From Archaeoglobaceae archaeon (GTDB lineage: Archaea; Halobacteriota; Archaeoglobi; Archaeoglobales; Archaeoglobaceae), in the NCBI GenBank assembly GCA_027036775.1, contig JALWDS010000001.1, forward strand, positions 1 to 64,000: a stretch of DNA of 64,000 bases, given 5' to 3'. The translations under genes were made by a program, and so were the position numbers. The notes under the pieces are model-generated. The model did not search any database. It was not told where the DNA came from and saw only the letters and a list, made by a program, of their open reading frames with translations. This document shows, piece by piece, positions 1-64,000 of the stretch. Each line of letters opens with the position of its first letter. The first letter of the stretch is position 1.

Positions 1-755
1 CAGATAAACCGACGATGTATCCACCCAGAACCGCACCGAGCAAACTGCTCAAACCGCCGACTATGCTTGAGGCGAATATCGTTACGATTATGACGTCCCC
101 CGTGGACGGGAATATCTGTTGCTTGAAAGGTAGGATGGCTCCGGCCAATCCAGCTAAGGAACCGGACAAGAACCAAGAGAAAATTCTCGTGTATTCAACG
201 TTTATACCCATTATCTCAGCCAAGCTGGGATTCTCCATCGAAGCCCTCAAAGCTATTCCAAGCTTCGTTTTGTAGAGGAGGGTTGTTAGGGTGAGTATCG
301 TTAAAACTATCACCAAGCTCGAAACGAGCAACCTACCCTCCAAGTTTAAAACTTTGAAGTCTAAGGTCGTAAAGACGAAGTTCTGAGTGCCCTTTTTTGT
401 TACGGATTGTAGGTAATCGGAGTAAGCTCCGATGAAACCCAAGAGGAAGATGTCCCAAGCAAGGGTGGCTATCATCAACGTTACCACGTTCGCACCCCTA
501 CCGATGAGGGGTTTAAGCACGACCAGATACGTGACAACTCCGAGCAGACCTCCAAATACGAGACAGACTGGTAGGGAGAGGTAGGGATGGAGGTTGAACA
601 GGTAGAGTAGAGTTAAGGCTACGTAAGAGCCGAATATGGCAAAAGTTCCCTGTGCGAAGTTGGGAACGGATGTCGTTATGTATGTTATGGTCAAACCCAG
701 AGATAGCAGGACTATGATGTTCGAGTAAACCAAAGCACCCTCTATCAGCGTCACA
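1..755 (-). CDS. livH: Branched-chain amino acid ABC transporter permease LivH (3' part beyond window)
   Basis: Inner-membrane permease of a branched-chain amino acid/amide ABC importer (HAAT family). Reading the minus strand from a GTG at 755 gives an uninterrupted hydrophobic protein (VTLIEGALVYSNIIVLL...) with LivH landmarks: NFAQGTFAIFGSYVAL near residues 30-45, the cytoplasmic coupling segment LGIALRASMENPSLAEIMGI, and GAILPFKQQIFP. It runs off position 1 without a stop, so about 250 residues are seen of the usual 290. The start is GTG; the nearby ATG at 761 is in another frame. It is divergent from livKGF; livM probably lies beyond the window. Confidence 0.88.
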
Positions 756-819
756 ATGCATCGACGTGACTGTAGTTATAAACGTTTTTCGATTTTACGA
801 TTTCTCAAAATAATGAAAA

Positions 820-829
820 CTTTTAAATT
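820..829 (+). promoter_or_regulatory. TATA box of livK
   Basis: CTTTTAAATT preceded by GAAAA, about 25 bases before the region just upstream of the livK ATG (852). The implied transcript has almost no leader. It lies in the 96-bp divergent region between livH and livK. Confidence 0.6.
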
Positions 830-851
830 CTAAAGAGACGGTTTAAGAGAT

Positions 852-2264
852 ATGAGGGGAGTTTGTGTTTTGCTTGCGATAGGCATGTTGCTTTTAGCTA
901 CTCCCTCAGTGTTGGCGGAGAAGCAAACGATAAATATAGGGGTTTTGGTCGATCTCTCTGGAGACCTATCGACTTACGGGAAGGACATAAGGAACGCGTT
1001 GACGATAGCGAAGGACAACATAAACAAGTATTTGGAAGAGAAGGGGTTACCGTATCAGGTGGACTTTGTGTTCGAGGACACACAAGTAAATCCGACTATA
1101 GCATTGGAGAAGACGCAGGAGCTGTATGGGAAGGGGATAAAGATGATAATCGGGCCTATGGGGAGCGGAGAGGTTGCGAACATAAAGGACTACGTGACGA
1201 ACCACAAGATCATAATAATATCGCCCTCATCTACGGCTTTGCCACAGATAATAGGATTTGCGAAGCCGTCGGACAAGAAGTTCATATTCAGGTTTGTTGG
1301 AACGGACGATTTGCAGACAGATGCGATAGCGAGTGAGTTGAAGAGCGTAGGGATAAAGGCCGTTGTTATAGTTTACAGAGACAACGCGTGGGGTAGGGGG
1401 CTTTACGAAACGATAAAGCCGAAGCTTGAGAAGGAAGGAATAGAGATGAAGGTCATACCCTATCCAGACCAAATTCCGACGGACTGGACTCCATACATAG
1501 CAAACATCGAAAATGCCCTAAAGGACTTCATGGGCAAATACAAGCAGAGTGAGATTGCTGTCGTTGCCTTCAGCTACGAGGAGGTCTTCAACATGATGGC
1601 ACAGGCTGACAGCAATTCGGTGATGTTCAAGGTCCTCTGGTTCGGAAGCGACGGTAACGCAAAGAGCAACAAGATAAGCGGAGTCTGCGGTAAGGTCGAA
1701 AAAGTCGGAATGTATTCAACCCTCTTCAGCTCCAAGGGTAAAGCTTACGAAGACCTCGTTAAGGAGTATAGGGCAAGGGGTTACGGAGACCACCCATACC
1801 AATACGCCTTGAACGCATACGACGCAGCTTGGGTTCTCGTCTTGAGCTACATAGAAACCGTAAACAAAACGGGTAAATACGATCCCGACGTCATGGCTCA
1901 AACCATCCCAGTCGTCACAGAGAAATACAGCAAGGGTGAATACGGCGTTTACCCAGTCAGCGGTTACATAAAGCTCAACGAGTGGAACGACAGAGCAAGC
2001 GGTGACTACGCAATCTGGTTCGTAAACAACCAGTGCAAGTGGGACCTGGCCGGTATTTGGAAGTTCGAGACCAAGAGCATAGAGTGGAAGCACAAGCCTT
2101 CAATTGCGGTTGCAACGACTGCAACAACTGTTGCCACAACTAAAACTGCCGTTACTACTACGACAACCACTACAACTGCCACAAAGAAGACACCGGGATT
2201 CGAGGGTGTTTTGGCAATACTGGGAGTTCTGGCGGTAGTTTACGTTATCAGAAGGAGAACATGA
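852..2264 (+). CDS. livK: Branched-chain amino acid/amide ABC transporter substrate-binding protein, PGF-CTERM anchored
   Basis: Extracellular ligand-binding protein of the periplasmic binding protein type I fold (Peripla_BP_6, LivK-like), 470 aa. It has a hydrophobic signal peptide (residues 1-22, ending near VLAEK), then INIGVLVDLSGDLSTYGKD typical of the N-lobe and IIGPMGSGEVANI for the ligand pocket. A Thr-rich linker (about 417-440) leads to a C-terminal TPGFEGVLAILGVLAV...RRR segment, the archaeal PGF-CTERM sorting signal, so it is probably anchored to lipid near the S-layer. Its stop overlaps livG by 4 bases. Synonymous codon use changes inside the gene near 1480 (mostly ATA and GGG before; more ATC, GTC and GGT after). 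Confidence 0.9.
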   Translation: MRGVCVLLAIGMLLLATPSVLAEKQTINIGVLVDLSGDLSTYGKDIRNALTIAKDNINKYLEEKGLPYQVDFVFEDTQVNPTIALEKTQELYGKGIKMIIGPMGSGEVANIKDYVTNHKIIIISPSSTALPQIIGFAKPSDKKFIFRFVGTDDLQTDAIASELKSVGIKAVVIVYRDNAWGRGLYETIKPKLEKEGIEMKVIPYPDQIPTDWTPYIANIENALKDFMGKYKQSEIAVVAFSYEEVFNMMAQADSNSVMFKVLWFGSDGNAKSNKISGVCGKVEKVGMYSTLFSSKGKAYEDLVKEYRARGYGDHPYQYALNAYDAAWVLVLSYIETVNKTGKYDPDVMAQTIPVVTEKYSKGEYGVYPVSGYIKLNEWNDRASGDYAIWFVNNQCKWDLAGIWKFETKSIEWKHKPSIAVATTATTVATTKTAVTTTTTTTTATKKTPGFEGVLAILGVLAVVYVIRRRT

Positions 2265-3013
2265 AAATCCTTGAAACTCGATCCCTTTCAAAATTTTTTG
2301 ACGGTTTAAAGGCTTTAAACAGGGTAAACATCGAAGTAGATAGGCAAACGCTAACGCTTATAATAGGCCCAAACGGTTCTGGTAAGTCCACGTTTATAAA
2401 CACCGTTTGCGGTTTCTACAAACCCGATGAAGGGAGGGTTTACTTCGAAGGTAGGGACATAACTGGACTTCCACCGAACAAGATATACGAACACGGAATC
2501 GTTAGGACTTTCCAAACGCCACAACCCCTCAAAAAGATGACGGTGTTGGAGAACCTGCTCGTAGCAAACGTTCACAGGGGTGAAAAGGTCTTAAACGCTC
2601 TGAGGTATTCCACTTGGTTGAAACAAGAGGAGGAGCTGGTTGAGAGAGCCTTCAAGATCCTCGAATTTTTAAAGATCGATCACCTGTGGGATAGAGAGTC
2701 ATACAAGCTCAGCGGTGGTCAACTGAAGTTGGTTGAGGTGGGAAGGGCTTTGATGACGAACCCCAAGATGATTGTGATGGACGAACCCGTAGCGGGAGTG
2801 GCACCCGCTTTGGCTCACGAGATATTCGAGAGGTTCGTTGAGCTGAAAAAGAAGGGGATCACGTTTTTAATAGTGGAACACAGACTCGACATAGTCATGG
2901 GATACGTCGACTACGTTTACGTCATGGCGAACGGACAGGTGATTTCCAAGGGTTTTCCAGAGGAAGTTTTAAACGATCCGAGGGTGGTTGAGGTTTACTT
3001 GGGTGGTGGTTGA
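2261..3013 (+). CDS. livG: Branched-chain amino acid ABC transporter ATP-binding protein LivG
   Basis: First of two ATPase subunits energising the importer, 250 aa. Walker [10 protein letters not shown] (about residues 37-45), Q-loop in [10 protein letters not shown], signature [15 protein letters not shown] (about 150), Walker [14 protein letters not shown] and switch His in IVEHRLD are all present. The family insertion after the Q-loop ([13 protein letters not shown]) distinguishes LivG from LivF. The ATG overlaps the livK stop (ATGA), implying translational coupling; livF follows one base after its stop. Confidence 0.93.
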
Positions 3014-3014
3014 G

Positions 3015-3722
3015 ATGATAAGGGTTGAAAACCTGAATGCTGGATACAAGGAACTTCACGTCCTGTTCGATATAAATGCGGAGATGCCGAAGAACAAGAT
3101 AACCACGATAGTGGGTCCGAACGGTTCGGGTAAGTCCACTCTTCTAAAGGCTATATTCGGACTGGCGACTGTATACTCGGGCAGTGTCAGGATGAACGGT
3201 AAGGACATAACCGATGTTCCGCCTCACGAAAAGGCAAGGTTGGGATTGGCCTACCTACCTCAGGTGGAAAACGTCTTCGTTAACCTGACCGTTATGGAAA
3301 ACCTCAAGATCGCGGGATACACACTTGAAAAGAAAGAACTCGATGAGAGGATAAAGGTTGCCTTGGACTTCTTTCCAGAGCTCAAGTATTACACGAACAG
3401 AAAGGCCGGAACTTTGAGCGGTGGTGAGAGACAGTTCTTGGCAATCGCCATGGCTCTTGTTAAGAACGCTAAGGTCATAATGCTCGACGAACCGACCGCA
3501 CAGCTTTCACCGAAGCTTGCGGAAGTGGTCTTTCAGAAGATAGTCGATTTGAGAGATTCGCTAAATCTTACGGTCATCTTGGTTGAACAGAACGCCAAGA
3601 GGGCTTTGGAGATAAGCGACAAGGCATACATGCTCATAAGCGGAAGGGTCGTATTCGAGGGAGACGCAAAGGATCTGCTCGAGCACGAGAAGTTCGAGAG
3701 ATACTGCATGGGATTGACCTAA
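3015..3722 (+). CDS. livF: Branched-chain amino acid ABC transporter ATP-binding protein LivF
   Basis: Second ATPase subunit of the importer, 235 aa from the ATG at 3015 ([17 protein letters not shown]). That start matches the family and follows livG by one base; an upstream in-frame ATG at 2988 would add nine atypical residues. Walker [11 protein letters not shown]-loop [11 protein letters not shown], signature [15 protein letters not shown], Walker [14 protein letters not shown] and the switch region [12 protein letters not shown] are intact. The end overlaps the convergent RNase Z gene by 4 bases. Confidence 0.93.
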
Positions 3723-4636
3723 TCCCTGTATTTGACCTCCAAGCTCATAAAGTCTTCAGCAACTCTAACGTTTTCGAAAACCTCCCTCGCCTCCTTCAAA
3801 AGGGGTGTCGCATCTTTAGAGTATCTCGCACTTACGTGAGTTAAGATCAGCATTCTGACGTTCGCCTTTTTGGCAATCTCCGCAGCTTCCTTCGCGGTCG
3901 AGTGCTTACTTTGAATTGCCCAATCCTGCAGATCGCTCGTGAAGGATGCGTCGTGTATGAGCAAATCCGCATCCCTCGAAATCTCCACGGTTCTTTCTAT
4001 AGGCCTCGTATCTCCCGTGTAAACAACCTTCCTTCCTTTCCTCTTAGGCCCGACGACCATATCTGGAGTTACAACCCTACCGTTAACGACAACGCTCTCC
4101 CCCCTAACGAGCTTTGAGTAGAGGGGGCCGGGTGGAATTCCCAAAGCTTCAGCTTTAGCTCTATCAAACTTTCCCGGTCTGTCCCTCTCAATCAAAGCGT
4201 ATCCTAAGCTTGGAACTATGTGATCCGTCTTAAATGCCACTACCTTGAACTTTCCGAAGTTGACCTCATCTCCATCCTTCAAACCCACGACCTCTATCGG
4301 GTAGTTGAGATTTTGATAACCGAACATCCTGAAGAGGGTTGTGACGAAATCGACCTCCTCCTCGGGCACGAATACCCTAAGCTTTTCCGTTCTCTCGTTT
4401 AGGGATAGGGTTTCGATGAGACCGAAGAGGCCTACGAAGTGATCCGTATGTGTGTGTGTCACGAAAACGCTGTCTATCTTGAATCCCGTTTTAGCTATCA
4501 TCATCTGCCTCTGGGTCCCCTCTCCGCAATCAAAGAGGAGTCTGATTCCTTCGAATTGAATGAGAATAGAAGAGGGATTTCTATTCGGTGACGGAATCGT
4601 GCCAGCTGTCCCTAAAAACGTTACCTTAAGGAGCAT
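3719..4636 (-). CDS. rnz: Ribonuclease Z (tRNA 3' endonuclease)
   Basis: Metallo-beta-lactamase endonuclease that removes 3' trailers from tRNA precursors. 305 aa, the usual short RNase Z length. Signature [13 protein letters not shown] (about residues 60-72) supplies zinc ligands; further ligands are in [15 protein letters not shown] and [10 protein letters not shown]. The N-terminus [17 protein letters not shown] is typical. The window shows no nearby tRNA. It converges on livF with a 4-base overlap and lies just downstream of S10 and EF-1alpha on the same strand. Confidence 0.92.
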
Positions 4637-4640
4637 GAAA

Positions 4641-4961
4641 TTAGCTCTCTAAAACTATTTCGATGTTTACGTCCTTTGGAACCTGAATCCTCATTATCTG
4701 CCTCAAAGCCCTTTCGTCCGCTGCGATGTCTATCAGCCTCTTGTGAATTCTCATCTCCCAGTGGTCATAGGTTTCGCTTCCCTCCCCATCTGGAGCCTTT
4801 CTCACGGGTATCACCAACCTCTTCGTGGGAAGGGGTATGGGACCGCTCATGGCAACGCCCGTTTTGTTTGCAATCTCCTTTATCTGCTGGCAGATCCTGT
4901 CCAAATCCTTTGGGTTCAATCCGGACAACCTTATCCTCGCCTTCGGACCCTTAACCGGCAT
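4641..4961 (-). CDS. rps10: Small ribosomal subunit protein S10 (uS10)
   Basis: uS10 of the 30S head, 106 aa from the ATG at 4961 ([14 protein letters not shown]). That start has a GGGTGAT ribosome-binding site; the longer TTG reading at 4973 would run through that site. Typical elements are [23 protein letters not shown] (18-40% of the way in) and the C-terminal [14 protein letters not shown]. It follows EF-1alpha by 25 bases, the tail order (EF-1alpha, S10) of the archaeal str operon, here without S12, S7 and EF-2. Confidence 0.95.
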
Positions 4962-4986
4962 AAGATCACCCAAAAAATAAAAGGGG

Positions 4987-6258
4987 TTACTTCCTTGGAG
5001 TTACGTCTATAACCATTCCAGCAGCTACTGTCATACCCATGTCTCTCACAGCAAACCTTCCGAGCGGTGGTATGTCCTTGACCCTCTCGATAACCATGGG
5101 CCTCGTCGGCTCAAGTTTGACTATCGCAGCGTCTCCAGTTTTAAGGAACGATGGATTCTCCTCCTTCACCTGTCCAGTTCTTGGATCCAACTTCTTCTGT
5201 AGCTCAACGAATCTGCACGCAACCTGCGCTGTGTGTGCGTGAACTACCGGCGTGTAGCCAACGGTGATGGCTGTGGGGTGTTGCAACACTATGATCTGAG
5301 CGGTGAAGTCCTTCGCAACGGTTGGCGGGTTGTCCGGATGACCAGCTACATCTCCCCTCCTTATGTCCTTCTTGCTGACACCTCTAACGTTGAAACCTAT
5401 GTTGTCACCCGGCTTTGCCTCTTGGATTGGTTCATGGTGCATTTCTATGCTCTTAACTTCACCAACTATCCCCGGTGGCTCGAATATGACCTTGTCACCC
5501 ACCCTTAAGATACCGCTCTCGACCCTACCTACTGGAACCGTTCCGACACCCTTTATGGAATAGACGTCCTGAATAGGTATCCTCAAGGGCTTGTCCACCA
5601 GTTTCATGGGTGGCTTCAGCATGTCGAAGGCCTCGTATATCGTCGGTCCCTTATACCAAGGCATCTTTTCACTCCTCTTGAAAACGTTGTCACCGTAGTA
5701 TGCTGAAACGGGAATGAACGGTGTCTCCTCAACTTTGTAACCTACGGCCTTCAACAGCTTTTCTACCTTGGCCTTACACTCCTCGAACTTCTTCTGGTCG
5801 TAGTTGACTCTGTCCATCTTGTTTATCGCAACTATTATCTGGTTTATACCCAAGGTTCTCGCCAAGAGAACGTGCTCCTTGGTCTGTGGCTGAACGCACT
5901 CCACGACGTCAACGACCAAGACCGCAGCATCCGCTTGAGAAGTTCCCGTGATCATGTTCTTTATGAAGTCCCTGTGACCGGGGCAGTCGATTATTGTGAT
6001 CATATACTTGTCGGTCTCTATCTTTCTGTGTGCCACGTCTATCGTAACTCCTCTCTCCCTCTCCTCCTTGAGCCTGTCCATGACCCAAGCGAACTCGAAC
6101 GTAGCCTTACCCTTCTGCTCCGCCTCCTTCCTATACTGCTCTATTATGTGGGGTGGTATCTGCCCGGCCTCGTAGAGCAGTCTTCCTATCATTGTGCTCT
6201 TCCCGTGGTCCACGTGTCCAATTATAGCAACGTTTATGTGTTCCTTCTCCTTCGCCAT
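4987..6258 (-). CDS. tuf: Translation elongation factor EF-1 alpha
   Basis: GTPase delivering aminoacyl-tRNA to the ribosome, 423 aa, full length. G1 GHVDHGKST (residues 14-22), switch region with [10 protein letters not shown]3 DCPGHRDF, G4 NKMD and G5 SAYYGDN are clear; domains 2 and 3 end in [18 protein letters not shown] box precedes it and the leader is near zero length. It is first in a two-gene unit with S10. Confidence 0.97.
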
Positions 6259-6278
6259 ACCGCAAAGTTTGAGAATGG

Positions 6279-6290
6279 GTATATAAAACT
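6279..6290 (-). promoter_or_regulatory. TATA box of EF-1alpha/S10
   Basis: On the minus strand AGTTTTATATACCC lies about 25 bases before the EF-1alpha ATG (6258), implying a nearly leaderless transcript, a pattern common in this window. Confidence 0.6.
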
Positions 6291-6336
6291 TTCAACGAAA
6301 GGTAAAGTATTTGTTCGATTACCTCTTACCCGATCC

Positions 6337-6729
6337 ATGAGCATAGTGGTCGGATTGGACGGTTCCGATCGTAGCTTTAGGGCTTTGAGGTTTGCCCTTG
6401 AAGAGGCCAAGCTCAGAGGGATGAAGGTTTACGCCGTTCATTCCCTCTTCGGAGGAGAAAAAACGGACATGGAGGATATAGAGAAGGGAAAGGAGATACT
6501 TGAGGAGGCCAAGAGAATTGCCAAGGAGCTCGACGTTGAGATTGAGACGAAGTTGCTGATAAGGGGTAAAGCTCCGGGGGAAGACATAGTGGATTTTGCC
6601 GACGAGGTCAATGCGGTGATGATAGTTCTTGGCATGAAGAGGAGGTCTCTGGTTGAAGAGGTCATACTGGGTAAGGCTGCGAAGTATGTGGTCGTTAAGG
6701 CTAAACAGCCCGTTGTTCTGGTCAAGTAA
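6337..6729 (+). CDS. Universal stress protein (UspA family)
   Basis: Small nucleotide-binding stress protein, 130 aa from the ATG at 6337 (MSIVVGLDGSDRSFRAL). The reading frame stays open far upstream, antisense to EF-1alpha, but only this start gives the UspA beginning. The C-terminal GMKRRSLVEEVILGKAAKYVVVKAKQPVVLV resembles the family ATP-binding motif G-2x-G-9x-G(S/T), although the middle residues depart from it, so ATP binding is not certain. Divergent from EF-1alpha and followed by cutA after 31 bases. Confidence 0.88.
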   Translation: MSIVVGLDGSDRSFRALRFALEEAKLRGMKVYAVHSLFGGEKTDMEDIEKGKEILEEAKRIAKELDVEIETKLLIRGKAPGEDIVDFADEVNAVMIVLGMKRRSLVEEVILGKAAKYVVVKAKQPVVLVK

Positions 6730-6760
6730 GATTTAAAATACCCTATCAAAACGAAGGAAT

Positions 6761-7069
6761 ATGTTCGTATTCGTTTACATAACCGCAAAGGATTTCGATG
6801 AGGCGAGAAAGATTGCAAGGCACCTTCTGGAGAAGAGGCTCATCGCGTGTGCGAACATATTTCCAGTTAGGTCCATGTTCTGGTGGGAGGGTAAGATCGA
6901 AGAGTGCTTGGAATTCGTAATAATCTGTAAGACAAAGGCTGAGAAGTTCAAGGAGTTGAGAGAGGAGGTTAAAAGGATACACAGCTATTCAGTCCCCTGC
7001 ATATGCAGTTTCGTCGTTGAGGAGGGCTTGAGGGAGTTCTTGGACTGGATTGAGGAAACCGTGCAATGA
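6761..7069 (+). CDS. cutA: CutA divalent-cation tolerance protein
   Basis: Trimeric CutA1 protein, 102 aa, standard length. It carries the family segments EKRLIACANIFPVRSMFWWEGKIEE, LVIICKT-like EFVIICKTKAEKF and IHSYSVPCICSF. Its precise role is uncertain even in well-studied species; metal tolerance is the traditional assignment. A TATA-like ATTTAAAATA lies about 30 bases upstream. The stop overlaps the next gene by 4 bases (ATGA). Confidence 0.93.
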   Translation: MFVFVYITAKDFDEARKIARHLLEKRLIACANIFPVRSMFWWEGKIEECLEFVIICKTKAEKFKELREEVKRIHSYSVPCICSFVVEEGLREFLDWIEETVQ

Positions 7070-7746
7070 TCGGAAGGGAAGTGACATACACGGAGGAGAG
7101 GTGGGAAATTTTAAGGGAGAAGAGGAGAAGGGCGAAAGAGGTTATGGGTCGATTGAGGGAGTTCGGGATACATTCGATAGCATACGGTTCGATTGCGAGG
7201 GGTGATGTAAAAAGGAACAGCGACGTGGACATATTCATACCATACCAGATCCCCTCCTACAAAATCGAGATAGCACTTGAGGGATTTGAAATCGTTGAGA
7301 GGAGGATAGTCCAAGCAACACCCAACTACGCCATTAAGGGGGAGATAGTCTTAACGGACGAAACGACCGTAAGTTTTCCCCTCGTGAAGATGAGGGAAAA
7401 CGAGCTTGACTTCTACAGGTTCGGAGGTTGTCTGAGTTACGGGGAAATTCTAAGGAACAAAAGGGTAGCCGGAGTTGACAAGAGACTCTTTCTGATAATA
7501 CCAACCGAAAGGGGTCACAGAGAGGTTTCGGTCTTCGACGTTCAGCCGAGTTACGTAGCCAAGGTTTTAAACGTGAGCCTTGAGATAGTGGAGGAGAGGA
7601 TAAGGGTTCTAACGAGGAGGAGGGAAATAGGTAGAACGGGAATATTTTTGCAGGAGGTAGTTCCGTCCGACTCGAGCTTTGAAGCTTACTTGGACGAGAT
7701 AGCCAAATCCAACCCGATGGTGCGTAAGAGAATTGAAAAGTTTTAG
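7066..7746 (+). CDS. Nucleotidyltransferase-domain protein
   Basis: 226 aa. The N-terminal third holds the polymerase-beta-type signature GSIARGDVKRNSDVDIF (about residues 43-59), with GS and DxD metal ligands, followed by a third acidic strand (EIVLTDETTVSFPL). The rest resembles conserved archaeal proteins of this length and includes a helix-turn-helix-like stretch (SYVAKVLNVSLEIVEERIRVL, about 166-186). The substrate is unknown; it is larger than MNT antitoxins and lacks an adjacent HEPN gene. Translationally coupled to cutA. Confidence 0.75.
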   Translation: MIGREVTYTEERWEILREKRRRAKEVMGRLREFGIHSIAYGSIARGDVKRNSDVDIFIPYQIPSYKIEIALEGFEIVERRIVQATPNYAIKGEIVLTDETTVSFPLVKMRENELDFYRFGGCLSYGEILRNKRVAGVDKRLFLIIPTERGHREVSVFDVQPSYVAKVLNVSLEIVEERIRVLTRRREIGRTGIFLQEVVPSDSSFEAYLDEIAKSNPMVRKRIEKF

Positions 7747-9578
7747 GGGATTTCGAGTTCCTTCAGCTTTTCTTGTGTCGGTCTTCCGTCCACCCATCCC
7801 CTCAACTTGTAATACTCCTCCTTCATCTTATCCAACTCAACGACGTGTCCCTTGGCTGGACCTTCTGGCAGGGGTTCGCTCAACAACCTCTTAGGTAAGG
7901 TGTCGTCCTTCCCGTCAAAGCCGAACTCGTTCATTATCAACCTCTCAAGGTTGTAAATCCTCTCTCCAATCTTCATGAAGTCGTTCGCACTCATTTCCCA
8001 ACCCGTAACCGCTGACAACAGCTTAGCGTAATCATCCGCACCTAAAGCGAATGTTGAGAAGAGACAGTTCACTGTCGAATTAACGACGCAGGTGAAGTCT
8101 TGGAAAACCTTGACCCACTTCGCCTTACCTTCGGTTGTGAGTGGATCGATCTTCTCGGGAATTCCCAATATTTCAGGAGATATGGTGTAACCCGTTACGT
8201 GGCAACCACCTCTGTTTGCTGTTGCATAGTTCAAACCTATTCCCTTTGCACCTCTCGGATCGTAGGCTGGCAGTTCCAAACCCTTCACGCTCATGGACAA
8301 CTCTGGGGCGTTGAACATCTCAGCCAGTCTTTTACTTCCCAGAGCAAGATACCTTCCGAATCCTATCTTGAACGCTGTTCTCCATATCATCTCTATCAAC
8401 GCAGTAGCGTTTCCAAACCTCAAATCGACCCCTTCGAGAAGATCTTTCGGTATGTATCCCTTCTCAACGAGCTCCATTGCACATGCTATTGTCGAACCCA
8501 TCGATATCGTGTCCAATCCCAGCTCGTCGCAGAGATGGTTGGCCTTGATTATAGCCTCCAAGTTCACAACGCCTGTCGTGTTTCCCAAAGCCCATACAGA
8601 CTCGTATTCCGGCCCTTCGCTGTGCAGTATCTGGAAGCAACCTGATTTTACGGCTGTAACCCTCCCGCACCCTATACTGCAACCCCAGCAGGCCTTGTTA
8701 CTTATCAGGTATTTCTCTGCCAAAGTTTCACCGCTTATCTTGTCGGCATCTGGATTTACTCCGGTCTGCCAGTTCTTGAAAGGTAACATTCCGGCGTTGT
8801 TTATGATGTTGACGAGGATAGCGGTCCCGTATTTCGGTAAACCCTCACCTGTCACGGGATTCTTTCTTACCTTCTCCAAAGCCTCCTTAGAAGCTTCCTT
8901 AAATTCGTCAGGTTTCGCTGGCTGAGGCCTCTCGTCACCCCCAACGACTATGGCCTTGAGCTTTTTAGAACCCATTATAGCTCCAACTCCAGTCCTACCA
9001 GCAGCTCTATGCTCGTCGTTCATGATGCAAGCGAAGTAAACCAAGTTCTCTCCAGCGGGTCCTATGCATGCGACACTGCAGTTTTCACCAACTCTATCCT
9101 TAAGAATTCTTTCCGTTTCGAAAACGTTCCTACCCCAAACGTCCTTTGCAGACTTTATCTCCGCACTTCCATTCAAAACCTCCAAGTAAACAGGATCATC
9201 CGATTTCCCCTCGATCACAATCATGTCGAAGCCAGAGAACTTGAGGAAGGGCCCCCACTTACCTCCAGAGTTCGCACTCGCCACCGAATTCGTTAGAGGC
9301 GACTTCAGAGCCATGACGTGATACCTACCAGACTCTGGAAAGCCAGCAACACCTGTAGCCGGGCCTGTTGCAAATATCAAAACGTTCTCCTCTCCAAAAG
9401 GATTCAAATCCCTCGGAGAAATACCCTCCTTCTTGTATCTCTGCAGGTAGTCGTATAAAACTCTTACCGCGTATCCCTTCCCTCCCAAATACTTTTTGGC
9501 AATTTCCATATCCGTCTTTTCAACCTTAACGCTCCCCTCGCTCAAGTTCACCTTCAAAACTCTACCCATGTATCCCAT
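7743..9578 (-). CDS. aor: Tungsten-containing aldehyde:ferredoxin oxidoreductase
   Basis: AOR-family tungstopterin enzyme oxidising aldehydes to acids with ferredoxin as acceptor. 611 aa from the ATG at 9578 (MGYMGRVLKVNLSEG), the usual N-terminus; a TTG at 9596 would add six residues. The [4Fe-4S] site is CWGCSIGC (Cys about 297, 300 and 304) with a distal Cys in DFTCVVNSTVNC; pterin-contacting segments include RAAGRTGVGAIMGSKKLKAI. Substrate range cannot be told from sequence. It ends 4 bases into the convergent nucleotidyltransferase gene. Confidence 0.93.
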   Translation of the reverse strand: MGYMGRVLKVNLSEGSVKVEKTDMEIAKKYLGGKGYAVRVLYDYLQRYKKEGISPRDLNPFGEENVLIFATGPATGVAGFPESGRYHVMALKSPLTNSVASANSGGKWGPFLKFSGFDMIVIEGKSDDPVYLEVLNGSAEIKSAKDVWGRNVFETERILKDRVGENCSVACIGPAGENLVYFACIMNDEHRAAGRTGVGAIMGSKKLKAIVVGGDERPQPAKPDEFKEASKEALEKVRKNPVTGEGLPKYGTAILVNIINNAGMLPFKNWQTGVNPDADKISGETLAEKYLISNKACWGCSIGCGRVTAVKSGCFQILHSEGPEYESVWALGNTTGVVNLEAIIKANHLCDELGLDTISMGSTIACAMELVEKGYIPKDLLEGVDLRFGNATALIEMIWRTAFKIGFGRYLALGSKRLAEMFNAPELSMSVKGLELPAYDPRGAKGIGLNYATANRGGCHVTGYTISPEILGIPEKIDPLTTEGKAKWVKVFQDFTCVVNSTVNCLFSTFALGADDYAKLLSAVTGWEMSANDFMKIGERIYNLERLIMNEFGFDGKDDTLPKRLLSEPLPEGPAKGHVVELDKMKEEYYKLRGWVDGRPTQEKLKELEIP

Positions 9579-9620
9579 GCAAGTTATTAAACTCAAAACA
9601 GTAAGAAATTTTCCAAATGT

Positions 9621-10385
9621 TCAATCGTGCATATCGCTTAAAACCGCTTTTAGGTAATCAACTTCAAACTTCAAAGGATTTTCGGCCATTTTCTTGGCTA
9701 TTTGATAGGCCTTGGGTTTCAAATCTTTCAAAGATTCGACGAAGTCGTGTATCAACCTGCCGAATTCCGTTTTTGGCTTCAACCTGTAAATCTCGAAGAC
9801 GGGAGGTAGGAGGTTTAAAACGCTTAGAACTATCTTATACCCGTATCTTTCGTCGTATTCCACGATGGATTTTCCAATCTTTCTCGCCCTTCCACAATCT
9901 ATCCCGCAGGGGTAGAAGTTCGTCGTAAATATGGAGTAAGCTTCTTCGGGCAGTTCGGGATTCGGATAGCCCTTCAAAATCTCTAAAAACAAACCGCTCT
10001 CCACACACTCCCTGATAATCTCTTTTTCTGGCGATCCGCCTTCAACCTTCAGGTTGGAAAACCTATCGACACAGCACTTGGGATAGCCCAAAAGCTTTCC
10101 CTCGATTTTTATAATCCTCTTGACGTTTTTCTTCGTGGGATTCCTCTCCAAGAGCTCAATTCTCCTCAGAAGTTTCAAAGCCTTCTCTTTGTCTTTGCAT
10201 ACGTAGAACGAAAGCCTGTTCGTTGGAGACAATGTTATAGGATCGAAAGTCCACATGTAGGTCAGGACTGAGTATCTCAAACTTTTGAGTGAGATCAAAT
10301 CGGACTTCGTGAGGTAAACGACGTGAACGCAGTTGGTCAATCCAGATTTTATTCTAACTACGTCGAGCATGAGGGAGGGGTTCAT
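9621..10385 (-). CDS. DUF483 family protein
   Basis: 254 aa archaeal protein of unknown function. Conserved cysteine-rich features GKLLGYPKCCVDRFSN (about residues 111-126) and NFYPCGIDCGRARKIG (about 155-170) match the DUF483 family; four or more Cys suggest metal binding, which is inference. The ATG at 10385 is used; MLDVVRIK at 10370 is an alternative. It is divergent from and overlaps the promoter region of adk. Confidence 0.7.
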   Translation of the reverse strand: MNPSLMLDVVRIKSGLTNCVHVVYLTKSDLISLKSLRYSVLTYMWTFDPITLSPTNRLSFYVCKDKEKALKLLRRIELLERNPTKKNVKRIIKIEGKLLGYPKCCVDRFSNLKVEGGSPEKEIIRECVESGLFLEILKGYPNPELPEEAYSIFTTNFYPCGIDCGRARKIGKSIVEYDERYGYKIVLSVLNLLPPVFEIYRLKPKTEFGRLIHDFVESLKDLKPKAYQIAKKMAENPLKFEVDYLKAVLSDMHD

Positions 10386-10403
10386 CGAAGAAGAAAAATC
10401 AAA

Positions 10404-10413
10404 AGTTTTAAAA
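10404..10413 (+). promoter_or_regulatory. TATA box of adk
   Basis: AGTTTTAAAA starting 31 bases before the adk ATG at 10435; a leaderless transcript is implied. Confidence 0.55.
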
Positions 10414-10434
10414 CGTTTTCAACGAATTCTGGCC

Positions 10435-11085
10435 ATGAACGTAATCCTCTTGGGTCCACCGGGTGGAGGTAAGGGAACGCAGGCGGAGAGGATAGTTGAG
10501 AAGTATGGCATACCTCACATAGCAACCGGAGACATATTGAGAGATGCGGTAGCTAAAGGAACGGAGCTCGGAAAGAAGGCTAAGGAATACATGGACAGGG
10601 GAGAGCTCGTTCCGGACGAGATAGTTATAGGTATAGTTAAGGAGAGGTTGAAACAGCCTGACTGCGAGAAGGGTTTCCTCTTGGACGGTTTTCCGAGAAC
10701 AATAAAGCAGGCCGAAGCTCTGGACGAAATGCTCGAGGAGTTGGGAAAGAAGATTGACGCGGTGATATACATAGACGTTCCGGAGGAGGAGGTCGTTAAG
10801 AGGATCGCATACAGGAGGGTCTGCAGGAACTGCGGTGCGGTTTACAACCTGATATACTCACCACCAAAAGAGGACAACAAGTGCGACAAGTGCGGTGGAG
10901 AGCTCTATCAGAGGGACGACGATAGGGAAGAGGTCGTCAGGCAGAGGTTCAAGGTTTACATGGAGAACACCGCACCGCTAATAGAATACTACGAAAGGAG
11001 GGGGATTCTTTACAGGGTTGACGGAACAAAGAGCATAGACGAGGTTTGGCAACAGATCGACGGTATCCTTCAGAAGTTGAAGTAA
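10435..11085 (+). CDS. adk: Adenylate kinase (zinc-LID type)
   Basis: Interconverts AMP + ATP and 2 ADP. 216 aa from the ATG at 10435 (MNVILLGPPGGGKGTQAERI); the open frame extends 34 codons upstream but those residues do not belong. P-loop GPPGGGKGT, AMP site TGDILRDAV, LLDGFPRT, and a LID carrying four Cys in CRNCG and CDKCGG, the bacterial-like long form. This is not the archaeal adkA that normally sits next to secY. Convergent with endonuclease V, overlapping 16 bases. Confidence 0.95.
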   Translation: MNVILLGPPGGGKGTQAERIVEKYGIPHIATGDILRDAVAKGTELGKKAKEYMDRGELVPDEIVIGIVKERLKQPDCEKGFLLDGFPRTIKQAEALDEMLEELGKKIDAVIYIDVPEEEVVKRIAYRRVCRNCGAVYNLIYSPPKEDNKCDKCGGELYQRDDDREEVVRQRFKVYMENTAPLIEYYERRGILYRVDGTKSIDEVWQQIDGILQKLK

Positions 11086-11744
11086 TCGCTCAAACTCCTA
11101 TTTTTTGACCTGTTCGCCAACTCGTGTGCCAGCCTTATCGGTTCCGGTAGCTTGTGGCCCCTTACGCATGCTTTGACAACCTTTAACGCGGTCTCCGGTG
11201 TTAAGTAGTTCCCGGGGGAGACGTATATCGGTTTGCAGTTTTTGCAAGTTTTCAAAGCGTATCCTATTATCTCGGAATCGTCGAAAATCGGTTTTTCCTC
11301 CATGACGTTTTTCGGCTCTTCGACTCTACCGAACAACCTTTTCTTGGTTACACCAACTGAAGGAACACCAGTTTCTATCGCTACGTATGTTGCCAGACCG
11401 CACCTCCTCGGATGGGCTATACCACTTCCATCAACGATCAAGATGACGTTGTCCAAACCTTTAACAACCTCTTTAACGACCTTCACGGCGGGTTTTCCCT
11501 CCCTGAACATCAGAAAGGTTGGGATGTATGGAAACTCGACGTCTTCAATCGTAACCCCCTTTCTAACCAAATTCAGTTCGGGAAAGCTTAAGACGACGCA
11601 GGCCGAGATGACCTTCCTTCCCAAAAAAGCCTGATCAACTCCAGCAACGTATCTTAAGTTTTTCAAATCCACCTTGTCCCTCAGAACGACCCTCTTTGCA
11701 AGTTCCCTCTGATACTCCTCAAGTTCCCTTAAGTTCTCTCTCAT
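11070..11744 (-). CDS. nfi: Endonuclease V (deoxyinosine 3' endonuclease)
   Basis: Cleaves DNA 3' to hypoxanthine, useful at temperatures that speed adenine deamination. 224 aa. Catalytic and wedge elements: YVAGVDQAFLG (first Asp), FPYIPTFLMFRE, ILIVDGSGIAHPRRCGLA (Asp and His), GVTKKRLFG and YVSPGNYLTPETAL. The C-terminus overlaps adk (16 bases, convergent) and the N-terminus overlaps the upstream DUF1152 gene by 26 bases. Confidence 0.94.
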   Translation of the reverse strand: MRENLRELEEYQRELAKRVVLRDKVDLKNLRYVAGVDQAFLGRKVISACVVLSFPELNLVRKGVTIEDVEFPYIPTFLMFREGKPAVKVVKEVVKGLDNVILIVDGSGIAHPRRCGLATYVAIETGVPSVGVTKKRLFGRVEEPKNVMEEKPIFDDSEIIGYALKTCKNCKPIYVSPGNYLTPETALKVVKACVRGHKLPEPIRLAHELANRSKNRSLSDYFNF

Positions 11745-12645
11745 AGATCATCATCTCGTAGTCAAACTCGGTTCTTATACCCATCTCGTGCAGTCTCTCG
11801 TTTGCCTCAAGTATGCTTTCAGTTCCCTCAACAGCTTTTGGCAACTTCGAAAGCCCGTAAACGATGTCGGTTTTAACGTAAAATATCAAGGCGTTGAGGA
11901 TGGAAACGTCTATTACGGCCTTATCCCAGACCTTAAACTTTCCGTAGTATCCCCTCGAAGCGACTATTGGAATCTTTGAGGCGGTGGTGTAAACGTTTTC
12001 TACGAAATCCATAACATCATCCGCAAAGTCTCTCGTTATTAGGGACGCACCCAAAACACCGTCCAAGCCCGCAATCTCGCTCAGATAAATCTCAAGCTCC
12101 TCCCTCGTAAGCTCGCCGTCGCTACCGAAACCTACTATCGCCAAAATCGAATTCAGCTTGTTCAGAGTTGACAGAACTATCGCATCCGCCAAGGGGCTGT
12201 GGAGACCCCTCTCTTTCCCCCTCGCCAGAGAGTCGCCACCAGCGTCAACACCAACGACCAAATCTATACTCTCTTCTCTAACGAAATCCTTCAGACACCT
12301 CGTTAGGTTTCTCTCACCCTTCGTTATGTCCACACCAACGACTTCGCATCCCAAAAATTCGGAAACCTGAGAAACTATGAGCTTCAAGCCTCTGTAGTTC
12401 GACTTCGAATTTACGAAAGCCAAGCAGTCGTTGATCTTTTCACATTCGTTTATCTCTTCAATCGAAAGGGGACCGGGCTTTTTGTCTCTCGTGACCCTTT
12501 CCCACACGACACCACCGTAGATGCACTCAACTCCGAACTCCTTGAAGAACTCCCCCACAGCCAACGTGCTGACTATATCCCCGCCACCGCCCATCCCTAT
12601 CAAAAACGCCTTGTTTATCTCCTTTAGGAGTCTCACTATTTTCAC
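11719..12645 (-). CDS. DUF1152 family protein
   Basis: 308 aa. The nucleotide-binding-like AFLIGMGGGGDIVSTLAVGEF (residues 13-33), LVVGVDAGGDSLARGKERGLHSPLADAIVLS (about 128-158) and VGFGSDGELTREEL are hallmarks of DUF1152, an archaeal/bacterial family without a settled function. A TATA box (TTTTATAAAAT, 12668-12678) lies about 25 bases upstream. The gene overlaps nfi by 26 bases, so the two are probably cotranscribed. Confidence 0.75.
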   Translation of the reverse strand: MKIVRLLKEINKAFLIGMGGGGDIVSTLAVGEFFKEFGVECIYGGVVWERVTRDKKPGPLSIEEINECEKINDCLAFVNSKSNYRGLKLIVSQVSEFLGCEVVGVDITKGERNLTRCLKDFVREESIDLVVGVDAGGDSLARGKERGLHSPLADAIVLSTLNKLNSILAIVGFGSDGELTREELEIYLSEIAGLDGVLGASLITRDFADDVMDFVENVYTTASKIPIVASRGYYGKFKVWDKAVIDVSILNALIFYVKTDIVYGLSKLPKAVEGTESILEANERLHEMGIRTEFDYEMMIYERELKGT

Positions 12646-12697
12646 GATCCGAGATTCGAGATTGATTTTATAAAAATGTTGCTTGCAAAACGTTTAC

Positions 12698-12970
12698 AAC
12701 ATGTCGCTAAGAAAGCCCCGCTTTTCAAAGCGGGGATGAATTAGGGGAGGTTGGTGGAGCGTTAGTCTTATAAAGCCTCGCTGTGTTTAGTCTAACGTCG
12801 GGTGGGATGGAAGGGTCAATCAAGTCCCGCAAGGGGAAACTATAGCCCGTGTTCCGCTCCTTGCGGAAGACGGGTTTAACGGGGTGCTGGCCCACCCCGT
12901 GCATATCCAATGAGGATATGCACAAACCTTCCCGCTAGGAATCCTCGCATCCCAACGGGGAGGAGGTCAA
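12698..12970 (+). mobile_element. IS608-like miniature element (IS200/IS605 ends, no tnpA/tnpB)
   Basis: 273 bp with both ends of an IS608-type single-strand transposon. Left: target tetranucleotide TTAC (12694-12697), 14 bases, guide AAAG (12712-12715), then hairpin CCCCGCTT-TTCA-AAGCGGGG (12716-12735). Right: guide GAAT (12939-12942), an imperfect hairpin (CCTC 12943-12946 with GAGG 12960-12963, inner CCC/GGG), then cleavage tetranucleotide TCAA (12967-12970). In IS608 TnpA recognises exactly this TTAC/AAAG and GAAT/TCAA logic. No transposase or TnpB coding remains, so it is a non-autonomous (MITE/PATE) derivative needing TnpA in trans. Confidence 0.75.
12738..12970 (+). ncRNA. Solo omega-RNA (TnpB guide scaffold) candidate
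   Basis: The interior of the element folds into successive hairpins: CCCGT/ACGGG enclosing CCGC/GCGG (12846-12874), ACGGGGTG/CACCCCGT (12879-12900), GCATATCC/GGATATGC (12901-12921), then the right-end hairpin and GGAGGTCAA. In IS605-family elements the TnpB omega-RNA ends precisely at the right-end TCAA and the next bases act as guide. Here the guide would be the sequence from 12971 (GAGTGTCAATTGCCG...). The 5' end is not defined by sequence. It is an orphan: no tnpB in the window. Confidence 0.5.
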
Positions 12971-12992
12971 GAGTGTCAATTGCCGTTTATTG

Positions 12993-13419
12993 CTTTCAAT
13001 AGTCTGATTTTATCAAATTCGATTTGAGAAAGAAGTATTTCGAGCAGTTCACTTTCAATCCTAATATAGTTTGATTTTATTATCTCTTTATAATGTTCAA
13101 ACCGAATTGATCAACTTCGCACTTTCAATCCTAGTATAGTCTGATTTTATCAACAGAGCTTGCCATGAGGAAGCTGACAGAGGACAACTTTCAATCTTAG
13201 TATAGTCTGATTTTATCTCTATAACGTGCCTTATCTCAGCTTCCTTGAGCATCTCTTTCAATCCTAGTATAGTCTGATTTTATCTACTCCTTCTATTTTG
13301 TTAATAAAAACTTTGCATGCCTTTCAATCCTAGTATAGTCTGATTTTATCTCTCCTCTTCTACCTCAGCCTTCTTCCTGTCCTCAATCTTTCAATCCTAG
13401 TGTATAGTCTGATTTTATC
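12993..13419 (-). CRISPR. CRISPR array, 7 repeats, 6 spacers
   Basis: 30-bp repeats starting CTTTCAATCCTAG and ending GTCTGATTTTATC at 12993 (truncated), 13052, 13122, 13188, 13255, 13321 and 13388; spacers of 37, 40, 36, 37, 36 and 37 bp. Read on the minus strand each repeat ends ATTGAAAG, the usual 8-nt crRNA handle of archaeal type I/III systems, so transcription should go from high to low coordinates. The first repeat (12993-13014) lacks 8 internal bases and the second has mismatches, marking the old end. The last (13388-13419, leader side) carries a 2-bp insertion. No cas genes lie in the window. Confidence 0.95.
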
Positions 13420-13540
13420 CGTATAGTTATTGAGGAGTTTAGAGGATAAAAAGGTTTCGGAGTGTTTTGATTATTTAAATACGGTCTGGCAAGTCTGATA
13501 ATGTGCTTCCTTCATTTATAAAGATGCCAGACTTTTATCC
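13420..13540 (-). promoter_or_regulatory. Probable CRISPR leader
   Basis: AT-rich sequence flanking the leader-proximal repeat. On the minus strand GTATTTAAATAATC (13470-13483) is a good TATA box placing a start about 13445, just before the array. Upstream, GTCTGGCA (13484-13491) and TGCCAGAC (13525-13532) form an 8-bp inverted repeat with a 33-base gap. Leader role is inferred from position and from repeat decay at the other end. Confidence 0.55.
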
Positions 13541-13837
13541 CTCCCTTCTCTTCAAAATTGACGACCCGTCAACCGATTAAATCAAATTTAAAACCCTGTC
13601 CCCTTGGCAATCCCGAAAAATAATTTCCTTCTACCCCCATTCCCCCGTCCGAGAAAATGTAAATTATATCCCTATACTATCCAAAACCCTTATTTTAAAA
13701 CGCCAGATCGTCGGAGACGCCTTAAGGGGGAAAAAGATCGTTAATCCATCGGTTAACGAGTTCGATGGGATTGACTTTAAGCGGACAAGACCTCTAACTC
13801 CCGTATGAAGCTTTGTAGAACAAGCCCATCGTAAGGA
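13541..13837. other. Gene-free stretch downstream of the CRISPR leader
   Basis: No plausible gene in either strand. It is AT-rich with pyrimidine runs (CCCCCATTCCCCCG near 13637), TATA-like stretches (AATTTAAAAC near 13587, TATTTTAAAAC near 13692) and a CCATCG/CGATGG inverted repeat (13746-13768). It holds the 3' flank of the minus-strand membrane protein gene; I see nothing else. Confidence 0.5.
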
Positions 13838-14191
13838 TCACCTGAACACCGATTCTATAATCACCGCCAGCTTCCCAGCTACGATCACGCCCATCCACAG
13901 AAACAGAGCTATCAGAACGATCTCTATACCGTATCTCAACCTGAAGGTTCCAGTCGCAAGGGCGGATAGTATGTCGGTTGCAACCGCGAGGGCTATCGCG
14001 TAACCCACACCGAGCTTTATCGTCACGTAAACCATCAAAGCTATGAGAGGGATTGATATCAAACCACCGACGACCGCTATCGAGTAGGGATTGACACCGC
14101 TCATTTCGGAAAGGACGGCACACATTCCGGCCATCCTCGGACACAGTATGAAGAGGGCGAATGCGAGAGACAGAAGTATCTCCCTCTCCAT
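13838..14191 (-). CDS. Small four-helix membrane protein, unknown function
   Basis: 117 aa from the ATG at 14191 (MEREILLSLAFALFILC); a GTG at 14212 would add seven residues. About four transmembrane segments (residues 5-20, 34-55, 62-82 and 92-112) separated by short loops. I do not recognise a family. Of two overlapping minus-strand frames this is the one with coherent hydrophobic periodicity; the other (13794-14243) is rich in Arg, Ser and Asp and looks like an antisense shadow. Divergent from gatE with 68 bases between. Confidence 0.6.
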   Translation of the reverse strand: MEREILLSLAFALFILCPRMAGMCAVLSEMSGVNPYSIAVVGGLISIPLIALMVYVTIKLGVGYAIALAVATDILSALATGTFRLRYGIEIVLIALFLWMGVIVAGKLAVIIESVFR

Positions 14192-14259
14192 GAGTCGAGT
14201 TGTCAAACGCACTTAAAATCTTGCGGTAAAGTGATAAACACACGTCGAAGAGTTCGATT

Positions 14260-16119
14260 ATGGATTACGGGTCTCTGGGTTTGAAGGTCGGAATAGAGAT
14301 TCATCAGCAGTTGGACACGAAACACAAGCTCTTTTGCAACTGTCCAACCGTTTTGAGGGACGTTGAGGACTCGAACTTTGAGTTCTTCAGGTATTTAAGG
14401 CTAAAGAGGAGTGAGATCGGAGAGGAGGACAGGGCTGCGAAGGAGGAGGTCTTGAGGAGCAAGAGGTTCGTTTACAAGAGCTACGACACAACCTGCTTGG
14501 TTGAGGCCGACGAGGAGCCTCCGAGGGAACTTAACAGAGAGGCTTTGCAAATCGCGATAACGATTGCGAAGATGCTCAACATGGAGTTTGTCGATGAGGT
14601 TCACGTGATGCGTAAGATCGTTATAGACGGTAGCAACACGACCGGATTTCAAAGGACCGCCCTAATCGCTTTCGACGGATACGTGGAGGTTGACGGCAGA
14701 AAAATCGGAATCGCTACTCTGTGTTTGGAGGAGGAGGCCTGCAAGAAGGTGGAGGATAGGGGTGAGGTCGTAGTTTACTCCCTCGACAGGTTGGGAATTC
14801 CTTTGGTTGAGATAAGCACAAAGGCGGAAATAGATACGCCCGAACTTGCAAAGAAGGTTGCCAAGAAGATCGGTATGATTTTGAGATCGACTGGAAGGGT
14901 TAAGAGGGGTCTGGGAACCATAAGACAGGACGTTAACATAAGCATAAGGGAGGGGGCGAGGGTTGAGATAAAGGGAGTGCAGGAGCTCGAAATCTTGGAT
15001 AAGGTCGTGGAATACGAGGTCTTGAGACAGTTGAACCTCTTAAAGATTAGAGATGAGCTTTTGGATAGGGGAGCGTCGGTAGTCGATGAGATACACGACG
15101 TGACCGAAATCTTTAGAGATACGAAGTGCAAAGTCATTGCAAGGGCTTTGAAGAAGGGAGGTAGGGTTTTAGCGGTTCTTTTGAAGGGGTTTGGAGGATT
15201 GGTTGGTAAAGAGATTCAACCCAACAGAAGGCTTGGAACGGAGTTTGCAGATATTGCAAAAACCTTCGGTTTGGGCGGTATCTTCCACACCGACGAACTG
15301 CCCAACTACGGCATAAGCGAGGGTGAAGTTGAAAGACTCAGGGAGTTTTTGAATGCTGGCGAAGAAGATGCGGTGGTCTTCACGTGCGGTGAGGAGGAGA
15401 GGGTTAGGAGGGCCTTGAGTAGGATAATAGAGAGGGCGAAGTTCTGTTTAATTGGTGTGCCAGAGGAAACGAGAAAGGCAAACGAGGACGGAACTACGTC
15501 ATACTTAAGACCTCTCCCCGGTTCTGCGAGGATGTATCCAGAGACGGACGTTCCACCGGTGAAGATCACCGAAGAAATGTTGGAAGTCGAGATACCCGAA
15601 TTGATAGAGGACAGGGTTAAGAGGTTCGTCGAAATGGGATTGAGCGAAGATTTAGCTTGGGCTATTGCGGATTCGGACAAATACGATCTCTTTGAGAGGT
15701 TCTCCAAAATCCTACAACCGACTGTAGTTGCAAGGGTTCTGCACATAGTTCCATCCGAGTTGAAGAGGGACGGGTTCGATGTAGAAAAGCTCGAGAAGAG
15801 GCATTTCGAGATGGCCTTAAAACTCATAGCGGAAGGTAAAATTGCAAAGGAGGGGGCTGAGGAAGTTTTGAAGGTTTTTTGTCAAAATCCAAATGCGAGC
15901 GTTGAAGAGATACTGAGTAGGATGAAAACCGAGGACGATTTGGACGAATTCATATCCAAACTCGTTGATGAAAAAATCGATCTGATCAGGGAAAGGGGAG
16001 AGAAGGCTTTCAAACCCCTCATGGGCTTGGTCATGAAGGAGTTCAGAGGAAAGGTTGACGGTAAGGTTGTGGCGGAAAAGCTGATGAGTGCGATAAAGGT
16101 AAAGATGAACGAACTTTAA
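14260..16119 (+). CDS. gatE: Glutamyl-tRNA(Gln) amidotransferase subunit E
   Basis: Archaeal GatE works with GatD to convert Glu-tRNA(Gln) to Gln-tRNA(Gln). 619 aa, full length. The GatB-like cradle begins GLKVGIEIHQQLDTKHKLFCNCP and includes LVEADEEPPRELNREAL and GSNTTGFQRTALIA; the archaeal-specific AspRS-like insertion follows (about 280-400), then GSARMYPETDVPPV and a C-terminal helical tail domain (YqeY-like). gatD is not in the window. Confidence 0.96.
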   Translation: MDYGSLGLKVGIEIHQQLDTKHKLFCNCPTVLRDVEDSNFEFFRYLRLKRSEIGEEDRAAKEEVLRSKRFVYKSYDTTCLVEADEEPPRELNREALQIAITIAKMLNMEFVDEVHVMRKIVIDGSNTTGFQRTALIAFDGYVEVDGRKIGIATLCLEEEACKKVEDRGEVVVYSLDRLGIPLVEISTKAEIDTPELAKKVAKKIGMILRSTGRVKRGLGTIRQDVNISIREGARVEIKGVQELEILDKVVEYEVLRQLNLLKIRDELLDRGASVVDEIHDVTEIFRDTKCKVIARALKKGGRVLAVLLKGFGGLVGKEIQPNRRLGTEFADIAKTFGLGGIFHTDELPNYGISEGEVERLREFLNAGEEDAVVFTCGEEERVRRALSRIIERAKFCLIGVPEETRKANEDGTTSYLRPLPGSARMYPETDVPPVKITEEMLEVEIPELIEDRVKRFVEMGLSEDLAWAIADSDKYDLFERFSKILQPTVVARVLHIVPSELKRDGFDVEKLEKRHFEMALKLIAEGKIAKEGAEEVLKVFCQNPNASVEEILSRMKTEDDLDEFISKLVDEKIDLIRERGEKAFKPLMGLVMKEFRGKVDGKVVAEKLMSAIKVKMNEL

Positions 16120-16167
16120 TAAAGCATTTGAGCAAGTTTTATATCTTTTCATTCTAACACGGTTCTG

Positions 16168-16386
16168 ATGGCTGAGACTGAACTTTTAAAGGCTATTTAT
16201 GAAGAGCTGAAGGTGATAAAGGAGGAATTAAGGAAATTGAATAGCAAGATTGAGATTCTTGAAGCTGGATTAATCCAAGAAGAGGAGATTAGCGAAGATG
16301 AGGCTGAGAACCTTGATAAACTTTCTGAGGAGACGAGAAAATGTGGTATTCCATGGGAAAAGCTTAAGACAGAACTCGGGTTATGA
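16168..16386 (+). CDS. RelB-like antitoxin
   Basis: 72 aa, strongly helical and acidic (ELKVIKEELRKLNSKIEILEAG, then EEISEDEAENLDKLSEE), ending in a toxin-wrapping style IPWEKLKTELGL. It overlaps the following RelE-type gene by 4 bases, the standard antitoxin-first arrangement. A TATA box (TTTTATATC, 16138-16146) lies about 25 bases upstream. The family is weakly conserved, so the call rests mainly on context. Confidence 0.7.
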   Translation: MAETELLKAIYEELKVIKEELRKLNSKIEILEAGLIQEEEISEDEAENLDKLSEETRKCGIPWEKLKTELGL

Positions 16387-16649
16387 GTTACAAAGTTCTC
16401 GTTCATCCTAAAGTTTCAAAGGAGATTAGAGAGTTACCAAAAGCTTACAGATTGAAGTTATCGGAGCTTATAGATACATTGAGTCAGAATCCTATCTCCT
16501 TCAAAAAGTTTGACGTAAGGAAGCTTAAAGGTCAAAAGAATAAATATAGGGTTCGGTTGGGTGGATTTAGGTTAATTTACGAAGTTGATAAGGATGAAAA
16601 GCTCATCCTAATTTTAAAGATTGAAAGGAGAGGTCGTGTCCATAAATAG
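16383..16649 (+). CDS. RelE/ParE-type mRNA interferase toxin
   Basis: 88 aa, RelE fold: MSYKVLVHPKVSKEIRELPKAY at the start, FDVRKLKGQKNKYRVRLGGFRLIYEVDKDEKLILILKIERRGRVHK at the end in pieces typical of the family (KLKG, YRVRLGGFRLIY, RRGRVH). Such toxins cut mRNA in the ribosomal A site. Paired with the upstream antitoxin by ATGA overlap. It converges on the antitoxin-like gene at 16669. Confidence 0.87.
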   Translation: MSYKVLVHPKVSKEIRELPKAYRLKLSELIDTLSQNPISFKKFDVRKLKGQKNKYRVRLGGFRLIYEVDKDEKLILILKIERRGRVHK

Positions 16650-16668
16650 ATAATGTTATGAGCACAAT

Positions 16669-16965
16669 TCATAGCAACTTCTCAAGTTCCTCAATCTTCT
16701 CTTTAATAGTCCTTATGCCATCCACTGCCAGTTCCCAATCGCAGTAATCGTTTTCAACTTCAAACGAGTAGTTCTTTTCCTTAACGATGTTTTTAGCTTT
16801 AAATTCTTCAAAGCTCATCCCGTATTTCTTTCTCATAGCTTTGTCTATAAGGATGTATTTCGATAGTTTTCTTCTCAGCTCATTTATCAACGCTTTTACA
16901 ATAAGCTTATCTATCGGTTTTTCGTCTATTATCTCCTCTATTTCTTCTAAGATCGTCGAACTCAT
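16669..16965 (-). CDS. Putative orphan antitoxin-like protein
   Basis: 98 aa, helical, with the pattern KYGMSFEEFKAK, then SFEVENDYCDWELAVDGI, which I associate with archaeal antitoxins that accompany PIN or similar toxins. No toxin lies next to it on the same strand: downstream is the convergent RelE gene (20 bases away). It is divergent from the 17024 gene across a 58-base gap with a palindrome. Function is inference only. Confidence 0.5.
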   Translation of the reverse strand: MSSTILEEIEEIIDEKPIDKLIVKALINELRRKLSKYILIDKAMRKKYGMSFEEFKAKNIVKEKNYSFEVENDYCDWELAVDGIRTIKEKIEELEKLL

Positions 16966-16987
16966 AGCAATTTTAATTTACCTCAAA

Positions 16988-16999
16988 AGTATTAATACT
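16988..16999. promoter_or_regulatory. Palindrome AGTATTAATACT between divergent genes
   Basis: A 12-bp perfect palindrome centred 28 bases from the ATG at 16965 (minus) and 30 bases from the ATG at 17024 (plus). It could act as a shared TATA element or as an operator for the antitoxin-like protein. Confidence 0.4.
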
Positions 17000-17023
17000 C
17001 TAACACACGATGGGGGATTTAGC

Positions 17024-18217
17024 ATGCAGAAGTTTGAGGCTGTAACTTTCGACTACGGTAGCTTGGATGAGTGGAAAAGGTATTTTGAAGAGATCAAAGA
17101 GCTTGCCAAGAGTTGCAAGATTATAGAGGAATTTTGGAATGAGTTGAAAAGAAGATGCGATGGATTGACGTTTAAAGATTTACAAGAGGAATTTGATTAT
17201 AGCACGGTTTTGTTAGGTGGTGTTACACCAGATGGTGAGTATAAGGAGAGGAGTTTGGCGAGGGTTTATGCTGTTCTGTTTGGCTTTAAGCCTGAAAACA
17301 TTCACGATTTAATTGAAAAGCTAAAGAGAGGTTTACCGCCCACGACAAAAATAGTCGTAGAGGAGACAGAATTCATACGCTTTGTCAAAAGTGTATCGGA
17401 TAAGGTCATGTCGATTCTCAGGCAAGCCGAGAGTAAAGGACTTATTGACAGTGCTGATGTTGATGTAGAAATTGATTATTTTGGTATTTTGTCCGATTAC
17501 AAGAAGTTAATCGAAATCGTAGAAAACTTCGTTAACAATGTGGCTAAGATTCTGCCAAACTACAATCAGAAGTCTCTGTTTGTTTGGACACTTACCAAGC
17601 TGACTTATAGGTATATGACCACTGCTTATCCTGAGCTTAGGGACGAGAGAGTTTTTGAGGTTGTTATGGATGTTTTGGGTTTGAATGTGGTGTTTTCACC
17701 GGAAGTTGAGGATGAGAGAGTCAAAAGGGAGTATGAGGTTTACTCGTATTATGATAGTTCGATTGGTGGAGAACTGTGTAAACTCTTTCAGATGATATGG
17801 TACGCACTTGCTGATGAGAATTTTAGAAAACATCTTCAGGTAGTGTTTACGGAACTTCGAAATCCCTATATGGAATTTTATAAATTAGTAATACAATCTC
17901 TAAAGAGCATAGGATGGAGATTTCCAAATATCGAATTTACACAACGTTACTATGATTCCAGTTTTGTACATAGGTATCAAATCTCTGGCATTATCTTGAC
18001 TTCTCAACATGCATATTATACAGGACAACGATACCCTGTAGTAGAAACTAAAAACTGTAATATATCTTTACTTAAGCTACTCGATGACTTAGCTCCAGGA
18101 GTATTCTTACTCAATGGTTTGCTTTTTATTTTAGAGATATCTAAAGATTATTTTGAGATTATAGCTTTGTCACCAGGATATGCTGGGGAAATTAATAGAT
18201 TAAAAAGAGGTGAGTAA
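17024..18217 (+). CDS. Unknown protein A of AT-rich two-gene module
   Basis: 397 aa from the ATG at 17024 (MQKFEAVTFDYGSLDEW), preceded by GGGGGAT at about 8 bases; the frame is open further upstream antisense to the neighbour. Predicted mostly helical, with Tyr/Phe-rich stretches late (YYDSSFVHRYQISG, HAYYTGQRYPVVE near 300-335) and no transmembrane segment or catalytic motif I can name. The third-codon position is AT-rich, unlike flanking housekeeping genes. It is followed after 3 bases by protein B, so the pair is an operon. Not recognised. Confidence 0.75.
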   Translation: MQKFEAVTFDYGSLDEWKRYFEEIKELAKSCKIIEEFWNELKRRCDGLTFKDLQEEFDYSTVLLGGVTPDGEYKERSLARVYAVLFGFKPENIHDLIEKLKRGLPPTTKIVVEETEFIRFVKSVSDKVMSILRQAESKGLIDSADVDVEIDYFGILSDYKKLIEIVENFVNNVAKILPNYNQKSLFVWTLTKLTYRYMTTAYPELRDERVFEVVMDVLGLNVVFSPEVEDERVKREYEVYSYYDSSIGGELCKLFQMIWYALADENFRKHLQVVFTELRNPYMEFYKLVIQSLKSIGWRFPNIEFTQRYYDSSFVHRYQISGIILTSQHAYYTGQRYPVVETKNCNISLLKLLDDLAPGVFLLNGLLFILEISKDYFEIIALSPGYAGEINRLKRGE

Positions 18218-18220
18218 TTA

Positions 18221-20002
18221 ATGGATAAAAGAGAGTTTAGAATTAACAAACTAAAAACAAAAGAAGATCTGGCAATTTTACACAACATAATAGAATCATC
18301 CAAACCAAAATTAAAAGAAAAACCAAAGACTGAAGCTATTAAAGAAAAGACAATAAACCAAACAATCGAGCAAAAAATTGAGGAACCAGAAAGAAAAGAA
18401 ACATACGAGATTCCAAAAGAACAGCTAATAATCCCTCAAATCTCCATTAAGCTGTTTAGCGTAAAACCACCAACTGAACTCGATACAACCGTAAACATCG
18501 TAAAAACAGTAAAAACAGAGGAAAAGTCTTTAAAAATCCCTCAACTCAATTTAGCTAAATTCACATTGAGCAAAATCACAAATTTAGATACATCAATTCT
18601 AATCGAACGTAAAGCCGATGAAAAGTTGTTAATTCCACAACTTAGATTAGAAAGATTCAAGCCAATCACTGCAATTTCTAACCTCGATACAGAACTTAGC
18701 ATAACTGTAGAAAAACAATCTTCTCTCAAGATTCCTAAGCTCGTACTAACAAAATTTAGACCGATTAAGCCCTATGAAAGATTTTTGACTGATAAACCCG
18801 TTCAAATTCAACAACCGATGGTAGATTATTCAAAGACAAAAGGAATCTCTGATCAAAGTGAGGAATACAGAGAAGTTAGCGTTCAAATACAAGAATCAAA
18901 AATAACCCCAGAAGAAAGGATTAAAGAAATCGTTGAATCCACAGCAGAATCATCAAGCGAATCGGAAGGATATGAACTCCTTGAAGAAATAGACTTTATA
19001 GAGTTTTTACTCGGAAAAGGCAGTGGTAAAATCTTAAGTGGAAAGCCTCTCTGCATAATAGTCGAAAGGCATCCAGACAAATACGAATATGTAGTTGCAA
19101 CGATATGCAGAGAGGTTTACAGAGAAAAGAAGGGTGGTTATCCACACCCGATACCCGTAAAAACCGTTGATGAAATCGAATTTGAATTCAAAGCAGACGT
19201 ATCCGATCAAATAATAATCGTTGAAAACGCAAAGTATTCTGAAAGCCTTAGAAAAGCCATATTGAAATTCCCATTTAGTAGCTTGGGATTTTTGATATTG
19301 GTTACAGATAAACCAGAAGAGCTTGAGATGGAGATTAGAAAGAATATACCAAAAGCTGAGGAGTATATACTCAGAGTTGAACCCGTAAAAATCGATGAAA
19401 AGCTAAAGATTAGTGTTGTTGAATTCATCAGTGGCTCACAACTCTTAAAGAGTTATAGCTTTGGAGAAGACTTCATAAAGGCAACGCAGATGTTTAACGA
19501 CCAACTTGAAAAATACCTCGATTTTAGTAAAGCACCAAACGAGCTAAAGGTGATGTGGCACAAACTAATGGCAAAATCTCCAGAAAGCTCAGAGCATGCA
19601 AGTTTTGAGCATTCAGCAATGAAATCCTTTGTCTGGCAATACCTCTGGAAGATATACAAGAAGGTTCCAAGGCTTGAAGACGAAAGAGGAGTCGATGTCT
19701 CAATAGACAACGAAAATTATGAAATAGAAACCTTCTACGGTTGCGGTGATCCAATAGCCAAGCTTACAGAGAAGATGGAAAAATTCACGCAGAACGACAA
19801 GATTTTCTTCGTTCTAAGAAATATAAGCATTCTAATGCACCTAAAAGAGCTAATCAGCTTCAAAAAGACTTGGAAAGACTTAGGTTACAACATTGAAATA
19901 CTCGGAATCGACTTCAAGAGAAACGATTTGATTCCAATCGATGAAATAATAACCCTACTCAAAAACAAGAATAAATCATCACGGACATCGCAACATATTT
20001 AA
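18221..20002 (+). CDS. Unknown protein B: internal repeats, ATPase-like middle, nuclease-like C-terminus
   Basis: 593 aa. Residues 1-65 are charged and low complexity. Four repeats of 32-35 residues start at 69, 104, 136 and 169, each beginning L-x-IPQ-hydrophobic-x-L-x-(K/R)F and containing LDT. A mixed alpha/beta segment (about 255-400) has CIIVERHPDKYEYVVATICRE, DQIIIVENAKYSE and GFLILVTDKPEEL, resembling P-loop, Walker B and sensor strands without the lysine. The C-terminus (about 455-585) has E463, RGVDVSID (D492), YEIETFYGCGDPIAKL (E501, E503, K514) and KIFFVLRN, suggesting a PD-(D/E)XK-like nuclease fold. These assignments are inference. Strongly AT-rich, likely acquired. Confidence 0.72.
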   Translation: MDKREFRINKLKTKEDLAILHNIIESSKPKLKEKPKTEAIKEKTINQTIEQKIEEPERKETYEIPKEQLIIPQISIKLFSVKPPTELDTTVNIVKTVKTEEKSLKIPQLNLAKFTLSKITNLDTSILIERKADEKLLIPQLRLERFKPITAISNLDTELSITVEKQSSLKIPKLVLTKFRPIKPYERFLTDKPVQIQQPMVDYSKTKGISDQSEEYREVSVQIQESKITPEERIKEIVESTAESSSESEGYELLEEIDFIEFLLGKGSGKILSGKPLCIIVERHPDKYEYVVATICREVYREKKGGYPHPIPVKTVDEIEFEFKADVSDQIIIVENAKYSESLRKAILKFPFSSLGFLILVTDKPEELEMEIRKNIPKAEEYILRVEPVKIDEKLKISVVEFISGSQLLKSYSFGEDFIKATQMFNDQLEKYLDFSKAPNELKVMWHKLMAKSPESSEHASFEHSAMKSFVWQYLWKIYKKVPRLEDERGVDVSIDNENYEIETFYGCGDPIAKLTEKMEKFTQNDKIFFVLRNISILMHLKELISFKKTWKDLGYNIEILGIDFKRNDLIPIDEIITLLKNKNKSSRTSQHI

Positions 20003-20026
20003 GTAAGCCCGAGAAGGCCTTTATCT

Positions 20027-20491
20027 ATGGCGAGGATGCATGCTCGAAGGAGGGGTAAGTCAGGATCAAAGAGGGTTTACAGGGATCATCCTCCAGAATG
20101 GGTTGAAATGAAACCGGAAGAAGTTGAAAAGCTCGTGGTTGAGCTCTACAAAAAGGGATACGAGCCGAGTCAGATTGGAATGATCCTAAGAGATCGCTAC
20201 GGGATTCCTTCCGTTAGACAGGTTACGGGTAAAAAGCTCGTAAAGATTTTGAAGGAGCACGGAGTTTACATTGGACTACCGGAGGACTTGAAGTCTCTAA
20301 TCAAAAAGGCGATAAATCTGAGGAAGCATCTTCAAGTTCACAAGAAGGACAAGCACAACATGAGGGGTTTGCAGTTGATAGAGGCGAAGATATGGAGGCT
20401 TTCGAACTACTACAAGGAGAAGGGGGTTCTGCCCAAGGATTGGAAATACGACCCAGAGAAGTTGGAGATAGAGTTGTCGAGATCGAGATAA
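20027..20491 (+). CDS. rps15: Small ribosomal subunit protein S15 (uS15)
   Basis: 154 aa archaeal/eukaryotic-length uS15. N-terminal extension [25 protein letters not shown], then the core with [21 protein letters not shown] and the rRNA-binding HxxDxH-type segment [30 protein letters not shown]. It binds 16S helices 20-22. The gene begins 24 bases after the AT-rich module and marks the return to normal codon use; a TATA-like CATATTTAAG (19992-20001) lies about 25 bases upstream, inside the end of the module. Confidence 0.96.
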
Positions 20492-20535
20492 CCCAATTTT
20501 AAAAAAATTTTTAAGTTATATTGTAAATTTTTGGT

Positions 20536-20829
20536 ATGGTGCTAAAAAAGGCTAAGAGCGAACTCGATATAGCCCTAAGGCACATCAGAGTGATGAAGGC
20601 GGTAATGGAAAACCAGCCAATTGGAATATTCAAGCTCTCAGAATTGGTAAACATGCCGAAACACAAGGTCCGATACTCCTTGAGAATTCTCGAACAGTCT
20701 GGAATTATAGAGCCAACGCAATACGGTGCGGTTATAAGGAAGGATGCGGACATAGGAAAGTTAAAGGAGGATTTGGCCGAGATAAAGAAGGTTGTTGAGG
20801 AGATTGAGAGGGAACTTGAAGAGCTATGA
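20536..20829 (+). CDS. Winged-helix transcriptional regulator
   Basis: 97 aa. A winged helix (residues 20-65: GIFKLSELVNMPKHKVRYSLRILEQSGIIEPTQYGAVI in parts) precedes a C-terminal coiled coil (KLKEDLAEIKKVVEEIERELEEL) likely used for dimerisation. Target genes are unknown. Preceded by an AT-rich TATA region (TTTTTAAGTTATATTG near 20507) and coupled by a 4-base overlap to btpA. Confidence 0.78.
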   Translation: MVLKKAKSELDIALRHIRVMKAVMENQPIGIFKLSELVNMPKHKVRYSLRILEQSGIIEPTQYGAVIRKDADIGKLKEDLAEIKKVVEEIERELEEL

Positions 20830-21572
20830 TAATCATAGGCGTCCTACACCTCGATCCCTTGCCATCGTCCCCCCTCTACGAATCCTACGAGGAGGTTTTA
20901 GATAACGCCTTGAGGGATGCCAAAGCCCTCTCAAGTTGCGATGCGATAATAGTTGAGAACTACGGAGACAAACCCTTCATAAAGGAGGTTGACAGAGTTA
21001 CTGTGGCATGCATGAGCGTGATAGCTTGGGAGGTTAAGAGGGAAACGGGAATTCCTATCGGAATCAACGTTTTGAGAAACGATCCGTTTTCCGCTTTGGC
21101 AATAGCTAAAGCTGTAAATGCGGATTTTGTTAGAGTTAATCAGCTCTACTTCCCATCGATATCTCCAGAGGGATTTTTAGAGGGTAAAGCTGGAGAGGTT
21201 ATGAGATACAAGCGTTTCATAGATTGCAACGCAAAGGTTTACGCTGACTTAAACGTCAAGCACGCTGTTCACATGGTCAGCTTAGAGGATTACTTGGAGA
21301 ACGTTGAGAGGTGCTTGGCCGACGCTCTGATAGTTACAGGAAAAACAACGGGCAAGGAGGTTGACGTTAGCGAACTCAGGTTTGTTAGGGAACGCACGAA
21401 TCTGCCGATCTTCGTGGGTAGCGGAGTCAATCCTAACAACATCCGCAAATACGTCGGCTTGTGCGATGGTGTCATAGTCGGGACATACTTCAAGAGAGAC
21501 GGGAGGGTTGACGAGGAGAGGGTTAGGAGGTTGGTAAATGTAAGGGACGAGTTGATAAAATCGAACCGATAG
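20826..21572 (+). CDS. BtpA/SgcQ family TIM-barrel protein
   Basis: 248 aa. The BtpA family pattern is clear: IIGVLHLDPLPSSPLYES at the start, DAIIVENYGDKPF, GINVLRNDPFSALAIA, ADFVRVNQLYFP, YADLNVKHAVHM, LIVTGKTTGKEVDVSEL, PIFVGSGVNPNNIRKYVGLCDGVIVGTYFK. The barrel ends with a phosphate-binding type GSG loop. In cyanobacteria the family was linked to photosystem I assembly; the archaeal role is unknown. Coupled to the upstream regulator. Confidence 0.85.
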   Translation: MIIIGVLHLDPLPSSPLYESYEEVLDNALRDAKALSSCDAIIVENYGDKPFIKEVDRVTVACMSVIAWEVKRETGIPIGINVLRNDPFSALAIAKAVNADFVRVNQLYFPSISPEGFLEGKAGEVMRYKRFIDCNAKVYADLNVKHAVHMVSLEDYLENVERCLADALIVTGKTTGKEVDVSELRFVRERTNLPIFVGSGVNPNNIRKYVGLCDGVIVGTYFKRDGRVDEERVRRLVNVRDELIKSNR

Positions 21573-21605
21573 ATAGGTTTAAATATTATAAAGAACAGTT
21601 TCCCC

Positions 21606-22517
21606 GTGCTGAGCGGGAAGGTTGTAGCTACAATAATAGCGGTGATCTTCGTTCTCTCCATCGCAACCGCTTTCATGCTACCTCACGCTCGTAAGATCAT
21701 CCGAATTGAAAACGTCGATGTGAAGGTCGATAGGATTTTGGACGACTCGGTCGATCTGACGTTTTTGATCAAGCTCTCCGCAACCGACAACTTGACGATC
21801 AAGATCTTAACATACGACCTGAAGACGAACATCCTCTTAAATGAGACGACGATCCCCGTTAGAGGCGTTGAGATAAACGAAAAGCTGAGATTCGAGAAGG
21901 ACAGGGATTACAGGGTTAAGGTCGTTTTGGAAAGGGAAGGTAGGACTTTGGACTTCAGATACCTGAACCTTAGATACCTCAACACCCTTATACCCGAGGA
22001 AAGGGAGCTTAAGGTCTTCTTAAAGGACGTTGACTTCAAGGTTTTGGAAGTTAAAGGTGACAGGGTGAAGGTTTTGGTTAGATACTACTTCGACTCCTTA
22101 AAGGATTACGACGTATCGTTCCACGTTAAGGCGGTTCAATACGAATCCAACGTTCTCACGGACGAGAGGTGGGTAAGGGCAAAGCTCGAAGGAGGTAGAA
22201 CGACGATAGTTGAAACCAACGTAAGCGTTATCAAAAACTACTGCTATCTGATAAAGCTTGAGGCTTGGAGGGACGATTCGATTGTGAGGATTTGGAAGTC
22301 AGTTCTGAACCTATCCCCAACCAAGAGGGTTCCGAAGGAGGCGGTGGAGAAGGAGGTAGAATTTGAAGTGGAGAAGTTCGTAGCAACTCCGACGCCGATT
22401 AAGGCATACGGAGGAAGGGAGATTGGTGTTACGAGAGCAACCCCGGGATTCGAGATTCTGGCTTTGATTTTGGCTGGGGGTGTTGCCCTTTGCTTGAGAC
22501 GGTTAGGAAGGCTCTAA
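21606..22517 (+). CDS. PGF-CTERM surface protein with repeated beta domains
   Basis: 303 aa, GTG start at 21606 just downstream of a TATA box (GGTTTAAATATT near 21575). Signal peptide (MLSGKVVATIIAVIFVLSIATAF), two similar all-beta domains (about 32-125 and 133-235; motifs IENVDVKVDRILDDSVDLTF and LKDVDFKVLEVKGDRVKVLV look like duplicated beginnings), a linker, and C-terminal TPGFEILALILAGGVALCLRRLGRL, the PGF-CTERM anchor. Similar archaeoglobal proteins fall in a DUF (DUF7490-like) family; that match is from memory. Overlaps the next gene at TAATG. Confidence 0.7.
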   Translation: MLSGKVVATIIAVIFVLSIATAFMLPHARKIIRIENVDVKVDRILDDSVDLTFLIKLSATDNLTIKILTYDLKTNILLNETTIPVRGVEINEKLRFEKDRDYRVKVVLEREGRTLDFRYLNLRYLNTLIPEERELKVFLKDVDFKVLEVKGDRVKVLVRYYFDSLKDYDVSFHVKAVQYESNVLTDERWVRAKLEGGRTTIVETNVSVIKNYCYLIKLEAWRDDSIVRIWKSVLNLSPTKRVPKEAVEKEVEFEVEKFVATPTPIKAYGGREIGVTRATPGFEILALILAGGVALCLRRLGRL

Positions 22518-22723
22518 TGGCTTTGACCTTGATAGTTATGGCCGTAGCGGTGTTCGGACTCTACATGGCTATCAACACGATAATCGACTACTTTATCTAC
22601 TACAGGTATGCACCGATCTACAAGGCCTTGATGAACCTTGCAGTAATAGTCCTTTCAATCTACGTTTTGAATATAATGCTCCAAGAACGACGTGGAGATT
22701 CTGAAGAGAGAAAATCTACTTGA
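22517..22723 (+). CDS. Small two-helix membrane protein
   Basis: 68 aa from the ATG at 22517, whose A is the last base of the preceding stop (TAATG); GGAAGG just upstream can serve as ribosome-binding site. Two hydrophobic helices (MALTLIVMAVAVFGLYMAI and LMNLAVIVLSIYVLNIML) and a charged tail. Not recognised. Coupling suggests it serves the PGF-CTERM protein upstream. It overlaps the convergent hdrA stop by 8 bases. Confidence 0.6.
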   Translation: MALTLIVMAVAVFGLYMAINTIIDYFIYYRYAPIYKALMNLAVIVLSIYVLNIMLQERRGDSEERKST

Positions 22724-24692
22724 GAAGTCCCAATATCTCCGCCCTTATCGTATCGGTGTCAAAAAGCTTGTGACTTATGGCCCTACTCGGACAGCTCGAA
22801 ACGCAAACGCCACATCCCATGCAAAGGTTTTCGTTTATCCTCGCCTTAGCATGTCCATCTCTAACGACCATCTCTATCGCCTGAAAGGGGCAAAGAGGAA
22901 CGCATATTCCACAGCCGGAACACTTCTCCTCGTCGATCTTAGCTGTTGTAGGTTCCAACTCAAAGTAACCTCTGTTTATCATCGACAAGGCTTGACCCGA
23001 AGCGGACTCGGCCTGAGCTACGGTATCTTGAATGTCCTTCGGCCCTTGAGCACATCCGCAAACGAATATCCCCGGTGCGACTACCGTAGGTGCGAGCTTC
23101 GGATGTAGCTCTTTGAAGAATCCGTTCTCGTCTAAAGGAACCTTCAACATCCTCGCCAGCTCCTTAACTCCATCTGAAGGTTCAATAGCTGGAGATAAAA
23201 CCACCATATCGACTGGGAGTCTTACGATGGAGTTGGAGAGTGTGGATTCAGCGACTACGATGACTCTACCCTTTTCGACCTCACCTTTCTCGTAATCGTT
23301 TATGGGATGGTCTGTTATCTCTGCGACCTTTCCCCTAATGAATATCACCCCCTCTTCCAAGGCCTTCTTGTAGAATTCCTCGTATCCTTTCCCAAACGCC
23401 CTTACGTCTATGTAGAAGTTGTAAACCTCCGCATTCGTCCTCTCCCTTATCAGCCTCGCAAGCTTTATCGAATACATGCAACAAACCCTCGAACAATACA
23501 CCCTATTCCCCTCGTCCCTACTCCCTACACAGTGCACTATCGCTACCCTCTTTGGCTCCCTTCCGTTAACGATCAACCTCCCACCGCTTGGCCCAGTTGA
23601 GTTCAGCAACCTCTCAACCTGCAAAGCGGTAAGAACGTTTTTGTATCTACCGTAACCGTATTCCTTTACGACGGAGGGATCGAACAGCTTAAAACCCGTG
23701 GCTATTATTATCGCTCCAACCTCTATCTCCTCAACCCTCTCCTTTTGATCGAAATCGATTGCATCCACTTCGCAAACCTCGTAGCAATACATGGGACACT
23801 TGTTGGTTGTGAAGTGCAGACACTCGTTCGGATTTATGTAGGGACAGTTTGGAACCGCTTGGGGGAATGGAACGTGTATAGGTTTTCTAAAACCCATCCC
23901 CTCGTCGAACTCTGAAGGTATCGTTGGATAGTGCAGGCAAGATTCAACACACTCCATGCATCCGATACATGCATCCTCATTAACGAAACGGGGCTTTACC
24001 CTCACCTTGACCTTGAAGTTACCGACGTAACCTTTGACGTCTATTACTTCGGAGTTTGTGAGGAGGGTTATGTTGGGGTTGTCTTTGATCTCGTTCATTT
24101 TGGGTGTGAGTATGCAGGCGGAGCAGTCGAGGGTAGGGAAGGTTTTGTCGAACTTCGCCATCTTTCCCCCTATGGTGGGTTCCTTCTCCACCAAGTATAC
24201 CTTAACCCCCGAATTCGCCAGTAAAAGCGATGCGGTTATCCCAGCTATCCCTCCCCCTATAACCAAAACTCTCGGATTTATCCTTACCCTCCTCACCTCC
24301 AGCTCCTCGTGCAACTTTACCCTCTCCACCGCAGATTTTAGATAAGCTTTCGCCTTCTCCGTTGCCTCTTCTTTGTTTTCGTGAACCCAAGAACACTGCT
24401 CCCTTATGTTCGCTATTTGAAGGAGAAAGGGATTTAAACCAGCATCGCTAATTGCCTTTCTAAACGTTTTCTCGTGCAGATTTGGTGAGCAGGCACAGAC
24501 CACAACCCTATCAAGCTTGAGTTCTCTCACGTCTCTCTTTATCAGTTCCTGCCCCTGGCTTGAGCACATGAACCTGTAATCCCTCGCGACTACGACTCCA
24601 TCCAACCTCTTCGCAAACTCCACAAGCTCTTTAACATCTAAAACTCCAGCGATGTTTAAACCGCAGTGACAGATGTAAACCCCTATCCTCAT
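22716..24692 (-). CDS. hdrA: HdrA-type flavin/iron-sulfur oxidoreductase
   Basis: 658 aa, the length of canonical HdrA, the FAD subunit that splits electrons in heterodisulfide reductase complexes. N-terminal domain with YICHCGLNIAG; FAD-binding VLVIGGGIAGITASLLLANSG (about 145-165) and GGKMAKFDKTFPTLDCSACILTPKM; an inserted ferredoxin-like CIGCMECVESC plus further Cys; GCAQGPKDIQDTVAQAESASGQAL; two C-terminal [4Fe-4S] motifs CSGCGICVPLCP and CMGCGVCVSSCP. No hdrB or hdrC in the window. Last gene of the por operon, 22 bases after porB, which suggests it takes electrons from pyruvate-reduced ferredoxin. Confidence 0.92.
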   Translation of the reverse strand: MRIGVYICHCGLNIAGVLDVKELVEFAKRLDGVVVARDYRFMCSSQGQELIKRDVRELKLDRVVVCACSPNLHEKTFRKAISDAGLNPFLLQIANIREQCSWVHENKEEATEKAKAYLKSAVERVKLHEELEVRRVRINPRVLVIGGGIAGITASLLLANSGVKVYLVEKEPTIGGKMAKFDKTFPTLDCSACILTPKMNEIKDNPNITLLTNSEVIDVKGYVGNFKVKVRVKPRFVNEDACIGCMECVESCLHYPTIPSEFDEGMGFRKPIHVPFPQAVPNCPYINPNECLHFTTNKCPMYCYEVCEVDAIDFDQKERVEEIEVGAIIIATGFKLFDPSVVKEYGYGRYKNVLTALQVERLLNSTGPSGGRLIVNGREPKRVAIVHCVGSRDEGNRVYCSRVCCMYSIKLARLIRERTNAEVYNFYIDVRAFGKGYEEFYKKALEEGVIFIRGKVAEITDHPINDYEKGEVEKGRVIVVAESTLSNSIVRLPVDMVVLSPAIEPSDGVKELARMLKVPLDENGFFKELHPKLAPTVVAPGIFVCGCAQGPKDIQDTVAQAESASGQALSMINRGYFELEPTTAKIDEEKCSGCGICVPLCPFQAIEMVVRDGHAKARINENLCMGCGVCVSSCPSRAISHKLFDTDTIRAEILGLLK

Positions 24693-24714
24693 CCTCGCAC
24701 CGTTAAAAATAGGG

Positions 24715-25659
24715 TTATGTGGACTTTAAAATTCTCTCCCAAACCCTATCGACTTCCTCCTGTATCTTGGAAATTATATCGTCGCTCAAATGCCTAAACC
24801 TCCTCTGAGCTTTGAGGTATTCGACAACGGGCTTTCTCTTGGTTGGGATGTAGTTTATCTTTTCGACTCCGTTTTCTATCTCGTATAGTATCCACATTCC
24901 AGTATCCACTGCGAGTTTACCCAACTCTATGCTCTTCGAAGAGTCGAAACCCCATCCGGTTGGACAGGGAGTTAAAACGTGTATGTAGGACGGACCTTCA
25001 ACGCTCAAAGCCTTTTTGACCTTCTCTACGTAGTCCATAGGATATCCAACGCTTGCGGTGGCTACGTATGGAACGTTGTGGCTTGCAACTATGTGTGGCA
25101 TGTCCTTCTTGGGCCTATCCTCACCGAAACTCAACTTACCAGCTGGAGAGGTCGTGGTTACCGCTCCGAAGGGTGTCGCTCCACTCCTCTGAACTCCCGT
25201 GTTCATGTAAGCCTCGTTGTCGTAGCAGATGTATGTGATGTTCTCCCCCCTCTCCAACGCACCGCTCAAAGCCTGCAGACCTATGTCAACAGTTCCTCCA
25301 TCCCCTCCAATAACCAAAACCTTCGTCTTCTTACCCAACACCTTCAAAGCCCTCCAAACACCGCTCGCAACAGCACCCGCATTTTCAAATGCTACGTGAA
25401 TGTAAGGGACCTTCCAAGACGTTTCTGGGTATGGAGTGGTAACGACCTCCATGCAACCCGTCGGCTGAACGACTATAACGTCCCTTCCAGATGCTTTGAG
25501 GGCCAACCTCACCGCAATTATTGCACCACACCCAGAACACGCTCTGTGACCGTAAGATAATAGCTCCTCATCTGGTAAGTTGTTTACGGCCAGCTTGAAT
25601 TCGAAACACCTCGAAGCACTCAGCTTCGCTCCGCACTCCTTACACCTAACGAAAAGCAC
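24715..25659 (-). CDS. porB: Pyruvate:ferredoxin oxidoreductase beta subunit
   Basis: 314 aa from a GTG at 25659, chosen because GGAGGTGA sits 4 bases before it; a GTG at 25689 would span the ribosome-binding site. Thiamine diphosphate subunit: [57 protein letters not shown] (ThDP/Mg), [22 protein letters not shown], and C-terminal LTPCPTGW. The N-terminus has an extra [13 protein letters not shown] zinc-like motif not typical of PorB. Four bases after porA. Confidence 0.94.
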
Positions 25660-25663
25660 ATTA

Positions 25664-26833
25664 TCACCTCCTGAACCAATCCCTAACACCTATCCAAACC
25701 ACATCTGGAACTTCCTTAACCCTCGCTTCGTAACACATCTCGTAGGCCTTCTCTATATCCCAGTATGGTATGTCTCTACCTCCCAAACCCGCAACGAACC
25801 CTATCACCTTCGCGTTTGACTTTCCGTAGAGGGCGGATCGCACGTCGTGGAAGAGTGCTCCTCCTCCAAAACCGAAGCAGTTGTCCTTCTCTATAACGCC
25901 TATAACTTCGAAGTCCTTCAAAGCCCTAACGATCTCGTCCTTCGGGAAAGGACGATAAAGCCTCACCCTCACGAGTCCGACGTTCTTACCCTTCTCCCTC
26001 ATCCTGTCCACCACATCCTTTATCGTTCCCGCAAGGGAGCCCATAGTGACGAGAACTACGTCGGCGTCGTCCGTTCTGTATTCCTCAATCAAACCGTATC
26101 TCCTTCCGAAAATTTCACCGAACTTCTCATCTTCATCCTTCAAAACCCTTTTAGCTTCGTTCATGGCCTCATCCTGAACGAGCTTGAACTCCATGTAGTA
26201 GTTGGGATCCGCTATCGGCCCTATAGTTACGGGGTTTTCGGGGTCGAGTTTTATCGGCGGATCGTATTCTGGCAGGTAGTCGTCAACCAACCTCTGATCG
26301 GGAATGTCAACTGGCTCGTAGGTGTGCGTAAGAACGAATCCGTCCATGCAGACCATGAAGGGCAGAAGAACCTTTTCGGCAACCTTGTAAGCTTGAATGA
26401 CGGAATCCAAAGCCTCCTGATTTGTCTCAACGTAAACCTGAATCCATCCACAATCCCTAACAGCGGTGCTGTCGGACTGGTCATTCCAAATACTTATGGG
26501 AGCACTCAGAGCTCTGTTTGCGTTCACCATGACTATCGGCAGTCTCAAACCGCTCGCTATGAACAGGACTTCGAACATCAAGGCCAAGCCTTGGGACGAA
26601 GTTGCTGTAAATGTCCTCACTCCAGTTGCACTCGCACCGACGCAAACGCTCAGAGCGGAGTGTTCGGATTCAACTCTAACGAACTCCGCATCCAACTCGC
26701 CGTTGGCAACGAACTCCGCGAGATACTCCACTATGTGTGTTTGAGGGGTTATGGGATAAGCGGAAATAACCTTGGCTCTGCACAACTTGACCGCTTCGGC
26801 AACCGCTCTACTTCCCTCAACGATGTCCCTCAT
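25664..26833 (-). CDS. porA: Pyruvate:ferredoxin oxidoreductase alpha subunit
   Basis: 389 aa. Substrate and ThDP-contact signatures [69 protein letters not shown] and domain [23 protein letters not shown]. Oxidises pyruvate to acetyl-CoA and CO2 (or the reverse in CO2 fixation). Between porD and porB in the standard archaeal order gamma-delta-alpha-beta; ribosome-binding GAGGTGG precedes it. Confidence 0.95.
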
Positions 26834-26842
26834 TTTACCACC

Positions 26843-27106
26843 TCACTTCTCCTCCAAAACCATCTCTATGGCGTTTGCGGGGCACTCGTTCGCACATATC
26901 CCACAACCCTTGCAGTAATCGTAGTTCGGTTGGAAGAATCCCTCTCTCCTAACGACGCAACCTTCTGGACAAACCAACCAGCAAGTTCCACATTTGATGC
27001 ACTTGTCGTGATCGTAAATAGGCTTGAAAGTTCTCCATCCCCCCGTCTTGTTGACGTCGCTGTAAACCATCTTCTTGAAAAAGTTCAGGTAACTCTCCAA
27101 AACCAT
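26843..27106 (-). CDS. porD: Pyruvate:ferredoxin oxidoreductase delta subunit (2[4Fe-4S] ferredoxin)
   Basis: 87 aa. Two ferredoxin clusters CIKCGTCWLVCPEGC and CKGCGICANECPANAI, passing electrons from ThDP to external ferredoxin. Of two adjacent ATGs (27109, 27106) the second is better spaced from GGAGGTGAT and overlaps the porG stop (TGATG). GGWRTFKP is a typical PorD segment. Confidence 0.94.
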   Translation of the reverse strand: MVLESYLNFFKKMVYSDVNKTGGWRTFKPIYDHDKCIKCGTCWLVCPEGCVVRREGFFQPNYDYCKGCGICANECPANAIEMVLEEK

Positions 27107-27651
27107 CATATCACCTCCTTAGAGATTTCGTAAGCGGTTTCGACCGCTTTAACGTTTACTTCAGCAATCTTAGGAGGTAACCTCTTTCTAACCGCCTTAA
27201 CGAGAGACTCCAAGCTGAACTCCTTCGTAATTCCCGCAAAGGCTCCAAGCATGACCGTGTTCACTATTGGTCTCTTTAAAATTTCCAAGGCTATTTTGGT
27301 GGCGTCCACGGTGTAAACCCTCGCCTTCGTGTTCAGGTTCAACTCCTCGGGATCCTTTTCCGTGTTCACTATTATCGCTCCATCATCCTTCAAACCCCTC
27401 GTAACGTCCACAACGCCTATGAGTGTTGAATCCTGGACTATGACGTAGTCGGGCTCGTAAATCTGACACCTCGTTCTTATGAAACTGTTACCTATCCTTG
27501 CAAAGGCGGTAACGGGTGCACCCCTCCTCTCAACACCGAAGCTTGGAAAGGCTTGAGAGTATTTGCCTTCGTAAAAGGCAGCTATTGCCAAAATTTCAGC
27601 TGCAGTAACGCTTCCCTGTCCGCCCCTACCGTGAATTCTAATCTCCTTCAT
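27106..27651 (-). CDS. porG: Pyruvate:ferredoxin oxidoreductase gamma subunit
   Basis: 181 aa. IRIHGRGGQGSVTAAEILAIAAFYEGKYSQAFPSFGVERRGAPVTAFARI in parts: GRGGQG and FGVERRGAPV are the CoA-domain hallmarks. Follows the FrhB-type gene by 4 bases and overlaps porD, so the whole set is one transcript. Confidence 0.95.
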   Translation of the reverse strand: MKEIRIHGRGGQGSVTAAEILAIAAFYEGKYSQAFPSFGVERRGAPVTAFARIGNSFIRTRCQIYEPDYVIVQDSTLIGVVDVTRGLKDDGAIIVNTEKDPEELNLNTKARVYTVDATKIALEILKRPIVNTVMLGAFAGITKEFSLESLVKAVRKRLPPKIAEVNVKAVETAYEISKEVI

Positions 27652-27655
27652 GGTA

Positions 27656-28690
27656 TCACCCCAGATGAGGCAAAAGAGTTGCGTAGCTGTAAACCGAACC
27701 TGAAGAGGAGATTATCTCGCTTCTACTCTTACACTCCTTAACGATCGGTCTCCAGTTCTCGTGTGACACCAAAACTGCGGAGTCTATGATACCCTTCTCC
27801 AAAGCGTAAACGAGCAAGGTGGTAACGACTCCTCCATCCTGTCCCCTAATTCCTATCTTGCTTCTGGCCGAAACGACGCTCAGATAGTATCCGAAATCCT
27901 CATCCCTCTTTCCCTTGAAGAGACTTCTTTCAATTTCGCTCTTAGGTAGCGAAGTTCTCGGACAGGCCAGATAGCAAAGGCCTCTCATCTGACACGTTTT
28001 GATCGACGGGAAAGAATCGACTTTAACGAAATCACACACAAGCTCGCACGCACCGCAGGAGGTGCACGCACCCTGCTCCACGACTTCATCGAGTAAATCT
28101 TTGAACACTTTGCCCTCACTCCTCTTTAAAATTTCCTCAACGCTCAAGTCTTCGTATAGAACCTTCAAACCCCTCTTCCTTCTCTCTTCAATCTCCCTCA
28201 AAGCACTCTCCCTCTTATCCCTGCAGAGCTTTCTTAGGGGTTTCAGGTTGACCTCCCCTACCTCCAAGTATCCATCCCTAACCGCGTTCGTAAAGATTTC
28301 CATCCCCCTTTCACTCCTGATTATCACCGTGCTCCATCCCCTTTCGCTTCCGACGCTTCCAACGCTTACGTCCGCGAGTTCCGCTGAGAAGTCGGGACAT
28401 ATTCTGCATCCGATTCTGACGTATGGCTTTCCATACTTGAGGGGTATCTCAAGGACCTCTTCACCCCTATAACAGAGGAGTTTTCCCTTCTTTATGTCGA
28501 ACCTATCGAAGTTCTCGGGCCTTTCTCCAAAATCTTCGAGAAGTGCTTTGAAGCATGTGAACATCCAGTTCTCTCTGCAGAAAAGTCCGATGACGAGTCC
28601 GAGTTTTGTATCGACGTTCAAGCGTTTTTTGAAAGTTTCCACCTTTCTGATTGCCTCTATTTGGCACGGTAAACCGACAACCGCTCTCAT
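27656..28690 (-). CDS. FrhB-type coenzyme F420/flavin iron-sulfur oxidoreductase, halves in swapped order
   Basis: 344 aa related to F420 hydrogenase/dehydrogenase beta subunits (FrhB/FdhB/FpoF). Canonical members run ferredoxin motifs, GqDGGvvt, GSkY, GlPCQ, then CRxCxDFxaELADisvGsvG. Here residue 6 is already GLPCQ (6-10), followed by LFCREN (37-42), CRICPDFSAELADVSVGSVGS (95-115) and STVIIRSERG; only then come the clusters CTSCGACELVC (209-219) and C233/C239/C243, GQDGGVVTTLL (283-293) and GSVYSYATLLPHL at the very end (331-343), where a normal protein would continue into GLPCQ. It is thus an apparent circular permutation with nothing visibly lost. It heads the porGDAB-hdrA operon. Confidence 0.85.
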   Translation of the reverse strand: MRAVVGLPCQIEAIRKVETFKKRLNVDTKLGLVIGLFCRENWMFTCFKALLEDFGERPENFDRFDIKKGKLLCYRGEEVLEIPLKYGKPYVRIGCRICPDFSAELADVSVGSVGSERGWSTVIIRSERGMEIFTNAVRDGYLEVGEVNLKPLRKLCRDKRESALREIEERRKRGLKVLYEDLSVEEILKRSEGKVFKDLLDEVVEQGACTSCGACELVCDFVKVDSFPSIKTCQMRGLCYLACPRTSLPKSEIERSLFKGKRDEDFGYYLSVVSARSKIGIRGQDGGVVTTLLVYALEKGIIDSAVLVSHENWRPIVKECKSRSEIISSSGSVYSYATLLPHLG

Positions 28691-28754
28691 TCAACGATCG
28701 ACTAAGTGATAGCTATTTAACTTTTATCATTATCAATCATTGACTATTTTCAAT

Positions 28755-29089
28755 TCGACGATTGTGGTGGGCACGCCTCGGGTCGATCCACCTTACGGGA
28801 GCCCGTTCGGCAAAGCCTCTCCTCCCCGCACCCCCGAGAGCGCCGGTCGTCCGGGGTTAGCCTGCTCCCTTCCGGGCCTGGGCCGGTTCCCCCGGCAAAC
28901 ACGGCGGGACATCCCTCCAGATGCCCCAACCGTGACCGCCGACCCCTCGGGACGGGGACTCTACAAGGCCTTGCCGAACGGTCACCCCCGCTCGGTGGAC
29001 CTTCCCTCGGCTTCGGCCCCCGCGTATCGACGGTTTCGGGTTACAGGGGACGCCGAACCCCCCGGCCTAGCCCACCGACAATCGGTCTG
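28755..29089 (-). ncRNA. Signal recognition particle (7S) RNA
   Basis: Archaeal SRP RNA on the minus strand, very GC-rich. The 5' region GGTGGGCTAGGCCGGGGGG pairs with itself and the far end: CGATTGT near 29080 pairs with ACAATCG near 28760, closing helix 1/5, and GGTGGGC pairs with GCCCACC. The 5' Alu domain carries GTAACCCGAAACCG. The helix 8 SRP54-binding motif GGAAGGGAGCAGG lies near 28870-28882, followed by CTAACCCCGG. SRP19, SRP54 and SecY partners act with it in membrane targeting. Ends are approximate. Confidence 0.95.
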
Positions 29090-29120
29090 ATAAGTTGTAT
29101 TAAACGTTTTCGTAGCAAAC

Positions 29121-29131
29121 GTATTTATTGG
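29121..29131. promoter_or_regulatory. A/T box shared by SRP RNA and cinA-like gene
   Basis: GTATTTATTGG lies about 25 bases before the ATG at 29149 on the plus strand and, read as CCAATAAATAC, about 30 bases before the SRP RNA 5' end on the minus strand; ACGTTTAATAC (29099-29109) is a second minus-strand candidate. Confidence 0.4.
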
Positions 29132-29148
29132 ATTTGAATATTGCGAAT

Positions 29149-29832
29149 ATGGAGTTCGTAATAATCAGCGTCGGAAACGAGATACTGAGCGGTGATATTG
29201 CAAACACGAACGCGACGTACATAGCGAGAAGGCTGACAAAGAAGGGACACAAGGTCGTAAAGATGATAGTGATTCCGGACGATGTCGATGCAATCGCCAA
29301 AGAGGTTGGAGAAAATCTTGAAAGCTTCGTTGTAGTTACGGGCGGTTTGGGAGCCACTCACGATGACGTTACGACCGAAGGGATAGCCAAGGCTTTAAAC
29401 AGAAAGCTCGTGCTTTACGAGGACGTTTTGAAGGAGTTGAAGGAGAGGTTTCCAAAGGCGAACGAAGAGGCTCTAAAAAAGGTTTGCACGTTTCCAGAGG
29501 GTGCGGAAGTTGTTAGAAACGACGTAGGAGTTGCTCCGGGGTATTTGGTTGAAAACGTTTTGGTCATGCCCGGTGTTCCTGCGGAGATGGAGGACGTTTT
29601 CGAGAAGGTCTTGCCGAGGTTCGGTGAGAGGAGTTACTACGAGGAAACGTTGATAGTTTACAAGAAGGAGAGCGAGATGCTCGAAGAACTCAATAGAGTC
29701 GTGGAGGAGTTCAAAGACGTTCAGATAGGTTCATACCCAAAGGAGGGATACGTTGTGATAAAGTTCTCTGGGGAAAATCTGGAGAGAGTTAGGAAGGCGA
29801 AAGAGACTTTAAAAGAGCTTTTGGGAATATGA
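29149..29832 (+). CDS. CinA-like molybdopterin-binding-fold protein
   Basis: 227 aa from the ATG at 29149 (MEFVIISVGNEILSGDIANTNA); a TTG at 29128 lies in the TATA box. MoCF/MoaB-like fold: NEILSGDIANTNATYIARRL, VTGGLGATHDDVTTEGIAKAL, GVAPGYL, VMPGVPAEMEDVF. Full CinA also has a C-terminal nicotinamide-mononucleotide deamidase domain, absent here, so this is the stand-alone archaeal form; the reaction is not established. Coupled (4-base overlap) to the riboflavin reductase gene. Confidence 0.85.
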   Translation: MEFVIISVGNEILSGDIANTNATYIARRLTKKGHKVVKMIVIPDDVDAIAKEVGENLESFVVVTGGLGATHDDVTTEGIAKALNRKLVLYEDVLKELKERFPKANEEALKKVCTFPEGAEVVRNDVGVAPGYLVENVLVMPGVPAEMEDVFEKVLPRFGERSYYEETLIVYKKESEMLEELNRVVEEFKDVQIGSYPKEGYVVIKFSGENLERVRKAKETLKELLGI

Positions 29833-30497
29833 AGAGGCCTTTCGTTTTTATAAACGTTGCGTCGAGCGTTGACGGTAAGATCAGTAACGAAAAGAGGGTG
29901 CAAGTTAAAATATCCTCTCCAGAGGATTTCAAGAGAGTTGACGAGCTGAGAGCCAAGAGCGATGCTATAATGGTCGGAATTGGAACCGTTCTGTCTGACG
30001 ATCCAAGGCTGACGGTTAAAAGTGAAGAACTGAGATTTGAGAGGGTTAAAAGGGGTTTACCCCCCAATCCGTTGAGGGTCGTCGTTGACAGCAAATGCAG
30101 GATTCCCTTAAACGCCAAAGTTTTGGACGGATCAGCAAAAACTTTGATAGCGGTATCCGAGAGGGCGGACTTTGAAAAGGTGGAGACTTTGAGGAGAATG
30201 GGGGTTGACGTTTTAGTTTGCGGTGAGGAGAAGGTTGACTTGAGGGGGTTGATGAAAAACCTTTACGATTTCGGAGTTAGAATCCTCATGGTCGAGGGAG
30301 GTGCAACTCTAAATTGGGCACTTCTAAAAGAGAGGCTCGTTGATGAGATATGCGTTTACTACGGAAACGTCATAATCGGCGGTTCGAAGTCACCAACTAT
30401 CGTGGACGGAAGGAGCTTCGATCCACCCATAAATCTCGAACTCGTTGAGGTCAAAAGGTTGGGAAGCGGAGTTTTGACGAGGTGGATATTGAAGTAG
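29829..30497 (+). CDS. 2,5-diamino-6-ribosylamino-pyrimidinone 5'-phosphate reductase
   Basis: 222 aa, RibD C-terminal/dihydrofolate reductase-like fold; the archaeal enzyme (RIB7-type) reduces the ribosyl group in riboflavin and F420 precursor synthesis. Seen: FINVASSVDGKISNE, AKSDAIMVGIGTVLSDDPRLTV, NPLRVVVDSKCRIPL, ILMVEGGATLNWALLKERLVDEI and a C-terminal NADPH-domain end. Length fits the single-domain archaeal form. Confidence 0.9.
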   Translation: MKRPFVFINVASSVDGKISNEKRVQVKISSPEDFKRVDELRAKSDAIMVGIGTVLSDDPRLTVKSEELRFERVKRGLPPNPLRVVVDSKCRIPLNAKVLDGSAKTLIAVSERADFEKVETLRRMGVDVLVCGEEKVDLRGLMKNLYDFGVRILMVEGGATLNWALLKERLVDEICVYYGNVIIGGSKSPTIVDGRSFDPPINLELVEVKRLGSGVLTRWILK

Positions 30498-30546
30498 CTT
30501 TCAAAAATTTCGAAAAAGTTATCTATTTGATATTAGTCGATGTGAC

Positions 30547-31509
30547 ATGACGCACCACGTGGTTTACGTTGTGGGACACATGAACCCAGACACGGATTCG
30601 GTCTGTTCTGCGATAGTGTTCGCACACCTTTTGAACGAGTGGAGGAAGAAGGACGGACTTGTAAAGCTGGAGAAAGAGGCGGTTCCAGCGATACAGGGTG
30701 AACCAAATCCAGAAACTAAGTTCGTCCTCGAGAAGTTCGGATTCGATGTTCCGAAGAAGCTTGAGGATGCGGAAGGAAAGACGTTAGCCTTGGTCGACTT
30801 CAGCGAGAAATCTCAGGCTCCAAAGAACATAGACAAAGCGGAGATAGTTGCAATCGTCGATCACCACAAGATAGGGGACATAACGACACCTAACCCGATC
30901 CTCTTCGTCAACATGCCCGTTGGATGCACGGGAACTGTTCTAAAGCTACTCTTCGACTGGACAGGCGTGGAGATAACGAAGGAGCTGGCGGGACTTATGC
31001 TCTCGTCCATTCTGAGCGACACCGTGATATTCAAGTCCGCAACGACGACGGATTTGGACAAGAAGGTTGCGGAAGAACTCGCAAAGATAGCAGGAATTGA
31101 CAACATAGTCCAGTTCGGTATTGACATAAAGTGCAAGTTGGCTGACGTTAGCGGTTTGAGTGCGAGGGAAATAATAACGAGGGACTTCAAGGACTTCGAC
31201 ATGGCTGGCAAGAAGGTTGGAATTGGACAAGTTGAACTCGTGGACCTGAGAGTGGTTCAGGATAGAATCGACGAGATATACGAGGAGATGAAAAAGATGA
31301 AGGAGGAAGGTGGATACGCGGGAGTTTTCCTAATGCTCACAGACATAATGAAGGAGGGGACGGAGCTTTTGGTCGTAACGGACTATCCGCAGGTCGTGGA
31401 GATAGCCTTTGGAAAGAAGCTTGAAGGAAAGAGCGTTTGGTTAGATGGGGTGATGTCAAGGAAGAAACAGGTCGTTCCACCACTACAAAAGGCCTTCGAA
31501 CAGGTCTAA
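30547..31509 (+). CDS. ppaC: Manganese-dependent inorganic pyrophosphatase (family II)
   Basis: 320 aa. DHH-type signature: YVVGHMNPDTDSVCSA (metal-binding His and Asp), LVDFSEKSQAPKNI, AIVDHHKIGD (DHH), then CTGTVLKLLF, LMLSSILSDTVIFKSATTTDLDK, and the DHHA2 end SRKKQVVPPLQKAF. Hydrolyses pyrophosphate from biosynthesis. TATA-like AAGTTATCTATTTGATATT lies upstream; monocistronic. Confidence 0.95.
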   Translation: MTHHVVYVVGHMNPDTDSVCSAIVFAHLLNEWRKKDGLVKLEKEAVPAIQGEPNPETKFVLEKFGFDVPKKLEDAEGKTLALVDFSEKSQAPKNIDKAEIVAIVDHHKIGDITTPNPILFVNMPVGCTGTVLKLLFDWTGVEITKELAGLMLSSILSDTVIFKSATTTDLDKKVAEELAKIAGIDNIVQFGIDIKCKLADVSGLSAREIITRDFKDFDMAGKKVGIGQVELVDLRVVQDRIDEIYEEMKKMKEEGGYAGVFLMLTDIMKEGTELLVVTDYPQVVEIAFGKKLEGKSVWLDGVMSRKKQVVPPLQKAFEQV

Positions 31510-31526
31510 TTTTTTTCTTTTACACA

Positions 31527-31537
31527 AGTTTTAAAAA
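31527..31537 (+). promoter_or_regulatory. TATA box of zinc-ribbon gene
   Basis: AGTTTTAAAAA starts about 30 bases before the ATG at 31558; leaderless arrangement. Confidence 0.5.
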
Positions 31538-31557
31538 CTGTTTTGGCGATTAAATTT

Positions 31558-31749
31558 ATGCCGGGTATAGTTCCCCACAGGCACTGCATCGTTTGTGGTA
31601 AAGCCATAGAGCCCGATAAAACCTTCTGCAGTGACGAGTGCAAGGAGGTTTGGGAGAAGGAGAAGAAGAGGCAGAGATACTTTTCGCTTCTAATGCTCGC
31701 ACTACTTTTCATACTGATGTTTCTGATATTCTTCACCGCTCCTCGCTAA
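31558..31749 (+). CDS. Zinc-ribbon membrane protein (DUF2116-like)
   Basis: 63 aa from the ATG at 31558 (MPGIVPHRHCIVCGKAIEPDKTFCSDEC). Four Cys in CIVCG and CSDEC form a treble-clef/zinc ribbon, followed by KEVWEKEKKRQR and a single C-terminal transmembrane helix. Small archaeal proteins of this layout belong to DUF2116. The last 48 bases overlap the 3' end of cmk on the other strand. Confidence 0.75.
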   Translation: MPGIVPHRHCIVCGKAIEPDKTFCSDECKEVWEKEKKRQRYFSLLMLALLFILMFLIFFTAPR

Positions 31750-32259
31750 CTCGAAGGCTTTCAAAATTATTTCCACTATCTCTTCGGGCCTAAACTTCCC
31801 AGAGTTGATTGCGATGTGATAAATCGTTATGTCATCCAAGTCAATGCTGTAGAACTTCTTGTATCTCCTCTTTTCCAACTCCTCCCTCCTCTTGGTTTCT
31901 ACCCTCGCCCTACTTATCTCTATTCCCTCCCTCTTCGCTATCCTCTCATACCTGACGTCTGGATCCGCATATATCCAAACCTTAAAGGCGTCCTTTATCA
32001 TCCATCCCGACAACCTTCCCTCCACTACAACGTTGTCCTCCTTCTCCGCAAGTTCCCTCTGCAGTCTGTCGATGTATAGATCGATCTCGGGATTATCTTC
32101 AGCGTATTGGCTGAACTCCTCCAACGTCATCCCCCTCTCCATTGCAAGCCTTCTAAAAACGTCTCCAGCTGAGATCAACTTCCATCCGAGCCTCTCAGCC
32201 AGAAGCCTTGCAACCGTAGTTGTCCCACTCCCGGGCAGGCCCGATATGGTTATCTTCAT
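31702..32259 (-). CDS. cmk: Cytidylate kinase (archaeal CMP kinase)
   Basis: 185 aa. P-loop ISGLPGSGTTTVARLLAERLG (SGTTT in place of SGKT is normal for archaeal Cmk), SAGDVFRRLA, and VVEGRLSGWM. Sits at the end of the ribosomal superoperon after DUF106, its usual archaeal place. Overlaps the convergent zinc-ribbon gene by 48 bases. Confidence 0.92.
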   Translation of the reverse strand: MKITISGLPGSGTTTVARLLAERLGWKLISAGDVFRRLAMERGMTLEEFSQYAEDNPEIDLYIDRLQRELAEKEDNVVVEGRLSGWMIKDAFKVWIYADPDVRYERIAKREGIEISRARVETKRREELEKRRYKKFYSIDLDDITIYHIAINSGKFRPEEIVEIILKAFELARSGEEYQKHQYEK

Positions 32260-32265
32260 GAAGCA

Positions 32266-32886
32266 TCACTCCTGCAGAATTCTCCTAAACACCTGACCAA
32301 CCGCAATGGAACATAGGAAATACCAGAAGAGCCACCATGGAACTATAAAGGAATCGCTGACGTGAATATCTCCAGCAAAAGGGACCGTTACGTTAAACGG
32401 GCTCACCATGCTGTAGTAACTCCCGCCGTGGTATCCGACGTTGCCTATGTTGTATATCACATACCAGAGCCAGACCCAGATGGGGATGGTCACAACGACG
32501 GTGTAAAACATCGTTCTGAAGTTCATGTTCATGAGTTGGGTCTGTATCCTTTGGATCTCCTCCTTCTCCTTCTCCAACTGCTTCAAAAGAAATTGGTTGT
32601 TCTCCTTCATGGCCTTGAGGTATCTCTTCTGAAAGTCGGATATCCTACGTTGTGCCTCAACCATGAATCTGTGATCCACGGTAAACCTCTGTATTACTGA
32701 TGAGTAGAGAGCGGTAAAAGTTGCAAGAACGAATATGACGACGTGAATCTTACCCAAGTTCAAAAGGGGGTGGAGTATGCTGTCCATCAACTGAGCCAAG
32801 GCCACCCTGAACTGGGGAACGAATATTCCTATGAAGAGGATTACTCCGATTACCAGCATCAGATTCCTTAAGACGTTCTTCATCAC
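32266..32886 (-). CDS. DUF106/EMC3-TMCO1 family membrane insertase-like protein
   Basis: 206 aa, three transmembrane helices with a cytoplasmic coiled coil between the first and second (about 88-115, KAMKENNQFLLKQLEKEKEEIQR). This is the archaeal Oxa1-superfamily protein (EMC3/TMCO1/Get1 relatives, pfam DUF106), proposed to aid membrane protein insertion with SecY. It overlaps the secY stop by 4 bases, in keeping with that partnership. Confidence 0.9.
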   Translation of the reverse strand: MMKNVLRNLMLVIGVILFIGIFVPQFRVALAQLMDSILHPLLNLGKIHVVIFVLATFTALYSSVIQRFTVDHRFMVEAQRRISDFQKRYLKAMKENNQFLLKQLEKEKEEIQRIQTQLMNMNFRTMFYTVVVTIPIWVWLWYVIYNIGNVGYHGGSYYSMVSPFNVTVPFAGDIHVSDSFIVPWWLFWYFLCSIAVGQVFRRILQE

Positions 32887-34394
32887 TCCTCACCCAAGAA
32901 CTTTCTGAGCATAGGATGCATCTCGGTCAACTGTTCCCTCGTCAAATCTTCGTAGTACTGATAGGCTATGCTGACGGCCAAAAGCAAACCGGTTCCGCTG
33001 ACCTTACCGACTGTTCCGAGCATGTTCGCTATTAGCGTTAGCAAACCTATTATAGCACCTCCCAGAACCGTGACCTTGGGTATGTATCTGCTCAGGATTT
33101 TTTCCAAAACCTGCGGAGACTTTCTAAATCCCGGAATCTGAAGCCCGGATTTTGCTATTTGACTTGCAACCGTTTTAGCATCCATTCCACTCGTTTCGAC
33201 CCAGAATATGGCAAACAAAACGCCTCCAACGATAAGTATGGTCGCGTCGACGAGTAGGTGCGTGTATATCAGCCAATCTGGTGTGTTTGCGAAGTATGGG
33301 GCTAAGAAGTTTCTGTTCGGATCCTTCAGAAGCGAAGGAACCCAATCGTATGGACTTCTAATTGGAGAGAGCAGATACATCAGACCCGATATGGGAACTA
33401 CACTCCCACCGGGAGTTACGACGTAATCACCGAGTATCTTTATGCCGTTCCTGTATAGAACGAATCCGAACGTGACTATCAAAGCCTGCAAAGCTCTGAC
33501 GAATATCATCGGCAGAACGCTTGCGTAGATCAACTTTATGGGATACCTACCCCTTGCACCTCTCACCAAATGGTGTGCGAGCGGAATTTCAACCCTCGTT
33601 CCCTCAGCGAATACGACCAGCAGTATTATGATTAAGGTCGTAATTAGGGCCAAGATACCTCCGTCTATGAAAAGGGTAATCAAACCGTTTGCGGACAGGA
33701 GGTAGCTGATTGGATAGTGCTGGAATATCCAAAACAGTCTTGGAAACACTCCTGGAGGCATTCCACCACGTGGGTTAAACCAGTTGAACAGCCCTATAAC
33801 CATGGCCTGAGATATGCTTGCCAGTATGAAGAGACTGACTCCACTTCCTATCCCCCACTTGGATACGACTTCGTCCATGTAAACTATCAAAACTCCACCG
33901 ATGAAGAGTTGGAGGAATATGAGGAGGGATATGAGGGAAGGGGGAACTCCCAAAGCGTTTGCAATATCCAAGTTCGGCCTTAAAAGACCACCTGCAACTT
34001 GGGGAAACGCCTCCAAAGCTATCATCACAAATACCAAAAACCTCTGAAAGTCCTGATACGTGGCTTGATCGTCGGGATTTGTTAAATCCAAATTAATTAT
34101 ACCTGCACCGACCAAAAGCTGTAAAACTATAGATGCGGTAACTATGGGCCCTATACCCAGAGCGAGGATGGAGCCGGTTGCTCCAGCGAAAAAGGCTCTA
34201 TACTGAGCGAATATATCAATGGAATGGGGATCCAAACCGAAGACGGGAACGTTCACGAGGAGGAAGTAGAGTAACAGAATTGCAACTGTCCAACCGAACT
34301 TCTCCTTAAACGGAACGTGACCCTTTGGCCTTTCTACACTCGGAATTCTCTCGAAGTAAGGTTGCAATCTCCTCAGGACATCGTTGATGTCCAT
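32883..34394 (-). CDS. secY: Preprotein translocase subunit SecY
   Basis: 503 aa from the ATG at 34394, better spaced from GAGGG than the ATG at 34400. Ten transmembrane helices; plug and lateral-gate region LGIGPIVTASIVLQLLVGAG; IGSGVSLFILASISQAM; C-terminal helices end SIAYQYYEDLTREQLTEMHPML. Forms the Sec channel with SecE and Sec61beta, which are not in the window. The gene order L15-secY is conserved. Confidence 0.95.
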   Translation of the reverse strand: MDINDVLRRLQPYFERIPSVERPKGHVPFKEKFGWTVAILLLYFLLVNVPVFGLDPHSIDIFAQYRAFFAGATGSILALGIGPIVTASIVLQLLVGAGIINLDLTNPDDQATYQDFQRFLVFVMIALEAFPQVAGGLLRPNLDIANALGVPPSLISLLIFLQLFIGGVLIVYMDEVVSKWGIGSGVSLFILASISQAMVIGLFNWFNPRGGMPPGVFPRLFWIFQHYPISYLLSANGLITLFIDGGILALITTLIIILLVVFAEGTRVEIPLAHHLVRGARGRYPIKLIYASVLPMIFVRALQALIVTFGFVLYRNGIKILGDYVVTPGGSVVPISGLMYLLSPIRSPYDWVPSLLKDPNRNFLAPYFANTPDWLIYTHLLVDATILIVGGVLFAIFWVETSGMDAKTVASQIAKSGLQIPGFRKSPQVLEKILSRYIPKVTVLGGAIIGLLTLIANMLGTVGKVSGTGLLLAVSIAYQYYEDLTREQLTEMHPMLRKFLGEE

Positions 34395-34396
34395 AG

Positions 34397-34930
34397 TCAT
34401 CCCTCTGTGATGACCTTACCTCCAACACCCTCGATCTTCTCAATCGCTCTTAGTGTGGCACTCTCAACCTTAACTTCCATCTTCTTCGTAACGATTCCCC
34501 CACCCAAGAGTTTCGTGTATCCAAGCTGTGTCAGATCAACGATGTAGGTATCATCTCTCTTCTCTGCCAAGCCGAGTTCAACAAGCCTATCTACTATGTA
34601 GTCCAAGTCTGAAACGTTCAAATCTGGTCTCGAATATAGGAACCTGTAAGTGTAATCGTCGAGCTTACCCTCCTCCTTCAAGGCTCTGAGGGTTTTCTTG
34701 AGGTGGTTCACCATTCTGTATCTCTGGGTAACTTCAATCGGTCTTGTGAAACCGTATTTACCGAACTGATACAAACCCATCTTGGCAAGCTTTATGAACT
34801 TTATATACTTGTGCTTGTGCCTACCCGCGTTACCTCTACCACCCCTACACCCAGCACCTCTGTTCCTATCGTTTCTACCTTTTCCGTGAGTTCTCGAACC
34901 TCTAAACTTCTTAACCTTCTTCTTTGGCAT
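34397..34930 (-). CDS. rpl15: Large ribosomal subunit protein L15 (uL15)
   Basis: 177 aa from the ATG at 34930 with GAGGTGA before it (an in-frame start three codons up is weaker). Basic Gly-rich N-terminus SRTHGKGRNDRNRGAGCRGGRGNAGRHKHKY, long rRNA-contacting extension, then a globular part ending VGGKVITEG. Neighbours L30 and secY match the spc order. Confidence 0.95.
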   Translation of the reverse strand: MPKKKVKKFRGSRTHGKGRNDRNRGAGCRGGRGNAGRHKHKYIKFIKLAKMGLYQFGKYGFTRPIEVTQRYRMVNHLKKTLRALKEEGKLDDYTYRFLYSRPDLNVSDLDYIVDRLVELGLAEKRDDTYIVDLTQLGYTKLLGGGIVTKKMEVKVESATLRAIEKIEGVGGKVITEG

Positions 34931-34935
34931 CAAAA

Positions 34936-35406
34936 TCACCTCATCTTGTAGAGGAGTTTACAAATGTCCTTACCGTGATAACCCAAACTACCCATTGGGT
35001 AGTGCCACTTGATGTTCTTAAGACCACCCCTCGGAGGATGTAACCTGAAGACGGGCTTTAAACCCGGAATGTCCTTCAAACTCGCCCTTCCTTCAACTAC
35101 CGCCTTTGCGAACTCTTCTATTGAGTTGTATCCAGTTTTCTCTTTAACGTATTCGTCGGTTAATGGCTTGTTACCTACAAGCCTACCCCTGTTTCTCAAG
35201 AGCATTGCCAAGGTTTCAGCATCTATCTCTCCATAGGCAACGTAATCCTTAACGACCTGAAGCATTCCCCTGTAGGATGGAGTGTTCGGTATAACCACGC
35301 AGTGGTATCTCTTGTGTAACCTCAGCATTGCCAAAGTGTCCTTGATCTTTCTCGCAACACCCACCTGCCCTCTCAATCTCACTACTGCAATCAAACCGTT
35401 GTTCAT
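34936..35406 (-). CDS. rpl30: Large ribosomal subunit protein L30 (uL30)
   Basis: 156 aa archaeal long form from the ATG at 35406 ([17 protein letters not shown]), with GAGGTGAT upstream; the open frame extends antisense-like into S5 but is not used. Core [25 protein letters not shown] and C-terminal domain [25 protein letters not shown], close to eukaryotic L7. Confidence 0.95.
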
Positions 35407-35411
35407 GGTCA

Positions 35412-36020
35412 TCACCTCTTCACGAAAACGGTCTTCTTCAAAGCGTCGAATGTTGCCTGAGCGAAGTTTATAGTCGTTTTGGTCTGACCCCTCGTGAAAG
35501 TCCAAACGTCCCTAACCCCGGCAAGCTCGAGAACCTTCTTGGCAACTTCTCCAGCAACTATTCCCAATCCCTTTGGCCCGGGCATCAGAGTTACCCTAAC
35601 GCTACCGCACGAACCCGTTACCTTAAACGGGATTGAATGTGGCTCTCCGCACCCGCACTCCCATGAGCCACATCCCCTCTCAACCTTGAATATGTTGAGC
35701 TTTGCATCGTTTATCGCCTTTTGAATCGCTGGCGCAACTTGAGATGCCTTACCGACACCAACCCCCACGAATCCGTCCATGTTGCCAACCACAACCGTAA
35801 CCCTGAATTTCGTTCTCCTACCGCTGTCTGTCATCCTCTGAACCATGGAAATTTCCAAAACCTCATCCTTAAGGTCTGGTAAAAGTGCATCGACTATCTC
35901 CGGCTCTTTCAAGGGTAAACCCGTAGCTAAAGCTTTGTCCATCGTTTTAACCTTACCCTCGTAAACCAACTTTCCCAACTTGGTTTTGGGAACCCAACCT
36001 TCTGGAATCTGAACCTCCAT
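35412..36020 (-). CDS. rps5: Small ribosomal subunit protein S5 (uS5)
   Basis: 202 aa from the ATG at 36020 with GGGTGG upstream. Double-stranded RNA-binding-like N-domain with [26 protein letters not shown], then the archaeal/eukaryotic Cys segment [18 protein letters not shown], and [25 protein letters not shown]. Acts in decoding fidelity at the 30S neck. Confidence 0.96.
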
Positions 36021-36021
36021 G

Positions 36022-36582
36022 TTAACCACCCAATATTCTTTCTTTCACTTCTTCAACATGCTGAGGCAATTCTGTAGGCTTTAAACCCCTCCTTTCATAA
36101 TCGCCAAAGAGTTCGGGTCTCATTTCGTAGTATTGGGCTATGTGCTCACCCCTTATACGTGAATCATCTGGCAGAACTTCTGGGCTGTGAGGAATCTCCA
36201 TACCACCCTCTACGGCACCTCTTAAGACGGCGAAAACCCTACCTCCCCTCGTGGGTGTGTGCAGGCCTATATCGAGTATAGCGGACTTAATACCCTTCTC
36301 CAAAGCCTTTTTAGCGATAAGCAATCCCGTTAGGTAACAGGCTGGAGTGTTGTTCAAGTCACCCTTCCAACCGTATCTCGTGAGCATTGAGGAATCCACA
36401 CCAACCAAAACCCTATCTCCCTTCGGATCGTATTCAACTATCTGAGCTATAACCCTCCTATTGGTTATCCTTACAACCAACCTCGGCTTTCTTGAGAGCA
36501 AAAGCTTGAGCCTCTTCCTGTAATTCGTTTTTCCTTCTCTCCTCCTTCTGTAGGGAACCTTATATCTCGGGCCTTTGGCCAT
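36022..36582 (-). CDS. rpl18: Large ribosomal subunit protein L18 (uL18)
   Basis: 186 aa archaeal long form that binds 5S r[36 protein letters not shown] at the N-terminus, then [44 protein letters not shown] in pieces. One base from S5; GAGGTGATTGC precedes its ATG. Confidence 0.95.
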
Positions 36583-36586
36583 GCAA

Positions 36587-37030
36587 TCACCTCGATAACA
36601 TCTGCTCTATATAAGCGTTTAGGTGCGATACACTTCTGAACTCTCCACCCTTAGCCTTCAAGTAGAGCATTCTGTAGGTTCTTCTATCTATAACGCCCTT
36701 GTCCCTCAACTCTCTCAACCTCTTTCTCAAGGCCCTAATTCTCATCATCCATGCCTCCTTCCTCGACAACCTTGCGGTCTTCTTACCCTTTCTACTCCCA
36801 TGCCCCCTCCTCCTACCCTTCCTCTTCTGGGCTTTCTTGTAGTTTATCCTTACCCTACAAACCCCCTTGACGGGTTTCCTCTTTATCAAACCCTTCTCTA
36901 TGAGCTCCCTTATATCGTCCTTGGTTGCGGCGGATGCGATCTCGTCCAAAGCGGATGGATCGAACCAGACCCTGTTCATACCGCACTCCAGAACTTCAGC
37001 TGCCAACCTCCTCTGCAACCTTAAATCCAT
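36587..37030 (-). CDS. rpl19e: Large ribosomal subunit protein L19e (eL19)
   Basis: 147 aa from the ATG at 37030, spaced 7-8 bases from AAGGTGA. Typical [54 protein letters not shown] in parts, the basic [19 protein letters not shown] and a helical tail. Archaeal/eukaryotic-only protein of the spc cluster. Confidence 0.95.
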
Positions 37031-37035
37031 AACCA

Positions 37036-37431
37036 TCACCTTGACGATGGATTGAGTATCTTTATACCCAACTCCCTCGCTTTCTCCTCAATTTCCAACC
37101 TCTTCTTCATTCCAACGCACGAGGCAATCCTTATAGCCTGTCTCTCCTTATCGACCTTCTCCAAATCCTTCACGTTGTAAACCAAAACCTCTTCGTAACC
37201 GGAGGGATGTAAACCCCTTACGGCCTTTGGCGATCCGAATCCGACGTTTACAAGTATTCTACCGCTCCACTTACCTCCATATCTCTCTCTCCACTTGCTG
37301 TGCAATCCCTTGGGCCTTCTCCAGCTTTTATCCCTCAACCTCAACTTCGTGTGAGCGTAAGGATGCCTGAACTCTGGCTTTCTCGCCTTCTGTCTCATCC
37401 TAACCCTCAAAAGCCTCCTTATCTCGTCCAT
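37036..37431 (-). CDS. rpl32e: Large ribosomal subunit protein L32e (eL32)
   Basis: 131 aa. RRPKGLHSKWRERYGGKWSGRILVNVGFGSPKAVRGLHPSGYEEVLVYN in parts is the eL32 signature. Starts 9 bases after L6 ends; ribosome-binding GAGGTGGTAAT before the ATG. Confidence 0.94.
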   Translation of the reverse strand: MDEIRRLLRVRMRQKARKPEFRHPYAHTKLRLRDKSWRRPKGLHSKWRERYGGKWSGRILVNVGFGSPKAVRGLHPSGYEEVLVYNVKDLEKVDKERQAIRIASCVGMKKRLEIEEKARELGIKILNPSSR

Positions 37432-37440
37432 ATTACCACC

Positions 37441-37980
37441 TCACTTCGGCTTTTCGACGATGTAGATACCATCCTGAAACACCCTTGGGTCTTTATCCTT
37501 TATCTTCGTAGCCTGCTCAAGGTTAGCTGCGGTTTGCCCACACTCCTCCTTGTCTATACCCCTGACTACTATCTCCTGACCTCTAATCTCAACCTGTGCC
37601 CTGCCTACAATTTTGGCCCTCCTCGGATGCTTCTCACCCAAGAAGTTTTCAATGATAACCTCTTTACCTTCAACCCTCACCTTTATCGGAAAGTGAGCGT
37701 AAACGACCTTGAGTTTGTATTCGTATCCGTCTTTAACACCTTTGATCAGATTTCTTATGTGTGCCCAAAAAGTTCCGACCATGGCTTTAAACCTTCTCCT
37801 GTCCTCGTTCGAGTAAATCCTGATCTTCCCGTCCTCCTTCTCTATGTAAATCCCTCTGAACTTCAGAAACCTTGAATTCTCACCCAAAGGGCCCTTAGCT
37901 GTTACGGTGTAACCCTTGGTTGTATCTCCCTCAACGGTAACTTCAACACCCTCTGGAATCTCTATCACTCTCTCGATCAT
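37441..37980 (-). CDS. rpl6: Large ribosomal subunit protein L6 (uL6)
   Basis: 179 aa from the ATG at 37980 ([19 protein letters not shown]) with GAGGTGG upstream; longer upstream frame is shadow over S8. Two repeated uL6 folds, with [25 protein letters not shown]-type middle and C-terminal [23 protein letters not shown]. Near the GTPase centre of the 50S. Confidence 0.95.
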
Positions 37981-37990
37981 CTTGACCACC

Positions 37991-38380
37991 TCAGTAGACG
38001 TATGCAAGTAAAACACCTCCCAATCCCCTCTGTATCGCCTCCTTCTGAGACATAACACCTTGCGTCGTTGAAACGATTAGGATTCCGAAGTCTCTTGCCG
38101 GTAAAAACCTCTTTTCGAACTTCTCGTATTCGGTCTTTTTAACCGAAAACCTCGGCCTTATCGCACCGCAGTCGTTTATCTTACCGCTCAACTCGACGAT
38201 GTAAATCCCACCCCTATGATTCTCCACGTATTCGAAGCCTTTGATGTAGCCGTGTTCCTTCATGACCCTCAAAACGTTCCCTATGAGCTTCGAAGCTGGC
38301 TTTATCTCGCACCTGCTCTTTCCAACTCTCTCCGCATTCTTTATTGCGGACATTGCGTTTGAAAGGGTATCGACGCTCAT
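37991..38380 (-). CDS. rps8: Small ribosomal subunit protein S8 (uS8)
   Basis: 129 aa from the ATG at 38380 ([21 protein letters not shown]) with GGTGATGG before it. Ends with the [26 protein letters not shown] motif characteristic of archaeal S8. Five bases after S14. Confidence 0.95.
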
Positions 38381-38385
38381 GGCCA

Positions 38386-38544
38386 TCACCAGAGCTTCTT
38401 AAATCCCAATTCACTCGCAACCTCTCTAAAGCACTGCCTGCAGAGGTAGATTCCATACTTCCTTATCAGTCCCCTCTTCCTACCGCACCTCCTACACTCG
38501 TTTGCACCTCTACCAAAGACCTTGTTCTTCGGTTTGCTCGCCAT
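38386..38544 (-). CDS. rps14: Small ribosomal subunit protein S14 (uS14), zinc type
   Basis: 52 aa, short zinc form: [21 protein letters not shown], then [25 protein letters not shown]. Cys pairs CRRC and CRQC bind zinc. Its ATG overlaps the L5 stop by one base (TGATG), and S8 follows after 5 bases, so its place and frame are secure despite its size. Confidence 0.95.
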
Positions 38545-39101
38545 CAGACCACCTCCACACCCAAACTCCTAAGCCACTCTACGGTTTCCTCCTTCGTTAT
38601 CCTATGCCTACTCCCAACCTTACTCCTGCACCTCCTCCTCTTAGCTACTCTGTAACCCCTCCTCTTCAAAACGACGCAGACGTCCATTCCGAATATACCT
38701 ATGTCCGGATCGTATTCGACACCCGGCAAATCTATGTGCTCCTGAATTCCGAAGGAGAAGTTTCCGGCGTTTATGGACCTCTTGCTCAGTTTGAACTCCT
38801 TTACCTTTAAAGCCTTCATTAGGAAGTCCATAGCCTTCTGTCCCCTCAAGGTAACCTTGACGCCTATGGCTTCGCCCCTCCTAATACCGAAGTTCCTGAT
38901 CGTTTGAGTTGCGTAGGTTGGGACGGGTTTTTGACCCGTGAGCTGTTCGAGTAGTATCATCGCCTTCTTATGCCTCTCACCGCTCTCACCTACGCCTATG
39001 TTTATAACTACCTTGTCGATGAGTATCTCCCTCATCGGATTTTCGTCCTTCCTCTTTTTCTTCTCAACCTCAGTTTTGGGCCTTTCAACCGTAACCTGCA
39101 T
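38544..39101 (-). CDS. rpl5: Large ribosomal subunit protein L5 (uL5)
   Basis: 185 aa. Core [27 protein letters not shown] and [47 protein letters not shown] in parts. It has a lysine-rich N-terminal lead ([16 protein letters not shown]) of about 22 residues, longer than in many relatives. Binds 5S rRNA and P-site tRNA. Confidence 0.95.
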
Positions 39102-39104
39102 TCG

Positions 39105-39803
39105 TCACACCCCCAAGTCTATAACGGGTTTATCGCTGTCCTTCTTTCCTACAACGAAGACGTAATCCTCGATAGTGGTGAGTTCCCTACCCTCCACCTC
39201 AACCGTAACGAGGTTGGGGGAAGAGCTCCTTATTACCTTGTAATCCTTAACCCTACCGATCTCTCCAGCGTGAGTTCCACCTGTTATCATGACCAAAGCT
39301 CCGATCTCGAAAGGTAGGTGATCGACAATCTTCTTCTCAGGTATCTCCATTAGAATGCTGTCCTTGGTTTTGTAGCTGTTGTCACCCAGAACGTTCGTTC
39401 CGTCAAAGAGATTTAGCTGGATTTTTCCTCCTTTAACCATAGTCTTGTTAACTATCTTGTAGAGCTTGAGGTTGTCGTCTTCAATTTCTATTGGAACGTA
39501 TCTACCCTTCTCGTCGAAAACCATCCTGTAGCTCTTGTTGAGCTTGGGTATCTTTATGACGTCGAAAAGTCCAACTGGGAACTTGTAATCTTTCCTCGGG
39601 ACACCGTCAACCAAAATCTCACCTGATGCAATTATCCTCCTCGCCTCCCTTGCGTTGTCGGCCAATTGGAGGTAATCCCTAACCACTATCAGTAATGGGA
39701 CAGCTTCCTTGTTGTGCGGTCCCGGGGAGGGTTTTACCGTCCACTTGTGTGTCTTCCTCGGAATCTTGTAAGTTTTAGGCGCGGACAACCTCTTCTGATG
39801 CAT
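39105..39803 (-). CDS. rps4e: Small ribosomal subunit protein S4e (eS4)
   Basis: 232 aa from the ATG at 39803 with GAGGTGATC upstream. HQKRLSAPKTYKIPRKTHKW, an S4-type RNA-binding segment (LQLADNAREARRIIASGEILVDG), the eS4 central domain and a C-terminal KOW motif (IGALVMITGGTHAGEIGRVKDY). Archaeal/eukaryotic only. Confidence 0.95.
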   Translation of the reverse strand: MHQKRLSAPKTYKIPRKTHKWTVKPSPGPHNKEAVPLLIVVRDYLQLADNAREARRIIASGEILVDGVPRKDYKFPVGLFDVIKIPKLNKSYRMVFDEKGRYVPIEIEDDNLKLYKIVNKTMVKGGKIQLNLFDGTNVLGDNSYKTKDSILMEIPEKKIVDHLPFEIGALVMITGGTHAGEIGRVKDYKVIRSSSPNLVTVEVEGRELTTIEDYVFVVGKKDSDKPVIDLGV

Positions 39804-39808
39804 AACGA

Positions 39809-40171
39809 TCACCTCTCAAGTGCCTTCTTCCTAACGTCATCAACCTCACCCAAACCTATTATCATGACGTTTGAAGGATGAATGGGAACGTAAACCTCAG
39901 TTCCATCTGACTTTTTCCTCGTGACACCTTCGACGTATATCCTGACCCTCTTCATGTCAACCTCTACAACCTTACCCTCGTGTCCAGCGAACTCGCCTCT
40001 CATTATCCTGACCTTGTCACCCTTCCTAACCCTTATAGCCCTCTTACCGTATTTCTTCCTAAGCTCTTTGGAGAGTGTGGCGTGTAGCAACCTGTGCCTC
40101 TCGTGTAGCTTCGAAGTTTTGTAAAGCCATCTCCTCCACTTCCTCGGCTGTTTCGATTTCGGAATTGGCAT
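39809..40171 (-). CDS. rpl24: Large ribosomal subunit protein L24 (uL24)
   Basis: 120 aa. [39 protein letters not shown] in parts, then KOW motif [20 protein letters not shown] and IHPSNVMI. Assembly initiator near the tunnel exit. Located between L14 and S4e as expected. Confidence 0.95.
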
Positions 40172-40180
40172 AACACCACC

Positions 40181-40579
40181 TCACACGACTATCGTGGCAA
40201 TCGAACCTATTTTAGGAAATCTTTCCGCTGCCTCTCTCGCAACCGGCCCCCTAATTTCAGAGCCTTTGGGATTTCCCTTCTGATCAACTATCACGGCTGC
40301 GTTGTCATCGAATTTAACACGAGTTCCATCTGGCCTCCTGAACTCCTTCCTCTGCCTTATTATAACGGCGTAGTGAACCTGCTTTCTGATGTCTGGAGTT
40401 CCCTTCTTTACCGTAACCACGACCATATCCCCAACACCAGCTGAAGGATACCTCCTCCTAACACCCTTGTAACCTATCACCGCTATTATCTCAAGCTCCC
40501 TCGCACCGGTGTTGTCCGCACACACCAACCTCGCCCCGGTCGGTAAGGCCCTTGGAACGCAAGCCTTTATGGCCCTCAT
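40181..40579 (-). CDS. rpl14: Large ribosomal subunit protein L14 (uL14)
   Basis: 132 aa. [40 protein letters not shown] in parts, [18 protein letters not shown], and the end [20 protein letters not shown]. Intersubunit-bridge protein. Starts within the last 4 bases of S17. Confidence 0.96.
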
Positions 40580-40896
40580 CCTACCACCTCCACTATCACG
40601 AAGCTCTTGGTCTTACTTATGGGTCTGCATTCCGCAATCACAACGGTATCACCGGGCTTTGCGTTTATGCAAGGTGGATTGTGAGCCTTTATCTTCGACC
40701 TCTTTTTCAGATACCTCTCGAACTTCGGGACGTATCTTATCAATTCTCTCTCAATTACCGCCGTTTTTTCGTAAGTCTTAACGACTTTACCAGTGAGAAT
40801 CTGTCCTCTAACCCTCAAATCTCCGTGAAACGGACAGTTCTTATCGTTGCACTCCCTCTCGGGTGGCTTAACATCAATCCCTATATCCTTCACCAT
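40576..40896 (-). CDS. rps17: Small ribosomal subunit protein S17 (uS17)
   Basis: 106 aa archaeal long form. N-terminal extension [31 protein letters not shown] contains a Cys pair; the OB-fold core has [20 protein letters not shown]-like [17 protein letters not shown] and [20 protein letters not shown]-type end. Overlaps rnp1 by 7 bases. Confidence 0.95.
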
Positions 40897-41186
40897 CTTC
40901 TCACCTTCCCCCTTTTGAGCAGGATCAACCCCCTCCTTATCCTCTCCTCCGGTCTGAAGTTTATCAAGTCACCGCTCACATCCATCAACTTACCCGCGAA
41001 CTTTACCCTGAAGACTCTACCCTTTTTAATCACGGTTTTTAAACCTTTTTCAGTCATTATCTTGAGGGTGTTTTTGGTCTCATCCACCACCTTTCCCCTT
41101 ATTCCAACCTCACACGGGTTTACAGATTTAACAACTTCAACGTTCAAACCGATCCACTCGTGTGCTATTACGAGTTCAGGCCTCAT
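40890..41186 (-). CDS. rnp1: Ribonuclease P protein component 1 (Rpp29/POP4)
   Basis: 98 aa from the ATG at 41186, overlapping the L29 stop (ATGA). Sm-like barrel: [54 protein letters not shown] subunit of archaeal RNase P, and it is normally encoded between L29 and S17. Confidence 0.93.
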
Positions 41187-41374
41187 ACCCTGTAACCCTC
41201 TTCCCAAAGGGCGAGCTTTATCCTCGCTATGTCCTTCCTTACGTTTCTGATTGCCATCGGATTTTCAAGCCCTGCACCGCTCCTCTTCTTTGTTCTAAGC
41301 TTTAAAAGTTCCAACTCAAGCTCCCTCAGCTTTTTCAGCTTCTCCTCCCTGCTCATCTTCCTTATTTCCTCCAT
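41183..41374 (-). CDS. rpl29: Large ribosomal subunit protein L29 (uL29)
   Basis: 63 aa from the ATG at 41374 ([19 protein letters not shown]); a GTG two codons earlier (41380) is better spaced from GGTGATC and may be used. Helical hairpin ending [16 protein letters not shown]. Its first 59 bases overlap the 3' end of rps3 in a different frame, an unusually long overlap in this operon. Confidence 0.92.
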
Positions 41375-42014
41375 CCTCACTTCCGATCACCCTCCTCTTT
41401 ATCTCCTCAAGCTCCTCCTTGCTTACATCCTTAACCTTAAACTCGTCTGGCAGTTCAACATCTGGTGGAATTATCTTAACCAGAACACCGTAAGCTCCAA
41501 GCTTCTTAACCGCAACGTCGAATCCCTTGTCAACCAACTCGTAGGCTGGATCTCCGGTGTGAACTATCGTTCCGGCCATGAACTTCTCCGTTCTGGCCCT
41601 CTCACTCACGAGTTTACCGCTTATCTCTATCAAACATCCCTTGGCTCCTGCCTCCATTATCCTGTAAAGGAATCTGTATCCAGCCCTTCTGAAGTACCAT
41701 CCCCTCTCCAAAGCCCTCGCCAAAAGGGATGCCATTAGTTGAGCGTTGAACTCTGGTCTCTTCACCTCGTCAACGCTCAGCTGTGGGTTGTCTAAGCCGA
41801 ACTCCCTCAGTTTTTCCTGCAGAATCTTAATCCTCCTTCCTCCCCTTCCTATAACCAATCCCGGTCTCTCGACGAACAGACTCACTTGGGTTCCCAACGG
41901 AGTCCTCACTATATCAAGCCCTCCAAAGCCGGCGTTCTTCACTTCCTCCTTGATCCACTCCTTGACCTTGAGCTTGGTCATCCTGTCCCTTATGAACTTC
42001 CTCTCCACCGCCAT
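41316..42014 (-). CDS. rps3: Small ribosomal subunit protein S3 (uS3)
   Basis: 232 aa from the ATG at 42014 ([17 protein letters not shown]) with GAGGTGG upstream. KH domain [22 protein letters not shown], then the C-domain [26 protein letters not shown]. The acidic tail ([23 protein letters not shown] in part) is what overlaps L29. Confidence 0.95.
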
Positions 42015-42015
42015 A

Positions 42016-42480
42016 TCACTCCACCTCCTCCGCAACGAATTCTACAGTTGTCAACTGCTGGAACCAAGGTGTGGCTCTACCGAAAGCCCTTGGAACGAAC
42101 TTCTTGATCTTCCTACCCATCTTGGCTTGGGCGTGAACTATCACGAGCTTATCGACATCCAACCCCTTGTATTCCGCATTAGCTTCCAAGTTCTTCAAAA
42201 CCTTCAAAATGTATCTGCAAGCCTTTTGTGGGTAACGACCAGCATACCACTTCTCCAATCCGCTCTTGTGGGCAACTTTCTTCTTGTATCTCTTGAAGGG
42301 AATTGGTCTCTTCAAAGCTATTACCTCTTCAAGTATCCTTTTAGCCTCATCCAACCTTCTGCCCTTGATGAACCTGCAAATTTCTACTGCATGCTTGAAG
42401 CTTATCGGCATCTCGTATCCCATTGCTTTGGCGACTTTCGTTTCGTCAGCGGGCTGGTAAGAATACTTTATCCTCGCCAT
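42016..42480 (-). CDS. rpl22: Large ribosomal subunit protein L22 (uL22)
   Basis: 154 aa. KVAKAMGYEMPISFKHAVEICRFIKGR, PFKRYKKKVAHKSGLEKWYAGRYP and the tunnel-lining loop PRAFGRATPWFQQLTTVEF in parts. Lines the peptide exit tunnel. Six bases after S19. Confidence 0.95.
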   Translation of the reverse strand: MARIKYSYQPADETKVAKAMGYEMPISFKHAVEICRFIKGRRLDEAKRILEEVIALKRPIPFKRYKKKVAHKSGLEKWYAGRYPQKACRYILKVLKNLEANAEYKGLDVDKLVIVHAQAKMGRKIKKFVPRAFGRATPWFQQLTTVEFVAEEVE

Positions 42481-42486
42481 AGGACA

Positions 42487-42888
42487 TCACTTCAACGGAA
42501 CGAACTTACTACTCCTCGTAGCTCCAACTCCTGGGCCAGAGTGCTTTTCGAACCTTCTAGTCTGTGCGAATTCGCCCAATCTGTGTCCTATCATCTCAGG
42601 CTTTATCTCCACTTTAACGAACTCCTTACCGTTGTGAACGTAGATCACCTTACCGACCATCTCTGGTAGGACTATCATATCCCTGCAATGAGTCCTTGCA
42701 GTTCCCTTTTTCCTCAGCTTCCTCAACAACTTCAGCTCTTGCTCGGTAAATCCCCTCTTTATCTTCCTCCTTTCTCTCGCTGGCAACAACTCCGCCAACT
42801 GCTCCAAACTCATCTTCTGCAACTCCTCCAAAGTGTAACCGCGATACCTAAACTCCTTAGGTCTTGTAATCTTACTCTTCAACGCCAT
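42487..42888 (-). CDS. rps19: Small ribosomal subunit protein S19 (uS19)
   Basis: 133 aa from the ATG at 42888, six bases from GAGGTG; the GTG at 42897 would place the ribosome-binding site too close. Archaeal form with an N-terminal helical extension ([20 protein letters not shown]) and core [38 protein letters not shown]. Confidence 0.95.
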
Positions 42889-42918
42889 ACCGGACACCTC
42901 ACGAAATGGATATAAAAG

Positions 42919-43635
42919 TCATTTCCTAATACCGGTCCTTCTTGCAGCGATGCTACCTACTTTCCTACCGGGTGGAGCGTTCCTGCTAACTGTCTTAGGC
43001 CTACCAACGTGCTGATGCTTACCTCCGCCAAACGGATGGTCTACTGCGTTCATCGCAACTCCCCTAACCCTCGGCCACTTCGCAGCTTTGCTCTTCATCT
43101 TGTGATACTTCTTTCCAGCCTTCACGAACGGCTTATCAGTTCTTCCACCTCCAGCAACAATTCCGATGGTAGCCCTACACTTCGGATCGAACCACTTGAG
43201 CTTTCCGGAAGGCATTTGAACCAAAACCCTATCCTCCTCATGGGCAACTACTATCGCGTAGGTTCCACTCGCCCTCGCAAACTTACCTCCATCACCGGGC
43301 TGGTTTTCTATGTTGCAAACGTAAGTTCCCTCTGGAATGTTTTTGAGATAGGTGGTGTTTCCGGGCTTTATCTCGACGTTTTCACCAGCTTGGATAACGT
43401 CTCCAACTCCCATTCCCTCAACGGCTAAAACGTATTCCTTCCTTCCGTCTGGTAATCTTACAAGAGCTACAGGCCCGTTCCTTGCGGGATCGTGCTGAAT
43501 GTCTATAACTTCAGCGGTAATAGTTTCGCCAGCTCTAAACCTCAAGTGCTTTATCTCCGCCCTATACTTGTGCGAAGGTGCCGTGTAAGTGGGGGTTCCC
43601 CTTCCCCTATTTTGAGCAATTATACGCTTACCCAT
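42919..43635 (-). CDS. rpl2: Large ribosomal subunit protein L2 (uL2)
   Basis: 238 aa. [40 protein letters not shown], and the peptidyl-transferase-proximal [29 protein letters not shown] in parts, with the universally conserved His. Thirty-base gap to S19. Confidence 0.97.
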
Positions 43636-43645
43636 TCAAACCACC

Positions 43646-43888
43646 TCAGAACACACCCAACTTTGATAAAATCTCCTCAGCCGATCCAGTTTTCAGCTTT
43701 ATGTAGGCCTTCTTCTCTCCCTTCGGAGTTATGAGCGTGTTCACCTTCTCAACTTCCACACCAAACAACCTTTCCACTTCCCTCTTTATGTCCGGCTTTC
43801 TCGCCCTTATGTCCACTATTGCGGTTAGTATGTTCTTGTCGAGCAAACTAACGGCCTTTTCCGTGACGAGAAAGCACTTTATGATCAT
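43646..43888 (-). CDS. rpl23: Large ribosomal subunit protein L23 (uL23)
   Basis: 80 aa from the ATG at 43888, overlapping the L4 stop by 4 bases and preceded by [62 protein letters not shown] in parts. Tunnel-exit protein that docks SRP and SecY. Confidence 0.95.
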
Positions 43889-44637
43889 AACCATCCCTCC
43901 AGATACTCTATTGCGGATTTGCTCCAAACCGTTAACCTTCCAGCCTTACAGCCCGGAGCGAGAAGTTCGACGTTCAAATCTTTGACTAAAACAGCATCAA
44001 CTCCCGGTAAGTTCTTTGAGGCTTTGATTACCCCCTTATCCTCCCCAACTACCAGTAGAACGCTCTTCTTCATGACGTATCTCCTTCCTCTCATCTTCCC
44101 CTTTCCAGCCCTGATCCTCTTTGTTTCCTTAGCCCTCTCAACGTCCGCATAAACTCCAATGGCCTTAAAGACCTCGATTACCTCCTTAGTTTTCTTTATC
44201 GACTCTATGTCGTTAACGACGATCTTCGGAAGCTCCCCTTCAAAGATGTGATTTCTCTCTCTAACCAAATCCGGATTTGCAGTCGATGCTATAGCGGATT
44301 TCAAAGCCAACCTCTTCTCCTTCTTGTTTATCTTCTCAGCCCACTTCTTCTGAACCTTGGGTGGATGAGCCCTTCTCCCACCAACCGCTTGAGGAACCAC
44401 AACAGCCCTACTACCCTGCTTTAGCCTTGGAACCCTTGCGTAACCGTAGCCAGGTCCCCAGTTCTCCCATGCGTAATCGACACCAGCCAATGGATTCGTT
44501 CCATAGGGTTGTCTTCTGTGCGATTGTATTGCCAAAACTGCCCTCTTTATTACGTCAGGTCTGTATTCGGTTTCAAACACCTTCGGAAGCTCTATCTCCT
44601 CAACAACTTCTCCCTTCAAATTCAAAACCTTCGCCAT
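43885..44637 (-). CDS. rpl4: Large ribosomal subunit protein L4 (uL4)
   Basis: 250 aa from the second of two adjacent ATGs (44640, 44637), both served by [62 protein letters not shown] and [21 protein letters not shown] in parts: the archaeal uL4. Lines the exit tunnel. Confidence 0.95.
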
Positions 44638-44645
44638 CATCGTGA

Positions 44646-45644
44646 TCACCTACCCTGCTTCGACTTGGTGCTTATGTATAGGATGTTTATACCCTCATAC
44701 GTGTATCTCGGAGGTCTTATCGCGTCTCTCATCCTTATCAACCTCTTAACCGGCCCGGGAACGCTACCACTCACAAGCACGTAATCGCTCCTTATAACGC
44801 CGTAGTGGACGAATCCTCCCTCTGGTGTGATCTCCTCTCCATTGCTACCGATCTTTATTATCCTCTTGTTGTATTCGGTTCTCTGATGGAATCCCATCTG
44901 TCCTGCCTGAGGAACAGTCCATCTAACCCTTGCGGGAGTCCATGGGCCCAAGGTTCCAACCCTTCTGTGTTTACTGCTCCTCGCATGCTTCGCATCCAAG
45001 GTTATGACACCCCACCTCTTTACGGGCCCTTGGAATCCCTTACCCTTCGTTATTGCAATTACGTCTATGAAAGCCCCCTCTTGGAAAACTTCTCCAACCC
45101 TTATCTCCTTACCAAGCTTGGATATTGCGTAATCCAAAACGGAACTTATGTCCGAACCTCCAACCTTGTATTCCATAACCTCCGGAGTTTTGGAAGGAAC
45201 TCCGGTTATCAGATAGGGCTGGGTGTAAGTGATAAGCCTGACCTCAGCCACATCCTCGATTTCCTTCAAGCTTTCAACGTCGGTGTTGATCTTCTTTGGT
45301 AGTGGTAACCTCCTACTTAGGTGTTCATCTAACTCGGTAGTCCAAACTTCCTTGGCAATCTGTAAACCGTAAACTGTGTTCTTGTAAACCCTTATTCCCG
45401 CAACTCTTAATGGGGGGCATTCCAAAACGGTAACTGGGACAGAAATCTCTTCCCCGTAAGTTGGAGAGTTCTTTCTGTCGTCTATCATTATGACGTGAGT
45501 CATTCCAGCCTTGTAACCAGCGAAACCCAAGAGTTTGGGCTCTCCCTCGTAATCTGGCCAGCTTCTTATCCTTGGAACCACATCCCTTGCCCTCTTCCTC
45601 GGACTAAATGCCAGAGAACCTCTCCTTGGCCTACTATACTTCAT
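44646..45644 (-). CDS. rpl3: Large ribosomal subunit protein L3 (uL3)
   Basis: 332 aa archaeal/eukaryotic length. SRPRRGSLAFSPRKRARDVVPRIRSWP at the N-terminus, GFAGYKAGMTHVIMIDDR, and the uL3 finger TKGKGFQGPVKRWGV...HQRTEYNKRI. First ribosomal gene of the S10 group, overlapping the SPOUT gene by 4 bases. Confidence 0.96.
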   Translation of the reverse strand: MKYSRPRRGSLAFSPRKRARDVVPRIRSWPDYEGEPKLLGFAGYKAGMTHVIMIDDRKNSPTYGEEISVPVTVLECPPLRVAGIRVYKNTVYGLQIAKEVWTTELDEHLSRRLPLPKKINTDVESLKEIEDVAEVRLITYTQPYLITGVPSKTPEVMEYKVGGSDISSVLDYAISKLGKEIRVGEVFQEGAFIDVIAITKGKGFQGPVKRWGVITLDAKHARSSKHRRVGTLGPWTPARVRWTVPQAGQMGFHQRTEYNKRIIKIGSNGEEITPEGGFVHYGVIRSDYVLVSGSVPGPVKRLIRMRDAIRPPRYTYEGINILYISTKSKQGR

Positions 45645-46405
45645 TCAACCCACCTCACGTAATTCAATATAGATAGGGTTGCGAATATAGCCTCCTCTAA
45701 CCTTACGGTCTCAACTCCCTGCATCGGAATGGTGTTCCAGCACTTCCCCTTCCACTCTATACCCAACCTCTCCATTATCTCAAACACCCCTTCCTCTGGG
45801 CTACCGAACACGAGCGTGATATCTTCTACATTCTTTACTTCATCCAACTTGGGAACTTCACACTTCCTTGAGGTTATCACCACGTTTTCCCTTCTCAATA
45901 CGTTTTTCAATTCATCTATCACTACCTTGTATCCCCAATACTCCTTGGGCTTATCCTCTTCGACCACCAACGGGTTCGTCGAACAGACCCTGACGGTGAC
46001 GCGGGCACCCCTTTTAGCTTTGGATTTCAGGGGTGCCAGGGCTTTCACACCTATATCCACCCATCGCGTCCCGTCAGGACCAACCCTTACTACGACCCCT
46101 TCCCTCAATTCACCGACTTTTAAGCGTTTCGGCTTATGGGATGGAATCTTCAACGGCGGTATAACTCCGGCGTATCTCAGAGTTGGCTTTAGGGGTATGT
46201 ATTTCCTCAAGTACTGGGGAGTTTCAGCGTATTCCAAAACGTCTTTGATGAACTGGGACTCGTTGAGCTTGGGATCTCTGTAAATAACCACCTCCTCAAC
46301 CCTAAAAATTGCACAAGCCCTTGCAATCAAACCGACCTTGAAAGTCTTTATTTTAGGATCGTTTTCGTTTATCAAAGCTGAGGATGGTATTGCTATCGAG
46401 ATCAT
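45641..46405 (-). CDS. SPOUT-class RNA methyltransferase (COG2106)
   Basis: 254 aa. A knotted SPOUT methyltransferase conserved at the head of euryarchaeal ribosomal operons. SIAIPSSALINENDPKIKTFKVGLIARACAIFRVEEVVIYRD in parts opens the fold; a small beta-barrel insertion (GELREGVVVRVGPDGTRWVDIG) follows; LVFGSPEEGVFE, WNTIPMQGVETVRLEEAIFATLSILNY form the SAM-binding knot. The rRNA target in archaea is not settled. A TATA-like CGTTTTTAACA (about 46426-46436) precedes it, the likely promoter of the whole ribosomal operon. Confidence 0.87.
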   Translation of the reverse strand: MISIAIPSSALINENDPKIKTFKVGLIARACAIFRVEEVVIYRDPKLNESQFIKDVLEYAETPQYLRKYIPLKPTLRYAGVIPPLKIPSHKPKRLKVGELREGVVVRVGPDGTRWVDIGVKALAPLKSKAKRGARVTVRVCSTNPLVVEEDKPKEYWGYKVVIDELKNVLRRENVVITSRKCEVPKLDEVKNVEDITLVFGSPEEGVFEIMERLGIEWKGKCWNTIPMQGVETVRLEEAIFATLSILNYVRWVE

Positions 46406-46439
46406 TCAAGAGGTTGTTGTGACTGTTAAAAACGATTTG

Positions 46440-46733
46440 TCAAAGCAACTTTAAAATCTCTACAGCATCTTCAAGACTATCCACGTTTTCATCAATCCCG
46501 ACAAGCTTCTTGACCTCTTCTACTATGAGCATTTCGAGCAACCTACCGCTGTATTCACCGAAAAGCTTGTTCACAAGCTCTTTGAACTTCTTAGGGTCTC
46601 TGAAGGCCAACTCAAACTTTGCATTTGCGTGTATTTCTAAATGAGTTTCGAGTATCTTCTCCAAAGCAGGATTCGCTCTTCTCGTTGCATTTCTAACCGC
46701 CCGAATCATTACCTCCTCTGGATTGCTAATCAC
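46440..46733 (-). CDS. Small helical protein, partner of KaiC-like ATPase
   Basis: 97 aa, entirely helical by composition (RAVRNATRRANPALEKILETHLEIH, FKELVNKLFGEYSGRLLEMLIVEEVKKLVG in parts). I do not recognise it firmly; the C-terminal half recalls NitrOD5-type archaeal domains, low certainty. It overlaps the KaiC-like gene by 8 bases, so they are probably translated together. Confidence 0.6.
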   Translation of the reverse strand: MISNPEEVMIRAVRNATRRANPALEKILETHLEIHANAKFELAFRDPKKFKELVNKLFGEYSGRLLEMLIVEEVKKLVGIDENVDSLEDAVEILKLL

Positions 46734-48051
46734 GTATAACCACCCCCTCAGAGGTTATGTCGTATCTGTGAATTTTCCTCGAGTGGTTGGAGGCTCTCGA
46801 CTTTAAGATCAAAATCTTTCTGCAAACTTCGTCTTCCTTTAAGTCGTATGTTAAGCACACTATGTTGTCCGCCAACGTGCTCAGTCCTATAGACGGTATT
46901 TTATCACTTTCGACGTTCATCGTGAGAATCGTTGCAATCTGGTTGACCTTTACGAGCAACTGAAGGTATCTCATCATTTTTGAGAGTTCGACGGAGTTCA
47001 TGTTTTCTTTGAGTGCGGTGTAGCTATCCAAGATGAGAACGGTGGGCCTTTCTCTCTCGACTATATCTTTAAGCTTGACGAATATGCTCACGGGACTTTC
47101 GGATTCGGGAACTATAGAAACGACCTTCAAGTTTTCCTTCACCGAATCGTAGTTCATTCCGTAGCACTCCATCATTCTAAGAATGCTTCCGACTGATTCC
47201 TCGAAGGTAACGAAAACAGCTTTATTTCCCTTCAAAGCGTTTGAGTAAGCGGTATGTAAACAGAATGTAGTCTTACCCGTTCCAGTTTGTCCCGCTATAA
47301 CCGTAATCGATCCTTTATATATGCCTCCATCCATCAAAGCGTCCAGCTTTGCTATACCCGTCGTAATCTTCTCCCTGCTAACGGATTCAACCCTTTCAAG
47401 TCTTGGAACTTCGAAAAATACCAAACCTCTGTCCGTTATCGCATACTCGTATTGCGGTTTCGTTATCCTTCTCCTCCTCATCTTTACAACCTCAAAAACC
47501 CTTCTGTAATGCTCACCGCACTTTATGTAGCGTAACACTATCACGCCATCAACGACGAACTCCTCAACCCCGTATCCCAGCCCCTCCCTACCCATGGGTT
47601 TCTCCGCTATTAAGATCGTCGTTATGCCCGAACTCTTTACTACGGAACCGAGGGATGCATGCAAAAAAGACCTTACCGTTCCAGGATCCATTGCGTAAGT
47701 TAGGGCGGTAATGGAATCTATAATTATTAGGCTCGGCCTGTACTTTACGACCTCCTCCACGATGAGCTTTATCTGAGTCGGTAGAGCATCCTTATCTACG
47801 GTGAACAAGTCGATGAACTTGAAGTTTTCCGTCCTGAAGTCCCAACCAAACCTCTCCACGGTCTTGTAAAAATCCTCCCTCGGTTCGTTTAGAGATACGA
47901 ACAAAACCCTTCCTCCCCTCCTTATCTCGTCGTGCGCTATTAAAGAGGCGAAGGTTGTCTTTCCGGTTCCGGGTTCACCGGCGAGGAGTATCATCGACCC
48001 CCTCGGAAAACCGTTCGGAATTATCTCCTTAAAGAGGTAGTCCAAACTCAT
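46726..48051 (-). CDS. KaiC-like protein with two RecA-type ATPase domains
   Basis: 441 aa. Domain 1: FPRGSMILLAGEPGTGKTTFASLIA (Walker A near residues 25-32), YRPSLIIIDSITAL (Walker B). Domain 2: IYKGSITVIAGQTGTGKTTFCLHTA (Walker A near 255), RPTVLILDSYTALKE (Walker B). Both look competent to bind ATP. Archaeal KaiC relatives act as signalling or motility regulators (ArlH is one branch), and the archaellum operon lies upstream on the same strand. Not clock KaiC: the phosphorylated Ser/Thr region is not evident. Confidence 0.85.
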   Translation of the reverse strand: MSLDYLFKEIIPNGFPRGSMILLAGEPGTGKTTFASLIAHDEIRRGGRVLFVSLNEPREDFYKTVERFGWDFRTENFKFIDLFTVDKDALPTQIKLIVEEVVKYRPSLIIIDSITALTYAMDPGTVRSFLHASLGSVVKSSGITTILIAEKPMGREGLGYGVEEFVVDGVIVLRYIKCGEHYRRVFEVVKMRRRRITKPQYEYAITDRGLVFFEVPRLERVESVSREKITTGIAKLDALMDGGIYKGSITVIAGQTGTGKTTFCLHTAYSNALKGNKAVFVTFEESVGSILRMMECYGMNYDSVKENLKVVSIVPESESPVSIFVKLKDIVERERPTVLILDSYTALKENMNSVELSKMMRYLQLLVKVNQIATILTMNVESDKIPSIGLSTLADNIVCLTYDLKEDEVCRKILILKSRASNHSRKIHRYDITSEGVVIRD

Positions 48052-48104
48052 GGCCGACGGGTTAACATTTGGATTAAAAATGTTTATGAAAATACATATG
48101 TTTA

Positions 48105-48160
48105 TGTGCGGGTCGTCCGTATCGGATTCTCATCGAATCGAACCCGACCCCAACGACCCG
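48105..48160 (-). ncRNA. Structured RNA candidate (H/ACA-like hairpin)
   Basis: Minus strand: CGGGTCGT (48160-48153) pairs perfectly with ACGACCCG (48116-48109); between them an upper stem TCGATTC/GAATCCGA with loop GATGA and unpaired arms on both sides. One base after the outer stem comes ACA (48107-48105). About 14 bases separate the upper stem from ACA, the spacing expected of H/ACA pseudouridylation guides. It lies in the 128-base gap between the methyltransferase and KaiC-like genes. A terminator or attenuator is the alternative. Confidence 0.3.
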
Positions 48161-48179
48161 TTAGAAGTATCTTCGGACG

Positions 48180-49049
48180 CTATTTAGATATTTCTATCAG
48201 CGCTATATGGTCTCTAACCTTGATCCTGCAATCCAAAACGCAGTTCCTTATCTCTTCAATAGAGGGGAAGACTTTGAAGGAGGGAATCAGAGAGTAGTAT
48301 AGGTTGAATAGATTCAAGTAATCCTTATGAACGTCAGAAAAAACTTCGGAAAACACTACAACCAATCCATCGCCACCCAAAGCTCTAACCGCATTCTGCA
48401 TCGTCGATTTGACGTTCGTGTATTGCAAAACCGACGAGCAGATCACGATGTCGTATCTCCTCTTAAACAAAAGCTTCGAGTCAACGTAGTTCCATATCAG
48501 ATTTACCCTATCGGACAACCTCCCTTCCTTAACCCTCGCCATCGCAAGATTCAAAAGAGGTTTGGAGAAGTCTATACCAGTGTAAATTCCGTTAGAGCTT
48601 ACGAGTTCGCCGTAGAAGGAAGGGGATACGCTACCGCAACCTAAATCCAAAATCTTAACGTCGTCACCTATGCCTATCAAATCCGCAATCTTTTCCCTTA
48701 CCAATTTGTAAAAGCAATCCTTCAACCAAATGTCCCAGAGATCGGAGTCCTTAATAAATCCTAAGGTCACGTTCGGATGGTTCGGGTGTATCAACGCGAA
48801 GTATGAAGACCTATCGAAGCAGTCGAATATCTCAAGGGAGCATTCGGAAAGGGCATCGGAGTTTTCGAGGACCAAGTTCAGGGCTCTTTTCAGTTCTCTC
48901 TCTCTGAAACCCCTCAAGAAAGACCTCCACATCGAGACGTATTCCGCGTTTGGATAGTCCACCTCGTTGACCCTCGTTTTCAGGCTGAAGAAGAAAGCCT
49001 TGAAGAGCATGTATCCGTAAACGAACTTGAAGAGTTTAGACAACGTCAT
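48180..49049 (-). CDS. Class I SAM-dependent methyltransferase at the end of the archaellum operon
   Basis: 289 aa. A helical N-terminal half (about 1-125) precedes a Rossmann methyltransferase: VKILDLGCGSVSPSFYGELV (motif I), GIYTGIDFSKPLLNLA (motif II), RRYDIVICSSVLQY (motif IV), GGDGLVVVFSEVF (motif V). Substrate unknown. Its ATG overlaps the upstream winged-helix gene by 14 bases, tying it to the archaellum genes; archaellins, chemotaxis proteins or N-glycans could be targets (inference). Confidence 0.8.
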   Translation of the reverse strand: MTLSKLFKFVYGYMLFKAFFFSLKTRVNEVDYPNAEYVSMWRSFLRGFRERELKRALNLVLENSDALSECSLEIFDCFDRSSYFALIHPNHPNVTLGFIKDSDLWDIWLKDCFYKLVREKIADLIGIGDDVKILDLGCGSVSPSFYGELVSSNGIYTGIDFSKPLLNLAMARVKEGRLSDRVNLIWNYVDSKLLFKRRYDIVICSSVLQYTNVKSTMQNAVRALGGDGLVVVFSEVFSDVHKDYLNLFNLYYSLIPSFKVFPSIEEIRNCVLDCRIKVRDHIALIEISK

Positions 49050-49371
49050 ACCTCGCCCTCTCCTTTAAAATCTTCGCAACCCTCCTTCCGAGCTCGGTTA
49101 TTCTGTAATACTTGTATCCGTCCCTATCCACAACCTCAACGAGCCCCAATTCGATTAAAGAGCTGTTTCCGTTGTATCTGTTTCCCATACCCTTTAAGCA
49201 ACCCAAGACGTTAGAGGCATCACTCCCAATCTGCCTCGCTATGTTCGAAAGGTAATCGCACCTCGGATATATCGAATCCAGATAAAAAAGGACCTTCTTT
49301 CTGAGGTAGCTCTTGTTCAACGACCTGAGTATGTGAGGATCTATCGTTAGGATGTAGGGGATCACGATCAT
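49036..49371 (-). CDS. Winged-helix protein in archaellum operon
   Basis: 111 aa from the ATG at 49371; GTG at 49365 is better spaced from GAGGTG and may be used. LRKKVLFYLDSIYPRCDYLSNIARQIGSDASNVLGCLKGMGNRY is a helix-turn-helix, SLIELGLVEVVDRDGYKYYRITELGRRVAKIL the wing. It recalls the euryarchaeal archaellum regulator EarA in size and fold; that is a contextual guess. Located directly after arlJ. Confidence 0.7.
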   Translation of the reverse strand: MIVIPYILTIDPHILRSLNKSYLRKKVLFYLDSIYPRCDYLSNIARQIGSDASNVLGCLKGMGNRYNGNSSLIELGLVEVVDRDGYKYYRITELGRRVAKILKERARYDVV

Positions 49372-49423
49372 CACCTCATTATCGTTATTAGAATTATATC
49401 AATGTCAATTAAAAGGTTTTCGC

Positions 49424-51058
49424 TTAAACCTTGAGGAGGTTGGTTATCGCAATCTGGGAGAGGTAGCCTGAAATTGCCGCGACCCAAAGCATTCCGACCG
49501 TATGGATCAATCCGCTCATCCACCTACCCCCATCGACGATCTTAACTATTATGGACGCCACTATCGCGTGAAATATTAGGACGAGCTGAATTGCGAGGTT
49601 CAGATAGGCCATGTCGATACCCGTTAACGGGTAGAGCAGGTTTCCTATAACGTTCCTCGGAACGTTCAGGGACGTGTAGAGCTTGCTCATGACCTCTATT
49701 ATACCGTATGATATGTAGAGGGAGAAGGCCATTCCTATTATCGTTCCGTAGCAGATTCCAACGAGTGAGCTTACGCTTCTCGCCCTCCTCTCCCTAAGGG
49801 AGTTTATCGTTATGAAGTTCTTGGATATTATATCTGCAACCTCTTTGGGATCGCTACCCAAGTTTATCGCCTCGACGAACATGTTCGTGAACCTGTAGAT
49901 GAGGTTGCTACAGCTTTCAATTCCAAACCACCTCCAAGCAAGGTTCTTGTTCATCCTCGTGCAGAGCCTCTTGTAAAGGGCCTTCACGCTCTCGGTAAGC
50001 TCTCCGAAGTCGTGAGTTGTCAGAAACTTCAGAGCGGTCAAAACGTTTCCACCCATTGCGGAAGCGGAAGCTCCAAGGCTCATTAAAAATGAGGGTGCGT
50101 TTTTATCCCTTCTAACTATCTTACTTTCCTCCCTCTTGGAAACGAATCCCGGTAGGATCATGGGGGTCATGCTGAGGGCAACTATAAAAGGAACGGGAAG
50201 GTTGAACATCCCTTTGAGGTAGATCGAAAACAAGAGAAAGGAAAAGACAATCAAACACAAAACGCACGAAAAGTAAAACGACTTGTAAATCTTCCAATCG
50301 ACCTTCGTAATCTCACCAGAGGTCTGCCATATCGGATCGACAGGAGAGACCATCTTGACGTAGAGCAACAGACCCAACTCCACGAGTATCAGGAAAACGA
50401 GGACGGAATTCAAAATTGTTGCAACGCTCAATCCTGTCAAGAACGGTGCTATTATTGCAAACGAAGCGAAGAACGAAACTGATATTATAATCGATACGTA
50501 AACCTCCTTGAAAACGTCTATGCTGTAGAGTTTACCTTGGTAGAGGGTTGAGAAGGCGTTCATAACGACCTTCTGCTCCCTCTTTACGAACTCCTTGAAG
50601 TCCTCACCGCTGTCTATCTCGTGAGCGAGCCTATCAAGGAAGTCGGAAAGTATCTTGCTCGGTGTCCTCTTGGCTATGAACCTACAGGCCTGAGACAGGT
50701 TTTTGTTCCACTTCTCCATGAGCAGGTAGATCTTCCTCGTCTCTTCAGCCAAAGCCTTGTATTCCTTCCTTTCGGAAAGAATCTTCATCATCTCCTTCCT
50801 GCTTATCTCAGAAGTTGCTAAGGCACCCATGTGGGTTATGTAGAAGTGTATGTTGTCCTCTATCTCCCTCCTCCTCCTGCCCTTGAGTATCTTAGGAAGG
50901 AGGGGTATGGGTATCAGAAGGAATATTGGAATAACGTAAAGGACAATCGAAGCTAATCCCAGACTTTTGACTGAGTTGGAGAGAACGGTTAGAATCAGCA
51001 ATAGATAGAGCGTTGCAAAGAAAAACGCCGGAATCGTCAACTTCAGCCTGACCTCCAT
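49424..51058 (-). CDS. arlJ: Archaellum membrane platform protein ArlJ (FlaJ)
   Basis: 544 aa, T2SF-type membrane protein with hydrophobic segments in groups (about 10-55, 180-260, 270-300, 450-540) and two cytoplasmic helical domains; the paired GxxxxxP and GGNVLTALKFL, NLGSDPKEVADIISKNF segments match ArlJ. Anchors the motor and interacts with ArlI. Last assembly gene, 8 bases after arlI. Confidence 0.9.
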   Translation of the reverse strand: MEVRLKLTIPAFFFATLYLLLILTVLSNSVKSLGLASIVLYVIPIFLLIPIPLLPKILKGRRRREIEDNIHFYITHMGALATSEISRKEMMKILSERKEYKALAEETRKIYLLMEKWNKNLSQACRFIAKRTPSKILSDFLDRLAHEIDSGEDFKEFVKREQKVVMNAFSTLYQGKLYSIDVFKEVYVSIIISVSFFASFAIIAPFLTGLSVATILNSVLVFLILVELGLLLYVKMVSPVDPIWQTSGEITKVDWKIYKSFYFSCVLCLIVFSFLLFSIYLKGMFNLPVPFIVALSMTPMILPGFVSKREESKIVRRDKNAPSFLMSLGASASAMGGNVLTALKFLTTHDFGELTESVKALYKRLCTRMNKNLAWRWFGIESCSNLIYRFTNMFVEAINLGSDPKEVADIISKNFITINSLRERRARSVSSLVGICYGTIIGMAFSLYISYGIIEVMSKLYTSLNVPRNVIGNLLYPLTGIDMAYLNLAIQLVLIFHAIVASIIVKIVDGGRWMSGLIHTVGMLWVAAISGYLSQIAITNLLKV

Positions 51059-51066
51059 ACGACCAC

Positions 51067-52701
51067 CTAAATCCTGAAGGGCAAACCCTGAAGGCCTTTC
51101 TTGTAGTAAGACCAGATAACCTTAACGACCTCGTAGTAGTCGAAGATCTTCAGCTCAACCATCCTCTGGAGTATCCTCGCCCTCAAGAACATCTCCTCGT
51201 ATATCTCCCTCGGGTCTTCAAGTCCGGCGGTTTGGGCTATCTTGTTCTCCAGTATGTATGAGTTGTAAAGACCTCTGAAGTTGTGCCTGTCCGTAACGGA
51301 ATCCCATTCGAAAACGGTTCTCGTAACCACTCCACCAACCTCCTCGTAGTAACCTTCGATCTCCTCAACTACCAAACACCTCCTTAAAAATTGACCCTTC
51401 CTGTAAACCGCCTGCTGAATCAGAACGACGTTTAAATTGTCTATGAAGGTTATGGGAACGTTTATGGGATCTCCAGTTAACCTCTGAATAAGCTTCTTGA
51501 CGCTTCCGGCGTGGAAGGTCGCCAAAACTGGATGTCCAGTCTGCATGGCCTGAAACGCAACCGCTCCTTCCTTACCCCTGATCTCTCCGACTATTATGTA
51601 GTTCGGCCTGCTCCTCAAAGCAGCCTTCAAGAGATCGAAGAGATCGACCTTCCCCTCGCTCCCCCTCTCCCTCGTGCAGAGCTGTTGCCAAACGGGGTGG
51701 GGAACCTGAACCTCTGGAGTGTCTTCAGCTGTGTAAATCTTGGATTGGGGTTTTATGAAGGGAATCATGGCGTTTAGCGTCGTGGTTTTACCGCTCGCTG
51801 TTTCACCGCTCACCCATATGCTCATGCCGTATTCCAAACAGAGCCAGAGGTATGATGCAATCTCCGCACTCAACGTTCCCCAGTTTATGAGCTGTGTCAC
51901 GCTTATAGGTACGGCGGTAAACTTCCTTATCGTAAAGGACGGACCCTTTAAGGAAACATCCGGGCTGTAGATTATGTTTATCCTGCTACCGTCCGGTAAG
52001 GTTCCGTCAACGATAGGGTTCCTCTCGCTAACTGGCCTTCCAATCCTTTCACCCAAGTTCTTGAGGTATTCAGCCAAATAGACGTCGTTCTTGAAGTCTA
52101 TGTTCGTCGGAAGCATGTCGAATATCTTGTGAACTATGTGGGTGTTCTTAGGCCCTATGACGTGAATGTCCTCGATGTAAGGGTCCCTTATCAGAGGTTC
52201 CAAAGGTCCGACACCTATCACGTCCCTCTTTATGAGATACCTGAACTTCTCGACCTCCTCCTTCGTCAGCTTGAGCTTTTCAAATCCGAACTTCAGAAAC
52301 CTTTTCCTCTCAACCCGAACCTTCTCATCTACGATCTCAACGACCTTGTCTATCAAAACGTCTATGAGCTCCTCAAGCTCCTCGTCGCTCTCGGGCGTTT
52401 TCTCTTGCGGTGCAATTTCGAGCATCCTGTCCATGAGAATCCTATACTTCTCCTCCTCATCACCCTCAAGCCTCGGCTCTATGGCGATGTATCTCTTCTC
52501 CCCATCCCTGTCGGTGTATATGTGGATGAAGATGGGATCTCCGACGGGATAGATTAGGTTTGGTCTCGGTAGGGATTTCATGTCCCTCGACAGCGTCGGA
52601 ACGAATGTGGGTGTAACTCCCTCCTTCCTCCTGAACCTCTCTATGTAATCCCTCAGATGCGGATTCCTGCTCAAAGCGGATTGCAAACTGTCGGACTTCA
52701 T
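51067..52701 (-). CDS. arlI: Archaellum assembly/rotation ATPase ArlI (FlaI)
   Basis: 544 aa secretion ATPase. N-terminal domain, then VIGPKNTHIV, RPVSERNPIVDGTLPDGSRIN; Walker A WVSGETASGKTTTLN (about 290), Asp box and Walker B RSRPNYIIVGEIRGKE, His box TGHPVLATFHAGSVKKLIQRL. Powers assembly and rotation. Overlaps arlH by 4 bases. Confidence 0.94.
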   Translation of the reverse strand: MKSDSLQSALSRNPHLRDYIERFRRKEGVTPTFVPTLSRDMKSLPRPNLIYPVGDPIFIHIYTDRDGEKRYIAIEPRLEGDEEEKYRILMDRMLEIAPQEKTPESDEELEELIDVLIDKVVEIVDEKVRVERKRFLKFGFEKLKLTKEEVEKFRYLIKRDVIGVGPLEPLIRDPYIEDIHVIGPKNTHIVHKIFDMLPTNIDFKNDVYLAEYLKNLGERIGRPVSERNPIVDGTLPDGSRINIIYSPDVSLKGPSFTIRKFTAVPISVTQLINWGTLSAEIASYLWLCLEYGMSIWVSGETASGKTTTLNAMIPFIKPQSKIYTAEDTPEVQVPHPVWQQLCTRERGSEGKVDLFDLLKAALRSRPNYIIVGEIRGKEGAVAFQAMQTGHPVLATFHAGSVKKLIQRLTGDPINVPITFIDNLNVVLIQQAVYRKGQFLRRCLVVEEIEGYYEEVGGVVTRTVFEWDSVTDRHNFRGLYNSYILENKIAQTAGLEDPREIYEEMFLRARILQRMVELKIFDYYEVVKVIWSYYKKGLQGLPFRI

Positions 52702-53387
52702 GCTATCGCAGCTATCTCTACAACCAAACCGATTCCAGCCTCAACCCTGAAGGCTATCTGCTTCGAGTAGCTACCCAAAGCGAGGTTATACTTCTTGATG
52801 GTCATAACGTTCTTCAGGTCCGTTCCAAGCTTCTTAACGTTCGTTTCCGCCAAAAACGTGCAAGCGTTCTCTATAATCCTTATCAAAGAATCTTCGATCT
52901 CCTTCGATCCCGTCAGTATTATGGCCCTGTTCAACGCGGTCAAACGCTTGAAGAAGCTCATAACGTCTCTAAGTAGCTCCTTATTCCTATCGTATCTTAC
53001 GAGTGTAGTGAAGGAGTCTATTATCACGATGTCGTTTTCGAAGAGTTCTTCGGCTTGCATAACCTTTTCGAGGTAGTTGTCAATCATTTTCTGATCTCCC
53101 AAAAGGGGATAGACGGGAATGAATAGCAAGTTCCTTTTAACTATGCTCTTAACGACGTCGTAACTTAAAGAGGACATCTGCTTCACGAACTCGATCGTGG
53201 TCAGCTGGGTAGAAACGTATGTGACCTTGAAACCGTTCTTAAGAAGTCCGTATGCTATCCTCTGGCAAACTACGGATTTACCGCTACCGCTCTCACCGAG
53301 TATGAACGCCAAGGTTCCGTAGGGTATTCCGCCCCCCAGCCTCTTGTGAAACTCGTCGTTCTCCAAAGCCACTGAAAAGAGCTTCAT
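52698..53387 (-). CDS. arlH: Archaellum motor protein ArlH (FlaH)
   Basis: 229 aa, RecA/KaiC-like fold. Walker A LGESGSGKSVVCQRI, Walker B NDIVIIDSFTTLV. Binds ATP but is thought not to need rapid hydrolysis; partners ArlI and ArlJ. Coupled to arlI by ATGA overlap. Confidence 0.93.
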   Translation of the reverse strand: MKLFSVALENDEFHKRLGGGIPYGTLAFILGESGSGKSVVCQRIAYGLLKNGFKVTYVSTQLTTIEFVKQMSSLSYDVVKSIVKRNLLFIPVYPLLGDQKMIDNYLEKVMQAEELFENDIVIIDSFTTLVRYDRNKELLRDVMSFFKRLTALNRAIILTGSKEIEDSLIRIIENACTFLAETNVKKLGTDLKNVMTIKKYNLALGSYSKQIAFRVEAGIGLVVEIAAIA

Positions 53388-53390
53388 ACC

Positions 53391-53819
53391 TCACACCTCG
53401 AAGTCAAAGGACTTCGAAACTCCGTTGTAGAGGACCACCGTTAGTCTGTGATCTCCGCTTGAAAGGGTTGTGTTGACTTTCAAGATACCAACGTCCCCGG
53501 GTTTCAAGCTGAAGGGCGTAGTATAGATATCGTTCACGACAACTCCGTCGATTAGGACAGTTACCGTATCGTTTGTGAAGGGAAACTCCCTTTCACCCGT
53601 GTTCTTTATGTAGAACACGTATCCGTTGTCGTAGGGAATCGTAGTCGGGTCGTTTATTATCTCGAAGTCTGTTGAGAGGTAGTTTATCAGATCGTTTCCC
53701 CTGTGTTCAAATCCTATGGCCATCTTCTGAACCGTGACGAATGCAACTGTTGATACGGAAGATGCGAGGATCACTGCGGTGATGAAGAGGATCAGGTGTG
53801 CGGTCGTTTCTCCGGCCAT
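53391..53819 (-). CDS. arlG: Archaellum stator protein ArlG (FlaG)
   Basis: 142 aa. One N-terminal transmembrane helix (HLILFITAVILASSVSTVAFVTV in part) and an extracellular beta-sandwich ending VVLYNGVSKSFDFEV. With ArlF it links the motor to the S-layer. Ends 3 bases before arlH. Confidence 0.88.
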   Translation of the reverse strand: MAGETTAHLILFITAVILASSVSTVAFVTVQKMAIGFEHRGNDLINYLSTDFEIINDPTTIPYDNGYVFYIKNTGEREFPFTNDTVTVLIDGVVVNDIYTTPFSLKPGDVGILKVNTTLSSGDHRLTVVLYNGVSKSFDFEV

Positions 53820-54254
53820 TCACCTCACCTCAAACTGGTAAAACACCTTAACACCGTCCTCGGAAACTACGAGGAGTCTGTGTGATGAGTTAACGTCACC
53901 GTAAATCTCTCCGCAGTAGAAGTCCGCAGACTTCAAGGGGTAAAGCTTTGTAACGTTCGAAGTGCAGTTTACGATTTCACCGTCAACCAGAATTGAAAAT
54001 TCATCGCATTTCAGAGTTTTCGAGCCCGTGTTTTTAACGATTACCGAGAGTTCGTATGTGTTTGATGTCAGTCCTTTGGCGTAAACATTCACTATCTCGA
54101 ACTTGGACTTCTCCGGGATGTATCTGTAAAACCTGCCCAGCTCCTTCAAATCCGTAACCACGACGTGAAGGAAAACTCCAAAGATCGCCACGACCGTTAT
54201 CAGGATTATCAGAAATCCCGCGACGGTGCTAAACCCCATACAACTCCTCAACAC
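53820..54254 (-). CDS. arlF: Archaellum stator protein ArlF (FlaF)
   Basis: 144 aa. N-terminal helix TVAGFLIILITVVAIFGVFLHVVV in part, then an Ig-like beta domain (ELSVIVKNTGSKTLKCDEFSILVDGEIVNC in pieces) with Cys residues C101 region and C117-like that could form a disulfide. Binds S-layer protein. Its start overlaps arlD/E by 26 bases. Confidence 0.88.
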   Translation of the reverse strand: MLRSCMGFSTVAGFLIILITVVAIFGVFLHVVVTDLKELGRFYRYIPEKSKFEIVNVYAKGLTSNTYELSVIVKNTGSKTLKCDEFSILVDGEIVNCTSNVTKLYPLKSADFYCGEIYGDVNSSHRLLVVSEDGVKVFYQFEVR

Positions 54255-54915
54255 CTTTTTTAATTCTCTGAATTGTCCTCTCCACGAGTGTTATTGCGTC
54301 TCTATCGAACTTGCCCGTTCTAAGGGCCTCTATGAACATCAGGGAGGTCATGTGATCCCTAACGCTCATGAAACCTACAGGTCTCCAATCGGAGTTCTCG
54401 TGATAGAGCTTGATTCCTCTGGCGTATCTCAAGATCGTAAGCATAACCTCCTCGCTTATCCAACCCACATCAACGTAGTAGTCCAAAACGTCTTCAAGTC
54501 CGTCGTATCCCACCCTTTCGATCATGAACTCTATCCACCTCAGGAGAATCATTATTCTCTCGGCGTCGTTCGGAATTCTGTTCAGCCTCACGGTAGGGGT
54601 TTCGACGACCTTTGGACTCTCAAACGTTTTATCTTCCTCTACCACATCTATCGTTTCAGCACTCCTCTCCCTTGCAAGGCCGTTTATGAATTTCTCGATT
54701 TCTTCGAGCTTTTTCATGAGATTTGATGTCGTTGAAAGCTCCTTTTGAATTCTCTCAACGATTTCGTCAAGCTTCTCTTCGGAAATATCCTTCCCCTTCA
54801 GCCTCTCGTAGAGTTCGTCCAAGATTATGCCGGGCAACTTTCCCCTGTATCTCTCCAGCTTCTCCCTCAATTCGTCTTTGACCTTTATGACGTTCCTTAT
54901 GTCCATCCGAATCAT
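54229..54915 (-). CDS. arlD: Archaellum cytoplasmic ring protein ArlD/E (FlaD/E)
   Basis: 228 aa. N-terminal helical and coiled-coil part (about 1-95) and the conserved FlaD/E domain: RMPND-like RIPNDAERIMILLRWIEFMIERVGYDGLEDVLDYYVDVGWISEEV in pieces, RPVGFMSVRDHMTSLMFIEAL. Couples the motor to chemotaxis signalling. Whether D or E cannot be told; archaeoglobi seem to use one. ATG overlaps arlC stop. Confidence 0.87.
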   Translation of the reverse strand: MIRMDIRNVIKVKDELREKLERYRGKLPGIILDELYERLKGKDISEEKLDEIVERIQKELSTTSNLMKKLEEIEKFINGLARERSAETIDVVEEDKTFESPKVVETPTVRLNRIPNDAERIMILLRWIEFMIERVGYDGLEDVLDYYVDVGWISEEVMLTILRYARGIKLYHENSDWRPVGFMSVRDHMTSLMFIEALRTGKFDRDAITLVERTIQRIKKGVEELYGV

Positions 54916-55319
54916 CCTCCGTAGAGGACTTCATCTATTATCCTGTCCAAGTCCAATCCCATGAGGAGCAGGATGTCCCTCTTCAGCATCTCTATCTTTT
55001 TATAAATGGAGTTGTCAGAATTTACGAAGGGGTTGACCTTTGCCGAAACGACCTCGTAGAGAACCATGACGTCCTTCAGCGTGTCGTCCATCTTCTTCAA
55101 CTGCTCCTTTAAGCCGTCCATCTCCCTCTTCAATCCGTTTATCGAAACTTCAAGCCTTGCGGTTTTGTTTTCGAGATCGTTTATCCTCTCCGTCAGCTTC
55201 TCCATCTCGTTACCTTCATTCACTTCCTCTACCTTCTCCTCTTCAACCTCCTTTTCAACCTCCTTCTCCAACTCCTCCTCTATCACCTCCCCCTCCTTCT
55301 TCTTAAAGACCTTGAGCAT
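54912..55319 (-). CDS. arlC: Archaellum cytoplasmic ring protein ArlC (FlaC)
   Basis: 135 aa. Highly acidic, Glu/Lys-rich N-terminus (EEELEKEVEKEVEEEKVEEV), a coiled coil (LTERINDLENKTARLEVSINGL, MDGLKEQLKKMDDTL) and NPFVNSDN, a short motif typical of the FlaC domain, followed by LMGLDLDRIIDEVLYGG. Confidence 0.85.
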   Translation of the reverse strand: MLKVFKKKEGEVIEEELEKEVEKEVEEEKVEEVNEGNEMEKLTERINDLENKTARLEVSINGLKREMDGLKEQLKKMDDTLKDVMVLYEVVSAKVNPFVNSDNSIYKKIEMLKRDILLLMGLDLDRIIDEVLYGG

Positions 55320-55321
55320 GA

Positions 55322-55381
55322 TACGTCACCTCTCAAAAATTAAATTAAAAAATAAAATTAAAAAATTAAAATAAAAATTAA
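55322..55381 (-). terminator. T-rich terminator after archaellin gene
   Basis: On the minus strand, just after the arlB stop, are repeated T runs (AATTTTTATTTTAATTTTTT and more) with no stable hairpin, matching archaeal intrinsic terminators. A partial stop here would make archaellin mRNA more abundant than that of the downstream motor genes. Confidence 0.6.
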
Positions 55382-55383
55382 GG

Positions 55384-56046
55384 TTACTGGAGCTCGATGA
55401 CGTTGACGGTGTAAGCTGGTGGTGTCGTGAAGTCAATCACACCCGGTGCACCGTGCTCTGGTCTAACCTCTCCGTAAACGTGAACTCTCGGCTTGAATCC
55501 CTGACCGAAGGTCTTATCGACGCTTATCGTCAGAATAACCTTGTCTCCCTTGTTCAACACCGGATAGTTCTTAATTACTGAGTTGTCCTCATCCTCAAGG
55601 ACGATTATGCCGAACTTGTTCGCCTTCACGTTGTTCCAGAAAGTAGTGTTCGTGAAGGTGTTGTTTACACCGTTCCTCGCATCCCACCACGATTCGTTGT
55701 CGTAGGTGAGCATGGTCTCGTTTTGACCGTCGGACAGCGTTATCACGACCTTACTCAAGTCTATGTCCTGTCCACCGGTGTTTGGTTCTATGTATATGGC
55801 CAACCTCGTTATGTTGCTGTCGTCAGCTCTCGGATTTGGAACGTATCCTGCAACCTTCATGACCTTGATACCGCTCGCAACCTCCTGAGTCGTTTCCCTA
55901 CCTGTTGAGGTTGCCTTTTGCTGTAGGAATCCAACGGTTTGGATCAACACCGCCGCACTCACCGCAGCCACCAGCACTATCGCTATGAACACTATCAGTA
56001 TCTCAATGCCTATCGCTCCCCTTCTGTCTTTTCTCCACCTCAACAC
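55384..56046 (-). CDS. arlB: Archaellin ArlB (FlaB), major filament subunit
   Basis: 220 aa from a GTG at 56046, chosen because GGAGGTG lies 7 bases upstream and it gives a 10-residue class III signal peptide ([10 protein letters not shown]) cut before [18 protein letters not shown]. The ATG at 56079 would put the ribosome-binding site inside the gene. The hydrophobic helix is followed by a beta-rich D domain with N-glycosylation sequons (DNSNIT, NQTT-like [15 protein letters not shown]). Only one archaellin gene is visible. Confidence 0.92.
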
Positions 56047-56076
56047 ATCCCACCACCTCCTTATGATTGTTGTAAT

Positions 56077-56092
56077 CATAATAATAAAAGGG
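56077..56092 (-). promoter_or_regulatory. TATA box of archaellum operon
   Basis: Minus strand CCTTTTATTATTATG, about 40 bases before the arlB GTG. Unlike most genes here this transcript would have a short leader of 10-20 bases with a strong ribosome-binding site, which supports the GTG start. Confidence 0.55.
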
Positions 56093-56147
56093 TTCTGCGT
56101 AGGTGTTTGTGTAGGTGCACAACTTCAAAAAGTCAAACGAAACGGCT

Positions 56148-57071
56148 TCAACTACTTTTAGACTTACTTCTCAACTCCTCCAAGAGAGTGCAGGCCTGAC
56201 AAACCCTTTTTGGAGTTGGTTCTCCGCATCTCTCACATCTGTTGAGCTTAATTTGGGGATACATCTGTCTCAAGCAGGGAATCAACTGTTCGAAGCTTCT
56301 CATTATTGAATACTTTCTTCCCGGATACTTCTCCTCGAAATCGTATATGAAGTCTCTAACCGTTGCCCTAACGGGGAAGTGGCTGTATGGACACTCGTTC
56401 ATGTCCATCGGAAGGTTGTGTAACAGTCCGTAAACGACTACATCCTTCTCGTAAACCTCTCTGAAGGGTTTTATCCTCATTACCAACCCCTCCTGAACCC
56501 GCTGAGGTATCAACCTCGCAAGTCTCTCTATGTCCGCCTGAAGGAAGTTTAGGAGAATGGTTTGAACCTCGTCGTCCAAGTTGTGCCCCGTAGCGAGTTT
56601 GGTTGCACCCATCTCCCTTGCGGTTTTGTTGAGCAGATACTTCCTAAAAACCCCGCAGTATGTGCACGGCTTTTTGTCTCCGACCTTTACCATCTCGTCC
56701 AGAGTCATACCGAAGTTCTCCTTAAAAGAAACGATCACGTGCTCGATACCCAGATCTGAAGTTATCTTCTTAGCTATCTTCACCGTTGGAGGCCTGTAGC
56801 CTTCTATACCCTCATCCACAGTTATAGCAAAGATTTCTACGTCTCTCCTCTTTTTTAAAAGCTTGTTTAGAACGTAGGTCAAAGTTACGCTGTCCTTACC
56901 ACCGCTCAAGGCTACGGCGATTCTGTCACCGCTTTCTATCATCTTGAACTTGTTTATGGCGAACTTCACCTTCTTCTCGAAGTATTCTACGAAGTGCTTG
57001 GCACACAGGTGCATGTTTGCATGCCTTATGTAGGTCACCGCCTGCCTTTTACACTTACTGCACGTTATCAC
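56148..57071 (-). CDS. ncsA: tRNA 2-thiolation enzyme (NcsA/TtuA/Ncs6 family)
   Basis: 307 aa. N-terminal zinc motif CSKCKRQAVTYIRHANMHLCAKHF, PP-loop VALSGGKDSVTL (about 52-63), cluster-binding CTYCG and ATGHNLDDEVQTILLN, second Cys CPYSHFPVRA, C-terminal zinc finger CERCGEPTPKRVCQAC. Adds sulfur to U34 or U54 of tRNA. Divergent gene neighbours are unrelated; it lies upstream of arlB on the same strand with a promoter between. Confidence 0.9.
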   Translation of the reverse strand: MITCSKCKRQAVTYIRHANMHLCAKHFVEYFEKKVKFAINKFKMIESGDRIAVALSGGKDSVTLTYVLNKLLKKRRDVEIFAITVDEGIEGYRPPTVKIAKKITSDLGIEHVIVSFKENFGMTLDEMVKVGDKKPCTYCGVFRKYLLNKTAREMGATKLATGHNLDDEVQTILLNFLQADIERLARLIPQRVQEGLVMRIKPFREVYEKDVVVYGLLHNLPMDMNECPYSHFPVRATVRDFIYDFEEKYPGRKYSIMRSFEQLIPCLRQMYPQIKLNRCERCGEPTPKRVCQACTLLEELRSKSKSS

Positions 57072-57164
57072 GAATTTGATGTAGAGTTCGGACGTTAAAA
57101 ATATTAATACAGAAAGATGTCGTCCCTATCAAGAGGTTAACTTTACAGCTTTAGAGATCGTTTT

Positions 57165-57285
57165 TCAGTTGTAGCACCTCGCTCTGGTTAGCATGCGGAA
57201 ATTCTGATGACGCTTGACTTCATTTACACTATTTCGGAAGGTAAACGCTTTTCGGCACATTTTCATCGAGAAGAAAGCGGTATGA
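57165..57285 (-). pseudogene. Decayed DUF5615/PIN-like toxin
   Basis: Directly downstream of the DUF433 gene the minus strand reads SYRFLLDENVPKSVYLPK then stop (57285-57229), and in another frame VNEVKRHQNFRMLTRARCYN then stop (57227-57165). Intact DUF5615 toxins have FLLDENVPKSV near the N-terminus, then EVKR and later ILLTRD, so the pieces are in order with internal sequence lost and a frameshift. Confidence 0.6.
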
Positions 57286-57300
57286 CACGTCTCTCCCTTC

Positions 57301-57501
57301 TTAAAAGTTCGGAAGCCAAGCGTATGCTTCGAGTATTGCTTCCCTGTTTAACTGAGGATATTCTTCGAGAATTTCATCTATGCTCATTCCAGAACCAAGC
57401 ATTTCAAGAACATCTGATACCAAGATTCTCGTTCCCTTAAAGACGAGCTTTCCGTGACAGATTTTCGGATCCATCGTTATCCACTTAAATTTCCCGAGCA
57501 T
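57301..57501 (-). CDS. DUF433 antitoxin
   Basis: 66 aa from the ATG at 57501. WITMDPKICHGKLVFKGTRILVSDVLEMLGSGMSIDEILEEYPQLNREAILEAYAW in parts is the DUF433 pattern (HTH-like antitoxin of VapBC45/DUF5615 pairs). Intact although its toxin is broken. A 200-base gene-poor tract and the toxin remnant follow it. Confidence 0.82.
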   Translation of the reverse strand: MLGKFKWITMDPKICHGKLVFKGTRILVSDVLEMLGSGMSIDEILEEYPQLNREAILEAYAWLPNF

Positions 57502-57567
57502 TACTTTCAAATTTGTAAAGTTGGATAAAAACGTTGCTACCTCTTTAACTGTAAAAAGCCACGCTGT

Positions 57568-58704
57568 TCATTTAAACGCGATCGAAACGCATCTCGACAA
57601 ATCGCCGTAAACAGCTTTTACTCTCCTCAACTTCGGCAGATATGTTAAGGCCTTTCCGGAGTTTGTCATAACGCATTCAAACTTTTCCGTGGCTGGGGAA
57701 ACGACCATACAGGTGTCCCTAAAAACCTTGATCCCCTTTCCCTCCAAAAATCTGATAACGTCGATCGTTTCGTCGTAAACCTTTCTCGAGGTGAAAACCC
57801 AGAACTCCCTCTTCACCCTTCCATCGTAGTTTTTTACAACTTCGTATAGGTTCAAAACCTCCTCCCTCGATAGGTGGGGACATCCCAAGGCAATCAAATC
57901 TGGTTCGCATTCCAAGTCCAAGTCCCTTAAACCGTCTACGACGATTCTCTCCCTCGGAATATCGAAATCCTTCCATTCTGGCGTTTGATCGACGACGTGA
58001 AACATCGCTACGTTTCCAGTTGAAGCCAAACTTGCACCCAAAGCCTTCAATTCGCTCTCTCTCAACCTCCTTTTGAATCTGAAAATCGGAATTCCGTCGA
58101 CAACCTCCCCCACGTAACGTCCCAAGAGGGCTACATCGCAATCGCATTTAACTTCAATCAGAACGTTCGGGGCCCTGTTCTCCTTTACGTGCAAACCGTA
58201 ATAGGGTGTTTTACCCACGACAGCACTCGCCAACGCACTTATCCCGCTCTCCCTATTGGTCATAGCACCCAAAACGGAATTTGCGTAAACGACAGCTGAG
58301 GATTCTGCCCAAGCCAGATGATCCCCCACTCTTGGCCTGTAAACGTAGTAGGGTGTGCAGGTTAAAGTTAACTCCGCACCCATATCCTTAAAAACCTTCA
58401 AAACCTCTCTCTGTCTCCCCACAAATCCCTCGCACAATCCCATCTCCCTCCATTTCTCCAAGTCCATCCCCGCGGGGTTTAAAGTCGTTTTCACGGAAAA
58501 CTTAACCTTTAAACCCTTCAACCACTCCAATCCCTCTTCACCTATGTTTTGGTACGAGATACCAGACACGTGAGCGTGTTTTATCGGAATCAGTTTTTCA
58601 GCACCGAAGATCTCACCCAAAGCTACGAGTATCTCCATGCACTTAGAATAGCCGTCACCCCTCTCCAAAATCCTCTCCTCCTCCCTACTCAGGAACATCT
58701 TCAT
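57568..58704 (-). CDS. Aconitase X catalytic subunit (phosphomevalonate dehydratase large subunit)
   Basis: 378 aa. AcnX family (DUF521): KHAHVSGISYQNIGEEGLEWL, KTTLNPAGMDLEKW, CTPYYVYRPRVGDHLAWAESSAVVYANSVLGAMTNRE in pieces, LIALGCPHLSREEV, and TNSGKALTYLP. In most archaea this enzyme forms trans-anhydromevalonate phosphate in the modified mevalonate pathway for lipid isoprenoids. The small swivel subunit is not in the window. Cys residues for the Fe-S cluster are in VFRDTCMVV, GCPH and LTCTPY. Overlaps DUF5371 by 20 bases. Confidence 0.88.
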   Translation of the reverse strand: MKMFLSREEERILERGDGYSKCMEILVALGEIFGAEKLIPIKHAHVSGISYQNIGEEGLEWLKGLKVKFSVKTTLNPAGMDLEKWREMGLCEGFVGRQREVLKVFKDMGAELTLTCTPYYVYRPRVGDHLAWAESSAVVYANSVLGAMTNRESGISALASAVVGKTPYYGLHVKENRAPNVLIEVKCDCDVALLGRYVGEVVDGIPIFRFKRRLRESELKALGASLASTGNVAMFHVVDQTPEWKDFDIPRERIVVDGLRDLDLECEPDLIALGCPHLSREEVLNLYEVVKNYDGRVKREFWVFTSRKVYDETIDVIRFLEGKGIKVFRDTCMVVSPATEKFECVMTNSGKALTYLPKLRRVKAVYGDLSRCVSIAFK

Positions 58705-58909
58705 CGATGAAGTCCTTAAGATATAACGGTTTTCTTCCCCTAATTTTGCTAACCTTCAAGGTCGTTCTGATTTTCTTAGCGTATGGACAACCGATGTAGT
58801 GGTAAACCGCCTCGCTCAGAGCGTCTTTAATGGTATTCTTACCGCTCCTCCTTTTTAACTCCTCGACAATTTCAAGGGGTAGGGGGACTTGAACAATCCT
58901 CAACTTCAC
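58685..58909 (-). CDS. DUF5371-like small protein
   Basis: 74 aa. RIVQVPLPLEIVEELKRRSGKNTIKDALSEAVYHYIGCPYA in parts has a ribbon-helix-helix-like feel and resembles archaeal DUF5371 (match from memory). Overlaps both neighbours (YkgJ by 4 bases, AcnX by 20), so all three are cotranscribed. Confidence 0.65.
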   Translation of the reverse strand: MKLRIVQVPLPLEIVEELKRRSGKNTIKDALSEAVYHYIGCPYAKKIRTTLKVSKIRGRKPLYLKDFIDEDVPE

Positions 58910-59376
58910 GTGTCAACTTGACTTTTAAACGTTAATAATTTTCTGTTGCAGGTTATACTTTCGATGTCCCTCCTCTCGCCCAGATGAATCTGAATGGCCT
59001 CGATTATCATCCTCTTCAAGCTCTCGCTCGGCCTACCTAAAACTACGTTCGGGCAGAATGTATCGACGTAAACGTAAAACCTCTCACCACCGTATTCGAA
59101 GATCGCCCTTTCGTCACCCTTCCTCCTAATTTTGAATGGGTATAGCTTACATGCGATGGGTTTCAGCTCGCCTTGAAGAATGCAGAGCCTTCCGATCTGA
59201 AAGGGGCAGTTCTTACCGATCTTCCTGATGTAGAATCTACCGTATCTCTCCTCAACGAAACCAGTCCACTTCAACTTTAGATATTCGTGAGCCCTTAAGG
59301 GGACTACGTATTCTTTGCAACACCTCCCACAAGCGTTACAGTGCCAGCTGTGAACCCTACTCCAGGGCACGTCCAT
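58906..59376 (-). CDS. YkgJ family cysteine-cluster protein
   Basis: 156 aa. CNACGRCCKEYV (residues 13-22) and NCPFQIGRLCILQGELKPIACKLYPFKI in parts define the family, thought to bind zinc or an Fe-S cluster. The function is unknown. First gene of a set with DUF5371 and aconitase X. Confidence 0.85.
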   Translation of the reverse strand: MDVPWSRVHSWHCNACGRCCKEYVVPLRAHEYLKLKWTGFVEERYGRFYIRKIGKNCPFQIGRLCILQGELKPIACKLYPFKIRRKGDERAIFEYGGERFYVYVDTFCPNVVLGRPSESLKRMIIEAIQIHLGERRDIESITCNRKLLTFKSQVDT

Positions 59377-59414
59377 GAAAAATATTATTCAAAATTGGAA
59401 TAAAATGCTTTCGA

Positions 59415-59858
59415 TCAGAAAACCTCGTCGAAGGCCACAAACTCCTCTGGCAACTCATCCGAGCTTCCGGCCTCTTCCAAAACCTTATCCTCAACGTATA
59501 TGGGGCAACCTATCCTCACCGCTATAGCTATGCTATCGCTCGGCCTCGCATCCACCTCTATCTCGTGATCGTTTTGCCTCAAAATTATCCTCGCGTAAAA
59601 CGTGTTGTCGATCAGATCGTCTATAACCACCCTCTCAACCCTGGCCTTCAGCTTACCGATTATGTCGACCAACAGATCGTGGGTCATGGGTCTCGGGGGG
59701 ATGACGTTCTTTAGGGCGGAGTTTATTGACATGGCCTCGGCCAATCCGATATAGATGGGTAAATACCTACCGTCCTCGGTTCTCAAAACCACGACTGGAG
59801 ACACTCCCAAAAGACTCCTAACCGCAAAAACACCGTAAACTTCAGCCACTAACTCCAT
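59415..59858 (-). CDS. Bifunctional nuclease domain protein (BFN/DUF151)
   Basis: 147 aa. VVLRTEDGRYLPIYIGLAEAMSINSAL, PRPMTHDLLVDIIGKLKARVERVVIDDL and the diagnostic ARPSDSIAIAVRIGCPIYVEDKVLEEAG. A thermophilic homologue has RNase/DNase activity; the role in archaea is unproven. Divergent from the homocysteine synthesis gene. Confidence 0.9.
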   Translation of the reverse strand: MELVAEVYGVFAVRSLLGVSPVVVLRTEDGRYLPIYIGLAEAMSINSALKNVIPPRPMTHDLLVDIIGKLKARVERVVIDDLIDNTFYARIILRQNDHEIEVDARPSDSIAIAVRIGCPIYVEDKVLEEAGSSDELPEEFVAFDEVF

Positions 59859-59911
59859 CGTAACTTGATACGTCGCAACTTATTAATTCTTTATGCTCGT
59901 CACAACCGATC

Positions 59912-61387
59912 ATGAAAAGATCGATCGAAGAGATAAACGAGAAGATAAAGAGGGGAGACGTTTGCGTCGTAACCGCGGAGGAGATGAAGGAGATAGTCGA
60001 AGAGTTGGGACCTAAAGGAGCTTTTAAGGAGGTGGATGTGGTCACGACTGGAACCTTCGGAGCGATGTGTTCGTCCGGTGCCTTTTTCAACTTCGGTCAT
60101 TCCGATCCCCCCATAAAGATGAGGAGGGTTTGGTTGAACGACGTTGAGGCTTACACGGGAATAGCTGCGGTTGACGCTTATCTTGGTGCAACGCAGTTGT
60201 CCGAAAGTAGAGACGATTACGGAGGTGCCCACGTGATAGAGGAGTTGGTGAGCGGAAAGGAGGTCGAGCTTAAAGCTGTGGGATATCCGACTGACTGCTA
60301 TCCGAGGAAGTCGATAGTCACCGAAATCTCGCTCGAAGACCTAAATCAGGCGGTAATGGTCAATCCGAGGAACGCTTATCAGAGATACAAAGCTGCGACG
60401 AACTCGTCCGACAGAATTCTGAGGACATACATGGGAACCCTCCTACCAAACTTCGGAAACGTGACCTTTGCAGGTTGCGGAGAGATATCCCCTTTGAACA
60501 ACGATCCGGAATACAGGACGATAGGAATAGGGACGAGGATCTTTCTATGCGGTGCGAAGGGATACGTGATTGGAGAGGGAACTCAACATTCCCCGCCATT
60601 CGGAACGCTCATGGTTAAGGGAGACCTCAAGGAGATGAAAGCGGAATACATGAAAGCGATAGTCATGCCCGGTTACGGGGTTTCTCTTTGCGTTGGGATA
60701 GGCGTTCCAATTCCGATACTGGACGAGGAAATGGCGAGGTTCACTGGAGTTAGGGATGAGGAGATATTCACAGAAATAATAGACTTCGGTGTTCCGAGGA
60801 GGGACAAGCCAGTCGTCAAAAGGGTCAGCTACGCGGAGTTGAAGAGCGGTAGAGTTGAGATAAACGGGGAAGAAGTTAGGGTTTCACCCCTATCGAGCTA
60901 CTACATGGCGAGGAAGATCATGGAGGATTTGAAAAAACTGATAGAGAACGGGGAATTTCTCCTCACGAGTCCGGTTGAGAGGATTCCCACCAAGTCGACT
61001 CTAAAGCCGATGAGACAGAGAGAAATTAAGGTAGTCAGGAGCGTTATGACCAAAGCCATAACGGTCACACCAGAAACGAGCGTTGAGGAGGTCGCAAGGA
61101 TAATAATTCAGAGGAACGTCAACCACCTCCCAGTTGTCGAGGATGGAAGGTTGGTGGGTATAGTTACGTCTTGGGACGTCGCAAAGGCCGTGGCTATGGG
61201 AAAGTTGGGCAAAGTTAAGGACATAATGACGAGAAACGTTATTACCGCATCTCCAGACGAACCCATAGACATAGCTGCGAGGAAGATGGAGAGATACAAC
61301 ATCTCCGCCTTGCCAGTTGTGGATTCCAAGAGGAGGGTTTTGGGTTTGGTTACGAGCGAGGATTTAAGCAAGCTACTTGCGAGGTGA
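59912..61387 (+). CDS. Homocysteine biosynthesis protein (DUF39) with CBS pair
   Basis: 491 aa. The DUF39 domain (about 1-365) has VTTGTFGAMCSSGAFFNFGHSDPPIKM, TQLSESRDDYGGAHVIEELV, CGAKGYVIGEGTQHSP and GVGVPIPI-like motifs; it is homologous to methanogen MA1821, needed with a partner to make homocysteine from aspartate semialdehyde and sulfide. The C-terminus (about 370-491) holds two CBS motifs (VMTKAITVTPETSVEEVARI; IMTRNVITASPDEPIDIAARK), a likely nucleotide sensor. Followed after 4 bases by its ferredoxin-type partner. Confidence 0.9.
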   Translation: MKRSIEEINEKIKRGDVCVVTAEEMKEIVEELGPKGAFKEVDVVTTGTFGAMCSSGAFFNFGHSDPPIKMRRVWLNDVEAYTGIAAVDAYLGATQLSESRDDYGGAHVIEELVSGKEVELKAVGYPTDCYPRKSIVTEISLEDLNQAVMVNPRNAYQRYKAATNSSDRILRTYMGTLLPNFGNVTFAGCGEISPLNNDPEYRTIGIGTRIFLCGAKGYVIGEGTQHSPPFGTLMVKGDLKEMKAEYMKAIVMPGYGVSLCVGIGVPIPILDEEMARFTGVRDEEIFTEIIDFGVPRRDKPVVKRVSYAELKSGRVEINGEEVRVSPLSSYYMARKIMEDLKKLIENGEFLLTSPVERIPTKSTLKPMRQREIKVVRSVMTKAITVTPETSVEEVARIIIQRNVNHLPVVEDGRLVGIVTSWDVAKAVAMGKLGKVKDIMTRNVITASPDEPIDIAARKMERYNISALPVVDSKRRVLGLVTSEDLSKLLAR

Positions 61388-61391
61388 AAGG

Positions 61392-61778
61392 ATGTTGCTG
61401 AGGTTGAGGTTCGACGCCAAAACAATAAGGAAACCAGTTATATCGATTGCGACCCTCGAAACGAACGCCCTGATAAACATACTGAGGGCAAACGTTGATG
61501 CGAGAAGGGGGGAGATGATAGTGGAGGTAGAGGACGAAAAGGTCAGGGAGGTAGAGGAGGTTCTGAAGAGATACGGAGTTGAGATAGAGGAGTTGGGCGA
61601 GGGAGTAGTCAAGGATGAGGGTAAGTGCATTCACTGCGGACTCTGCATAAGCGTTTGCCCGGTTGAGGCCTTCAAATTCGACGAGAACTTCAGAGTGGTT
61701 TTAGATGCGAAGAGGTGCATTCACTGCGGATTCTGCGTTCGAGTGTGCGTAACGAAAGCGTTAACCCTCTACACCTGA
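61392..61778 (+). CDS. NIL-domain ferredoxin, homocysteine synthesis partner
   Basis: 128 aa from the ATG at 61392, with AGGTGAAAGG upstream. N-terminal NIL domain (ISIATLETNALINILRANVDARRGEMIVEVED in parts), then two clusters CIHCGLCISVCPVEAF and CIHCGFCVRVCVTKAL. Homologue of MA1822, the electron carrier of the sulfide-to-homocysteine step. Overlaps the convergent EamA gene by 18 bases. Confidence 0.9.
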   Translation: MLLRLRFDAKTIRKPVISIATLETNALINILRANVDARRGEMIVEVEDEKVREVEEVLKRYGVEIEELGEGVVKDEGKCIHCGLCISVCPVEAFKFDENFRVVLDAKRCIHCGFCVRVCVTKALTLYT

Positions 61779-62576
61779 TTTCAAAGCTAAGACAACGCTC
61801 GAAAGTATTAAAATGGCTCCAAAAAACTGCTTAAACGTTAGCAACTCGTTGAAAAAGATGTAACCGTAAATACCAGCGGATACTGGCTCTACCAAAGCTA
61901 TTATCGGGGCGTTCTCCTTTTTGCAGAACTTTATCCCGTAGTTCAACAGAACGAAGGGAATTGCTGTGGGTATCAAACCCAAACCCAAGAGCCAAGGTAG
62001 ATTTTGCATCACCGTTTGAAGGTTCAGGTTAAAAACTACGGGCATTAAAATGAGAGTCGAAATCAGTAGGGTTGCGAACGTTATCTCGATAGAAGATGCA
62101 AGCTCCCTCGCCTCTTTAGCCAAGAGGAAGTAGCCGGCGTAACTCAATCCCGAGAGAACTCCGAATACTATTCCGAAGTTTAAGGTGCAGTATGGAGACA
62201 AAAGAAAGAACAAACCCAAGAGGGCAAATATTAGAGAGAGTATCGACAGCCTTTCTACTTCCTCTCCCCTCAAAAGCATGAATACTATGACGTATATTGG
62301 AGCCATGTAGAGCAGTAGAGCGGAAACTGCAATCTCTATGAGCTGTATGGACGCTATGTAGAAGAATATCGTCACCAAACTCACCAAGGCCACTGCCAGA
62401 ACCTTAGAGTTTTTGAAGACCTCGAACCTAACGAACCTCGAAAGGGGTAGGAGATAAATCAAACCGAAGGAAAGTCTGAAGAAGGTTATCGCCAAGGGGC
62501 TTAGGTTCAAATTTCTGACGAAGATGGCAAGAGATCCCATCAAAATTGCGGACAGAGCTATGGTTAAACACCTCAT
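61761..62576 (-). CDS. EamA/DMT family transporter
   Basis: 271 aa, ten hydrophobic helices in two EamA repeats (first LAIFVRNLNLSPLAITFFRLSFGLIYLLPLSRF in parts; second LAKEARELASSIEITFATLLIS and PIIALVEPVSAGIYGYIFFNELL). The substrate is unknown; family members export amino acids or metabolites. A TATA-like AAATTTTTTATATTTTATG lies just before the ATG. Confidence 0.9.
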   Translation of the reverse strand: MRCLTIALSAILMGSLAIFVRNLNLSPLAITFFRLSFGLIYLLPLSRFVRFEVFKNSKVLAVALVSLVTIFFYIASIQLIEIAVSALLLYMAPIYVIVFMLLRGEEVERLSILSLIFALLGLFFLLSPYCTLNFGIVFGVLSGLSYAGYFLLAKEARELASSIEITFATLLISTLILMPVVFNLNLQTVMQNLPWLLGLGLIPTAIPFVLLNYGIKFCKKENAPIIALVEPVSAGIYGYIFFNELLTFKQFFGAILILSSVVLALKSGVEG

Positions 62577-62601
62577 AAAATATAAAAAATTTAGATTTGA
62601 A

Positions 62602-64000
62602 TCATTTGTCCTCTATTCCCCTCTCGGTTATCTTGAACACTACTTCCGCCTCTGGTAGGTGCGGAGAATCTATCAACCTCGCAACCCTAAGTTCACCCTT
62701 CCCCTTCCTCAGGTAAACCCTGTAGGTTGCGGTGTGGGCAACTATGTGACCTCCTATCGGTCTCGTGGGGTCACCGAAGAATGCATCTGGCTTTGCCATC
62801 ACCTGATTCGTCACAACTACAGCGGCGTTGAAAACCTCACCGAACCTCATCAGATCGTGGAGGTGTCTGTTCAACTTCTGCTGTCTGTCAGCCAAAGCCC
62901 CCCTTCCGACGTATTCCGCTCTGAAGTGGGAAGTTAGTGAATCGACTATCAGCAACCTAACCGGTTTTCCCTCCTTCGCAAGCTTTTGAGCCAGCTCCCT
63001 TGCATTGTCAACGAGCAACATCTGGTGATTGGAGTTGTAAGCCTGAGCGACGTATATGTTCTTCAAAACCTCCTTACCGTCCAAGCCCTTAGCCTCTGCC
63101 ATCTGTATTATTCTCTCTGGTCTGAACGTCTTTTCGGTATCTATGACGATCACGGATCCCTCCAAACCACCCTTATCCTTTGGAAGCTGAACGTTTACTG
63201 CTAATTGATGGCATATCTGCGTATTGTGCAGAATTATTCCGTTGGGTGCTATGAAGTTGTGCGTCTCTGGAACGACAAGATCGTAAACGTAATCGTTGTA
63301 GTCCACAATCCTAACGTCAACAACCTCGTAAAACCTCAAGTTTCTAACGGTTTCTATGAATTTCAAAGCCGATTTTACAGCATCCTTTCTCTTCTTAATT
63401 TCCGTTAACAAAGCGTCCTTAATTTTCTCTCTAATCGATTTATCTTTTGGAAAACCCTTACAGCGGTAGTTGTTTATCTGCGAATTGCTGAATCCGTAAT
63501 TTCTTAGAACGGTCAAGGCAAACGGTAAACTTACCCTATCTAAGTCCTTTTCTATTTCCTCTTCAGCCTTATCGAGTAATTTCAGACCCATTTTGAAGTA
63601 TTCTTCAATCCTACTCAAGGTTTCCTCAGTAAACCACACATCCATATTTCTCGTAAGTAGGTGATACGCCTGCTCGTTGTCAAGTTTTAGCTCTCCTTTT
63701 GGTAAAGCGAAGCTGTTCTTGTATATTCTTCTCAGATAGCTTGCAATGACTGGAGGATAATGCCCAACACCGCCCCTCTTGAAGTTCGATCTTTTTATCT
63801 TGGCAAACTTTAATACCTCGTTTACCTTGGCTCTGTCCTCTCCAGTTATGAATATTTTGTAGTAATCCCCACCATTTAAGCTCTTTCTACTGAGCTTTGC
63901 AGAAATTCCTATCAATTTTAGTAGTGTTAATATTCCATACGCCAAGTTTTCGCTGGCGGTGGTAAGCTCTACAAGTCTATCGTTGACGTATCCGTCCCCG
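62602..64000 (-). CDS. radA: DNA repair/recombination protein RadA with intein (5' part beyond window)
   Basis: Archaeal Rad51/RecA recombinase. The C-extein (62602-63222, 206 aa) begins [33 protein letters not shown] in parts: the T is the last residue of Walker A (GSGK-T), so the intein splits the P-loop. [31 protein letters not shown] in parts (Walker B, L1/L2 region), [16 protein letters not shown] and [21 protein letters not shown]. The intein occupies the rest up to the window edge; the N-extein lies beyond. Confidence 0.95.
63223..64000 (-). other. RadA intein with LAGLIDADG homing endonuclease (partial)
   Basis: In frame inside radA. Splicing block F/G at its C-terminal end: [21 protein letters not shown] with terminal His-Asn, then Thr as the +1 nucleophile. 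Upstream, IGDGYV-like [23 protein letters not shown] and KLIGISAKL match a DOD endonuclease repeat; a second repeat is not obvious, and helix-rich [12 protein letters not shown] precedes the splicing block. The N-terminal splicing block is outside the window. Confidence 0.88.

Follow-up and report, generated by a model that had tools for sequence, protein, structure and literature searches.

What is a protein that carries the two halves of an FrhB-family subunit in exchanged order, and what does it do at the head of a set of pyruvate oxidoreductase (POR) genes? The question is raised by a gene in the window, the whole stretch of 64,000 nucleotides analysed here. The organism is a thermophilic archaeon, a relative of Archaeoglobus profundus. 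The features of the locus are listed below, with identities to the A. profundus-like sister genome of the same genus (G015) and to a Hydrothermarchaeota genome (G426).

28765..29077, minus strand: archaeal SRP RNA (RF01857), native left neighbour of the evidently replaced locus; the block including the putative promoter is 92.6% identical to G015
28691..28764, minus strand: leader with the putative retained native promoter GATAATGATAAAAGTTAAATA, TATA-like
27656..28690, minus strand: circularly permuted FrhB-family subunit, 344 aa, from Pfam and PDB matches
28247..28684, minus strand: FrhB_C domain, aa 3-148; Cys9, Cys38, Cys95, Cys98; KKGK 67-70; GSVGS 111-115
27953..28108, minus strand: ferredoxin-like domain, aa 195-246, the former N terminus; Cys 209, 212, 215, 219, 233, 239, 243
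27662..27871, minus strand: FrhB_N domain, aa 274-343; QDGGVVT; FAD loop GSVY instead of GTKY
27106..27651, minus strand: PorG (gamma), Hydrothermarchaeota type; 81% to G426, 49% to native G015
26843..27109, minus strand: PorD (delta, 2x[4Fe-4S])
25664..26833, minus strand: PorA (alpha); 70% to G426, 53% to native G015
24715..25689, minus strand: PorB (beta) with a Cys-bearing N-terminal extension; 74% to G426, 48% to native G015
22716..24692, minus strand: HdrA-like protein, 658 aa, native right neighbour; 77% to G015; outside the imported cassette

Domain order of the FrhB-family protein

The translation of the 344-residue ORF starts with MRAVVGLPCQ and ends with GSVYSYATLLPHLG, so that GLPCQ opens the protein as had been described. 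PF04432 (FrhB_C) matches aa 3-148 (E 1.7e-39, profile 5-148/150, 135.5 bits against a Pfam cut-off of 23.3), and PF04422 (FrhB_N) matches aa 274-343 (E 1.5e-16, profile 3-77/78, 60.8 bits against 22). Both domains are nearly complete and stand in the reverse of the canonical order. The preliminary description had taken the protein for a circularly permuted FrhB type, and the order of the profile matches is in favour of this. The ferredoxin-like domain with seven cysteines sits between the two. The cut of the permutation falls within the segment between GTKY and GlPCQ, and the old C-terminal end continues through a linker into the old N-terminal ferredoxin domain.

The homologues of the protein in the PDB are F420-coupled enzymes. 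The best match, 8riu_B, aligns in two swapped blocks (query 196-337 with chain 9-161, and query 3-162 with chain 179-341). Fsr (7np8) likewise aligns in two blocks in swapped order. Solved homologues with a complete printed alignment show this arrangement. We take 8riu to be the F420-coupled CO dehydrogenase of Ca. Ethanoperedens. The AlphaFold model of the window protein, calculated from a three-row alignment, has a pLDDT of 40.

A truncated canonical gene, which the preliminary description had argued against, is ruled out. An in-frame TGA stop directly precedes the ATG, and the SRP RNA starts 75 nt upstream on the same strand, so there is no room for a missing N-terminal half; in addition, both domains are nearly complete. 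An assembly rearrangement, which had been considered as a refutation, is ruled out as well, by the same architecture in independent genomes and by the conserved promoter-like sequence at the left border. The homologues in these genomes are colinear and full-length, and the copy in G417 lies on a 1.9-Mb contig. The window genome also has three FrhB paralogues in canonical order.

The protein does not reach the cut-offs for the Frh beta subunit (TIGR03289, 192.6 vs 331.5 bits; PRK09325, 221.8 vs 269 bits). No FrhA or FrhG genes lie beside it; its neighbours are the por genes and the SRP RNA. Only 4 nt separate its stop codon from the start of PorG. PorG, PorA and PorB are above their cut-offs (PRK08534, 290.5/225; 570.7/550; and 474.7/405 bits, respectively). 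PorD (119.4/120) is just under the equivalog cut-off and above the subfamily TIGR02179. The por genes of the window are thus those for the four subunits of archaeal-type POR. The N-terminal extension of PorB, of approximately 35 aa with a CxxC...C pattern, is common to Hydrothermarchaeota PorB and is present also in L017, where no FrhB adjoins.

The permuted order itself has been known since 2013 for the glutamate synthase of M. marburgensis. In the legend to Figure 9 of Mills et al. 2013 (PMC3591093), the C-terminal 83 residues of that protein correspond to the FrhB N terminus and the N-terminal 182 to the FrhB C terminus. Kaster et al. 2011 (PMC3087415) named the gene as a subunit of F420-dependent glutamate synthase, an assignment that is unproven. 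This Methanobacteriales subunit (M. marburgensis ADL58239 / MTBMA_c06440, MTH193) has the same permutation and the same mid-chain ferredoxin domain as the window protein and belongs to the same clade. It differs in that GltB-type genes flank it on both sides, whereas the window has porGDAB, and in that it keeps the FAD-loop lysine (GTKY), which the window protein lacks. The open-licence literature yielded no report in which a permuted FrhB adjoins por, mtd or nap genes.

Cofactor-site residues

In FrhB, the inner [4Fe-4S] cluster is coordinated by Cys104, 134, 192, and 195 (PMC3591093). All four ligands are present in the window protein, as Cys9, 38, 95, and 98, respectively. They are retained (4/4) across the permuted sequences examined, save for one masked position. 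The window protein also retains QDGG, PCQ, CxEN, CxxC, KKGK, SVGS, and GWST. With KKGK and GSVGS present, it has a putative FAD/F420 site.

The exception is the FAD-loop lysine. Lys75-Tyr76 of FrhB corresponds to Val-Tyr in the window protein. At this position, K or R is found in 29 of 30 canonical sequences and K in 10/10 permuted sequences of the glutamate-synthase type. The por-, Mtd-, and Nap-type permuted proteins, window included, have a hydrophobic residue, I, L, V, or F (21/21). The earlier reading that both sets of motifs are kept is supported, with one motif, the FAD loop, altered. The loss of the lysine is a sharp, testable sequence signature. Cysteines of the ferredoxin domain are lost in several por-linked Hydrothermarchaeota orthologues, with 4-5 left in L015, L016, L018, and L174.

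Distribution, partner genes, and phylogeny

Among 59 genomes of its class, the window genome is the sole match at E<=1e-40. Among 394 sampled Halobacteriota genomes, too, no other matched the permuted query at E<=1e-43. A scan of genome contigs with the window FrhB alone gave no match. Relatives were reached through a PorB query of genome contigs, which brought up MAG loci of Hydrothermarchaeota where a colinear permuted FrhB stands immediately before porG. A full-length permuted FrhB is present in 19 of the 23 genomes of a Hydrothermarchaeota phylum, to which one of these MAGs belongs. In 15 of these 19 it lies directly upstream of porGDAB (G422 was counted as por-linked by PorA and PorB in L198), as it does in the window, which bears out the link to por genes drawn in the preliminary description. 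Other Hydrothermarchaeota proteins are encoded before mtd or beside NapA/G/H-like genes. The Mtd neighbour is the F420-dependent methylene-H4MPT dehydrogenase (PRK00994 above cut-off).

In the Methanobacteriota, covered as the phylum of a Methanobrevibacter genome, a permuted match was found in 124 of 152 genomes and is full-length in nearly all. Ten neighbourhoods were inspected, and in nine of them the gene lies among those for glutamate synthase. The permuted form is thus not always beside por, a point on which the preliminary description had suggested a survey; its clade has at least four partner contexts. No full-length permuted match was found in the phylum samples of G404 (293 genomes) and G406 (398 genomes). 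Plasmids gave no more than partial FrhB_C matches, in haloarchaea, and the viral contigs searched held no permuted FrhB.

Some members deserve separate description. At L154, L155, and L158 (G395, G397, and G396), mtd directly follows the permuted FrhB, and those forms that are 487 aa long have a long C-terminal extension. At L156 and L157 (G395:C89 and G397:C130, Hydrothermarchaeota), the gene adjoins those for a Tat-type NapA-like molybdoenzyme and for NapG/NapH. These Nap-type proteins lack the Glu of CxEN and the lysines of GKGK; the set is possibly an F420H2-fed periplasmic reductase. The glutamate-synthase-type gene of Candidatus Methanobinarius endosymbioticus looks broken: the L026 genome has only a match to residues 3-155, with two internal stops (G432:C59:1931-2377).

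Every ORF with both domains in the fetched loci was clearly either permuted or canonical, with no exceptions. For phylogeny, 31 permuted proteins (window included) were turned to canonical order and combined with 30 canonical ones. In this rotated tree, all sampled permuted sequences lie on one side of one branch (97/92). L179 and L182 of Hydrothermarchaeota G426 and G427 form a group with the window protein (100/99), which falls inside the por-linked set of that phylum. A quick search with the C domain alone did not recover the permuted clade; for this domain, the likelihood is higher for a tree that unites the permuted forms, and the AU test does not reject that tree (p-AU 0.80). The N domain is too short to resolve a tree of its own. 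Two Mtd-linked proteins lie inside the por-linked clade, and therefore partners have been switched.

Origin of the por genes in the window

Neighbouring genes and their order are shared with the sister genome G015, where an ordinary porGDAB, with no FrhB, occupies the interval from the SRP RNA to HdrA. The flanking proteins of the window are 75-92% identical to those of G015, whereas PorG, PorD, PorA, and PorB are only 46-53% identical. Compared with G426, identity is 56-81% for the por proteins and 51% for FrhB. On the left, DNA identity with G015 runs through the SRP RNA and the promoter-like leader and ends at approximately 28716, which marks the left border of the cassette. To the right of 28716, only weak coding similarity is left in por, and DNA identity resumes in HdrA. 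The kept synteny and the jump in identity show that an FrhB-por cassette of the Hydrothermarchaeota type has taken the place of the native por coding part, downstream of the putative native promoter. On these sequence comparisons, the FrhB-porGDAB set was evidently swapped in from a donor of that type in place of the native one. The sister genome offers a natural control, in which locus and promoter are shared and the POR is different.

HdrA was considered as a part of the imported cassette, and this was ruled out. It is native, and in G015 and G016 its neighbour is an ordinary por operon; among the Hydrothermarchaeota loci inspected, none has HdrA beside FrhB-por. The gap before HdrA is 200 nt in the native arrangement (G015) and 22 nt in the window. 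Since the gap shrank, HdrA may now be co-transcribed.

Two other por loci were read by eye. In the third genome of the genus (L269, G016:C17), genes resembling EtfA/EtfB and HdrB/HdrC lie between native porB and HdrA. An Archaeoglobaceae por operon (L203, G019:C1:674000-690000) has genes resembling both subunits of NADPH:ferredoxin oxidoreductase, with PorD fused to one. On this by-eye reading, it has a different electron outlet for POR.

Proposed function

From motifs and gene context, we consider the permuted subunit to be probably the F420 port of the adjacent POR. Electrons would pass from pyruvate to the POR clusters (PorD), then to the ferredoxin domain of FrhB, its inner cluster, FAD, and F420. 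The overall reaction would be pyruvate + CoA + F420 -> acetyl-CoA + CO2 + F420H2. At the least, ferredoxin reduced by POR would be re-oxidised at the permuted FrhB. F420 coupling is favoured because related permuted members adjoin Mtd, an F420 enzyme. The potentials are about -500 mV for pyruvate and about -340 mV for F420 (PMC9012536), which makes the oxidative direction more likely.

There are precedents for such wiring. Chadwick et al. 2022 (PMC9012536) described FrhB6 paralogues in PFOR clusters of ANME-1, predicted them to be F420-coupled, and argued the oxidative direction from the potentials. FrhB6 is like the window protein in that a member of the FrhB family is encoded within a POR cluster, and the prediction is that it passes electrons from pyruvate to F420. 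No permutation is reported for it. In Ca. Ethanoperedens, structures and F420 activity are available for the FrhB-like subunit on CO dehydrogenase and on Fwd (PMC11493965). The zeta subunit of this CO dehydrogenase and FwdI resemble the window protein as FrhB-like modules on ferredoxin-type enzymes. The zeta subunit differs in its canonical order with an N-terminal ferredoxin domain, and the partner enzymes are different. FpoF/FqoF and the N-terminal half of Fsr also share with the window protein a ferredoxin domain, an FAD domain, and an inner [4Fe-4S] cluster, with the pattern PC..C..CX2C. They differ in having the canonical order and, as partner, a membrane complex or sulfite reductase.

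Several points count against an F420 port. The FAD-loop lysine is replaced by valine, and ferredoxin-domain cysteines are lost in several orthologues. Purified Methanosarcina POR did not use F420, according to a passage in PMC9012536 that cites this result, and this too weighs against the port, although that enzyme is not known to have a subunit of this kind. Adjacency of FrhB and por alone does not prove a complex.

The main rival is a free-standing ferredoxin:F420 oxidoreductase that is co-transcribed with por and recycles diffusible ferredoxin reduced by POR. FpoF alone does so in M. mazei, as cited in a passage of PMC3949148. The 7-Cys ferredoxin domain of the window protein would suit this role, and some members adjoin Mtd, which has no ferredoxin site for hard-wiring. 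However, the position directly before porG is tight and conserved, and some por-linked orthologues lack cysteines of the ferredoxin domain, which is easier to square with a fixed contact than with an acceptor for free ferredoxin. We regard the free-standing enzyme as unlikely, though it is the strongest competitor of the F420 port.

In another reading, which we hold to be improbable, the flow is reversed: F420H2 feeds POR for pyruvate synthesis, and the neighbouring HdrA supplies flavin-based bifurcation to reach the low potential. HdrA directly follows porB in the window. The window genome encodes an acetyl-CoA synthase (CdhC), for which G015 gave no match, and an anabolic role may therefore fall to POR. 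It has just one further POR-like locus (C47), which is orthologous to the sister's second 2-oxoacid oxidoreductase. The potentials given above oppose this direction, however. HdrA, moreover, is native, accompanies ferredoxin-type por in G015 and G016, and is missing from the Hydrothermarchaeota FrhB-por loci inspected; the window has neither HdrB nor HdrC next to these genes.

Least probable is a purely structural or electron-relay subunit of POR that has lost F420 chemistry. The absence of the lysine from each of the 21 sampled proteins of the por, Mtd, and Nap types would speak for it, as would the missing cysteines in some. Against it stand the retained DGG and the other site motifs of the window protein and the Mtd context, which points to F420.

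An FrhB paralogue in canonical order was observed at L164:6424-7434 (L164, G000:C1:120000-135000), approximately 4.7 kb downstream of CdhC. The cluster resembles acetyl-CoA synthase genes with CooC-like ATPases and recalls the F420-coupled CO dehydrogenase of Ca. Ethanoperedens.

For the family as a whole, we tentatively propose a single ancient permutation, a scenario to which we give somewhat less than even weight. It would have produced a general F420 adapter family that lost the FAD-loop lysine outside the glutamate-synthase branch and docked on at least four unrelated redox enzymes (glutamate synthase, POR, Mtd, and a Nap-like molybdoenzyme). The POR version would have moved horizontally as an operon, displaced the native ferredoxin-type POR in an Archaeoglobus, and in a single step rewired the metabolism of pyruvate to F420.

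A circular permutant that occurs in nature and shares its three redox modules with the canonical form poses the question of whether chain order matters for partner docking. The source of F420H2 in Archaeoglobi, which do without F420-reducing hydrogenase, is a standing question (PMC3949148). If POR is indeed wired to F420, it would be one route to F420H2 in these organisms.
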